From assembly GCA_937863185.1 (NCBI GenBank), contig CALMEG010000299.1, forward strand, positions 1 through 37,141: a DNA stretch of 37,141 bases. Reading direction: 5' to 3'. How positions within the stretch are numbered: position 1 is the stretch's first letter; the number at the start of each line of letters is the position of its first letter. Positions 1 to 37,141 of the stretch are shown in pieces. Source of the stretch: an uncultured Paracoccaceae bacterium. Lineage in GTDB: Bacteria > Pseudomonadota > Alphaproteobacteria > Rhodobacterales > Rhodobacteraceae. The notes beneath the pieces are model-generated. The model had not been told where the DNA came from, ran no database searches, and saw nothing but the letters and a program-made list of their open reading frames with translations. Position numbers and translations under genes: made by a program.

Positions 1-264
1 AACGTAAGACGCGCCGATGCCGCCATATTCCTCGGGCACGGTCACGCCCAGAAGGCCCATTTCGCCCATTTCGCGGAAGATCTCCGGGTCGGTCTTTTCC
101 TCTCGGAAGGCGGCGATGACGCGGGGCTGCAGCTTTTCCTGCGCATAGGCGCGGGCCGCGTCGCGCAGCATCCGCTCTTCCTCGGTCAGTTGCAGATCAA
201 GGCGGAACGGGTCTTCCCAGTCGAAGCGCGACAGGTCGGGGGCGTCTTTGGGTTTCAGGGCCAT
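1..264 (-). CDS. gcdH: Glutaryl-CoA dehydrogenase, N-terminal part (runs off window)
   Basis: Only the first 88 codons are present; the gene continues beyond base 1. It starts at the ATG at 264-262, preceded on the minus strand by a GAGGA ribosome site. The translation begins MALKPKDAPDLSRFDWEDP, goes on with a short helical stretch (LTEEERMLRDAAR) and reaches VPEEYGGIGASYV. This is the N-terminal helical domain of the acyl-CoA dehydrogenase fold, and the FDWEDPF opening is typical of glutaryl-CoA dehydrogenase. The enzyme is an FAD flavoprotein that oxidatively decarboxylates glutaryl-CoA to crotonyl-CoA at the end of lysine and tryptophan breakdown. The catalytic Glu lies outside the window. 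The divergent LysR gene is the usual partner regulator. Family assignment is confident; the exact substrate rests on the N-terminal signature and context. Confidence 0.85.
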   Translation of the reverse strand, partial: MALKPKDAPDLSRFDWEDPFRLDLQLTEEERMLRDAARAYAQEKLQPRVIAAFREEKTDPEIFREMGEMGLLGVTVPEEYGGIGASYV

Positions 265-361
265 GGGTTTATCCTCGCATCTCTGGTTTGATGCTTTATG
301 CGCCTGTTCGACATGCTAATCCAACGCTATTCTTGCGATATACTATGCACGGAGCACATAT
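265..361. promoter_or_regulatory. Divergent gcdH / lysR promoter region with candidate LysR box
   Basis: This 97-bp region separates the two divergent starts. A TAT-N7-ATA dyad at 328-340 fits the LysR-type T-N11-A box. It overlaps a good -10-like hexamer, TATACT, at 339-344, upstream of the lysR ribosome site GGAG at 351-354. I infer that the regulator binds here to control itself and gcdH. I found no convincing -35 for lysR. The box is short and could occur by chance. Confidence 0.4.
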
Positions 362-1264
362 ATGGCCCTGCCGCGGCGCTATATCCCCTCGGTCAGTCTT
401 CTGGCCGCCTTCGAGGCGGTCTGCCGCACCGGATCGACGGCCGCCGCCGCGCGCGAACTGGACTTGACGCAAGGCGCCGTCAGCCGGCTGATCCAGAATC
501 TTGAAGGCCAGCTTGGTGTGACCCTGTTCCGGCGCGAACGCCGCCGCCTGCGCCCGACCGAACCCGCCCTTGCCTATGCCCGCGACGTGCGCAAGGCGCT
601 GGAGTTGATCGCCCGTGCCTCGCTCGGGCTGCGCGCCAATCCCGGCGGCGGCGTGCTGAGCCTTGCGATCCTGCCCACCTTCGGCACCCGCTGGCTTGCG
701 CCGCGGCTGGGCGGGTTTCTGGCCGCGCATCCGGGCGTGACGCTGAACCTTGGCACCCGGCTGCGGCCCTTCGATTTCGACACCGAAACCTTCGATGCCG
801 CGATTCATTTCGGCACCCGCATGTGGCCCGGCGCGCGGCATATCCCGCTTTTCGACGAACGGATCGTTGCCTGCTGCGCGCCCGGTTTCGCGGCCGAACA
901 CCGGATGACCGCACCGTCCGACCTGCGCGACCTGCCGCTTTTGCAGCTCGAGTCGCGGCCCAATGCCTGGGGGGCGTGGTTCGCCCACCACGGGCTTGAG
1001 GCGCCGCATACCCAGGGTATGCTGTTCGATCAGTTTGCGCCGATGATGCAGGCTGCTGTGCATGGTGTCGGCATTGCCCTTCTGCCCGAGTTCTTGGCCG
1101 GCCCCGAAATCCGCGACGGCCGCCTGATCCGCACCCCCGGCGATGTCGTGACGGGGGTGGGCAGCTACTATCTGGTCTGGCCCGAGGGGGCCGAGGTCAC
1201 TCCGCCGCTTGCAGCGTTCCGTGACTGGATCGCGGCCGAGGCGAAGGCGTCGGCAGGGGCGTGA
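362..1264 (+). CDS. LysR-family transcriptional regulator (GcvA/GcdR-like)
   Basis: This 300-residue protein has the standard LysR length. Residues about 8-66 form the winged helix-turn-helix (SLLAAFEAV, then AARELDLTQGAVSRLIQNLE, then LFRRERRRLRPT). The rest is a type-2 periplasmic-binding-like effector domain. The start at 362 is chosen because GGAG lies 7 bases upstream; an earlier start in another frame is not LysR-like. It is divergent from gcdH, and in other proteobacteria such a pair is a glutarate- or glutaryl-CoA-responsive activator with its target (GcdR). That role is inferred from position only. Its 3' end overlaps the convergent saccharopine-dehydrogenase-like gene by 68 bp. Confidence 0.88.
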   Translation: MALPRRYIPSVSLLAAFEAVCRTGSTAAAARELDLTQGAVSRLIQNLEGQLGVTLFRRERRRLRPTEPALAYARDVRKALELIARASLGLRANPGGGVLSLAILPTFGTRWLAPRLGGFLAAHPGVTLNLGTRLRPFDFDTETFDAAIHFGTRMWPGARHIPLFDERIVACCAPGFAAEHRMTAPSDLRDLPLLQLESRPNAWGAWFAHHGLEAPHTQGMLFDQFAPMMQAAVHGVGIALLPEFLAGPEIRDGRLIRTPGDVVTGVGSYYLVWPEGAEVTPPLAAFRDWIAAEAKASAGA

Positions 1265-2342
1265 CCTGGCCGGGCAGGTAGTAGCGGCCGAATTCGGTTT
1301 TCAGGAACGCGGCAAGATCGACCTGTTCCTGCCCGATGAAGCCCCGCCCCGGCAGGTGGCCGCTGCGCACCATGTCCAGCACCCCGCAGACCCCCGCCGC
1401 GGTGGTGATCTGGATCGCGCTCCAGTGTTTGCCCGCAACCTCGGCCGAAAGCGACTTGTTGAGGAACGAGACCTCGCGCAGCGCGCCGTCGATCATGCCG
1501 GTGGCCGTGCAGAACACCACCACCACGTCCTGATCGGTGCGGGGCAGGGCATGTTCGAAGATGTCCTTCAGAAGGTCGCGGCGGCGTTCAAGGCCAAGCC
1601 CGGTCAGCAAAAGCCGCAGGATGTCGCGGTGGCCGGGATAACGGATCGTGCGATAGCTGACGCGCCGGACCTTGCCCTCTAGGGTTTCGCCCAGGGTGCC
1701 CAGCCCGCCCGAGGTGTTGAAACATTCGTAATCCACCCCGTCGAGCGCGAAGCCCTCAAGATCCTCCAGCGGCGCAAGGCTGACCCGCTGCCCGCCCACC
1801 AGGGCCTCGCAGGGGTTGAGATATTCGTTGATCAGCCCGTCGGTCGACCAGGTCAGGTTGTATTTCAGCGCGTTGGTCGGATAAAGCGGCAGCGCGCCCA
1901 CCCGCAGCGAAAGCGTCTCGAGCGTGTCGAACTGCGCGGCCAGATGCGCGCCCACCATGCCGACAAAGCCCGGCGCCAGCCCGCATTGCGGCATCAGCAC
2001 CGTACCGGCTTCTTGCGCCAGGTCGCGCACCCGCGCGGTGCCCGCGACATCCTCGGTCAGGTCGAAATAATGCGCGTCGGCATTGCGCGCCGCTTCGGCG
2101 ATCACCGGCGTCAGGAAGAAGGGCGCGGCCGAGATCACCGCGTCGAACCCCGTCAGCCGGGGCGTCAGCGCGGCGGGGTCGTCCACCGCGATCTGCATCG
2201 TGGCAAGCCCTTCGGCACCGGCCTTCTGCAAGGCCTCGGCATGCTGATCGGCCAGCGTGACCTTGTAATGCGGCGAGGCGGCCAGAAGTGTCGCAATGGT
2301 GCTTCCGATCTTTCCGGCGCCGATGATGCAGATGTTCCACAT
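1197..2342 (-). CDS. Saccharopine dehydrogenase family protein
   Basis: A 381-residue cytosolic oxidoreductase. The ATG at 2342-2340 follows a GGGAGAAAG ribosome site; the longer open frame upstream is not protein-like. The N-terminus holds a Rossmann dinucleotide motif, GAGKIG (residues about 8-13), followed by an acidic strand end. The C-terminal half matches the saccharopine dehydrogenase C-terminal domain, with DYECFNTSGGLGTL and RYPGHRDILRLLL. Family members oxidise saccharopine to glutamate plus aminoadipate semialdehyde, and the nearby gcdH would act later in the same lysine route, but no lysine-ketoglutarate reductase is visible here. Related carboxynorspermidine-type reductases cannot be fully excluded. 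The last ~25 residues after FGRYY are Pro/Ser/Arg-rich and lie antisense to the lysR 3' end, so they look like a non-conserved extension. Confidence 0.8.
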   Translation of the reverse strand: MWNICIIGAGKIGSTIATLLAASPHYKVTLADQHAEALQKAGAEGLATMQIAVDDPAALTPRLTGFDAVISAAPFFLTPVIAEAARNADAHYFDLTEDVAGTARVRDLAQEAGTVLMPQCGLAPGFVGMVGAHLAAQFDTLETLSLRVGALPLYPTNALKYNLTWSTDGLINEYLNPCEALVGGQRVSLAPLEDLEGFALDGVDYECFNTSGGLGTLGETLEGKVRRVSYRTIRYPGHRDILRLLLTGLGLERRRDLLKDIFEHALPRTDQDVVVVFCTATGMIDGALREVSFLNKSLSAEVAGKHWSAIQITTAAGVCGVLDMVRSGHLPGRGFIGQEQVDLAAFLKTEFGRYYLPGQVTPLPTPSPRPRSSHGTLQAAE

Positions 2343-2495
2343 GGTTCTTTCTCCCTGCTCCCAGGAACAGGGTCGCGCCGGAAACCGCCGTAGTGAAGAG
2401 TCAAACACGCCGATTTGCTGCGTTCGGCGATGCAAAAATTGCCATGAAGCGGGCAAAGTGATGCATCTGGCCTACAGGGTGGCGGATCGGGCGGC

Positions 2496-5400
2496 TTAGT
2501 AGTCCCGCTCGAAATAGATCCCGACGCCGCTGTTCCCGTCCGATCCAAGCCGCCCCTTGGCCGTCAGGTTGCGCGTCACGTCGAGGTTGAGGTTGATCTC
2601 GGACTTGCCCTCGCTGTCCACCACCACATCGGTATAGATGTTCTCCGACAGGTATTTGCCCGCGCGCACCTGGGTGCCGCCATCCTCGCTTGTGCCGACA
2701 TCCAGATCGTCCAGCCCGAAACCGCTGCGCAGCTTGCTGACGATGCCCTCGCCGCCCTTGCCCGCCAGCGTCGCCACCGCCGAGGCAAGCTGGGCTGCCT
2801 GCAAGGGCGACAGGTTGGTCAGGCCCTTGTTGAACAGAAGCCGCGCCAGAACCTCTTCCTCGGGCAGTTCCGGAGAGGAGGTGAAGGTCAGTTCGGGTTC
2901 GGTGGCGTCGCCCTCGATGGTGATCGAGGTGGTGAACCCGTCCTGCTGGGTGGTGGCCACGAAACGGATCCAGGGGATCAGTGCGCCTTGCAGCGCGATC
3001 TTGCCCTCGTTCAGGGCAAAGCGTTTGCCCAGGATGTCCAGCCGCCCGCGGATCAGGCTGAATTCGCCGATCGGGGTCACGTTTTCGCTTGTGCCGGTGA
3101 TCCGCAGCGATCCGCCCAGTTCCGCGTCAAGCCCGCGCCCGCGCACGAAGATCTGCCGTGGCGCCGAGATCGTGACATCCAGCGGGTAAGAGGCAGAGGC
3201 GCCGCGCGGCCGCCCGGCCTCTGCGGTCTGGATCAGGCCGGCTCGCTGGCGGGTGTCGCGCACGGCGGCGGGTTCGTTCACATGGGTCATGTCGGGGATC
3301 GCGGCCACGCCGCCAAGCCCGGTCGAGGGTACGCGCAGCTCGGTCTCGGACAGGGTCAGATCGCCGGTGACCCGCGCCCCCCCGGCAAGCGGGCCGCTGA
3401 TCGAAAGCCCGCCCGAGACCTGCGTGTCGTAAAGATCCGGATCGCGCAGCCGCAGTGCCTCCAGCGTGATTTGCAGATCGCCACTATAGGGCGCGCTCAG
3501 GCTGACGGGGCCGGAAAGGCGCAACGTCCCGCCGGTGGAAAGCTGCCCGGTGCCGGTGATCGCGGCCTGCCCGCCCGCAAGGGCCACGCCCAGGTCCAGA
3601 TCGTCCAGCTTCAGCCCCAGCGTCGGCGCGACAAGCCGCGCATTCGCGGCCTCGATCCGGCCCGAAAGCGCGCCAAGCCCCGGCGCGCCGCGCATCCGCA
3701 GATCGAAGCTGAGCGGCCCCTGGACCGAGCGGGGGGCGATGAAGGCATTGGCAAGCGCGGTCTCGGCGCTGCCGGAAATGCCCAGATCCGTATCCGCGAA
3801 ATCCAGCGCGACCCGCCCGGCCAGTTTCGCGTTGCTGTTGCCCGGCCCCGTGCCCGCCAGATCCACCTGATAGGCCGTCCCGTCATCGGTGATCGTGCCG
3901 CCAAGCGTGACCGGGCCGGGAAAGCCCGGCGCCAGAAGGGCCGCATTGGCCAGTTGCGCATCGACCGTGATCCTGCGGCTGTTCTCGTCGATCACGCCTT
4001 CGGCGGTGGCGTCAAGCTGCGGGTTTTTCAGCGTGAGGTTTTGCAGCCGGATGCGTCCGCCGCGCTCTTCGGCAAGGATCGACAGCCGGGTCTCTCCGGC
4101 CAGAACGCGGTCGATCTCGGTCTGGCCGATGGCAAGGCCGCTGCCCGTCCCCTCCAGCGTGATCAGGCGCGCGCCGTCCTTCTCGGTCAGGCCGGCATCG
4201 GCCACAAGCGTCCCGCGCCAACGCGGATCGAGAACGCGAAGATTGCCCAGCCGGGCCGAGGCCGTCAGGTCGCTTGCCCCGCTGCGGATTACGCCCTGCG
4301 CCGTGCCGCTGAGCGATTGCGCCGCAATATCCAGCCCGCGCAGCGTGATCCCGGTTTCATCCCGCCGCGCCGAAAGCGCGATCCGGGATTCTCCGGCCAG
4401 AAGTCCGTCAAGCTGCGGCTGATCAAGGCGCAGATCGGTGCCGGCAACCTCTGCCACGGTATCAAAAGCGCCGGTCAGCACGGCATATTCGCCCTCGACC
4501 GTGCCGGTCAGGCGGCCGCCAAGCGGGCGCCCGGCAAGCGCGGACAGATAGCCAAGCGCCGAATGGCGCAGATCGGCCTTGCCCGAGATCGTCAGGTCCG
4601 AGTCAAGCCCGCGCACCGTCAGCCCGCCGGTCAGCCCGTATCCGCGCCCGGTGGCATGCAGCCGGGGCAGGCGCAGCGCATCGCCATCCTGCCAGAAGAA
4701 CACCGAACGGCCGGACAGGAACGGCCCCACCGCATCGGCAAGGGCGGGGTCGGCCATCTCGATCCCGCTTGCGGTCATGTCCACGGTGCCGCCGATCGTG
4801 GCGGGCCGGCCCGCCGGCTGTGCGATACGGCCCGATCCCGACAGGCGCAGGGCAAGGATCTGCGCCTCGGCGCGGCGCAGTCCGACGACACGGCCGTCCA
4901 GCTTCCAGCCATCGCTTGCCTGCTTGTCGTAATCCAGCCGCAGATCCGCGGACCGCACCCAGGTCTTGTCGCCCGCCAGGGGCAGCAGCACCTCGCGCCC
5001 GTTGCCCAGACCCACCTGCACATCCAGCGCAAGCCGTTCCGGCAGGCCCGTCGGCAACAGCGTGACCGAGCCCGACAGATCCAGCGCCTCGCTGTCCACG
5101 CTCAGCACCGGAAGGCTGATGCGGCCGGTGGGTTCGCGCGCGCCCTCGGCCAGAAGCGCGACCTGATCGCCGAAGAAATCCTGATATTCGGGCGGCAGAA
5201 GCGGCGCGATATCGCCCGACAACTCGGCCCGGAAGCTGCGTTCGGCGGGCGTGTCCGGCGCGGCATCGGGCGCGGTCACGGCCCGCAATTCGACCTTGCC
5301 CGACAGGCGCGGGGTGTCATCGGTCGTCAGGTGGATGTCCGAGGTGAAATCGTCGATCGGGCCGGTACCGGCCACAGCAAGCGTGATGGCGGGCCGCCCC

Positions 5401-6083
5401 GGCAGGCCGATCAGGTTCGCGGCGATGCCGTCCTCTCCTTCGGACACCAGAAGATCCAGGGCCAGTTCGCGGCTGGCATTGGCATAGGCGCCGTTCAGCG
5501 ACAGCGTGCCCTCAGGGCCGTCGATGCGCTGCGCGCTCAGCGTGGCCTTGCCCTCGCCCCCGGCAAGTTCCAGCGCCCCCGAGAGCGAGATTTCGGCCGC
5601 CTGACCGAAAAGCGCCTCGCCAAGCGTCACGCGGCCGGCCTCGATCTTGCCGATATTGACCGAGACGGGCAGCTCCGGCAGCGCGAAGGGCTTCACCTCG
5701 GGCGCGGCGCCGGTGTCGCCGGGCGCCGCGACGGGCAGGCGCGGCCAGTCGATGGATTTCGCGGAAAGTTCCTCGATCTCGATCCTGCCTGACAGCAGGG
5801 CAGAGCGCGACCACGAGATCGCGCCATCGGTGATCGTCAGCCACACGCCCGCGTCATCGGCGATGCTCAGGCTGTCGAAAGTTGCGCGCGACGAAAGCGC
5901 CCCCGCAAATCCGTCAAGGCGGATCGCGCGGCCGGCAGCGGACAGGTTGTCCTCAAGAAGGCCGGTCAGGTAATCGCGGTCACGCGTTGTCTGTTCCGTG
6001 GTGGCGGGCGCGGCCGGTGCCTCTTGCGCGGCGGCGTAGCCTGCGCAGACCAGAAGCGGAAGGGCAAGGATCAGTCCGCGCAT
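2496..6083 (-). CDS. tamB: Translocation and assembly module subunit TamB
   Basis: A 1195-residue AsmA/DUF490-type protein. It opens with a hydrophobic signal or anchor segment (residues 1-19, ending GYAAA) followed by long repeats of short beta strands rich in Gly, Asp, Leu and Thr, as expected for the TamB beta-groove. The C-terminal TamB domain is recognisable: the stretch FTSSPELPEEEVLARLLFNK sits about 130 residues from the end, and the protein ends IYFERDY. TamB spans the periplasm from the inner membrane and works with TamA in outer-membrane protein assembly and, in current models, phospholipid transport. Its start ATG shares one base with the tamA stop (TGATG at 6085-6081), so the two are translationally coupled. 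Confidence 0.95.
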   Translation of the reverse strand: MRGLILALPLLVCAGYAAAQEAPAAPATTEQTTRDRDYLTGLLEDNLSAAGRAIRLDGFAGALSSRATFDSLSIADDAGVWLTITDGAISWSRSALLSGRIEIEELSAKSIDWPRLPVAAPGDTGAAPEVKPFALPELPVSVNIGKIEAGRVTLGEALFGQAAEISLSGALELAGGEGKATLSAQRIDGPEGTLSLNGAYANASRELALDLLVSEGEDGIAANLIGLPGRPAITLAVAGTGPIDDFTSDIHLTTDDTPRLSGKVELRAVTAPDAAPDTPAERSFRAELSGDIAPLLPPEYQDFFGDQVALLAEGAREPTGRISLPVLSVDSEALDLSGSVTLLPTGLPERLALDVQVGLGNGREVLLPLAGDKTWVRSADLRLDYDKQASDGWKLDGRVVGLRRAEAQILALRLSGSGRIAQPAGRPATIGGTVDMTASGIEMADPALADAVGPFLSGRSVFFWQDGDALRLPRLHATGRGYGLTGGLTVRGLDSDLTISGKADLRHSALGYLSALAGRPLGGRLTGTVEGEYAVLTGAFDTVAEVAGTDLRLDQPQLDGLLAGESRIALSARRDETGITLRGLDIAAQSLSGTAQGVIRSGASDLTASARLGNLRVLDPRWRGTLVADAGLTEKDGARLITLEGTGSGLAIGQTEIDRVLAGETRLSILAEERGGRIRLQNLTLKNPQLDATAEGVIDENSRRITVDAQLANAALLAPGFPGPVTLGGTITDDGTAYQVDLAGTGPGNSNAKLAGRVALDFADTDLGISGSAETALANAFIAPRSVQGPLSFDLRMRGAPGLGALSGRIEAANARLVAPTLGLKLDDLDLGVALAGGQAAITGTGQLSTGGTLRLSGPVSLSAPYSGDLQITLEALRLRDPDLYDTQVSGGLSISGPLAGGARVTGDLTLSETELRVPSTGLGGVAAIPDMTHVNEPAAVRDTRQRAGLIQTAEAGRPRGASASYPLDVTISAPRQIFVRGRGLDAELGGSLRITGTSENVTPIGEFSLIRGRLDILGKRFALNEGKIALQGALIPWIRFVATTQQDGFTTSITIEGDATEPELTFTSSPELPEEEVLARLLFNKGLTNLSPLQAAQLASAVATLAGKGGEGIVSKLRSGFGLDDLDVGTSEDGGTQVRAGKYLSENIYTDVVVDSEGKSEINLNLDVTRNLTAKGRLGSDGNSGVGIYFERDY

Positions 6084-7888
6084 CAGAACGCCTGCCCGAT
6101 GCCGATATAGATCTGCACGCCTTCGCCCGTATCGCCGCCGACCGGCCCCGCGACATCAAGCCGGATCGGCCCGATCCCGGTATTGTAGCGCAGCCCCAGC
6201 CCGGCGCCGGCATGCCAGTCGCCTGAATCGTCGAAGAAATCCACCGCGCCCACATAGCCCGCGTCGTAGAACGCCACGAGGCCGATCTTGTCGGTCACAT
6301 CGGCGCGCATCTCGCCCGAAAGGGCAAGGAACCGGGTGCCGCCGCTGCGTTGTGCCCCGCCGCGCAGCACATTGACGCCAAGCGACTGGTAGGGCTGGCC
6401 GCGCACCGTGCCGCCGCCGCCCGAATAGAACAGGTATTCGCGCGGTGTCTCGATCAGGTCCGCTCCGAAGACGGCCCCCACCTGCGCGCGCGCCGCAAGC
6501 ACGAACCTGTCGGACTCGCCAAATCCTCGATAGGCCCGGAAATCGCCCTTGATCTGCCCGCCCGACCCGGTGGTGCCGAAACCCAGGAAGGGGGTGGCCA
6601 CGGCCTCACCGTAATAGCCCTCGGTGGCGTCAAGCGGGTTGTCGCGGTTGTCCCATGTCAGCGCGATGGGCAGGGCAAGTTGCTCGAAGGTGCGCCTCGT
6701 GCCGTTCTCGCGCACTTTTGAGATGGCGTATTTCAGCCCGATCTCGGCGGTCAGCCGCGGGTTGACGATATGGGTGAAGCCGATCCCGAAGGAAAAGTTG
6801 TCAGAGCGGTAATCGACCTCGTCAAGCGCCGAAAGCTCGGTCTCGATGAAGGCCGAGGTGTCGGGCGACAATGTGGCCGGCCGGTCGATCCGCGCGCCAA
6901 GCGTGTAATCCGCCCCGCCGGTCGACCCGCCGATCCCCGAGATTTCGCCGTCAAGGCGCAGCCGTTCCCCGCCCCCCATGAGATTGCGGTGCAGCCAGTA
7001 GCCCGACAGCGCCAGCCCGTCGAGGCTGGACAGTTCCGCCCCGAACCCGATGCGGCGGGGCTTTTCCTCGACCACGACCAGTTCGGCATCCAGCGACGGG
7101 CCGGGCGAGACGGATTCCGCCTCGGTCAGGGTGACCGAACTGAAGATTCCCGTGCGGCGCAGGCGCGCGCGCACCTGATCCAGCTTTTCGGGGTCGAACA
7201 CCTCTCCGGTGGGAAAGCCCGCGATCTTTTCCAGCCGCCGGGTTCTGAGCCGCTCGTTCCCGTTGATATGCAGCGTGCCGAAGGTGACGCGCGGGCCGGG
7301 CGCAAGCGCGATATCGGCGGCAAGGGTGCTGGCGCGATGATCGGCGGTGATGCGTTGCGCGCTGCCCTCGGCCTTGGCATGGCCCTGGTTGCGCCAACCC
7401 TCGACCCCCGCCGTGGCGGCATCGACGATCGTGCCGGAAAGCGCGGGTTCTCCGGCGGCATAGCCTTCGGGAAGCTCGGTCTCGGGCGCCACCGGCGCGA
7501 TTTGCGCGCGCGCGAAGGAAAAGCGCGGGCCGGGCGTCACCCGGATATCCACCGCGCGGATCGTCGCGGGCGCATCGAGCGGCGGGATCGCGCTTGCCTC
7601 GCGCCCGTCGATGCGGATCGAGATGGTGCCCGAATAGTAGCCCTCGGAATAAAGCGCCCCGAGGATGCGGGCGTAATCGGCGCGCGCCGCGGCGAAAAGA
7701 TTCTGCACGTCGACGGTTTCGGCGCTGCCCGCCTCGCGCGTCAGCGAGGCCGCGGCCAGCACGTCGTGCAGATCCTTGTCCGCGCCAGGGGTCTCGAAGG
7801 TCAGCCGGTCAAGCGCATGGGCAGCCTGCGCCATCAGCACACCAAGCGCGATGGCCGACAAAAGCCGCTTTCCATGTGACAAGACCAT
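6083..7888 (-). CDS. tamA: Outer-membrane assembly factor TamA (Omp85 family)
   Basis: A 601-residue protein. I start it at the ATG at 7888-7886, after a GGGGGTGAC stretch, because the translation then opens with a clean signal peptide (basic KR, hydrophobic core, AHA cleavage near residue 25). The longer open frame runs back through the intergenic region and is not protein-like. Three POTRA-like modules are expected in the first half; INGNERLRTRRLEKIAGFPTGEVFDPEKL is a typical POTRA segment (quoted as one block here only to locate it near residues 208-236). The second half is a 16-strand Omp85 barrel ending in Phe, the usual outer-membrane insertion signal. Partner of the coupled downstream tamB. 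Confidence 0.94.
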   Translation of the reverse strand: MVLSHGKRLLSAIALGVLMAQAAHALDRLTFETPGADKDLHDVLAAASLTREAGSAETVDVQNLFAAARADYARILGALYSEGYYSGTISIRIDGREASAIPPLDAPATIRAVDIRVTPGPRFSFARAQIAPVAPETELPEGYAAGEPALSGTIVDAATAGVEGWRNQGHAKAEGSAQRITADHRASTLAADIALAPGPRVTFGTLHINGNERLRTRRLEKIAGFPTGEVFDPEKLDQVRARLRRTGIFSSVTLTEAESVSPGPSLDAELVVVEEKPRRIGFGAELSSLDGLALSGYWLHRNLMGGGERLRLDGEISGIGGSTGGADYTLGARIDRPATLSPDTSAFIETELSALDEVDYRSDNFSFGIGFTHIVNPRLTAEIGLKYAISKVRENGTRRTFEQLALPIALTWDNRDNPLDATEGYYGEAVATPFLGFGTTGSGGQIKGDFRAYRGFGESDRFVLAARAQVGAVFGADLIETPREYLFYSGGGGTVRGQPYQSLGVNVLRGGAQRSGGTRFLALSGEMRADVTDKIGLVAFYDAGYVGAVDFFDDSGDWHAGAGLGLRYNTGIGPIRLDVAGPVGGDTGEGVQIYIGIGQAF

Positions 7889-8091
7889 GTCACCCCCCCC
7901 GAAACACACAGGGACAAATTCGCAGCTAATCCGCGCCTTGACCAGAGGTCCGGGCGGTTTTGTCCCGCTTCTTTTCCCGACACGCGCGAATGTGAAGGCC
8001 CCCAAGGGCCGCGTCACGGTGTCCGGACGGTCGGTGGCTGCGGGAAATCCTGTGCAAAACAGGCTCTGTTGCAGCCGAAAACGGGGCCGGC

Positions 8092-8634
8092 CTAGCGGTG
8101 CAGAACCGCGCCGAAGATGTGATCCATCGGGCCCGACAGATAGATCGCCAGCCATTTCGAGTAACGCTCGGGGTGGCGTTTCACATCGGCAACCAGATCG
8201 TAAAGCCCGATCCAGCGGGTTTCTGCCACCTCGTCGGGATTCGGGCGGATCGGCATGTCCCGCCCGGCATAGGCCAGGTAGATATCGACGACCTCATGCT
8301 CGATCAGCCCGCCGCCGACATCGGCGCGATATTCCAGGCGGTCGGCATGGGCGGGATAAAGCCCCTCGATGCCCAGCTCTTCGCGCAGGCGGCGGATGGC
8401 GCAATCCTCGGGGCGCTCGTTCCAGTGCGGATGGGTGCAGCAGGTATTGGCCCACAGCCCGGCCGAGTGATACTTGCCCGCCGCCCGGCGCTGGATCAGC
8501 ACCTTTTCCCCGTCCAGCACGAAGATGGACACCGCCTTGTGGCGGAGTCCTTTGCGATGCGCATCAAGCTTGTCGACGGGAACAAGCGTGTCGCCTATCC
8601 AGGCGGGAATCGGTTCGGTCATTCGCGGTGCCAT
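8092..8634 (-). CDS. idi: Isopentenyl-diphosphate delta-isomerase, type I
   Basis: A 180-residue Nudix-fold enzyme that interconverts isopentenyl and dimethylallyl diphosphate in the cytosol, supplying carotenoid, quinone and, in phototrophs, bacteriochlorophyll synthesis. Visible signatures are NTCCTHP (residues about 63-69) with the catalytic Cys and metal-binding His, the Nudix helix RRLREELGI, and EHEVVD, which contains the second catalytic acid. Length matches bacterial type I enzymes. ATGs at 8634 and 8622 are both possible; neither has a strong ribosome site, and TTG at 8652 is less likely. It lies 203 bp upstream of tamA on the same strand. Confidence 0.93.
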   Translation of the reverse strand: MAPRMTEPIPAWIGDTLVPVDKLDAHRKGLRHKAVSIFVLDGEKVLIQRRAAGKYHSAGLWANTCCTHPHWNERPEDCAIRRLREELGIEGLYPAHADRLEYRADVGGGLIEHEVVDIYLAYAGRDMPIRPNPDEVAETRWIGLYDLVADVKRHPERYSKWLAIYLSGPMDHIFGAVLHR

Positions 8635-8709
8635 ATCGTTGCGCCGCCGCAAGACTGGCCCGCGGCGGCGCGTGATGTCACTTGGTCAGCTTGTCCCTGA
8701 GGCAGCTTG

Positions 8710-8732
8710 CCGCGCCCTTCGGACGGGCGCGG
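8710..8732 (-). terminator. Hairpin downstream of secB, possible terminator
   Basis: An 8-bp GC stem (ccgcgccc / gggcgcgg, 7-base loop) begins 9 bases after the secB stop. No T-run follows, so it may only be an mRNA-stabilising hairpin. Confidence 0.35.
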
Positions 8733-8741
8733 GGCCGGATC

Positions 8742-9248
8742 TCAGGACAGGGTCGGCTGCTCGGTCTTCTGCGCCTCGGCGCGGCGGGCCAGCTCGGCGC
8801 GGTAGAGCGCCATGAAATCCACCGTATCGAGGTTGAAGGGCGGGAAACCGCCATCGCGCGTCACGTCCGAGACGATCCGGCGCACGAAGGGGAACAACTG
8901 GCGCGGGCATTCGATCAGAAGGAAGGGGTGCAGCTGCTCTTCCGGCACGCCCTCGATATGGAAGATCCCGCCATAATCGAGTTCCAGCAGGTAAAGCGGA
9001 GAATTCGTGGCCTTGTTCGTCGAGGTGATCTTGAACTTGGTGATGACGTCATACTGGTGATCGGCCGCGCGCTTGCGCGCATCGAGGCTGACCTGCACCT
9101 GCATGTCGGGTTGCACTTCGCCCGATTGCAGGCCCTTCTGCGCCACCACGTTCTCGAAGGACAGATCGCGCACGAATTGCGCCAAAATGTTCATCTTGAC
9201 CTGCGGCTGCGCGGGGGCGGCACCGTTCCCGTTGGTTTCTTCGCTCAT
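8742..9248 (-). CDS. secB: Protein-export chaperone SecB
   Basis: A 168-residue protein of typical alphaproteobacterial SecB length. The ATG at 9248-9246 is preceded by GGAG at a good distance. The family core is clear: ILAQFVRDLSFEN near residues 20-32, then LELDYGGIFHIE and LIECPRQLFPFVRRIV, where the Pro and acidic surface bind SecA. SecB forms a cytosolic tetramer that keeps precursors unfolded and hands them to SecA. The low-complexity acidic/Asn/Gly N-terminus and Gln-rich C-terminus are normal for the group. It lies 66 bp downstream of fxsA on the same strand. Confidence 0.97.
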   Translation of the reverse strand: MSEETNGNGAAPAQPQVKMNILAQFVRDLSFENVVAQKGLQSGEVQPDMQVQVSLDARKRAADHQYDVITKFKITSTNKATNSPLYLLELDYGGIFHIEGVPEEQLHPFLLIECPRQLFPFVRRIVSDVTRDGGFPPFNLDTVDFMALYRAELARRAEAQKTEQPTLS

Positions 9249-9314
9249 CGGTTTCTCCAAAGATCCATTCGGCACAGGGTGTAGCACCCCGGACGGCATG
9301 CCTCAATGCCCCGC

Positions 9315-9800
9315 TCAGTGGCGGGTCCAGCCCGAGGGGCCGCGCCGGGGCGGGGCGTTTTCGTCAAGTTCGTGGAATTCGCCGTCGATGATGTCGGGGC
9401 GGTGCGGATCGCGCCGGGGCTGGCCGGGGCCGGGGCCCATCTCGAACCGCGCGACCTGTACCCGCGCGGCCAGATGCCGCAGCACGGCCGCACGCACCCG
9501 TGGGATCAGAAGCGCGATGCCCACCGTGTCGGTGAAAAAGCCCGGCGTCAGCAACAGCGCCCCGGCCAGAAGGATCATCGCGCCATGCGCGAGCGGCGCG
9601 GTGGGATCGCCCAGCTCGGCCATCGCGCGGCGCAGTTCGGCCATCGCCTGCGCGCCTTGCGAACGCACCAGCGCCGTGCCCACCACCGCCGTCAACAGCA
9701 CAAGCCCCAGCGTCGGCCACAGCCCGATCAGACCACCGACCTGAATGAACAGCGCGATCTCGATCAGCGGTACCAGCAAAAAGGCAAGAAAGATCCACAT
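9315..9800 (-). CDS. fxsA: FxsA family membrane protein
   Basis: A 161-residue inner-membrane protein with hydrophobic segments at about residues 3-24, 28-47 and 72-97, followed by a charged cytoplasmic tail. The opening MWIFLAFLLVPLIEIALFI, with Pro-Leu-Ile-Glu inside the first segment, is the FxsA signature, as is LLLTPGFFTD in the third. In E. coli, excess FxsA relieves F-exclusion of phage T7; the normal role is unknown. It is divergent from the Tim44-domain gene and precedes secB. Confidence 0.92.
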   Translation of the reverse strand: MWIFLAFLLVPLIEIALFIQVGGLIGLWPTLGLVLLTAVVGTALVRSQGAQAMAELRRAMAELGDPTAPLAHGAMILLAGALLLTPGFFTDTVGIALLIPRVRAAVLRHLAARVQVARFEMGPGPGQPRRDPHRPDIIDGEFHELDENAPPRRGPSGWTRH

Positions 9801-9912
9801 TGTCGTGTCCTTGTCGATGATCCGGGGGGCGGTGGACTTGACCCCGCCCCTGCCCTACATAAGTGGGAAGAACCGAAATACAAACTGCGTGCCGTGACCA
9901 AGGATCTATTCG

Positions 9913-10575
9913 ATGGAGAATGCCGTGATTCAGCTGCTGGTCCTTGCCGGGATAGCGATCTTCCTGATCCTGCGTCTGAAAAGCGTGCTGGGAACGCGCG
10001 AGGGCTTTGAGAAGCCTCCTGTCCCGCTGGATACGCCCGAACCCCATTCCGCGCGCCGCAGCTTCGAGGTGATCGAGGGCGGGGCCGATCCGGACATCAC
10101 CGATCACGTTCCCGAAGGCTCGCCCCAGGCGCGCGCGCTTGCGGCGATGAAGGCGGCCGAGCCCTCCTTCGGCGTCGGGGATTTCCTTCAGGGCGCGCGC
10201 GCGGCCTATGAGATGATCCTGATGGCCTTCGAGAAGGGCGAGATGGAGCGCGTGCGCCCCTTCCTGTCGCCTGAGGTCTTCGATGCCTTCTCGGGCGTGG
10301 TCAGGGCCCGCGAGGAACAGGGGCTGAGCGTTCACGCCGAATTCCTGGGCCTGCGCGAGCTGGTGCTGGAGGATGCCACCTTCGATGCCACCGCGCGCGA
10401 GGCGGAACTGACCGTGCGCTTCGGCGGAGAGCTGATCTCGGTTGCGCGCGACGCGGCGGGCCAGATCGTCGAGGGCGATCCCAAGGCGGCGCGCAAGCAG
10501 CGCGACATCTGGACCTTCGCGCGCAAGATGGGCAGCAATGACCCGAACTGGCAGCTTGTCGCCACGGGCGGGTGA
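9913..10575 (+). CDS. Tim44-domain membrane protein
   Basis: A 220-residue protein with one N-terminal transmembrane segment (residues about 5-21) and a short linker, followed by a Tim44-like domain from about residue 75 to the end (GDFLQGARAAYEMILMAFE, later DIWTFARKMGSNDPNWQLVAT). The domain resembles the mitochondrial import-motor subunit Tim44; in alphaproteobacteria such proteins are inner-membrane anchored and poorly characterised (TimA in Caulobacter). The ATG at 9913 follows AAGGAT. The final bases overlap or abut the next gene, so it is probably co-translated with the MltA-like gene. Proximity to secB and fxsA fits an envelope or export role but does not prove it. Confidence 0.9.
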   Translation: MENAVIQLLVLAGIAIFLILRLKSVLGTREGFEKPPVPLDTPEPHSARRSFEVIEGGADPDITDHVPEGSPQARALAAMKAAEPSFGVGDFLQGARAAYEMILMAFEKGEMERVRPFLSPEVFDAFSGVVRAREEQGLSVHAEFLGLRELVLEDATFDATAREAELTVRFGGELISVARDAAGQIVEGDPKAARKQRDIWTFARKMGSNDPNWQLVATGG

Positions 10576-10580
10576 CGCGG

Positions 10581-11471
10581 ATGCGGGCCTTGCGCTGGTC
10601 CGACCTTCCCGGCTGGGACCGGGACGATCACGCCGCCGCATGGGCGGCGTTTTCCATGCCGGGGGCGCCATCGGCCGACCCGCCCTCCGATCCGCGCGCC
10701 TGGTTCGAGGCGCGCTTCGATCCTGTCGAGGTCGCGCCTGCGGGGCAGGCGCATTTCACCGGCTATTACGAACCCGAACTGCCGGGTGCCCGCGCGCGCT
10801 CGGCCCGGTTCTGCGCGCCGCTTCATGCCCCGCCCCCGGATCTTGGCCCCGAAACGCCCTGGCACGACCGCGCGACCATCCTGCGCGCGGATCTTCTGGC
10901 CGGGCACGAGCTTGTCTGGCTCGAATCGCCGCTCGAGGCCTTTCTGGCGCAGGTGCAGGGATCGCTGCGGGTCCGGCTGCAAGAGGGCGGCACCCTGCGC
11001 CTGGGATATGCCGGGCGCAACGGCCGGCCCTACCGCTCGATCGGGGCCGAGCTTGTGCGCCGGGGCGTCGCCCCGCCCGAGGGCATGAGCATCGCGGTGA
11101 TCCGCCGCTGGTGCGCCGACAATCCGGGCGCGGTGGCGGAATTGCTGAACACCAACCCCTCTTTCGTGTTCTTCCGCGAATGCGACCTGCCCGAAGGCCA
11201 GGGCCCCATCGGCGCGCAGGGTGTGGCGCTGAGCGCGCTGCGCAGCCTGGCGGTCGACCCCGGCATCGTGCCGCTTGGCACGCCGGTCTGGATCGACTGC
11301 CCCGGCCTTTCGCCACGCCTGATGGTGGCGCAGGATACCGGCTCTGCGATCCGGGGCGCGGGGCGGGGGGATATCTTCTTCGGCAGCGGGGACGCCGCCG
11401 GGCTGGCCGCGGGGGCGATGAACGCGCGCGGCCGCATGGTGGCGCTTTGGCCCAGGGGCCGCGCGGCATGA
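10581..11471 (+). CDS. mltA: MltA-family murein lytic transglycosylase
   Basis: About 296 residues from ATG 10581; a GTG at 10572 overlapping the upstream stop is an alternative. The MltA barrel motif FTGYYEPEL lies near the start. The 3D domain near the C-terminus carries MVAQDTGSAIRG and GDIFFG, whose first Asp corresponds to the catalytic Asp of E. coli MltA. The enzyme cleaves peptidoglycan glycan strands to 1,6-anhydro ends. Oddly, the translation begins directly in the domain with no signal peptide or lipobox, although the substrate is periplasmic. Recycling genes amgK and murU lie elsewhere in the window. Its stop overlaps the next start (ATGA). Confidence 0.9.
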   Translation: MRALRWSDLPGWDRDDHAAAWAAFSMPGAPSADPPSDPRAWFEARFDPVEVAPAGQAHFTGYYEPELPGARARSARFCAPLHAPPPDLGPETPWHDRATILRADLLAGHELVWLESPLEAFLAQVQGSLRVRLQEGGTLRLGYAGRNGRPYRSIGAELVRRGVAPPEGMSIAVIRRWCADNPGAVAELLNTNPSFVFFRECDLPEGQGPIGAQGVALSALRSLAVDPGIVPLGTPVWIDCPGLSPRLMVAQDTGSAIRGAGRGDIFFGSGDAAGLAAGAMNARGRMVALWPRGRAA

Positions 11472-12067
11472 CCCGGCGCCCGCGCAAACTCAGCCCCGAA
11501 GAGCGCGAGCTGTGGTCGCGCGTGGCCTCCAGCGCGACGGCGATGCATGCCGCCCCGCGCCGCGCCGCCACCGAGTCCCAGGACGAGGCGACGCATCATC
11601 CGGGGGCGAAGAAATCGCGCCCCGAGGTGCGGGATTTCCGCATCGGCCAGTCCGCGCCCGATTATGCCTTCCTGAACGACCTCGCCCCCTCGATCTCCGA
11701 GCAGCTTGCGCGCCAGCCGGTGGTGATGGACCGCAAGACGCATCGCAACATGACCCGCGGCAAGCTGGAACCCGAGGCCCGCATCGACCTGCACGGCATG
11801 ACGCTGGCGCAGGCCCATCCCGAGCTGACGCGCTTTGTCCTTGGCGCCCATGGCCGGGGGTGCCGGCTGGTGCTGGTGATCACCGGCAAGGGCCGCAAGG
11901 GTCTGGATGACGGACCGATCCCGCAGCGTCAGGGCGTGCTGCGCCATCAGGTGCCGCAATGGCTGCGGCTGCCGCCGATGGGGGCGGTGGTGATGCAGAT
12001 CGATCCGGCGCATCTGCGCCATGGCGGCTCGGGCGCCTACTACGTCTATCTGCGCCGCGGGCGCTGA
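11468..12067 (+). CDS. Smr/MutS2-C-domain protein
   Basis: A 199-residue protein. The N-terminal half is charged and probably disordered (Ala, Arg, Glu-rich). The Smr domain occupies about residues 110-196, with the hallmark DLHGMT followed by AQAHPELTRFV, ITGKGRKG, and the C-terminal GGSGAYYVYLRR. Smr domains are DNA or RNA endonuclease modules; stand-alone proteins of this type (DUF/YdaL-like) have ill-defined roles. The start overlaps the mltA stop by four bases. The stop TGA and the stop of the convergent hydrolase together form TGATCA at 12065-12070, so the two genes meet with no spacer. Confidence 0.9.
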   Translation: MTRRPRKLSPEERELWSRVASSATAMHAAPRRAATESQDEATHHPGAKKSRPEVRDFRIGQSAPDYAFLNDLAPSISEQLARQPVVMDRKTHRNMTRGKLEPEARIDLHGMTLAQAHPELTRFVLGAHGRGCRLVLVITGKGRKGLDDGPIPQRQGVLRHQVPQWLRLPPMGAVVMQIDPAHLRHGGSGAYYVYLRRGR

Positions 12068-13162
12068 TCAGTTCGCCAGCCCTTCCACCGGCGCAAGGAC
12101 CACGCGGGTCGCCTCTTGCACGGTCAGGATCACGCCCGGCACAAGGCCGGTGCGGCCGCGCTGATCGCCTTCCAGCACCGCGGCGACCTCGCCCGTATCG
12201 CCCAGAAGCGCGATCAGCGCGGGCGAGCGGGCAATATTGAAATGCCCCTCCCCGATCGAGAAGGCGCCGACCTCGACCATCGTCACCTTCAGATCCGCCA
12301 CCCGGCCGATATCGCCAAGCGTGCCAAGGCGCGCGGGCTCCCCGGTCAGGCGCGCCGCAAGCTGGAGCGCGCGGTCCCGTTCCGAGGTGAAGATGAGGAA
12401 GGGCTGCGGCAGGCGCCCGATGCGATGCGCCTGCATGCGGAACACGTCGACATCGAGATCGGGCGAGATCAGCACCACCGCGTCGATCCGGCTGGCCGCC
12501 ATGTCCTTGCCGCCGATCGCCATCTGGCGCAGCACCTCCATGGTCAGGGCGCTGCCCATGGAATGGGCCACGATGGTGATGCGCCGGGCGCCTGCCGCGC
12601 GCACCTCGGTCAAAAGGCGCTCCAGCCCGTCGCGGGCGAAAAGCGCGGAATCCCGGTCATAGGCATAGCCCATGGCGCGCGCGCGCGAGGGCCAGGAATA
12701 ATGCACCAGAACGCCCGGCACCTTCAGGTCATGGCCAAGCTGCGCGACGCGGTAAAGCCCCTCGGCGAAATTGTTGTTGTAGCCATGCACGAAGACCACC
12801 GCCTCGCCGCCGCCCTGTGCAAGCGCGCGGCGCAGGTCGCCCTCGAACCCGGCGGGACCGGCATAGACCTCTTGTCGGGTGACAAGGAAATCCTGCGCCG
12901 GATCGGGCGCGCGGGTCTTCGGGGGGTAGCTGATCTCTCCGGGGTCGCGTTCGGACGGGATCGAGACATCGAAGCGCGCGAAGCGCACCTTCTCGGTGCG
13001 GGTGAAGGAGAAGTCATGGCCGGTTTCGGGGTCGGCCCCGCGCGTGGTGCCGACAAAGACCGGGCGCGCCGCAAGCGCGTCGTCATCATGCCGCACGATT
13101 TCGGGGCGCGGCGCGCAGGCCGCGGTCACGATCAGGAAAACGACAGCAACGTAGCGGCGCAA
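12068..13162 (-). CDS. Alpha/beta hydrolase of the DUF900 family, lipoprotein-like
   Basis: A 364-residue protein. No in-frame ATG precedes the conserved part; a TTG at 13162-13160 with GAGAG just upstream gives a short hydrophobic leader ending VTAAC, a plausible but imperfect lipobox with Cys16. The hydrolase core shows the oxyanion strand VFVHGYNNNF and the nucleophile elbow VAHSMGS, followed by VVLISPDLD (acid) and GEGHFNI (His region). This is DUF900, serine hydrolases of unknown substrate. It would act at the membrane or periplasm if the lipobox is used. It is the last minus-strand gene before the plus-strand Tim44-mltA-smr group. Confidence 0.85.
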   Translation of the reverse strand: MRRYVAVVFLIVTAACAPRPEIVRHDDDALAARPVFVGTTRGADPETGHDFSFTRTEKVRFARFDVSIPSERDPGEISYPPKTRAPDPAQDFLVTRQEVYAGPAGFEGDLRRALAQGGGEAVVFVHGYNNNFAEGLYRVAQLGHDLKVPGVLVHYSWPSRARAMGYAYDRDSALFARDGLERLLTEVRAAGARRITIVAHSMGSALTMEVLRQMAIGGKDMAASRIDAVVLISPDLDVDVFRMQAHRIGRLPQPFLIFTSERDRALQLAARLTGEPARLGTLGDIGRVADLKVTMVEVGAFSIGEGHFNIARSPALIALLGDTGEVAAVLEGDQRGRTGLVPGVILTVQEATRVVLAPVEGLAN

Positions 13163-13229
13163 GGCGATCTCTCGGGACAGGTTTCGCGGGCAGGATAGCC
13201 TGCGCCGCGAAGCGGGGCCAGAGGGCCCG

Positions 13230-14534
13230 TCAGAGGACGTAGCGGCTCAGGTCGGCCGAGCGCGACAGATCCCCCAGGTGCCTTTCGACGAAGCCCGCAT
13301 CGACGGTCACCGCCTCGCCCGCGCGGTCGGGCGCGGTGAAGGACAGCTCTTCGAAGACCCGCTCGATCACCGTGTAAAGCCGCCGCGCGCCGATATTCTC
13401 GACGCTCTGGTTCACCTCGGCCGCGATGCGGGCAAGCGCCGCGATCCCGTCGGGCGTGAAACTGACGCTAACCTCCTCGGTGGCCATCAGCGCGGTATAC
13501 TGGCGCGTCAGCGCATTGTCGGTTTCCGACAGGATGCGCACGAAATCCTCTTCGGTCAGGGCCTTCAGCTCTACCCGGATCGGCAGGCGGCCCTGAAGCT
13601 CGGGCAAGAGGTCCGAGGGCTTGGCGATGTGGAACGCCCCGCTGGCGATGAACAGGATATGGTCGGTCCTGATCGGGCCGTATTTGGTGCTGACGGTCGT
13701 GCCCTCGATCAGCGGCAGAAGATCGCGCTGCACGCCCTCGCGGCTGACATCGGCGCCGCGGGTCTCGGCGCGGGCGGCAACCTTGTCGATCTCGTCGATG
13801 AAGACGATGCCGCTTTCCTGCACGGCTTCCAGCGCGGCGGCCCTGACCGCCTCGTCGTCCAGAAGCTTGTCGGCCTCTTCCGAGATCAGCAGATCGTAGC
13901 TTTCGGCCACGGTCATCTTGCGCCGGGTCCGGCGGCCGCCGCCGAAGGCCTTGAACAGATCCTGCAAGCCCTGGATCTGCATCTCCATCCCCGGCCCGCC
14001 CATGCCCATCATCGGCATCTGCGGCGCCTGATCGGCCACTTCCAGCTCGATCACGGTGTTGTCCAGCTCTCCGCGCTTGAGCTTGCCGCGGAACATCTCG
14101 CGCGTGGCCTCGCGCGCGTCCGATCCGGCAAGCGCCGCGATCACGCGATCCTCGGCGGCCGAATGGGCGCGGGCCTTCACCTCTTCGCGCATCCGTTCGC
14201 GGGTTTCGATCATCGCGGCATCGGCCAGATCGCGGATGATCTGCTCCACGTCGCGCCCGACATAGCCCACCTCGGTGAATTTCGTGGCCTCGACCTTGAG
14301 GAAGGGCGCACGGGCGAGTTTCGCCAGGCGGCGGCTGATCTCGGTCTTGCCGACGCCGGTGGGGCCGATCATCAGGATGTTCTTGGGATAGACCTCTTCG
14401 CGCAGATCGTCGCCCAGCTGCTTGCGCCGCCAGCGGTTGCGCAGCGCCACGGCAACGGCGCGTTTGGCATCCTTCTGGCCGATGATGAAACGATCAAGTT
14501 CGGAAACGATCTCGCGCGGGGTGAGGTTGGTCAT
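13230..14534 (-). CDS. hslU: ATP-dependent protease ATPase subunit HslU (ClpY)
   Basis: A 434-residue AAA+ unfoldase, the normal family length. Walker A is GPTGVGKT at residues 57-64, Walker B is IVFIDEID, and sensor and arginine-finger regions follow ([21 protein letters not shown]). The C-terminus ends LSRYVL, the tail that inserts between HslV subunits to activate them. A Gly/Met-rich segment in the I domain ([13 protein letters not shown]) is typical. The hexamer unfolds substrates for HslV in the cytosol, part of the heat-shock response. The start overlaps the hslV stop as ATGA, so both proteins are made from one message. Confidence 0.98.
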
Positions 14535-15088
14535 TTCGTGATGCTCTCCACCGTCAGATTGCCATTCGTGTAAACGCAGATATCCGCCGCGATCGCCATC
14601 GCGCGGCGCGCGACCGCCTCGGCATCGAGGTCGCTTTCCATCAGCCCGCGTGCGGCGGCCAGGGCATAGTTCCCGCCCGAGCCAATCGCGGCCACGTCGT
14701 GCTCAGGCTCGAGCACGTCGCCCGCGCCGGTGATGACGTAAAGGTCCGCGCCGTCGGTCACGATCAGCATCGCTTCGAGGTTGCGCAGGTATTTGTCCAT
14801 GCGCCAGTCCTTGGCCAGCTCGACGCAGGCGCGGGCAAGCTGCCCCGGCGCCGCCTCAAGCTTTTTCTCCAGCCGCTCCAGCAGCGTGAAGGCATCGGCC
14901 GTCGAGCCCGCGAATCCCGCCACGACCTCATGCCCGCCGGGCGATAGGCGGCGGACCTTGCGCGCGCTGCCCTTGATGACGGTCTGGCCAAGGCTGACCT
15001 GCCCGTCACCCGCAACCACGACGCGCCCGCCCTTGCGCACGCCGATGATCGTCGTGCCGTGCCAACCGGGAAACTTGTCTTCGGCCAT
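14531..15088 (-). CDS. hslV: ATP-dependent protease peptidase subunit HslV (ClpQ)
   Basis: A 185-residue proteasome-like peptidase. The ATG at 15088 is preceded by a strong GGAGGG site; the longer frame upstream is not conserved. After a short propeptide ([11 protein letters not shown]) comes [10 protein letters not shown], in which the Thr after Gly11 becomes the N-terminal nucleophile after processing. [19 protein letters not shown] and [13 protein letters not shown] are conserved active-site and assembly motifs. The dodecamer degrades substrates fed by HslU. First gene of hslVU; overlaps hslU by four bases. Confidence 0.98.
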
Positions 15089-15179
15089 GATGCCCTCCGT
15101 TCTGACGCCAGATATGAGGGTGCCCGCCCGGCCATGCAACCCTTGCCCCGGCCTTCGCCGCGGACGGCGCGGCCGCTAT

Positions 15180-15227
15180 TTCGGACATGGGCACGAAAAA
15201 AGGTTCGGGCATGGGCACGAAAAAAGG
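15180..15227. repeat. 24-bp tandem duplication in trxA-hslV intergenic region
   Basis: Two adjacent 24-bp units, 15180-15203 and 15204-15227, differ at one base (ttcggacatggg versus ttcgggcatggg, then cacgaaaaaagg in both). The second copy supplies the A-run (T-run on the minus strand) of the trxA terminator. The first copy repeats only that T-run without a stem, so it looks like a local slippage duplication of the terminator tail. Confidence 0.85.
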
Positions 15228-15249
15228 CGCCCGAAGGCGCCCTTTTCCC
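15220..15249 (-). terminator. Rho-independent terminator of trxA
   Basis: On the minus strand this reads A-run, GGGCGCC, TTCG loop, GGCGCC, then six T. It begins 17 bases after the trxA stop. The stable TTCG tetraloop and long T-run make it a confident terminator for trxA and any upstream genes read into it. Confidence 0.9.
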
Positions 15250-15265
15250 GTGTGTCGCGTCGCGC

Positions 15266-15586
15266 TCAGATCGACGAATCGATCCAGCTTTGCAGCGCGG
15301 CCTTCGGCGCGGCGCCGACCTTGTTCGACACGACCTTGCCGTCCTTGAACAAAAACAGCGCCGGAATGCCGCGCACGCCCAGAACGGCCGGGCTGTCGGG
15401 GGTTTCGTCGACGTTGATCTTCACGACCTTGATCTTGCCCGCCATTTCCTCGGAAATCTCTTCGAGCGAGGGGCCGATCTGGCGGCAGGGGCCGCACCAT
15501 TCGGCCCAGAAATCGACGACGACGGGAATGTCGGAATTGCGCACTTCGGCATCGAAGGTGGCATCGGTGACAGCGACGGTGGCCAT
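15266..15586 (-). CDS. trxA: Thioredoxin
   Basis: A 106-residue cytosolic disulfide reductase. The ATG at 15586 follows AGGAGAG. The active site WCGPC (residues about 29-33, within [13 protein letters not shown]) is canonical, as are KINVDETP and the cis-Pro loop [11 protein letters not shown]. It reduces disulfides of ribonucleotide reductase, methionine sulfoxide reductase and others using thioredoxin reductase. It lies 55 bp downstream of addA on the same strand, an arrangement compatible with co-transcription, and it has its own terminator. Confidence 0.98.
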
Positions 15587-15641
15587 GGGTCTCTCCTGCA
15601 AGGATGGGTTGGGGCGAAAGTAGGCGCGCCCCCCTGACACG

Positions 15642-18600
15642 TCAAGATGCGGTAGCTGTGCGCAATGCCGCATCAAGCTGTGCGCAGGGCAGCGCCATCA
15701 GGCTTTGGTTCGCCGTCCACAGGATGAAGATCTCGACCCTGCGGCCGGGATAGATCTGGCCAAGCGCCGCGCGATAGGCCGCCATCTGGCGCAGGATGCC
15801 AAGGGGCACCTCTTCGGGGCTGGGGGGCACCACGGCGTTCGATTTGTAATCCAGCGCGCATACCCGCTCGGGGGTAACCAGAAGCCGGTCGATCGTGCCA
15901 TGGATCGTCCGCCCGCCAAGTGCTTCCAGCTCTGCCGTCAGTTCCACCTCGGCCAGGGTGCCGGGCGCAAGGAAGGGCGCCATCGCGTCCAGGGTAAGAA
16001 CCCGCCGCGCCTCGGCCAGAACAGGCTCTGTTTCAGCGGAATCGGCCCCGTCTGGCCCGTTCACAAGCAGCGTTTCGGCGATGCCGGGCCAGCGATCTTC
16101 GGGCCAGAGCGGAAGATGTTCGAGCAGCAGGTGCAACTGGCTGCCGCGCCGCATCGCGCTTTGCTCGTCCATCAGCGCGCCTTCCCCCGGAAGCGCCTTC
16201 GCCCCGCCCAGATCCGAGGGCGCAAGCGCGCCCGCCGCGCGCGATACCTCAGGGGCGGGCCGGTGGCACCAGTCGGGCAGGGCAATTTCGGGTGCAGCCG
16301 CCATACCCTGCGGGGGTGGCGGGGCGTCCTCGGGCCAGGCGCCATGGTCAAGGCGCCGGATCGTGCCGAAGCCGGTCTTGATATCGCGTAGCTGCGCGCC
16401 CGGCTCGGTGCCCGCGCGGCCCAGACCCTCGGCGATCAGCGCATACCAGCTGTCATCGCCGGCGCCCACATCGCCCGCCGCAGCGACGATCAGCCATTTT
16501 TCGGCCCGCGTCATGGCGACATACAGCAGGCGCATGCGCTCCTCGCGGCTTTGCTGCTTTTGCAGGGCCTGTTCCTCGGCAAGTTCGGGCGGGCTTTCGG
16601 CGGCGGCAGCGGACCAGACCGCATCGCTGCCGTTCAGCCGGTTGACCGCGTCGCCCTGCCGGTCCTGCCGTTTCGCGGTATCGGGCAGGATGACGATCGG
16701 CGCCTCCAGCCCCTTGGCGCCGTGCACCGTCATCACCCGGATCGCGCGGCCCGCCCCTTCCGGGCGGCGCTTGATCTCTACATCGCCCGCCGAAAGCCAG
16801 ACGAGAAAGCCCGTCAGGCTGGGCACTTCGTTGCGCTCGAAGGCAAGCGCCTGTGAAAGCAGCTCGTCGATCCCGTCCTCGGCCTCGGCGCCAAGCCGCG
16901 CCACCAGCCGGTCGCGCCCGCCATGGCGGGTCAGCAGCCGCTCGATCAGGTCATAGGGGCGCAGGAAATCCGCGCGCGCGCGCAGGTCCTGAAGGATGGC
17001 GACGGTCCGCGGGTGCCGGTCACTGTTGCGCAGCGCCTCCCAGAGATAGCCTGCCCGGCCATGGGCAAGGTCGAACAGATCCTTCTCGGACCATCCGAAA
17101 AGCGGTGAGCGCAGCGCCGAAGCCAGCGAAAGATCATCCTCGGGCAGAGACAAAAACGCCAGAACAGAGCCGATATCGCGCACTGCAAGCTCGGCCCCAA
17201 GGGCCATGCGGTCGGCGCCCGCGATGGCAAGGTGCTCGGCCTTGCACTGGCGGATGATCTCGTTGAAAAGCGCGTTGCGGCGCTGCACGAGGATCAGGAA
17301 ATCGCCCTCATGCACCGGCCGCGCATCCCCCGCGCCTTCGGGAATGCGGGTGCCCGCGTCGATCATCCGGCGGATCTGGCGGGCGATGCGGCGGGCCAGC
17401 GTGACATATTCATGATCCTGCCCGATCTGGTCCAGCGCCCGATCCCAGGGTGCCTCTTCGGGTTTGGCGGGTTTCTCGACCGGCGGCCACAGGTCCACGC
17501 GGCCCGGAAGGCCCGCGTGAAAGGCGATGTGATGCGTGCCGCCGCCCAGCCCCTCCATCCCGTCGCGCGCGAACGTCTGATCGACCAGCCGCAGCACCGC
17601 GGGCGAAGAGCGGAAGGAATGTTCCAGCTCAAGGGTCTGAAGCGGGCGGCCTGCCGCCTCGAACTTGGCCGCGAAATGGCTGCGCATCGTCTCTAACCGG
17701 CGCAGGTCGGCCCCCTGGAAGGAATAGATGGACTGCTTGCGATCCCCCACCACGAAGATCGTGCGGGTGACATCGCGCGCGCCCTCGCCCGCCGTGAACT
17801 CGTCCGCCAGGCGTTCGATCACGGCCCATTGGCCGGGGCTGGTATCCTGCGCCTCGTCCACAAGGATGTGGTCGATCCCGCCATCCAGCCGGAACAGAAC
17901 CCATTGCGCAACCGAGGGATCGGACAGAAGCCGCCCGGCATGGGCGATCAGGTCGTCGAAATCCAGCCAGCCGCGCGCCGCCTTGCGGGCGTGATAGCGC
18001 GGTAGGAAGGCGGCGGCAAAGACCCGTAGCGCATGGCTGCGCAGGGCGACCGACAGCGCGATCCGGCGCGGCCGGGCGGCCTCGACCCGCGCCATCAGAT
18101 CCTCAAGATCGGGCATCAGGGCCGCCGCCGCCCCCTCGCGCAGGGCCTTCTTGGGAAAGCTGCCGATCTTGGCAGAGAAGGGCGCGGCGGCATCCTTGCC
18201 GGTCAGAAGGATGGTCTCAAGGATCTGCAATGCGGCCATCGACGGGGCGTCGACGCGGGCCAGCCTTGCCCCGGCTTTCTGGTCGTTGCCGCCGCTGGCC
18301 TCCAGCAGGGGCAGCAGGTCGCGGATCAGCGGCATGTCCCGCGCGTCGAACGTATCCTGCAACAGGGCCTGCGTGTCGAAATCCGCCGAAAGCCCGAAAA
18401 GCGCCATCGTCCCCGCGCGATCGGGTTCTGCGGGAAAAGCGTCACTATTGCGGCAGATTTCGCCCAGAAGCCGGTCCAGGTCATCGCTGGAATAGTGCCG
18501 GGCAAGCGCGTCCACCGCATCGCGGGCCGCGCCCGCCGCCATCTCTTCGACCACCTCCTTGCGCAGGAGGGTTGCGGCGCGGTCGTCCATTTCGGTGAAG

Positions 18601-19028
18601 TCATGCGGCACGCCCGCTTCCAGCGGAAACCGGCGCAAGAGGGCCGCGCAGAAGGAATGGATCGTCTGGATCTTGAGCCCGCCCGGCGTCTCGATCGCCT
18701 TGGCGAACAGGCGCCGCGCCTCGGCCAGCCGCTCGGCCGAGACATCCTCGACCTCGCCCAGTTCGCGCAACTGCTGGCCAAGGGCCGCATCCGGCAGCAT
18801 CGCCCACTGGCCCAGACGCCGCAAAAGGCGGTTCTGCATCTCGGCCGCGGCGGCCTTGGTATAGGTCAGGCACAGAACCTTCTGCGGCTCGGTCCCGCCC
18901 AGCAGGAGCCGCGCGACGCGATCGGTCAGAACCCGCGTCTTGCCCGATCCGGCATTGGCCGAAAGCCATGTCGACTGCCCCGGAGCCGCGGCCTGCACCT
19001 GCCGTTCGGTTGCTGCGTCGCGCTGCAT
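15642..19028 (-). CDS. addA: Double-strand break repair helicase AddA
   Basis: A 1128-residue UvrD/RecB-like helicase-nuclease subunit. The start is placed at ATG 19028, which shares a base with the addB stop (TGATG), rather than at an upstream in-frame codon. Walker A is [12 protein letters not shown] (about residues 23-34), motif II is [13 protein letters not shown], and motif VI is [13 protein letters not shown]. The C-terminal RecB-family nuclease has [10 protein letters not shown] and ALDYKSNA, whose Asp and Asp-Tyr-Lys are catalytic. With AddB it resects DNA ends and loads RecA. The N-terminal coupling to the split addB suggests the pair is still maintained. Confidence 0.96.
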
Positions 19029-20038
19029 CAGCCAAGATCCTCCGGTGCGGGGGCGTCGCTCATGTCCCACTCGCCAAAGCGGGAGAGGTGGTCGTAATTC
19101 CCCGCCTGACGCACTGATTCCAGCGCGCGCCGCGCGGTAAAGCCGGTCTCTTCGCGCAGATAGGCGGCGATCAGGCGGGTCAGCCCGGTTTGCGTTTCGG
19201 CGATCGGTTGGGGGGTTACGGCGATCCGGGCGGTCAGCCCCTCGCCGCCCAGATGGAAATAGCTCAGCCGCGACACGGCGCAGGGGCCAAGATCGGGAAA
19301 TGCCCCGCGTTCGACCATCACCGCCTCAAGCAGCAACTGCTTGTCGAAGGCATCGACCTGCTTTTCGGTGGGGGGGCGGCCGGATTTGTAGTCAAGAACA
19401 TGCACGCTGCCGTCATGCAGAAGGTCGATCCGGTCGGGTGTTGCGGTCAGCCGGAAGGCGGGCGTGCGCAGATCCAGCGCGCCCTTGCGCTCGATCACGG
19501 CGGGGCTGCCTTCGCGGGCGCGCAGGGCCTCATCCGCGATGAATTGCGCGCTGATCCGCCCGATCCGGGCCAGCCAAAGCCGCTGTGCACTGGGCCAGGG
19601 GATCTCCTGGCCCAGCACCTCTTCGGAGATGCGCATCAGGCGGGCCTCTGCGGGGCCCGGCTCTTCCCCGGCGGGGCGTTCGCGCACGAAACGCTCGATG
19701 ATCCTGTGCAGAACCTGGCCTCGCAGGCGCGGGTCGGGTTCGGGCAACAGCGGATCGAGCGGTCGAAGCCGCAGGATCCGCTCGGCATAGACGGCATAGG
19801 GGTCGCGGATCAGCGTCTTGATCGCGGTCACCGGCAATTCGCGCGGGCGTGCCGTGGCCGGGGGCCGGGGCGAGGGGCGGCGCGCGCGCGCAAGCACCTC
19901 CGTCGGACGGTCGAGCGTGCGGGCCATGCCAAGCCAGGTGCAGCCGCGTGCCTCCATCGCGGCAAGGGCCTCGGGGCCTTCGGCATCGGGCAAGCCGCGC
20001 AGCAGGTTCGTCAGCCGGTTCAGCCAGCGGGAAGGCAC
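19028..20038 (-). CDS. addB: AddB, C-terminal nuclease part (separated by frame change)
   Basis: This frame encodes the last ~336 residues of AddB but lacks a normal start; the first usable codon is a GTG at 20038 with no convincing ribosome site. The conserved sequence actually continues upstream in this frame to about 20062 (RRDADAETVPSRWLNRL). It contains the PD-(D/E)XK nuclease region: RGQVLHRIIERF, TATPDRIDLL and LDYKSGRPPTEKQ, with the Asp and Asp-Tyr-Lys catalytic residues intact. The stop overlaps the addA start. If the frame change upstream is real, this part could be made only by frameshifting, internal initiation or not at all. Confidence 0.85.
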   Translation of the reverse strand: MPSRWLNRLTNLLRGLPDAEGPEALAAMEARGCTWLGMARTLDRPTEVLARARRPSPRPPATARPRELPVTAIKTLIRDPYAVYAERILRLRPLDPLLPEPDPRLRGQVLHRIIERFVRERPAGEEPGPAEARLMRISEEVLGQEIPWPSAQRLWLARIGRISAQFIADEALRAREGSPAVIERKGALDLRTPAFRLTATPDRIDLLHDGSVHVLDYKSGRPPTEKQVDAFDKQLLLEAVMVERGAFPDLGPCAVSRLSYFHLGGEGLTARIAVTPQPIAETQTGLTRLIAAYLREETGFTARRALESVRQAGNYDHLSRFGEWDMSDAPAPEDLG

Positions 20039-21987
20039 GGTTTCGGCATCCGCGTCGCGCCGCGCGGTTGCCGGGCCATGAGACGCGCGCGGCTAAGCAC
20101 GACGCGCGGCGCGGCGATCCCGCGCTGGAAGTCATGCGCCGAAAGGCCGATCTGCCGTTCGGGCAGCAAAAGCCCGGACTCGAGCCGCATCCGGCGGCTC
20201 AGCCACGGATCGGGGGCGGGCATCGCGGGCCAGACCCCCTCGTTCAGCCCCGCCAGCACCACAAGATCGGCCGAAAGCACCCGCGCCTCCAGCGTGCCGA
20301 GGATGAGGATGCCCGAACGCCCGGCGCTTGCCGCGCGCACCTGGCCGGCGCGCAGAAGGCCCTGCACCAGATCGGTGTATTGCGCGGGGGAATAATCGCC
20401 CCCGGCCGGGGCTTCGCGGATCAGGTCCTGAAAGACGCGCAGGGCCTCCTGGCCGGGTTCCCGTGCCCAAAGCTCGCTTGCGCCGACGCTGCCGCCGGGC
20501 CCGGCGGCAAGGCTGCCGGCAAGGGCCATATGTGTCTCTATACAGGCGGAAAGCGGGGCTTTTTCGGCCGGCATGGCCATGTCGATGCAGGCCCCCAGCC
20601 AGTCCACCCAGTCGTGCCGCGCCTGTTCATCCGACCGCGCCGCCCAGGCCTGAAGGGAGGCGGCATCGGGGAAGGCGGGGCCGTGGCGGCGCAGGTGCAA
20701 CTCCAACTCGCGCGTGAAGCGCAGATGCGGGCCGCGCAGCGCCGATCCGGTGGCCGTGAGTGGATGCTTCAGCAAAACAAGCAACTGCTCCAGCGTCAGC
20801 CTGCGCCCCATCGCACCCGCCACATGGCGCAGGAACCGCCCCGCGGCGGTCAGCGACAAGGGCTCGCCCGCGCTGTCATCGGGCAGGATGCCCCAACGGT
20901 CGAGCGCGGCGGTGACGCGCCGCGCCAGCATCCGGTCGGGCGTGATCAGTGCGGCCTCGGTGCCGGTTTCGGCGGCCTCGCGCAGCACCAGCGCGATGGC
21001 AAGCGCCTCCTGGCGCGGATCGGGCGCCTCGATCAGGGTCAGGTCCTGGGTCGCGCCGGGCAGATCGCGCAGGCTGCGGCCTTCCTGCATCCATTGGTCC
21101 GTCACCGGCGCGGGCCGCAGCGCAAGCGAGATCAGCGCATTGCGCCGCGCCGACGGTTCTGGCGCCGCGAGCCATGGCGTGACCTGCCCCGGCCCGAGAT
21201 CCAGCGCCTGCATCAGCGCGGCAAAGCGGTATTGCGGATGATCCTCGGCAGGAAAAGCGCCAGAACAGAGACTGTTCCATACCGCCGCGGGCATCGAGAA
21301 GTCGAACCCCGGAAGCACGACATAGCCGTTCTTCAGCCCCGCCACCGCCTGCATCAGAAGCGATGTCGCCCCGCGAGAGCCGGTCGATCCGGCGATGATC
21401 ACCGGATCGGCGGGCGGGGCGTCTTGCCACTGGCGCACCAGATGCTCGACGATGCGGCGCTGGCGGCCATCGGGATCGGGCAGCGCGTCACGCTCGAAAT
21501 AGCGGGTGACGATGCGGATGAACGCCAGGCTACGGCGCCAGTGTTCGGCATGGGTCTCGGCAATGTCGAGCCGCTCCAACGCCTCGGGCGTGACGCCTTC
21601 GTGCTGCATCTCGGCCAGAAGCGTGGCCAGGCTGTCGGCCAGATCGAAATGCCCCCGGCCGGGGGCGAAATCGGGCAGGCTGTGGCTTAGCCCGTCGACC
21701 AGCCGGGCCAGTTCCAGCCGCCGCCGCAGGGGCGGGACCGCGGGCTCTGTCCCGGCAAGCGGATCGCGCCCCAGATCGGTGACCAGCCGGATGCGGGGCA
21801 ACAGCCGCGCGCCATGGCGGTCGAACTCCTCGCGCACGCGCCGCTGCATCCGGCCCGAGTTCACATAAAGCCGCACGCGGGCCATTGCCTCGGGCGGGTG
21901 ATCGCGCATCCGTTCGATCAGCCCGGCGACAAGCGCCTTGGGGAAATCCGTTCCGAGGGGCAGGGCGAAAAGGCGCGGCTCAGCCAT
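20020..21987 (-). CDS. addB: AddB, N-terminal part ending in a frameshift
   Basis: 655 residues from ATG 21987, which overlaps the murU stop by eight bases. It covers the inactive-helicase-like region of alphaproteobacterial AddB (FALPLGTDFPKALVAGL at the start; AGSTGSRGATS, an altered P-loop, mid-protein; then VVLAGLNEGVWP and IGLSAHDFQRG). After VVLSRA (to about 20086) the reading departs from the family and runs 21 codons of unrelated sequence to a TGA at 20022. The nuclease half continues one frame back. Removing 23 bp (20061-20083) would give a single 978-residue protein of normal length. I therefore regard addB as one gene interrupted by a small insertion, or less likely by an assembly error. 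Confidence 0.88.
   Translation of the reverse strand: MAEPRLFALPLGTDFPKALVAGLIERMRDHPPEAMARVRLYVNSGRMQRRVREEFDRHGARLLPRIRLVTDLGRDPLAGTEPAVPPLRRRLELARLVDGLSHSLPDFAPGRGHFDLADSLATLLAEMQHEGVTPEALERLDIAETHAEHWRRSLAFIRIVTRYFERDALPDPDGRQRRIVEHLVRQWQDAPPADPVIIAGSTGSRGATSLLMQAVAGLKNGYVVLPGFDFSMPAAVWNSLCSGAFPAEDHPQYRFAALMQALDLGPGQVTPWLAAPEPSARRNALISLALRPAPVTDQWMQEGRSLRDLPGATQDLTLIEAPDPRQEALAIALVLREAAETGTEAALITPDRMLARRVTAALDRWGILPDDSAGEPLSLTAAGRFLRHVAGAMGRRLTLEQLLVLLKHPLTATGSALRGPHLRFTRELELHLRRHGPAFPDAASLQAWAARSDEQARHDWVDWLGACIDMAMPAEKAPLSACIETHMALAGSLAAGPGGSVGASELWAREPGQEALRVFQDLIREAPAGGDYSPAQYTDLVQGLLRAGQVRAASAGRSGILILGTLEARVLSADLVVLAGLNEGVWPAMPAPDPWLSRRMRLESGLLLPERQIGLSAHDFQRGIAAPRVVLSRARLMARQPRGATRMPKPCLPAG
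20061..20083. other. 23-bp frame-breaking insertion in addB with CGCGCG direct repeats
   Basis: The hexamer CGCGCG occurs at 20061-20066 and again at 20084-20089, with 17 bases between. Deleting one repeat plus the 17 bases joins VVLSRA to RRDADAETVPSRW in frame, which is how AddB normally reads. The 17-base filler has no copy in the flanking sequence, so it is not a simple tandem duplication. Confidence 0.7.
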
Positions 21988-22669
21988 CGGCGGCCCCAAG
22001 CATGCGTTCGGCCAGGGCGATGCTTTCGGGCCGGCCCACATCGCACCATCCGCCCGCATGAACCATGCCGAAGGCGCGCCCAGCTTCGATCAGCCGATCC
22101 CAGTGCCGGTTGAGCGAGAATGCCGCCCCCTCGATCGCCTCCAGCCCGTCCGGGTCCACGATCTGGGCGCCGGTATAGACGTAATCGCCGCCGCGCCGGA
22201 TGCGGCCATCGGGGGACAGGCTGAAATCGCCCTTGCCGCCATGGCCCGATGCGCGTTCGGGCGGGACAAGCGCCAGAAGCGCCCCCATTGCGGCCCCGTC
22301 CCATGCGGCGCGCAGCTGCGCAACCGGGTTCGGCCCGGTCCAGACCGCATCGGTGTTCAGCGTGAAGACCGGCCCCTGCCCCAGAAGCGGCAGCGCCTTG
22401 CGCAGTCCGCCGCCGGTTTCAAGGATCTCGTCCTCATGCGACAGCAGGATGCCGCGCCCGGCAAGATGCGCCGCGATCTGTTCGGCGCGGTAATGCGTGT
22501 TGGCCACGATGCGCGCCACCCCGGCCCCTTGGGCAAGGTCGAGCGCATGGTCGATCAGCGCCCGGCCCGCCCCCGGGATCAGGGGCTTCGGTCGGTCGGC
22601 GGTCAGCGTGCCCATCCGCGTGCCGAAACCGGCCGCAAACAACATCAACGCATCGGGTGCTGCGCGCAT
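21980..22669 (-). CDS. murU: Sugar-1-phosphate nucleotidyltransferase, MurU-like
   Basis: A 229-residue nucleotidyltransferase of the NTP_transferase fold. The signature LFAAGFGTRMG (residues about 10-20) with KPLIP shortly after binds the nucleotide; TLNTDAVW provides the metal-binding Asp; GGWCDVGRPES is the C-terminal cap. I choose ATG 22669 (AAAGGA upstream); ATG 22645, overlapping the amgK stop as TGATG, is possible but would remove residues common in relatives. Directly after amgK, it should convert MurNAc-1-phosphate to UDP-MurNAc in cell-wall recycling that bypasses de novo, fosfomycin-sensitive synthesis, as shown in Pseudomonas. A mannose-1-phosphate guanylyltransferase is the main alternative. 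Confidence 0.85.
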   Translation of the reverse strand: MRAAPDALMLFAAGFGTRMGTLTADRPKPLIPGAGRALIDHALDLAQGAGVARIVANTHYRAEQIAAHLAGRGILLSHEDEILETGGGLRKALPLLGQGPVFTLNTDAVWTGPNPVAQLRAAWDGAAMGALLALVPPERASGHGGKGDFSLSPDGRIRRGGDYVYTGAQIVDPDGLEAIEGAAFSLNRHWDRLIEAGRAFGMVHAGGWCDVGRPESIALAERMLGAADG

Positions 22670-23664
22670 TGGCGTTTGATCCTTTCCAGCCGTTCGGCGG
22701 TGGGCGCGGGGAAGGCCGCGCCCAGAACGCGGGCGATTCCGGCCAATTCGGGATGGGCCGCGTTCCGCTCGATATAGCGCCATGTCCGGGGGATAAGGTC
22801 GACGTAATGCGCCTTGCCCATCGCCATGCATAGCCGTGCGAAAACGCCCAGGATCCGGACCGAGCGTTGCAGCCCCAGAAGGGCGTAGATCGCCTCGAAT
22901 CGACCCTGTTCCAGCCCTTTTTGCTGCGCATAGCGCCCGCGCTCGGCCCGTTCGACCGCGGGCGAGACATCGCGCCGCGCATCTTGCAGTGCGGACACGA
23001 GGTCATAGGCCGGGTGGGCGGCCACCGCATCCTGGAAGTCCAGCAGCCCGAGCCGCGCCACACCCGACCGCGCGGGCAGCCAGATGAGGTTCTCGGCGTG
23101 GAAATCCCGCAGCGCGGTCACGGGTTTTTCGTGGTCCAGCCGGGTATAGGCCTCCTGGATCAGCGCGGGCAGATCGCCGGCCGCGCCGGAGGCGGGGGCG
23201 CGGATGCCGGGCAGATACTGCTCGGCCGCAAGCCCGGTCATGGCGCCAAGCGCGGGGTCGTCAAGCGGCGCCAGCCCGGCCGGCGGTGCGTGGCGGTGCA
23301 GGTCGAGCAGGAAATCCGTGACCGCGGCATAAAGCGGCGCTTCGCGCGTGGGATCGGCGGCGATCAGGCGGGCGAGAAGATCATCGCCCAGGTCCTCAAG
23401 CAGCAAAAGCCCCTCGGCCGCCCTGTCCGACAGGATGCGGGGCGCGGAATAGCCCCGCGCGGCCAGCCATTCGGCCATATCGGTGAAACGGCGCACATCG
23501 TCGGCAGCCTCGGGGGGGCTGTCCATCAGCACAGCGCGCTGCCCCGCAAGGCTCAGCCGTTCATAGCGGCGGGCCGAGGCATCGCCTGCCAGGGGCGCGC
23601 GCCCTGCCGCGCCCCAGCCGGCGGCTGCCAGGAAGGCGCGGATCGTGTTATCCCGACCGTTCAT
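22645..23664 (-). CDS. amgK: Anomeric MurNAc/GlcNAc kinase, AmgK-like
   Basis: A 339-residue aminoglycoside-phosphotransferase-fold kinase. The catalytic loop is LRDFHAENLIWLP and the metal-binding segment is LLDFQDAVAAHPAYDLVSALQDARRDV; the N-lobe shows GDASARRYERL and LLLLEDLGDDLL. These features and the position between tsaE and a MurU-like gene match AmgK, which phosphorylates recovered MurNAc at C1. The start ATG at 23664 overlaps the tsaE stop (ATGA), and the 3' end overlaps murU by 25 bases, so the three are tightly coupled. Confidence 0.87.
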   Translation of the reverse strand: MNGRDNTIRAFLAAAGWGAAGRAPLAGDASARRYERLSLAGQRAVLMDSPPEAADDVRRFTDMAEWLAARGYSAPRILSDRAAEGLLLLEDLGDDLLARLIAADPTREAPLYAAVTDFLLDLHRHAPPAGLAPLDDPALGAMTGLAAEQYLPGIRAPASGAAGDLPALIQEAYTRLDHEKPVTALRDFHAENLIWLPARSGVARLGLLDFQDAVAAHPAYDLVSALQDARRDVSPAVERAERGRYAQQKGLEQGRFEAIYALLGLQRSVRILGVFARLCMAMGKAHYVDLIPRTWRYIERNAAHPELAGIARVLGAAFPAPTAERLERIKRQCAQHPMR

Positions 23665-24155
23665 GCGCGGGCCCCCTGGAAGGCGGGGGCGAGTTTGCTC
23701 CAGCGCGTGGCATCGCCTTCCAGCGTGACGATGCGCCCCTCGCCATCGGCCGAGGGCGCGAAGCTCAACCAAAGCGCATCGGCGGGTGCAAGCCCGGCCA
23801 GCCGGTCGGGCCATTCAATCAGGCAGATCGCGGTCTCGAACGCCTCATCCAGCCCAAGCTCGCACAGCTCGTCCGGGTGGCCCAGGCGGTAAAGATCGGC
23901 GTGCCAGATCTCGGCCCCGTCCGTGTCATAGACCTGGACAAGCGTGAATGTGGGCGAGGGCACGTCCTCGGCCCGGCCCGAGGCCGCCAGCCGCGCCTGG
24001 ATCAGCGCGCGGGCGAAATGCGTCTTGCCCGCGCCGATCGCGCCGGACAGCAGCAGCGTATCGCCGGGCGCGAGAAGCGGCGCTATCCACTGGCCAAGGC
24101 GCGTGGTGGCCTCGGGGTCGGGCAGGGTGACGGAGAGGGGAAGGACGAACTGCAT
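23661..24155 (-). CDS. tsaE: tRNA threonylcarbamoyladenosine biosynthesis ATPase TsaE
   Basis: A 164-residue P-loop protein. Walker A is GAIGAGKT (residues about 38-45), followed by VPSPTFTLVQVY and WHADLYRLGHPDEL, then LIEWPDRL, all diagnostic for TsaE (YjeE). It is the ATPase that supports TsaB-TsaD in making the universal t6A modification at position 37 of ANN-decoding tRNAs. The ATG at 24155 lacks a close strong ribosome site; a GGATAAA lies about 10 bases away. The C-terminal 25 residues extend past the usual end. It is the first of the overlapping tsaE-amgK-murU trio. Confidence 0.95.
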   Translation of the reverse strand: MQFVLPLSVTLPDPEATTRLGQWIAPLLAPGDTLLLSGAIGAGKTHFARALIQARLAASGRAEDVPSPTFTLVQVYDTDGAEIWHADLYRLGHPDELCELGLDEAFETAICLIEWPDRLAGLAPADALWLSFAPSADGEGRIVTLEGDATRWSKLAPAFQGARA

Positions 24156-24211
24156 GGCGGCAGTTTTATCCCCCTCGGCCGGGGCCGCAAGGTGGATTGC
24201 GCCGAACCCGC

Positions 24212-25795
24212 TCAGGCTCCGGCGGCAACGGGCAGGGCGGGGCTGCCCGCGCGCCCGGCCGTGTCCATGCCCGGCAGCGGCGCGGGCGTGAATGCTGCCA
24301 GCGTCGCGCCGCCGTTCAGCGACACGAAGCGGCAGGACACCGCGCGCCCGTCGCGCAGACTGACCCTGGCGCCAAGCGGCGGCCTTTGCCCGATCCGGGT
24401 GGCATAGTCGCGCACATTGGCCCAAAGCGGCGAGGCTTCGCATTGTTCCTGCCAGACGCGCACCGCATCCATCACCGTCACGCGCCCCAGCGTCTCGCCC
24501 GGGTCGAAGTTCCACAGCCGCGCGAAGGCCGCGTTCGAGACGACCAGATCGCCCGAGGGCTGGAACACCGCCACCGCCTCTTCCAGCGCCTCGAGCACCT
24601 CCTGGCCCAGCTCCAGTTCGCTGCGGAACCGCCGTGTCAGGGACACTTCGGAAGAGATGTCCTCGAACAGAAAGGCGATCGCGCCGTCGGGATGTGGACG
24701 GCCCGTCACGCGATAGGTCTGCCCCGAGGGAAGCGACCAGGTTTCGGTATGAAAGCCCGCCGCACTGGCTTGTTCAAGCGCGGTCATCTGCTGGCGCCAA
24801 CTGCGGTAATCCTTGGGCTCGGGCATCATCCGCGCCTCGCGCAGGCGGTCGAGAAAGGCATAAAGCGTGGGCCGCCCCGACAGGAATTCCGCGCCAAGCT
24901 GCGTCAGGTCGATCAGCGCGGGATTGGACAGCTGCAACTGGCGCTGGCCATCGAAGATCGCCAGTCCTATCGGCAGATCCGCGAAGGTCTTGGTCAGGGT
25001 CTGCACGAATTCCCGCAACGAGCGTTCCGCGCGCACCGTGGCATCCGCGGGCAGCGCGAAATGCACCGAGCCGCCGTCATGGGGAAGGCCGTGGCAATCG
25101 AACCATGCCGGGCCGCCGCACTCTGTCATGGCCTTCATCCGCCGCGGGCCGGCGGCGCCGGCGGCGGGGGGCTGGTCGAACAGGCGCGGCAGGGGCCATG
25201 CCAGGACGCCGCTTTCACCGTCAAGCGCGCCGGAGCGGGCCAGATAGGCCCGGTTGGCCCAGACCACCTGCCCCGCCGCATCCTCGCGCCAGGACAGCGC
25301 GGGCGACAGATCGGCGATCTGGCGCAGCAGATCAAGCTCATCCTCAAGCGCGCGGTGCGACAGCGTATCAACAAGCACGCCATGCCCTTCGGCCTGCGGG
25401 TCGATCAGGGTGATGCGCGCCAGCCCGTTCACATCCTCGGCGATCAGCCGCATGGCGCCCGCCTGTGCCACCAGCTCTATCCGGCCCTGCTGCGCAAGCG
25501 CGCCGATCGCGTCGCAAAAGCCCGCAAAGCGCGGCGCCAGAAAACCCGCCAGCCGCGCCCAGTCGGTGCGGCCTGCGGGCGCCGCGTTCAGAAGCGCGCG
25601 CGCGGGGGCGGTTGCGTCCAGCAAGTCCTGATCCTCGAACAGGAAGATCGTCTCTTCCAGCGCGGGCAGCGTGACGGCATTGCGCGTGCGCGGCCCGATC
25701 CGGTCCAGCAGCACCGCGATGATCATCAGCGCGATCACGCCCGAGCCGACCGAGGTTGCCACAATCACCAGCGCCAGAACCCAATGCTCATACAT
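24212..25795 (-). CDS. Membrane-anchored multi-PAS protein without kinase domain
   Basis: A 527-residue protein. One N-terminal transmembrane segment (residues about 7-30) is followed by cytosolic PAS-like units: near 155-190 (ADLSPALSWREDAAGQVVWAN), 270-380 (LPIGLAIFDGQRQLQLSNPAL, with a C-cap ending IAFLFEDISSE), and 400-490 (LEEAVAVFQPSGDLVVSNAAF). No HisKA H-box, ATPase N/G boxes, GGDEF or EAL motif is present; the protein ends soon after the last PAS in an Ala/Pro-rich tail. ATG 25795 has AGG just upstream. It lies 76 bp downstream of regB on the same strand, so I infer a co-expressed accessory sensor or scaffold. The molecular function is unknown. Confidence 0.85.
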   Translation of the reverse strand: MYEHWVLALVIVATSVGSGVIALMIIAVLLDRIGPRTRNAVTLPALEETIFLFEDQDLLDATAPARALLNAAPAGRTDWARLAGFLAPRFAGFCDAIGALAQQGRIELVAQAGAMRLIAEDVNGLARITLIDPQAEGHGVLVDTLSHRALEDELDLLRQIADLSPALSWREDAAGQVVWANRAYLARSGALDGESGVLAWPLPRLFDQPPAAGAAGPRRMKAMTECGGPAWFDCHGLPHDGGSVHFALPADATVRAERSLREFVQTLTKTFADLPIGLAIFDGQRQLQLSNPALIDLTQLGAEFLSGRPTLYAFLDRLREARMMPEPKDYRSWRQQMTALEQASAAGFHTETWSLPSGQTYRVTGRPHPDGAIAFLFEDISSEVSLTRRFRSELELGQEVLEALEEAVAVFQPSGDLVVSNAAFARLWNFDPGETLGRVTVMDAVRVWQEQCEASPLWANVRDYATRIGQRPPLGARVSLRDGRAVSCRFVSLNGGATLAAFTPAPLPGMDTAGRAGSPALPVAAGA

Positions 25796-25871
25796 CCTGA
25801 CCGCCCTTTCATTGCCGCCCCGGTCCGAGCATTCGCAATGAAAGGTTAACGCGCCGTTAAGCCTGTTTCCC

Positions 25872-27263
25872 TTACTCCGATATCAACACGTTTTCACCAA
25901 GCGCGGGATTGTCCGGCGCCTCGATCCGTTCGATGGGCCAGATGGCCTCGACCACCGCGCCCGAGCGGGCCGGCGCCTCGGAGCCTTTCAGGAACGGATC
26001 GGTGCCGTTGAAGAACCGCAGCCGCGCGCCGGTGCGTTCCAGAAGCGTCTTGGCGATGAACAGCCCAAGGCCCATGCCCTCGTATTCCGGGCGGGGGTTG
26101 CGGTCTGCCTCGGCGCGGCGCGTGCTCAGGAACGGCTCGCCGATCCGGCCCAGAAGTCCGGACGGATAGCCCGCCCCGTCATCCGAGATCCGCAGGGTCA
26201 GTTCCGTATCGCTCCAGATGGCGTCGATCCAGACGGTGGATTGCGCGAAATCCACCGCGTTCTGGACAAGGTTGCGGATTGCATGGATCAGTTCGGGATA
26301 GCGGAAAATCGTCGGCTGGCGCTCGCTGGCTCCGGTCGCGGGCGCCAGGTCGAACAGAATCTCCTTGCCGCGTTCCAGATGCGGCTCGGCCGCTTCGCGC
26401 AGAACGGCCAGAAGGGGGGCGCTGCGCAGATGCAGATCCTCTTTGCCCGCCCGGCCCATCGAGCGCAGGATGTCGCGGCACCGATCCGCCTGATCGCGGA
26501 TCAGGATCGCGTCCTCTTTCAGCAGGGGCTGATCGCCAAGCTCGTCCGCAAGCTCGGCCGAGACAAGCTTGATCGTCGCAAGGGGGGTGCCCAGCTCATG
26601 CGCGGCGGCGGCGACGACCCCGCCAAGGTCCGTCAGCTTCTGTTCGCGCGCAAGGGCCATCTGCGTGGCCAGAAGCGCATCGCCCATCGCGTGGATTTCC
26701 TGCGCGACCCGGTGGGCATAGACGCCCAGGAACACGACCCCGATCACGATCGCAAGCCAGTAGCCGAATTCCACCACCGGCGGCACGGCGATCAGCATGC
26801 CCGAAGTGGTCATCAGCGGGGCATGTACCCAAGCTGCGATCGAGATCATCACGATCGTCGCCAGACCGAGAAGGATGGTCGGGCGTTTTTGCAGCGCCGT
26901 CGCCGCGATCGTGACGGGCACCAGGATCAAGAGCGCGAAGGGGTTGTTCAACCCGCCCGTCAGCGCCAGCAGCAAGGCCAGCTGGGCGGTATCGAACAGC
27001 AGTGTCACCATGGCTTCGGTTTCGGTCAGCCGCTTGTTCTCGGGGAACAGGAAGATCGACACGAGATTGGCCGCGACGGCTGCCCCCACCGTCATCAGGC
27101 ACAGGCCAAGATCAAGCGCGATGTCATAACAGCACCAGGCCACGAAGATCGCGGCAAGCTGCCCGACGATGGCGGTCCAACGCAGATAGATCAATGTGCG
27201 CAGGCGAACCCAGTCCTGGTGCGTTTCGTGCGGCTGTGCGCCGACGGGAAGGAACTGGTTCAT
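25872..27263 (-). CDS. regB: Redox sensor histidine kinase RegB/PrrB
   Basis: A 463-residue kinase matching Rhodobacter RegB in length. Six transmembrane segments fill residues about 25-185, and the quinone-sensing heptapeptide GGLNNPF is at 103-109. The H-box AAAAHELGTPLATI puts the phospho-accepting His at 222. The redox-active Cys sits at 262 in ADRCRDILR. The ATPase has NLVQNAVDFA (N box), DDGAGYP (G1) and GMGLGLFIAK (G2). The ATG at 27263 follows AGGACGC. RegB phosphorylates RegA when respiration falls, controlling photosynthesis, respiration, carbon and nitrogen fixation genes. It is divergent from senC-regA, the classical arrangement. Confidence 0.97.
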   Translation of the reverse strand: MNQFLPVGAQPHETHQDWVRLRTLIYLRWTAIVGQLAAIFVAWCCYDIALDLGLCLMTVGAAVAANLVSIFLFPENKRLTETEAMVTLLFDTAQLALLLALTGGLNNPFALLILVPVTIAATALQKRPTILLGLATIVMISIAAWVHAPLMTTSGMLIAVPPVVEFGYWLAIVIGVVFLGVYAHRVAQEIHAMGDALLATQMALAREQKLTDLGGVVAAAAHELGTPLATIKLVSAELADELGDQPLLKEDAILIRDQADRCRDILRSMGRAGKEDLHLRSAPLLAVLREAAEPHLERGKEILFDLAPATGASERQPTIFRYPELIHAIRNLVQNAVDFAQSTVWIDAIWSDTELTLRISDDGAGYPSGLLGRIGEPFLSTRRAEADRNPRPEYEGMGLGLFIAKTLLERTGARLRFFNGTDPFLKGSEAPARSGAVVEAIWPIERIEAPDNPALGENVLISE

Positions 27264-27294
27264 GATGCGTCCTGATATCACATTTTCGCGCAAA

Positions 27295-27331
27295 TGCATT
27301 GATAGTAGGGCTGTGCTGCGCGATCAATGCA
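27295..27331. promoter_or_regulatory. Perfect 9-bp inverted repeat in the regB-senC divergent region
   Basis: TGCATTGAT at 27295-27303 is matched by its exact complement ATCAATGCA at 27323-27331, with 19 bases between. The pair sits centrally in the 88-bp divergent region. A TTGATA at 27299-27304 on the plus strand and a TTGATC on the minus strand could serve as -35 elements, so a protein bound here could control both promoters. The half-sites contain TTGAT, but the 19-base spacing rules out a normal FNR box (4 bases). Confidence 0.5.
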
Positions 27332-27351
27332 CGACGCCGAACACTCAGGAT

Positions 27352-27993
27352 ATGCCCATGCCCATCACCGCCCGTACCGCCGCCATTGCCGCCACCGTCG
27401 TTGTTGCGGCAGGTCTGGCCGCAACCTGGTTTGCCACCCAAGGGGGCGACAAGGATATCTTCGCCCAATGCCGCAAGGGTGTCGTGGCCGGGGGCAGCGC
27501 CGCGATCGGCGGGCCCTTCACGCTTGTCTCGGAAACCGGGGAAACCGTGACGGACAAGGATGTAATCAAGGGCCCTTCGCTGCTTTACTTCGGCTATACC
27601 TATTGCCCCGATGTCTGCCCGCTTGACAGCATGCGCAACGCAGAAGCCACGATCCTTCTGGAAGAGCGCGGCTACGAGGTCACGCCGATCTTCATCTCGA
27701 TCGATTCCGAGCGTGACACGCCCGAACTTCTGACCGAGTTTACCGATGTGATGCATCCGCGCATGCTGGGCCTTTCCGGCACGGCCGAGCAGGTCAAGGC
27801 CGCAAGCCAAGCCTATCGCACCTATTACAAGGTGCAAAATCCGGGGGACCCCTACACGCTGATCGACCACTCGACCCAGACCTATCTGGTCTTTCCCGAG
27901 ACCGGCTTTGCCGAGTTCTTCAACCGCGACACCACGCCCGAGGAAATGGCCGACCGGGTGGCCTGTTTCGTGGATGCCGCAAAGCCGCGTTAA
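27352..27993 (+). CDS. senC: SCO1/SenC/PrrC copper-binding protein
   Basis: A 213-residue SCO-family protein with an N-terminal anchor (residues about 8-28) and a periplasmic thioredoxin-like domain. The copper ligands are visible: CPDVC (Cys85, Cys89) and His173 in IDHSTQTYLV. It delivers copper to cytochrome oxidase and, in Rhodobacter, influences RegB/PrrB signalling. ATG 27352 and ATG 27358 are both possible; AGGA lies just upstream and is better spaced for the second. It is divergent from regB and 79 bp before regA. Confidence 0.95.
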   Translation: MPMPITARTAAIAATVVVAAGLAATWFATQGGDKDIFAQCRKGVVAGGSAAIGGPFTLVSETGETVTDKDVIKGPSLLYFGYTYCPDVCPLDSMRNAEATILLEERGYEVTPIFISIDSERDTPELLTEFTDVMHPRMLGLSGTAEQVKAASQAYRTYYKVQNPGDPYTLIDHSTQTYLVFPETGFAEFFNRDTTPEEMADRVACFVDAAKPR

Positions 27994-28013
27994 GACCGGC
28001 CGGGACAGAGCGT

Positions 28014-28042
28014 TTGACCCGATAGGCATGTCACACTAGAAC
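28014..28042 (+). promoter_or_regulatory. Candidate sigma-70 promoter for regA
   Basis: TTGACC (28014-28019), a 17-base spacer, and TAGAAC (28037-28042) lie between senC and regA, placing a start site about 25 bases before the regA ATG. This would let regA be transcribed independently of senC. It is a motif match only. Confidence 0.42.
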
Positions 28043-28072
28043 GAATGCAATCAGGAACAGGCGGGAACAGAC

Positions 28073-28627
28073 ATGTCGGATGATGAGAACATCGAACTTG
28101 GGCCAGATCCCTCCCTGTTGCTGGTGGATGACGATGCTCCGTTTCTGATGCGCCTTGCGCGGGCGATGGAAAAGCGCGGCTTCAAGCCTGAAACGGCGGA
28201 GACCGTCGCCGCGGGCAAGGCCATCGCGCATGCCCGTCCGCCCGCCTATGCCGTGGTCGACCTGCGCCTTGAGGATGGCAATGGCCTCGATGTCGTCGAG
28301 GCGCTGCGCGAACGCCGTCCCGATGCCCGTATCGTGGTCCTGACGGGCTATGGCGCGATTGCGACGGCGGTGGCCGCGGTGAAGATCGGCGCCACCGACT
28401 ATCTGTCCAAGCCTGCCGACGCCAATGACATCACTAACGCGCTGCTGGCGCGGGGCGACAACCTTCCCCCGCCGCCCGAAAACCCGATGAGCGCGGATCG
28501 CGTCCGCTGGGAACATATCCAGCGCGTCTATGAGCTGTGCGACCGCAACGTCAGCGAAACCGCCCGCCGGTTGAACATGCATCGCCGCACGCTTCAGCGC
28601 ATCCTGGCCAAGCGCAGCCCGAGGTAA
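28073..28627 (+). CDS. regA: Response regulator RegA/PrrA
   Basis: A 184-residue, two-domain regulator. The receiver domain has the acidic pocket VDDD (residues 18-21), phosphoryl-accepting Asp63 in VVDLRLEDG, the Thr switch VLTGYG, and Lys in LSKPAD. A Pro-rich linker (NLPPPPENP) is typical of RegA. The C-terminal Fis-type helix-turn-helix (ETARRLNMHRRTLQRILAK) binds DNA. Phosphorylated by RegB, it activates or represses photosynthesis, cytochrome, CO2 and N2 fixation genes. Unlike R. capsulatus, no hvrA follows; a strong terminator lies 15 bases after the stop. Confidence 0.97.
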   Translation: MSDDENIELGPDPSLLLVDDDAPFLMRLARAMEKRGFKPETAETVAAGKAIAHARPPAYAVVDLRLEDGNGLDVVEALRERRPDARIVVLTGYGAIATAVAAVKIGATDYLSKPADANDITNALLARGDNLPPPPENPMSADRVRWEHIQRVYELCDRNVSETARRLNMHRRTLQRILAKRSPR

Positions 28628-28642
28628 CGGCGTTCCGGAATC

Positions 28643-28679
28643 AAAAAAGGGCCCCGCGCATCCTGCGGGGCCCTTTTCA
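28643..28679. terminator. Bidirectional intrinsic terminator between regA and DUF1328 gene
   Basis: A 9-bp stem GGGCCCCGC / GCGGGGCCC (7-base loop) is flanked by six A on the left and TTTT on the right, so it reads as a terminator on both strands. It separates the convergent regA and DUF1328 genes. Confidence 0.92.
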
Positions 28680-28698
28680 TGTCGTCATGGCGCTGCGG

Positions 28699-28872
28699 TC
28701 AGACCGGCGGCTTGCCGCGAACGGCGCGGGCGATCATTGCGACGACGAACAGGATCAGGAAGATCACGAACAGGATCTGTGCAATCCCTGCGGAAGCGCC
28801 GGCGATCCCGCCGAAGCCAAGAGCAGCTGCGATCAGTGCGATCACAAGAAACGTAAGGGCCCATCCAAGCAT
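28699..28872 (-). CDS. DUF1328 (UPF0391) small membrane protein
   Basis: A 57-residue protein, nearly all membrane: [25 protein letters not shown]-type N-terminal helix, then a second helix ([16 protein letters not shown]) and a short basic tail. These features match the YtjA/DUF1328 family, whose function is unknown. The ATG at 28872 follows a strong AAGGAG site. Upstream on its strand is a GGAAC-N17-CGTT promoter (28961-28936), which would start transcription about 55 bases before the gene. E. coli relatives are linked to stress and stationary phase. Confidence 0.92.
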
Positions 28873-28935
28873 GGTTTTCTCCTTCGGGTTCATTGGGTTC
28901 AGTGACGAACATGCGCATCGGCGCATCTGGTTGAA

Positions 28936-28961
28936 AACGCCGGCATACCGCAGCCGGTTCC
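28936..28961 (-). promoter_or_regulatory. EcfG-type (general stress) promoter for DUF1328 gene
   Basis: On the minus strand, GGAAC (28961-28957), 17 bases, CGTT (28939-28936). This is an exact match to the published alphaproteobacterial EcfG/SigT consensus. It is correctly placed before the DUF1328 start. Confidence 0.75.
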
Positions 28962-28995
28962 GGTCGGGGGCGGAAATTTATTTGCCCGAAATCAC

Positions 28996-29021
28996 GGAAC
29001 CGGGCGGCAGGTCCGTGCGTT
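28996..29021 (+). promoter_or_regulatory. EcfG-type (general stress) promoter for PLDc_N gene
   Basis: GGAAC (28996-29000), 17 bases, CGTT (29018-29021), 35 bp before the PLDc_N start. Exact consensus match, divergent from the DUF1328 promoter 34 bp away. Confidence 0.75.
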
Positions 29022-29056
29022 GACCGGCACTGGCCTGATCGGGAGATGGCACGAAA

Positions 29057-29260
29057 ATGGAGATGAACATGTTCGAGCTTACGGGATTTGGCGGCCTTGT
29101 GCTGCTGGCACTCGATATCTGGGCGCTGGTGTCGATCATCGGCTCTTCGCGGCCCACGGGTTCCAAGGTTCTATGGGCGCTGCTTGTGATTCTGCTGCCG
29201 CTTGTCGGTTTCCTGATCTGGCTGATCGCAGGCCCGCGCTCTGCCGTGCGCGGGGCCTGA
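29057..29260 (+). CDS. PLDc_N-domain small membrane protein
   Basis: 67 residues (63 if started at ATG 29069, which has the better-spaced GGAG site within the first codons). Two hydrophobic helices (about residues 12-28 and 38-59) surround SSRPTGSK; the second contains WALLVILLPLVGFLIWLIAGPR, the pattern of the phospholipase-D N-terminal domain (PLDc_N), here without any catalytic domain. Such stand-alone proteins are common, with unknown function. A terminator follows and an EcfG-type promoter precedes, so it is a single-gene unit. Confidence 0.88.
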   Translation: MEMNMFELTGFGGLVLLALDIWALVSIIGSSRPTGSKVLWALLVILLPLVGFLIWLIAGPRSAVRGA

Positions 29261-29296
29261 TGAACCTGCCTCTAAGGTGAAAACTGCCTCACTTTG

Positions 29297-29327
29297 CCCG
29301 CCCGCGCATTTGCCGGGCGGGTATTTT
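29297..29327 (+). terminator. Intrinsic terminator after PLDc_N gene
   Basis: An 8-bp stem CCCGCCCG / CGGGCGGG with a 9-base loop, followed by TATTTT. It lies 36 bases after the stop. Confidence 0.88.
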
Positions 29328-29344
29328 CGTTCCTGCTGCGACAA

Positions 29345-29369
29345 GGAACCTAATGCCGTCACCGGCGTT
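29345..29369 (+). promoter_or_regulatory. EcfG-type (general stress) promoter for holin-like/DUF3618 operon
   Basis: GGAAC (29345-29349), 16 bases, CGTT (29366-29369). It gives a leader of about 50 bases to the ATG at 29425. Third exact match within about 430 bp. Confidence 0.75.
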
Positions 29370-29424
29370 GAAACGTGATACGCTGCCAGTCTTCGCAACT
29401 GGCGGCGGACGGACGGAGAGAGAG

Positions 29425-29832
29425 ATGCAGGCATCGGAAGATACCGCAATCAAGGACGAGCCGATCGAGGCGCTGCTGATGCGGGCGCGGATGCAGGGCC
29501 GGGCCGTGCTGGAGGATCAACGCGCGCTGTTACGGGCCGAGGCGCAGATGCGCGCCGGGGCGCTGCAAAAGGGCCTGTTTCTGGGCGCCATCGCGCTTTG
29601 CCTTGGCATCGTCGCGCTGAACGCGCTTGGTGCGGCGCTTGTGGTGCTTGTGATGCGGGCGGGCCTGCCGCTTGGACCCGCGGTGCTGCTGGTCGGGCTG
29701 GCGGGGTTCGTTGCTGCCGTCCTTGCAGCGCAATTCGCCGCGAAATCGGCGATGCAGGCACTGAACACGCCCAGCCCCAGTCTCTCGGCGCTGTCCACTC
29801 ATGCGAAGACCATCAAGGAGACCTTGAGATGA
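29425..29832 (+). CDS. Holin-superfamily-III (YqjE-like) membrane protein
   Basis: 135 residues. An N-terminal amphipathic/charged helix (residues 12-48, IEALLMRARMQGRAVLEDQ) is followed by two transmembrane segments (about 50-77 and 82-105) and a short Ser-rich tail. The pattern fits the Phage_holin_3_6/YqjE family; despite the name, chromosomal members are not lysis proteins. The ATG at 29425 follows GGACGGAGAG. Its stop overlaps the next start (ATGA). The EcfG-type promoter upstream suggests general-stress control. Confidence 0.85.
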   Translation: MQASEDTAIKDEPIEALLMRARMQGRAVLEDQRALLRAEAQMRAGALQKGLFLGAIALCLGIVALNALGAALVVLVMRAGLPLGPAVLLVGLAGFVAAVLAAQFAAKSAMQALNTPSPSLSALSTHAKTIKETLR

Positions 29833-30626
29833 GCAAGAAATCCGACGTGAACGATATCGAGGACCGCCTGTCCGACGATCGCGCGGCCCTGGGCGAGACC
29901 TTGGCCGAGATCCTTGCGCGGGTCGGGCCGGCATTCGCGCTGGAATACGGCGTGGCGCATCTGCGCGACAATGCCGATGTCTATGCGCGGCGCGCGGGGC
30001 AAACGGTGATGAAGAACCCATTGGCATTCGCGCTGATGGGGGCGGGCCTGGCCTGGATGCTTCTGGGCAATCGCGACCCGGCTGCCTCTGACACCGCGCG
30101 CCGGAAACTGCACGAGGCGGCCGAGGATCTTTCGGACGAGGTGGATGCGGTGGCCGACCGCTGGGCGAAACGCCTCGACAAGCTGCGCCGCAGCGCTTCC
30201 GAGCAGATTTCGCGGATCGAGGCCGAAGCCGCCAAGGGGCTGGAGGATGCGCGCGATTTCACGACTGAGAAAGCCTCTGTTCTTGCGGAATTCGCCGAAG
30301 GCGTGAAATCCGAACTGGCCGGGGGGCTGGCCGATCTTTCCGCCGAGGCGCGCCGCAAGACCATCGCCGCGCGCGAAGCGGCCTATGCCGCGCGCCTCAA
30401 TGCCGAGGCCGCCGCGAAAGCCGCGGGCCAGCAGACCGCGCGCTTCGTGCAGGACCATCCGCTTGTCACCGCGGCGCTTGGCATCGGGCTTGGCGTGGCG
30501 ATCGCCGCCGCCGTGCGGAGCCGCCCGGAAAAGCCGGTGCCGGGGGGCGATCTTGGCCAGAAGCTTGCCGATATCCTGTCGGGCGAGGCAGAGGCCGCGC
30601 TGCGCAAGCTGGGCACGCGGCATTAG
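29829..30626 (+). CDS. DUF3618-domain membrane protein (YqjD/ElaB-like layout)
   Basis: 265 residues. The N-terminal DUF3618 part (DIEDRLSDDRAALGETLAEI) leads to a first membrane helix (about 63-80). A long Ala/Glu/Lys/Arg-rich helical stretch (84-205) looks coiled coil. A C-terminal helix with QDHPLVTAALGIGLGVAIAA (209-228) resembles the Gly-rich anchor of DUF883 proteins YqjD/ElaB. In E. coli, YqjD is paired with holin-like YqjE, is RpoS-dependent and tethers ribosomes to the membrane. The same partner and a general-stress promoter here suggest a comparable role, which is inference. Confidence 0.85.
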   Translation: MSKKSDVNDIEDRLSDDRAALGETLAEILARVGPAFALEYGVAHLRDNADVYARRAGQTVMKNPLAFALMGAGLAWMLLGNRDPAASDTARRKLHEAAEDLSDEVDAVADRWAKRLDKLRRSASEQISRIEAEAAKGLEDARDFTTEKASVLAEFAEGVKSELAGGLADLSAEARRKTIAAREAAYAARLNAEAAAKAAGQQTARFVQDHPLVTAALGIGLGVAIAAAVRSRPEKPVPGGDLGQKLADILSGEAEAALRKLGTRH

Positions 30627-30652
30627 GAAATGCCGCGCATCCGCAATGAGGA

Positions 30653-30686
30653 AAGGGCGTGGCTTTCGGCCACGCCCTTCGTGTTT
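30653..30686 (+). terminator. Intrinsic terminator after DUF3618 gene
   Basis: A 9-bp stem GGGCGTGGC / GCCACGCCC with a 5-base loop, followed by TTCGTGTTTTT. It separates the operon from the convergent gltB. Confidence 0.88.
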
Positions 30687-30705
30687 TTAGCCGTCCTGCC
30701 CGCGC

Positions 30706-33700
30706 CTATTCGGCAGGAAGGGCCTGGGCCTCTTCGCTCAGCGGGTGGGGCAGGTGGACCAGCATTTCCCTGGGGCAGACCTGCAGGAAGTTGGCGCGCT
30801 CTGCCTCCCAGTTTTGCAGGATCTCATGGCCCTTCTTGCTGCCGGTCTCCTGCACATGGCGCTCGACCAGCCCCCTGAGCTGGGCTTCCCAGTGCGGATG
30901 CGTCACCGCGCAGGTCACAAGGCTTTCGAGGTTCATGTAATCCTCGGCCACCCCGTCGGGATCGTAAAGATAGGCCATCCCGCCGGTCATGCCCGCGCCG
31001 AAATTCGCGCCGATCCGGCCAAGGATCACCGCAACGCCGCCGGTCATGTATTCGCAGCCGTTCGAGCCGCAGCCCTCGACCACCACCGACGCGCCCGAGT
31101 TGCGCACCGCAAAGCGTTCGCCCGCGCGCCCGGCTGCGAACAGATGGCCATCCGTCGCCCCGTAAAGCACCGTGTTGCCGATGATGGTGTTCTCCGACGC
31201 CATCAGGGGCGAGATCATCGGCGGGCGCACGACGATGGTGCCCCCCGAAAGCCCCTTGCCCACATAGTCGTTGGCATCGCCCGACACCTCGATCTTCAGC
31301 CCCGGCGCGGCGAAGGCGCCAAGCGATTGCCCGCACGACCCCGTCAGCTTGACCGTCAGGTGATCGGGTTGCAGCGCGTTGCGCATCCCGAAGTTCTTGA
31401 CGATATGGCTGGACGCGCGCGTGCCGATCGTGCGGTGGGTGTTGCGCACGGCGTAGGAGAGCTGCATCTTCTCGCCATCCTCGAAGAAGCGGTGGCCGTC
31501 CTTGATGATCTCGGCATCCAGCGTGTCGGGCACGAAGTTGCGCGGCTTGGAACGGTCGTAGACGATCTTGTCCCAGCCATCGACGGTGATCAGCAGCGGG
31601 TTGAGGTCCAGGTCGTCCAGATGCGCCGAACCGCGGCTGACCTGGGTCAGCAGGTCGGCCCGCCCGATCACCTCGTCAAGCGAGCGTGCCCCGATCGAGG
31701 CGAGGATCTCGCGCACTTCCTGGGCATAGAAGGTGATGAGGTTCACCACCTTGTCGGCCGTTCCGGTGAACTTGGCGCGCAGCGCGGGGTCTTGGGTGCA
31801 CACGCCCACCGGGCAGGTGTTCGACTGGCACTGACGCACCATGATGCAGCCCATCGCAATCAGCGCGGCGGTGCCGATGCCGTATTCCTCGGCCCCCATC
31901 ATGGCGGCCATCACGATGTCGCGCCCGGTCCGCAGGCCGCCATCGGTGCGCAGCGTCACCCGCTCGCGCAGGTTGTTCATCGCCAGAACCTGATGCGCCT
32001 CGGTCAGGCCCATTTCCCACGGAAGACCGGCATATTTGATCGAGGTCGCGGGGCTGGCCCCGGTGCCGCCGTTGTGGCCCGAGATCAGGATCACGTCGGC
32101 CTTGGCCTTGGCCACACCGGCCGCGATCGTGCCCACGCCCGAGGACGCGACCAGCTTCACCGTCACCTTGGCGCGCGGGTTGATCTGCTTGAGGTCGTAG
32201 ATCAGCTGCGCGAGGTCTTCGATACTGTAGATGTCGTGGTGCGGCGGCGGCGAGATCAGCGTCACCCCCTTGGTCGAGTGCCGCAGGCGCGCGATCAGGT
32301 CGGTGACCTTCATCCCCGGAAGCTGGCCGCCCTCGCCGGGTTTGGCGCCCTGGGCGACCTTGATTTCCAGCTCTTCGCAGTGGTTGAGGTATTCGGCGGT
32401 CACGCCGAAACGCCCCGAAGCCACCTGCTTGATCTTGGCCGAGGGGTTGTCGCCATTCGGCTCGGGCACGAAATGCGCCGGGTCCTCGCCGCCCTCGCCC
32501 GAGTCGGATTTCGCACCGATGCGGTTCATCGCCACGTTCAGCAGCTTGTGCGCCTCGGGCGACAGCGCCCCCAGCGACATGCCCGGCGTGACAAAGCGTT
32601 TGCGGATCGAGGTGATCGACTCGACCTCTTCGATCGGCACCGGCTTGCCCAGCGTCTTGATGTCCAGAAGGTCACGGATATGGATCGGCGGATTGGCCCG
32701 CATCGCGGCCGAATACTGCTTCCACAGATCGTAGGAGGCGCGGTCGCAGGCCGATTGCAGCATGTGCATCGTCTGCGCTTCCCAGGCGTGCTTTTCGCCC
32801 GTGCGGCGTGCCTTGTAGAAGCCGCCGATCGGCAGCACGTCCTGCCCGCCCTTCCAGCCCCGGGCATGCGTATCGACCAGCTTGTGCTGGATGCCGTGCA
32901 GGCCGATCCCCGAAATGCGGCTGTGCATGCCGGGGAAATACTCGGCCACCATGGCACGCGAGAGGCCGACGGCCTCGAAGTTCAGCCCGCCGCGATAGGA
33001 CGAGATCACCGAGATCCCCATCTTGGCCATGATCTTCAGCAGCCCCGCGTCGATGGCGTCGCGGTAGCGGCGCATCGCGTCGATCAGCTGGCCCTCCAGA
33101 AGGCCGCGCTCGATCCGGTCCGCGATGCTGTCCTGTGCGAGATAGGCGTTCACCGTCGTCGCGCCGCAGCCGATCAGCACCGCGAAGTAATGCGCGTCGA
33201 TACATTCGGCCGAACGGACATTGACCGAGGTGAAGGTGCGCAGCCCCTTCTTCGTCAGCCAGCTATGCACCGCCGAGGTCGCAAGGATCATCGGCATCGC
33301 CACCCGCTCGGGGCTTTGGTGTTCATCCGTCAGCACGATATGCGCCGCACCCGAACGCACGGCATCCTCGGCCTCGGCGCGGATGCGTGCGAGCCCGTCG
33401 CGCAAGGCGTCCTGATCGGCCTCGGCGGCGAAGGTGCAGTCGATGATCGTGACCGCATCGCCGAACTGGCGCAGCATCCGGGCATATTCCTCATTCGCGA
33501 TGAACGGGCTTTCAAGGATCAGGATCTCGGCCTGAGAGCTGTCTTCGTCCAGCACGTTCTTGAGGTTGCCGAAGCGCGTCTTAAGGCTCATCACGCGGCT
33601 TTCGCGCAGGCTGTCGATCGGCGGGTTGGTGACCTGGCTGAAGTTCTGGCGGAAGAAATGGCTCAGTGGGCGATACTGCTTGGACAGCACCGCGGGCGGC

Positions 33701-35244
33701 GTATCGTCGCCCATCGAGGCGATCGCCTCCTTGCCGTCCTCGGCCATCGGCGCAAGGATCTGTTCCAGCTCTTCGACGCTGTAACCGGCGGCAATCTGGC
33801 GCTTGCGCAGTTCGGCGCCCGAGAATTGCGCCTTTTCGGGAACGTCGCGCATGATCGCGTTCAGATCCACCACCTTCTCGACCCATTCGCCGAAGGGCTG
33901 GCTATGGGCCAGACGGTCCTTGATCTCGGTATCGTGGTAAAGTTTGTGCTCGCGCATATCCACGGCGATCATCTGCCCCGGTCCAAGCGCGCCCTTTTCG
34001 CGCACGTTGGATTCGTCCACCGGAACCATGCCCACCTCGGACCCCGCGATCAGCAGCCCGTCGCCGGTGACGACATAGCGCATCGGGCGCAGGCCGTTGC
34101 GGTCAAGCCCGCCGCAGACCCAGCGGCCATCGGTCATGGCAAGGGCGGCCGGGCCGTCCCAGGGTTCGATCACCGCGTTGCAATAGGCATACATGTCCTG
34201 CCAGGCCTGCGGCATGTCGGTCGTGGCCTTGGACCAGGCCTCGGGCACCAGCATCGTCTTGGTCATCGGCGCCGAACGGCCCGAGCGCACCATCACCTCG
34301 AACACCGCGTCCAGCGCGCCCGAATCCGATGCGCCCACCGGGATGATCGGCTTGATATCCTCGGCCATCTCGCCGAAGGCCGACGAGGCCATGCGGATCT
34401 CGTGGCTTTTCATCCAGTTGGTGTTGCCCTTCAGGGTGTTGATCTCGCCGTTATGGGCAAGCATGCGGAAGGGCTGGGCCAGCCACCATTGCGGGAAGGT
34501 GTTGGTGGAATAGCGCTGGTGATAGATGGCGAAGGCCGATTCGAAACGCTCGTCCATCAGGTCTGGGTAGAAGACGGCAACCTGTTCGGCCAGCATCATG
34601 CCCTTGTAGATGATCGACCGGCAGGAGAGAGAGCACAGGTAGAGCCCTGCGATCTGCGCGGCGATGGCGGCCTTCTCGATCCGGCGGCGGATGATGTAAA
34701 GCTCGCGCTCGAACTGTTCCTCGTCGATGTCCTTTTCGCAGCGGATCAGGATCTGCTCGATCTCGGGGCGGGTGGCATTGGCCTTTTCGCCCAGCACTTC
34801 GGTATTCACCGGAACGTGGCGCCAGCTATAGATGTAGTGGCCCATGCGCAGCACTTCGGTTTCCACGATCGTGCGGCACCGCTCTTGCGCGCCGAAATCG
34901 GTGCGCGGCAGAAAGACCTGACCCACGGCGATGCGCTTTTGCATGTCGGGCTCGTGCCCGGTGCGGCGCACCTGGTCGTAGAAGAAGGGCACCGGGATCT
35001 GAAGGTGGATGCCCGCGCCGTCGCCGGTCTTGCCATCGGCATCCACCGCGCCACGGTGCCAGACGGCGCGCAGTGCGCCGATGCCGTTGTCCACGACCTT
35101 GCGGCTGGCCTTGCCGTCGATCGACACCACAAGCCCAACCCCGCAAGAGGCATGTTCGTCATCGGCCCGGTAAAGGCTGTTCTCCGCCATCCACTTGCGC
35201 TTGGCTTCCTCGGCGGCAACCCAGGTTTCATCATATTTGGTCAT
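30706..35244 (-). CDS. gltB: Glutamate synthase (NADPH) large subunit
   Basis: A 1512-residue enzyme of full family length. The propeptide ends before Cys34 (ASCGVGLVV), the N-terminal nucleophile of the class II glutamine amidotransferase. The FMN-binding synthase domain contains SGEGGEDPAHF, LISPPPHHDIYSIEDL and SGHNGGTGASP. The [3Fe-4S] cluster cysteines lie near residues 1134-1146 (CQSNTCPVGVC with one Cys before). The C-terminal GXGXG beta-helix follows (GGTIVVRPP, GCGSNGCEYMTGG). It makes two glutamates from glutamine and 2-oxoglutarate with electrons from GltD. A strong AGGAGG ribosome site sits inside the end of the preceding hydrolase gene, one base from which gltB is separated. Confidence 0.98.
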   Translation of the reverse strand: MTKYDETWVAAEEAKRKWMAENSLYRADDEHASCGVGLVVSIDGKASRKVVDNGIGALRAVWHRGAVDADGKTGDGAGIHLQIPVPFFYDQVRRTGHEPDMQKRIAVGQVFLPRTDFGAQERCRTIVETEVLRMGHYIYSWRHVPVNTEVLGEKANATRPEIEQILIRCEKDIDEEQFERELYIIRRRIEKAAIAAQIAGLYLCSLSCRSIIYKGMMLAEQVAVFYPDLMDERFESAFAIYHQRYSTNTFPQWWLAQPFRMLAHNGEINTLKGNTNWMKSHEIRMASSAFGEMAEDIKPIIPVGASDSGALDAVFEVMVRSGRSAPMTKTMLVPEAWSKATTDMPQAWQDMYAYCNAVIEPWDGPAALAMTDGRWVCGGLDRNGLRPMRYVVTGDGLLIAGSEVGMVPVDESNVREKGALGPGQMIAVDMREHKLYHDTEIKDRLAHSQPFGEWVEKVVDLNAIMRDVPEKAQFSGAELRKRQIAAGYSVEELEQILAPMAEDGKEAIASMGDDTPPAVLSKQYRPLSHFFRQNFSQVTNPPIDSLRESRVMSLKTRFGNLKNVLDEDSSQAEILILESPFIANEEYARMLRQFGDAVTIIDCTFAAEADQDALRDGLARIRAEAEDAVRSGAAHIVLTDEHQSPERVAMPMILATSAVHSWLTKKGLRTFTSVNVRSAECIDAHYFAVLIGCGATTVNAYLAQDSIADRIERGLLEGQLIDAMRRYRDAIDAGLLKIMAKMGISVISSYRGGLNFEAVGLSRAMVAEYFPGMHSRISGIGLHGIQHKLVDTHARGWKGGQDVLPIGGFYKARRTGEKHAWEAQTMHMLQSACDRASYDLWKQYSAAMRANPPIHIRDLLDIKTLGKPVPIEEVESITSIRKRFVTPGMSLGALSPEAHKLLNVAMNRIGAKSDSGEGGEDPAHFVPEPNGDNPSAKIKQVASGRFGVTAEYLNHCEELEIKVAQGAKPGEGGQLPGMKVTDLIARLRHSTKGVTLISPPPHHDIYSIEDLAQLIYDLKQINPRAKVTVKLVASSGVGTIAAGVAKAKADVILISGHNGGTGASPATSIKYAGLPWEMGLTEAHQVLAMNNLRERVTLRTDGGLRTGRDIVMAAMMGAEEYGIGTAALIAMGCIMVRQCQSNTCPVGVCTQDPALRAKFTGTADKVVNLITFYAQEVREILASIGARSLDEVIGRADLLTQVSRGSAHLDDLDLNPLLITVDGWDKIVYDRSKPRNFVPDTLDAEIIKDGHRFFEDGEKMQLSYAVRNTHRTIGTRASSHIVKNFGMRNALQPDHLTVKLTGSCGQSLGAFAAPGLKIEVSGDANDYVGKGLSGGTIVVRPPMISPLMASENTIIGNTVLYGATDGHLFAAGRAGERFAVRNSGASVVVEGCGSNGCEYMTGGVAVILGRIGANFGAGMTGGMAYLYDPDGVAEDYMNLESLVTCAVTHPHWEAQLRGLVERHVQETGSKKGHEILQNWEAERANFLQVCPREMLVHLPHPLSEEAQALPAE

Positions 35245-35245
35245 G

Positions 35246-35992
35246 TCAGTGCCTCCTCGAAGAGTGGGTGTTCCGCGTGCGGTCGAACCGATGCCGGTTC
35301 ATGCCGCCCGCGGTGCGGACAGAAAGGCGGACGCGGCGGGGGCGCCCGAGAATTGCATTGGTGACGATGGGTTCAAGATATCCCGCGCCACGGAGTTTCC
35401 GTGCCAGCCCATGCCCCAGACCGGGAAAGATGAAATGCATCATGTTGGGCGCCTGGCCGAACCGGTCGGCATGGATCAACTCGCCCGCGGTTGCGCCGTG
35501 CAGGACGGTCAGCGGACAGTTCAGCCCCGCAGGTTCGGGAACCGTCGCAAAGGGCCAGTCGGTGATCTGTTCGCGGAACCTTTCCCAGCGTGGCTCGTCG
35601 GGCATGATCCGGGGATGGACCGAGTATTGCGGAACGATGGCCAGAACGCCGTCCAGCGGCATGAGCGCGGCCAGGATCAGCGCGGCACTGCCTCCCATGG
35701 AGTTGCCGATGGCCACGACCCGTGCCGCGCCGATCGCGGCGGCGGTTTGCCGCACCGTCTGGGCAGTCAGGTCGGCAATGCCCGGCGCATTCATCCAGCT
35801 ACGGCTTTGATCCGAGATGAAGAGCACGTGATTTTCGCCGTTTGTGCTGGCCAGACGGAAGAACTCGGCAGGCGGTTCCTCATGCGGGATGCTGCCCACT
35901 CCGGCGAAGGAGACTACAAGCCGTTCCGAACGGCCGGGCATGTAGCGGATGCGCAGCGGCGGCTCGTGCAGGGTTTCGACAAGCGTCGTCAT
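35246..35992 (-). CDS. Alpha/beta hydrolase inserted between gltD and gltB
   Basis: 248 residues from ATG 35992, which overlaps the upstream stop (ATGA). The fold shows LVVSFAGVG (oxyanion strand), nucleophile Ser98 in IGNSMGGSAAL, and a candidate catalytic His194 in FPGLGHGLARKL. No signal peptide is seen. Substrate unknown. The last codons read His-Ser-Ser-Arg-Arg-His; the Arg codons are AGG AGG, rare here, and form the ribosome site of gltB. Only one base separates the stop from the gltB ATG. The tight coupling suggests shared expression with glutamate synthase, but no biochemical link is known to me. Confidence 0.82.
   Translation of the reverse strand: MTTLVETLHEPPLRIRYMPGRSERLVVSFAGVGSIPHEEPPAEFFRLASTNGENHVLFISDQSRSWMNAPGIADLTAQTVRQTAAAIGAARVVAIGNSMGGSAALILAALMPLDGVLAIVPQYSVHPRIMPDEPRWERFREQITDWPFATVPEPAGLNCPLTVLHGATAGELIHADRFGQAPNMMHFIFPGLGHGLARKLRGAGYLEPIVTNAILGRPRRVRLSVRTAGGMNRHRFDRTRNTHSSRRH
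35252..35257 (-). promoter_or_regulatory. gltB ribosome binding site inside the hydrolase gene
   Basis: AGGAGG on the minus strand, 7 bases before the gltB ATG. It is read in frame as Arg-Arg at the end of the hydrolase, explaining the basic tail and the rare codons. Confidence 0.85.
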
Positions 35993-36699
35993 GACCGTCC
36001 CCCGATCCGGGGAAGCGCGGTCATCAGCATGTCGCAATCGAAGATCGGTTCGGCGGCGGCGAACCCGTCTTCGCCCGGAAAGGCGAAGGAGGCGGGGGGC
36101 TGCGCTGTCGTCACGCTGTCGCCCTGGGCATTGTCGAAGGTTTCGGTATCGCCGAAGAACACCCGCATCTCGCGGTTGACATATTGCATGCCGCGCCGGC
36201 GCGAGACGAAATTCCCCGCGCCGTCGAAGGCGCTCAGGTCGAACTCGCAGCGTTCAAGCGGCACGCCGTCGATCGTCACCCTCTCGCCCGTCAGCCGGTC
36301 AAAGCCGCGATAGCGCCGCACCTCGCCGAAATTGTTCGCCGTGACGAAATCGTAATCGTCGCGGCCCGTGGTCAGCAGCGCCGAGAACGAGGCGTGATCG
36401 GTCGATCCGGCCTCGTCCAGCAGGTCGACCTCTCCGGTTTCATGCGCGTAGGATTCCATCCAGCGGGTTTCCGCGTCGATCAGGCTGGTGAAGTAGATGC
36501 CCGACCCGTCGGCATAGGAAATCCAGCGTGCGCCGGGCGCATCGTCCGCGCAGCGGTAGTGGTTGGCCACGGTGCACTGGCGCAACTGTACCGTCACCAG
36601 AACCTCGCACCCTGCCGGGGGGGTGAAGGTTTCGGCACGCCCCGGCGCGGCGCCCGCAAGCACCGCTGAAACCGCCAGGATTGCCGAACCCGTCTTCAC
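35989..36699 (-). CDS. Secreted protein of unknown function, gltD-gltB operon
   Basis: 236 residues from a GTG at 36699 with AGAGG upstream; a longer frame reaching into gltD is unlikely. Residues 1-22 form a signal peptide (KTG, hydrophobic core, GRA cleavage), so the product is probably periplasmic. The mature part has five Cys (31, 42, 50, 151, 222), enough for two disulfides, and is rich in Asp, Gly and aromatic residues (SYADGSGIYF, FVTANNFGEVRRY). I do not recognise the family. It lies 37 bases after gltD and overlaps the hydrolase start, so it belongs to the same operon. Confidence 0.75.
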   Translation of the reverse strand: MKTGSAILAVSAVLAGAAPGRAETFTPPAGCEVLVTVQLRQCTVANHYRCADDAPGARWISYADGSGIYFTSLIDAETRWMESYAHETGEVDLLDEAGSTDHASFSALLTTGRDDYDFVTANNFGEVRRYRGFDRLTGERVTIDGVPLERCEFDLSAFDGAGNFVSRRRGMQYVNREMRVFFGDTETFDNAQGDSVTTAQPPASFAFPGEDGFAAAEPIFDCDMLMTALPRIGGRS

Positions 36700-36736
36700 A
36701 TGCGCCTCTTTTGTCGTGTGTTGCGGCCGGGGCGGA

Positions 36737-37141
36737 TTATTCCGCCGCCACCTGTGCCGCCTGGCCAAGATAGTCGATCACCGCAGCCCCTGCCTCGCGC
36801 CCGTCGCGGATGGCCCAGACCACAAGGCTTGCGCCGCGCACGATGTCGCCCACGGCAAAGACGCCCGGGATGCTGGTGGCATGGCTGCCGAACGCGGCCT
36901 TCACGGTGCCCCAGCGAGTGACCTCGAGCCCCTCGACGCCCCAAAGCTTCGGCAGGTCTTCGGGTTCGAACCCGAGCGCCTTGATCACCAGATCGGCATC
37001 TTCGAGATAGTCCGACCCCTCGATCACCTCGGGCGACTGGCGGCCCCCCGCGGCCGGGGGGCCCCGGGGCCAGGGCTCCGCCGTCCCGCCCCCGGCGGGG
37101 GTGGCCGGGAAGACGGCCCGCGCGGTGCTCCCCACGGATTC
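36737..37141 (-). CDS. gltD: Glutamate synthase small subunit, C-terminal part (runs off window)
   Basis: The last ~100 residues are clearly GltD: ADLVIKALGFEPEDLP, IPGVFAVGDIVRGASLVVWAIRDGREAG (the second FAD/NADPH motif region), and the C-terminal helix. GltD passes NADPH electrons to GltB. The segment upstream of GGRQSPEVIEG (bases about 37040-37141) translates as Gly/Pro/Ala-rich sequence unlike GltD and coincides with nested GC palindromes. The frame stays open through it to the window edge. This is either an in-frame palindromic insertion in a variable loop, or a junction at an assembly repeat. Confidence 0.88.
   Translation of the reverse strand, partial: ESVGSTARAVFPATPAGGGTAEPWPRGPPAAGGRQSPEVIEGSDYLEDADLVIKALGFEPEDLPKLWGVEGLEVTRWGTVKAAFGSHATSIPGVFAVGDIVRGASLVVWAIRDGREAGAAVIDYLGQAAQVAAE
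37042..37141. repeat. GC-palindromic element within gltD
   Basis: Contains a perfect hairpin GGCCCCCC / GGGGGGCC (37042-37063, 6-base loop), the palindrome GGCCCCGGGGCC (37060-37071) and CCCCCGGCGGGGG further on, continuing to the window end. The density of palindromes and the non-GltD translation suggest a dispersed repeat. I see no second copy in this window. Confidence 0.6.

Follow-up and report, generated by a model that had tools for sequence, protein, structure and literature searches.

The window, a stretch of 37,141 nucleotides that forms contig C299 of a 3.08-Mb, 315-contig draft genome, carries three EcfG-type promoters (P1–P3) within 434 bp. Judged by sequence comparison, these are very probably general stress response promoters, through which the sigma factor EcfG would switch on a DUF1328 gene, a PLDc_N gene and an operon of a holin-like and a DUF3618-like gene. 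P1 lies on the minus strand at 28936–28961, with its −35 element GGAAC at 28961–28957, a spacer of 17 bases and its −10 element CGTT at 28939–28936, and would drive DUF1328. P2 (plus strand, 28996–29021; GGAAC-N17-CGTT) is directed towards PLDc_N, and P3 (plus strand, 29345–29369; GGAAC-N16-CGTT) towards the holin-like/DUF3618-like operon. The GGAAC and CGTT elements and the spacers of 16–17 bases agree with the consensus sequences published for EcfG in R. etli, GGAAC-N16-CGTT (PMC3892343), and in Rubellimicrobium, GGAAC-N16-17-C/GGTT (PMC12148442). An earlier note on this DNA had claimed three such motifs, one per transcription unit and 35–65 bp before genes in the right orientation; all three are exact in position and strand. 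Counted from the final base of CGTT, the start codons of DUF1328 (ATG at 28872), PLDc_N (ATG at 29057) and the holin-like gene (ATG at 29425) follow after 63, 35 and 55 nt, respectively. Each motif is close upstream of its gene and correctly oriented, and the arrangement is kept at orthologues, as described below. Transcription would be expected to start about 8–12 nt past each CGTT.

P1 and P2 are divergent and stand back to back, with their −35 elements 34 bp apart. The interval between these elements (28962–28995) holds an A/T-rich core, GGAAATTTATTTGC. Such a core is frequent between the −35 elements of divergent pairs in GC-rich genomes, and is perhaps an UP-like element. Scanning the window for Rfam families and tRNAs gave no matches.

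The DUF1328 gene (28699–28872, minus strand) encodes a small membrane protein of 57 residues of the YtjA/UPF0391 family, which scores 59.8 bits on PF07043 (E 3e-16; gathering cut-off 27) and is also over the cut-off of NF010228 (E 5e-24); its start at 28872 is supported by the NCBIfam alignment. The PLDc_N gene (29057–29260, plus strand) encodes a stand-alone membrane protein of 67 residues (PF13396, 47.9 bits, E 1e-12; gathering cut-off 23.3), from which the catalytic domains of phospholipase D are absent. The holin-like gene (29425–29832, plus strand) encodes a YqjE-type membrane protein of 135 residues of holin superfamily III, marginally over the gathering cut-off of Phage_holin_3_6 (PF07332, 30.3 vs 28.4 bits). 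Its start codon at 29425 comes after GGACGGAGAGAGAG; a longer reading frame, from 29353, would begin within P3. Overlapping it by the four bases ATGA, the last gene (29829–30626, plus strand) encodes a putatively membrane-anchored, coiled protein of 265 residues with a glycine-zipper-like tail at the C-terminus, called DUF3618-like from its position and weak similarity. The label DUF3618, used in the earlier note, holds for two positional counterparts in relatives, which score 43 and 47 bits on PF12277 (DUF3618), and does not extend to the window protein itself, which gives no PF12277 match at the gathering cut-off. Nor does the protein qualify as a YqjD (DUF883) family member, its tail reaching 19.9 bits on DUF883_C against a cut-off of 27; the case for direct homology to YqjD is likewise not convincing (hhalign probability 27%, weak similarity in the tail), and neither is that for the holin-like family and YqjE when their profiles are compared.

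Strong hairpins separate the units, consistent with one promoter for each, as had been proposed. One with T/A flanks lies between regA and DUF1328 (28645–28677; each strand folds at roughly −28 to −29 kcal/mol) and is likely a two-way terminator. A second, between PLDc_N and P3 (29295–29323, plus strand; −24 kcal/mol for 29290–29340), is likely a terminator with a weak T run, and an intrinsic terminator follows the holin-like/DUF3618-like operon on its 3′ side (30653–30679, plus strand). We note that the island sits directly behind a regB-senC-regA redox two-component system (25872–28627), whose RegB and ActR/PrrA/RegA proteins are over the cut-offs of the corresponding NCBIfam models; the other neighbour of the island is a glutamate-synthase-like gene. 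The presence of regB-senC-regA here would suit a member of the Rhodobacteraceae.

A motif of nine bases with flexible spacing is common in a 3-Mb genome, and the three matches might in principle be accidental. The bare motif is in fact not enriched genome-wide, with 40 matches, many of them within genes, against 74 for the reversed control, so that a single match carries little weight. The cluster is another matter: 40 sites spread over 3.08 Mb would yield about 0.0006 triples as tight as 434 bp, a figure that leaves orientation and position out of account. In the window, GGAAC-N15-18-CGTT occurs five times (two further matches, with N15 spacers, are not counted with P1–P3), against a mean of 0.94 in shuffled sequences, none of 100 of which reached five. 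Dozens of genera also have the motif before these genes, its spacers being unrelated in sequence, while scrambled motifs score 0–2. We therefore give almost no credence to coincidence, in line with the earlier note's view that three such motifs are unlikely by chance. A recognisable gene comes after 12 of the 40 motif sites in the genome, compared with 2 of 30 for the reversed motif (p about 0.015; the first of these counts was in part curated by eye), an excess that lends modest support. This count comes from a search for Pfam-supported genes just downstream of the sites, which replaced a sorting by location outside long open reading frames; the latter gave no separation in this GC-rich genome (8/40 motif vs 5/29 control sites).

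The earlier note had staked its reading on the presence of an EcfG system in the genome, and ecfG, nepR, a partial phyR and a PhyK-like kinase gene are all found, on a separate contig, C113, in the order phyR start, nepR, ecfG and HisKA_2 kinase. NepR scores 58.8 bits on PF18557, over the cut-off. PhyR, whose gene is cut at the contig end, is represented by its first 87 residues (PhyR_sigma2, 85.5 bits). The ECF sigma factor is assigned as EcfG because its gene lies between nepR and the kinase gene and because it is similar to other nepR-adjacent sigma factors, and the best NCBIfam model for the kinase is PhyK, below its cut-off. EcfG motifs stand 37 nt before the start of nepR and 32 nt before that of phyR. 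The genome thus encodes EcfG together with NepR and PhyR (the latter partial) in a core locus in which nepR-ecfG is divergent from phyR, both have EcfG promoters of their own and a HisKA_2/HWE kinase gene is nearby, a layout that matches the one given in a review of the system (PMC8103513). Like the general stress responses of R. etli, Caulobacter, Sphingomonas, Sphingopyxis and Rubellimicrobium, the present system has the same sigma factor group, anti-sigma factor and response regulator, in addition to the HisKA_2/HWE kinase, the promoter consensus and the organisation of the core locus.

A genome-wide scan for the motif, proposed in the earlier note, also places it before several genes outside the island. 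It occurs 31 nt before the gene for RpoH (TIGR02392, over cut-off), at C265:32770–32794 (L042, 1571–1595), which suggests a sigma cascade from EcfG to RpoH. Further sites lie 34 nt before the Fe-superoxide dismutase gene (C96:4229–4254; L008), 26 nt before osmC (C315:8788–8812; L041), and before genes for entericidin (C167:4193–4218; L020), a glycine-zipper lipoprotein (C1:5133–5157; L002) and a PLD-motif protein. The entericidin, Fe-superoxide dismutase, OsmC and glycine-zipper lipoprotein genes are likely further members of the EcfG regulon.

The site at the RpoH gene also bears on a different assignment, in which P1–P3 are real promoters that serve mainly another ECF sigma factor or RpoH, through overlapping −35 and −10 elements, and EcfG plays a minor part. 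According to PMC5830050, PhyR of R. sphaeroides affects the activity of RpoE and the stress sigma factors of that organism overlap. We nevertheless consider this assignment improbable, since P1–P3 match the published EcfG consensus exactly, promoters identical to them stand before nepR and phyR of the same genome, and promoters and target genes track NepR and EcfG across genera.

Support for EcfG as the sigma factor of P1–P3 comes from 198 genomes of the family, one per genus. NepR is found in 88 of them, and the 110 without a NepR match may include some with a divergent NepR, although a search for EcfG-like sigma factors (E ≤ 1e-40) agrees closely, with 89 positive genomes, 87 of which are also NepR-positive. 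The statement in the earlier note that some Rhodobacterales lack the EcfG/PhyR system is right in kind, and the presence of EcfG/NepR in some genera of the family and its absence from others make for a natural comparison. DUF1328 occurs in 79 genomes, comprising 74 of the 88 NepR-positive and 5 of the 110 NepR-negative ones (Fisher p = 2e-33, a value that overstates the evidence because the genomes are related and not independent). PLDc_N is present in 62/88 NepR-positive vs 7/110 NepR-negative genomes, and divergent promoter pairs like P1/P2, not all of them at DUF1328, in 26/88 vs 0/110. In 52 of the 74 genomes with both DUF1328 and NepR, DUF1328 lies within 5 kb of nepR.

The promoters follow the same division. 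Exact GGAAC-N16/17-CGTT, on the coding strand, is found upstream of DUF1328 at 40 of 64 loci of NepR-positive genomes, and the published [CG]GTT form at 50 of 64 (reversed control, 0); the reversed, complemented and four scrambled versions of the motif are found at none of the 64. The spacers between the −35 and −10 elements are unrelated in sequence, which indicates that the promoter elements are conserved and not the DNA as a whole. Upstream of PLDc_N, the EcfG motif occurs in 21 of 29 relatives in NepR-positive genera. Five genomes keep DUF1328 with no NepR or EcfG match (G028, G080, G099, G164 and G180; loci L092–L096); two of these five are only 86% complete, and in none of the five does a CGTT-type motif stand at DUF1328 in the right orientation.

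The holin-like gene is present in 28 of the 88 NepR-positive and none of the 110 NepR-negative genomes, and in relatives a DUF3618-like gene usually comes next. The exact motif within 400 bp directly before the holin-like gene is seen, among the loci compared, in the own genome only. The relatives' operons usually begin with an additional gene, encoding a protein with a hydrophobic tail, which the window operon is without, and the promoter precedes that gene; accordingly, when the region before the first gene of the operon is considered (within 1.1 kb), the motif is found at 21 of 28 loci, against 0–1 for the controls. The Pfam name for the first protein of the window operon, a putative holin, might suggest that this pair is a prophage remnant or lysis system that came by chance to lie behind a stress promoter. 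This origin is very improbable, given that the gene occurs in 28 genera, each of them NepR-positive, and usually has the same partner behind it, that its neighbours in the window are regB-senC-regA and the glutamate-synthase-like gene, and that E. coli YqjE, which is chromosomal and controlled by sigma-S, is in the same Pfam family (75.8 bits on PF07332). Of the name "holin-like" in the earlier note, the PF07332 match stands; on the evidence so far the protein is of the YqjE type and not a phage lysis protein.

To look beyond the family, we sampled 141 further genomes from across the class, the own genome not being counted. DUF1328 is found in 16 of 18 NepR-positive vs 20 of 123 NepR-negative genomes; outside the family, the NepR model has probably lost some of its sensitivity. 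The exact motif precedes DUF1328 at 10 of 27 loci, and six control motifs give 0; at three of these loci the wrong DUF1328 start was picked, an error that could only reduce the count. In 8 of the 16 NepR-positive genomes with DUF1328, it lies within 10 kb of nepR. These sequence comparisons suggest a near-obligate tie of DUF1328 to the EcfG system class-wide.

The partner switch between PhyR, NepR and EcfG is a known mechanism (PMC8103513), and by analogy the island would be controlled as follows. In unstressed cells, NepR would hold EcfG. Under stress, the PhyK-like kinase would phosphorylate PhyR, which would then take NepR off EcfG. Free EcfG would guide RNA polymerase to GGAAC-N16/17-CGTT and turn on the three island units, along with nepR-ecfG, phyR, rpoH, the genes for Fe-superoxide dismutase and OsmC, and others. 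The products of the island would form a membrane-protection arm of small membrane-spanning proteins and a YqjDE-like module, the latter of which may act by tethering or quieting ribosomes, or else by stabilising the envelope.

Comparable proteins are under stress control elsewhere. In Salmonella, DUF1328 (YtjA) is tightly dependent on sigma-S (PMC5437024); ytjA of Salmonella and E. coli is likewise under a general stress sigma factor, but sigma-S and its promoter are unrelated to those here, and the sigma-S wiring appears to have arisen separately from the EcfG wiring. The yqjD and yqjE genes are also under sigma-S, and YqjD recruits ribosomes to the membrane (PMC10746276). The related P. aeruginosa operon PA3040-3042 is part of an envelope stress response (PMC11302039). 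Like the window operon, E. coli yqjCDEK and PA3040-3042 combine C-tail anchored and holin-like proteins under stress or envelope control (PMC10746276, PMC11302039). The hydrophobic-tail gene that opens the operons of the window's relatives is a further point of resemblance, which the window operon does not share. The PhyR cascade of R. sphaeroides (RSP_1272-1274) has the same locus type as that on C113, with a NepR counterpart only 25% identical to NepR, and plays a limited role, chiefly against membrane stress, according to PMC5830050, in the accessible part of which we found no target list with the island genes. A cascade that defends against membrane stress fits the membrane-protein output proposed here, and the combination can be tested directly.

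In the alphaproteobacterial general stress response it is chiefly the regulators that are known, and many of the outputs are of unknown function. The EcfG system and its switch are known; what would be new, if the sequence relationships are read correctly, are the island genes as its targets. In the searchable literature, outside which supplements and subscription papers fall, DUF1328, stand-alone PLDc_N and the holin III/DUF3618 operon are unnamed as EcfG targets, and a link between DUF1328 and EcfG was not found. Co-occurrence with EcfG/NepR, the promoter and proximity to the core locus together mark DUF1328 and its neighbours as prime candidate effectors. A broader proposal, on which we are evenly divided, is that DUF1328 is a core, nearly obligate EcfG output, which the class has retained next to nepR-ecfG-phyR and under the promoter of that system, that it forms a dedicated membrane-protection arm with stand-alone PLDc_N and a YqjE/DUF3618 module, and that in enterics it was wired to sigma-S independently. 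If this is true, unrelated general stress sigma factors have convergently recruited the same small membrane proteins.

Finally, the promoters of nepR-ecfG and phyR interlock, on opposite strands of the same 32–33 bp with an offset of 6–7 bases, for example GGAACCGAACGTCCCGCCACGGCGTTCGGTTCC. This arrangement is found in the own genome (L032, contig C113, 3919–3951) and in 13 of the 22 relatives that have both (L062, L071, L099, L104, L107, L110, L112, L113, L116, L117, L124, L126 and L127). As the two promoters interlock, a polymerase on one should exclude a polymerase on the other, and the arrangement could couple or balance the operon for the inhibitor and the sigma factor against the activator.

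Follow-up and report, generated by a model that had tools for sequence, protein, structure and literature searches.

Judged from their sequences and those of their relatives, the two overlapping membrane-protein genes described here are a reduced version of a stress operon that is widespread, normally has three genes and is related to E. coli yqjDE. They lie in the window, by which we mean the whole 37,141-nt stretch of DNA from an uncultured Paracoccaceae bacterium that was analysed, and they encode a YqjE homologue and a divergent DUF3618-family protein behind a perfect EcfG-type promoter motif (Table 1). The original prediction had joined a holin-like two-helix gene to a DUF3618 gene, and that arrangement is borne out: both reading frames are present, they share a 4-bp overlap (ATGA), and the upstream protein matches Phage_holin_3_6 (PF07332; 30.3 bits, cut-off 28.4), with hydrophobic windows between residues 44 and 107. 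With a hairpin before its promoter and a terminator-like site behind its second gene, the pair probably forms its own transcript; the hairpin is absent from the list produced by a consensus terminator scan, and terminator-like sites of the second kind occur at a mean of 1.9 in shuffled regions.

Table 1. Features of the gene pair and its surroundings (window coordinates)
Feature	Coordinates	Strand	Evidence
Gene for DUF1328 small membrane protein, divergent neighbour	28699..28872	-	PF07043, 61 bits (cut-off 27)
EcfG-type promoter GGAAC-N17-CGTT, facing DUF1328 gene	28936..28961	-	motif scan
EcfG-type promoter GGAAC-N17-CGTT, facing PLDc_N gene	28996..29021	+	motif scan
Gene for stand-alone PLDc_N small membrane protein	29057..29260	+	PF13396, 47.9 bits (cut-off 23.3)
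Hairpin followed by TATTTT, likely end of PLDc_N transcript	29295..29331	+	fold, -24 kcal/mol
EcfG-type promoter of the pair, GGAAC-N16-CGTT, perfect	29345..29369	+	motif scan
yqjE-like gene (Phage_holin_3_6 two-helix inner-membrane protein, 135 aa)	29425..29832	+	Pfam match, profile comparison
DUF3618-like gene (265 aa)	29829..30626	+	reading frame, HMM of relatives
First, weak Gly-rich anchor, residues 63-80, NPLAFALMGAGLAWMLLG	30015..30068	+	hydrophobicity, model
Amphipathic helical linker, residues 82-205	30072..30443	+	hydrophobic moment, model
Second anchor, residues 210-230, HPLVTAALGIGLGVAIAAAVR, DUF883_C-like glycine zipper	30456..30518	+	PF19029, 19.9 bits (cut-off 27); hhalign
Terminator-like hairpin of 12 pairs with T run, 3' of DUF3618-like gene	30653..30679	+	terminator scan

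The promoter motifs would place the pair in the general stress response. EcfG had been predicted to stand in for RpoS control, and the motifs argue for this, since a perfect one precedes the pair, nepR-ecfG is present in the genome and the motif is kept in about half of the related operons. The -10 end of the pair's promoter lies 55 bp 5' of the yqjE-like start, and the corresponding distance is 32-75 bp in 33 of 36 relatives. The pattern GGAACN{15,18}CGTT occurs five times in the window (mean 0.94 and maximum 4 in 100 shuffles), and three of these occurrences fall within 434 bp (28936-29369), each correctly oriented before a gene. The strict N16-17 motif is not enriched genome-wide (40 matches in 3.08 Mb, against 74 for a backward-pattern control), so it is the placement of the three motifs within 434 bp that counts. 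A promoter scan of 28600-30760 found no sigma-70-like site. NepR is encoded in the same genome (58.3 bits) by a gene that overlaps an ECF sigma gene, the sigma frame having been assigned by eye, and there is an EcfG motif upstream of nepR too. At that site (C113:3919-3951, equivalent to L043:1678-1710) two strict EcfG motifs overlap in divergent orientation upstream of nepR-ecfG, which suggests autoregulation together with a divergent target.

Among relatives the motif was counted with the form reported for Sphingomonas melonis, GGAAC-N17-20-GTT (PMC6599016). Of the 79 named operons, 39 have it no more than 200 bp before their first gene and 40 lack it by this pattern; dinucleotide shuffles of all 79 (100 rounds) yielded 1.07 on average and never more than 3, and downstream control stretches 3 of 79. 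In the Rhodobacter-labelled subset, from which 13 of the 79 loci were left out by label, 36 of 66 operons have it. An EcfG motif was also seen within 300 bp of the tail-anchored gene in 23 of the 32 operons of a first locus set, two of which had less than 100 bp to search.

The holin-like protein had been put forward as the counterpart of yqjE, and by profile comparison it is a homologue of YqjE over its full length. An alignment of 32 sequences (A3: the window protein and 31 of 33 relatives) matched a profile of 23 YqjE proteins with hhalign at a probability of 95.9 (E 6e-9, 130 columns), and the reversed controls gave 0.3 and 0.5. The YqjE profile was built from E. coli YqjE and 22 of 28 frames, six wrong frames having been dropped; YqjE profiles compared with DUF883 as a control reached probabilities of only 4.2 and 0.9.

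Relatives of the pair belong to a longer operon with a highly regular layout. In profile scans all 79 named loci, which include Rhizobium, Pseudomonas and a Gemmatimonadales bin, showed the order tail-anchored protein, YqjE, DUF3618, and the same order holds in the first set of Rhodobacteraceae-type genome loci. At the first junction the tail-anchored and YqjE genes overlap by 4 bp in 57 of the 79, and the YqjE and DUF3618 genes overlap in 75; two gaps between YqjE and DUF3618, of 429 bp and 502 bp, look like frame-picking artefacts, as do a few odd gaps after the tail-anchored gene. Sampling of 120 genomes of the family gave a strong DUF3618 match in 25 and a strong tail-anchor match in 24, counts that are not independent of the alignments (A1, A2 and A3), since these were partly built from genomes later counted among the 120, and that leave out weak DUF3618 matches in G115 (7e-7) and G116 (4.5e-5) and a weak tail-anchor match in G005 (3.3e-5). 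All 24 tail-anchor genomes are DUF3618 carriers in which the genes adjoin; the sole exception among the carriers is the window's own genome, which is rated 100% complete and in which the tail-anchor profile has no match at E<=1e-4. Because the other 24 strong carriers all keep the tail-anchored gene, the pair reads as a pared-down form of the operon. One relative, L005, shares the window's DUF1328 and PLDc_N neighbours and yet has the tail-anchored gene, so the simplest explanation is that the window's lineage lost this gene.

In the window, the DUF1328 and PLDc_N genes beside the pair each have a strict EcfG motif of their own (28699-29260), and one or both of these genes also lie near the operon in L005, L018, L023, L032, L033 and L035.

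The second protein of the pair is a divergent member of the DUF3618 family. PF12277 gave no hmmscan match to it even at E<=1, and in a genome search it scored 14.9 bits, below the cut-off of 24.9. However, in an alignment of relatives (A8) every one of the 46 rows except the window protein matches PF12277 at E<=0.01, and an HMM made from 45 relatives alone recovers the window protein at E 6.9e-32 (105.5 bits); together these place it in the family. A8 holds 45 of the 79 loci, hand-picked for spread, and A9 holds 34 of the 79 chosen likewise, whereas A1 comprises the window protein and 28 of 33 relatives, with L006 and L007 (split genes) and L021, L023 and L042 (short) left out.

A long charged helix and a Gly-rich C-terminal membrane anchor had been predicted for this protein, and this description needs amending. 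The helical linker and the Gly-rich anchor are both there, but the anchor (residues 211-230 in the model) is followed by a 35-residue tail, and a second, weaker Gly-rich anchor is found at residues 64-80. An AlphaFold2 model from 46 sequences is all-helical, with seven helices (mean pLDDT 73, pTM 0.34) that break at conserved prolines before each anchor (H64-80, H211-230). The linker has a mean helical hydrophobic moment of 0.366, against 0.240 +/- 0.036 in shuffles, a value reached by 1 of 500, and its charge is balanced (22 K+R, 24 D+E). Across the 46 proteins K+R per residue averages 0.14 in the N-terminus, 0.16 in the linker and 0.17 in the tail; this even spread leaves the topology unfixed, and the linker could even be periplasmic. 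Foldseek of the model against the PDB returned no match at E<=0.001. The original prediction had counted a lack of structural likeness beyond generic helices among the things that would refute it, and apart from the anchor no such likeness turned up. Sequence matches in the PDB (14 at E<=1, the best at 0.14, among them histones and apolipoproteins) were judged helix noise and set aside. The Apolipoprotein profile is matched at E<=0.01 by 22 of the 46 relatives; the window protein's score of 17.7 bits is far below the curated Pfam cut-off of 90 bits, and the match may reflect generic amphipathic helices.

The N and C halves of DUF3618 resemble one another at a probability of 58.6 (reversed control 3.3), which is only suggestive of an internal duplication. 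Two adjacent genes, each coding for one of the anchors, make up DUF3618 in L006/L211 (a Tabrizicola bin), L007 and L219 (a Loktanella bin), so its halves are evidently able to exist apart.

Our preferred reading, held tentatively and a little short of an even bet, is that the pair forms a scaffold in the inner membrane, induced by EcfG, and in this way protects the envelope. Under stress the PhyR-NepR switch would free EcfG, and the two proteins would be made in a fixed ratio. YqjE would provide a platform in the membrane; on it or beside it the DUF3618 helix, held by its two anchors, would stretch along the surface and could stiffen or shield the membrane in stress and stationary phase. The EcfG-linked DUF1328 and PLDc_N neighbours would be part of the same envelope programme, and the window's DUF3618 protein, with its short tail after the DUF883-like anchor, may now do the anchoring that the lost partner once did. 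In favour of such a scaffold are the EcfG motifs at three adjacent membrane-protein genes and at nepR-ecfG, the motif's conservation in 39 of the 79 named operons, the fixed gene order in all 79 loci with its overlaps, the full-length YqjE homology, the two anchors and the amphipathic linker with the Apolipoprotein matches of relatives; the membrane and envelope roles reported for the gammaproteobacterial counterpart PA3040-3042 (PMC11302039) and the rise of Actinoplanes DUF3618/Holin-X pairs with an alternative sigma factor (PMC11205660) point the same way by analogy. Against it are the sub-threshold score of that Apolipoprotein match, the topology that the charges leave open, the pTM of the model and the 40 operons without the motif. 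We found no experimental study of DUF3618 function in the literature searched.

A growth-arrest module, in which DUF3618 would hold back or place a YqjE that slows growth through the membrane, would also be served by translational coupling, which would fix the ratio of the two proteins. Overproduction of almost any membrane protein can slow growth. Overproduced E. coli YqjE has been reported to slow growth and raise persistence (PMC4738310), but for the Pseudomonas homologue PA3041 overexpression is described as causing no growth inhibition (PMC11302039). On this evidence we consider such a module unlikely.

The ribosome tether of the original prediction, in which DUF3618 or a partner, under EcfG instead of RpoS, would draw idle ribosomes to the membrane in the manner of YqjD, relies on the YqjE homology, the stress-sigma motif and a resemblance between DUF3618 and DUF883, the family of YqjD. 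Against a 32-sequence DUF883 profile the whole of DUF3618 reached a probability of 95.2 (E 2.9e-8; reversed 31.6 and 14.7) and its C half 96.6 (E 5e-10; reversed 12.7 and 50.1). When DUF3618 was cut up, the second anchor alone still gave 93.0 (A1) and 86.3 (A8), with reversed controls of 16-36, whereas the helix before it gave 21.8 and 6.6, below its reversed controls of 42.1 and 33.5. With the signal confined to the anchor, the anchor appears to be the element shared with DUF883, although PF19029 stays below its cut-off there and a tail follows, and the predicted profile-level likeness of the DUF3618 C-terminus to DUF883 fails for the helix that precedes it. The N half matched DUF883 at a probability of 77 over 61 columns (reversed 0.6 and 2.0), a match that rests on the first anchor, since the first 60 residues alone give 1.1.

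It is the N-terminal part of E. coli YqjD that is reported to bind the 30S subunit (PMC10502375), and this part has no counterpart in DUF3618: DUF883 residues 1-45 found no match there (probability 0.6 and 2.3), so a YqjD-like tether is not supported by the sequence. A likeness seen by eye between window residues 14-33 and YqjD residues 10-29 was not upheld by profile comparison and was rejected. The balanced charge of the DUF3618 linker also speaks against a tether. A better candidate for that role is the upstream tail-anchored gene, which opens the relatives' operon in YqjD's place and whose products are weakly DUF883-like (probability 78.8, reversed 7.1 and 3.8, with 31 of 32 relatives used in A2; PF05957 matched 1 of 31 at E<=0.01, below its cut-off), but this gene is absent from the window's genome. 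PF05957 itself has no match over cut-off in that genome, nor in any of 144 genomes sampled across the class, though some alphaproteobacterial genomes in a phylum sample have one. Taken together, these results make a ribosome tether quite unlikely. In a PDB sequence search YqjD had one match at 1e-4, to a connected cytochrome construct.

The missing partner could also be taken as a sign of decay, the two remaining genes drifting after the loss of the tail-anchored one: the window's genome is the only one of the 25 strong DUF3618 carriers in the 120-genome sample to lack the partner, and its protein is the sole PF12277 failure among 46. But neither frame is interrupted or shortened, the promoter motif has no mismatch, the two genes still overlap and the profile matches are strong, all of which makes a decaying remnant very unlikely. 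We give only a slim chance to the idea that alphaproteobacteria run their own equivalent of the YqjD system under EcfG, with a doubly anchored DUF3618 in place of the single-anchor tether (YqjD has one C-terminal anchor, the window protein two Gly-rich ones), and that the window's version would have absorbed the tail-anchored role to become a two-gene minimum that docks ribosomes or other large cargo flat on the membrane under stress. A prophage holin or phage remnant, suggested by the Pfam family label 'putative holin', is hardly credible, because the holin-like protein has no PHROGs match at E<=0.1, the operon, with its stress promoter, is conserved in the family and outside it, and the adjoining frames look housekeeping (a glutamate synthase large subunit downstream, assigned by eye).

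Several systems comparable to this scaffold candidate are already in print, namely the E. coli and Pseudomonas operons and the Actinoplanes pairs. E. coli yqjCDEK (PMC10746276) resembles the window's pair in its stress-sigma control, its YqjE, its overlapping or touching membrane-protein genes and, probably, the glycine-zipper anchor of YqjD. The original prediction called the pairing the same as yqjE/yqjD, which is right for the YqjE homologue and in part for the DUF883-like anchor but not for gene order: E. coli has yqjD-yqjE-yqjK, whereas in the window yqjD's place is empty and DUF3618 stands third. Neither the N-terminal part of YqjD nor YqjK has a match in DUF3618. YqjK was considered as a DUF3618 relative and rejected, as the two show no similarity although both stand third in their operons.

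In P. aeruginosa, PA3040-PA3042 has the order DUF883, YqjE, third gene, as opposed to the window's two genes with an EcfG promoter. This operon is reported to be induced by stationary phase and envelope stress and to affect biofilm, and its third gene is without a recognised domain by that paper's description (PMC11302039). Besides the DUF883-type operon of PA3040-3042, a DUF3618-type operon occurs in several Pseudomonas genomes (L216, L218, L221-L223 and L225). In Actinoplanes, adjacent DUF3618 and Holin-X genes are reported to rise together on expression of sigma-H(As) (PMC11205660); these pairs, as there described, are like the window's in being neighbours and in their link to an alternative sigma factor, and differ in phylum and in the sigma factor concerned. 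The Rhodobacteraceae operon runs tail-anchored, YqjE, DUF3618 and can be headed by a 22-aa microprotein: its second and third proteins and its promoter type are those of the window, which has no tail-anchored gene and no microprotein seen upstream.

The functions of YqjE and of the third gene of yqjDE-type operons are described as unknown even in E. coli (PMC10746276), and neither the alphaproteobacterial three-gene EcfG form nor the window's two-gene form was found in the main texts of the literature searched. Our comparison defines an alphaproteobacterial three-gene stress operon, or four-gene with the microprotein, tied to EcfG by conserved promoters, and the window holds a natural two-gene version of it that lacks the presumed ribosome-facing partner. 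A version without this partner makes a clean test of the core function possible: if it still protects cells, ribosome tethering is not that function.

The microprotein is a conserved single-helix membrane protein of 22 aa that heads the operon in 48 of the 79 loci (L147-L225), for example at L147:3043-3108 (+), with the typical sequence MHNVFYLIGLIVVVLAVISFLF. Five copies had no match over cut-off in Pfam or NCBIfam, the frame is unannotated, and two of its core peptides appear in no main text of the literature searched; none of this 22-aa kind was seen among the short frames upstream of the window's pair. Over 45 distinct copies the base entropy by codon position is 0.81, 0.25 and 1.26, as expected for the coding frame of a hydrophobic helix. 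One contig labelled Marinobacter (L188) carries the Rhodobacteraceae-type operon together with the microprotein, and this probably reflects a wrong label or a mixed bin.
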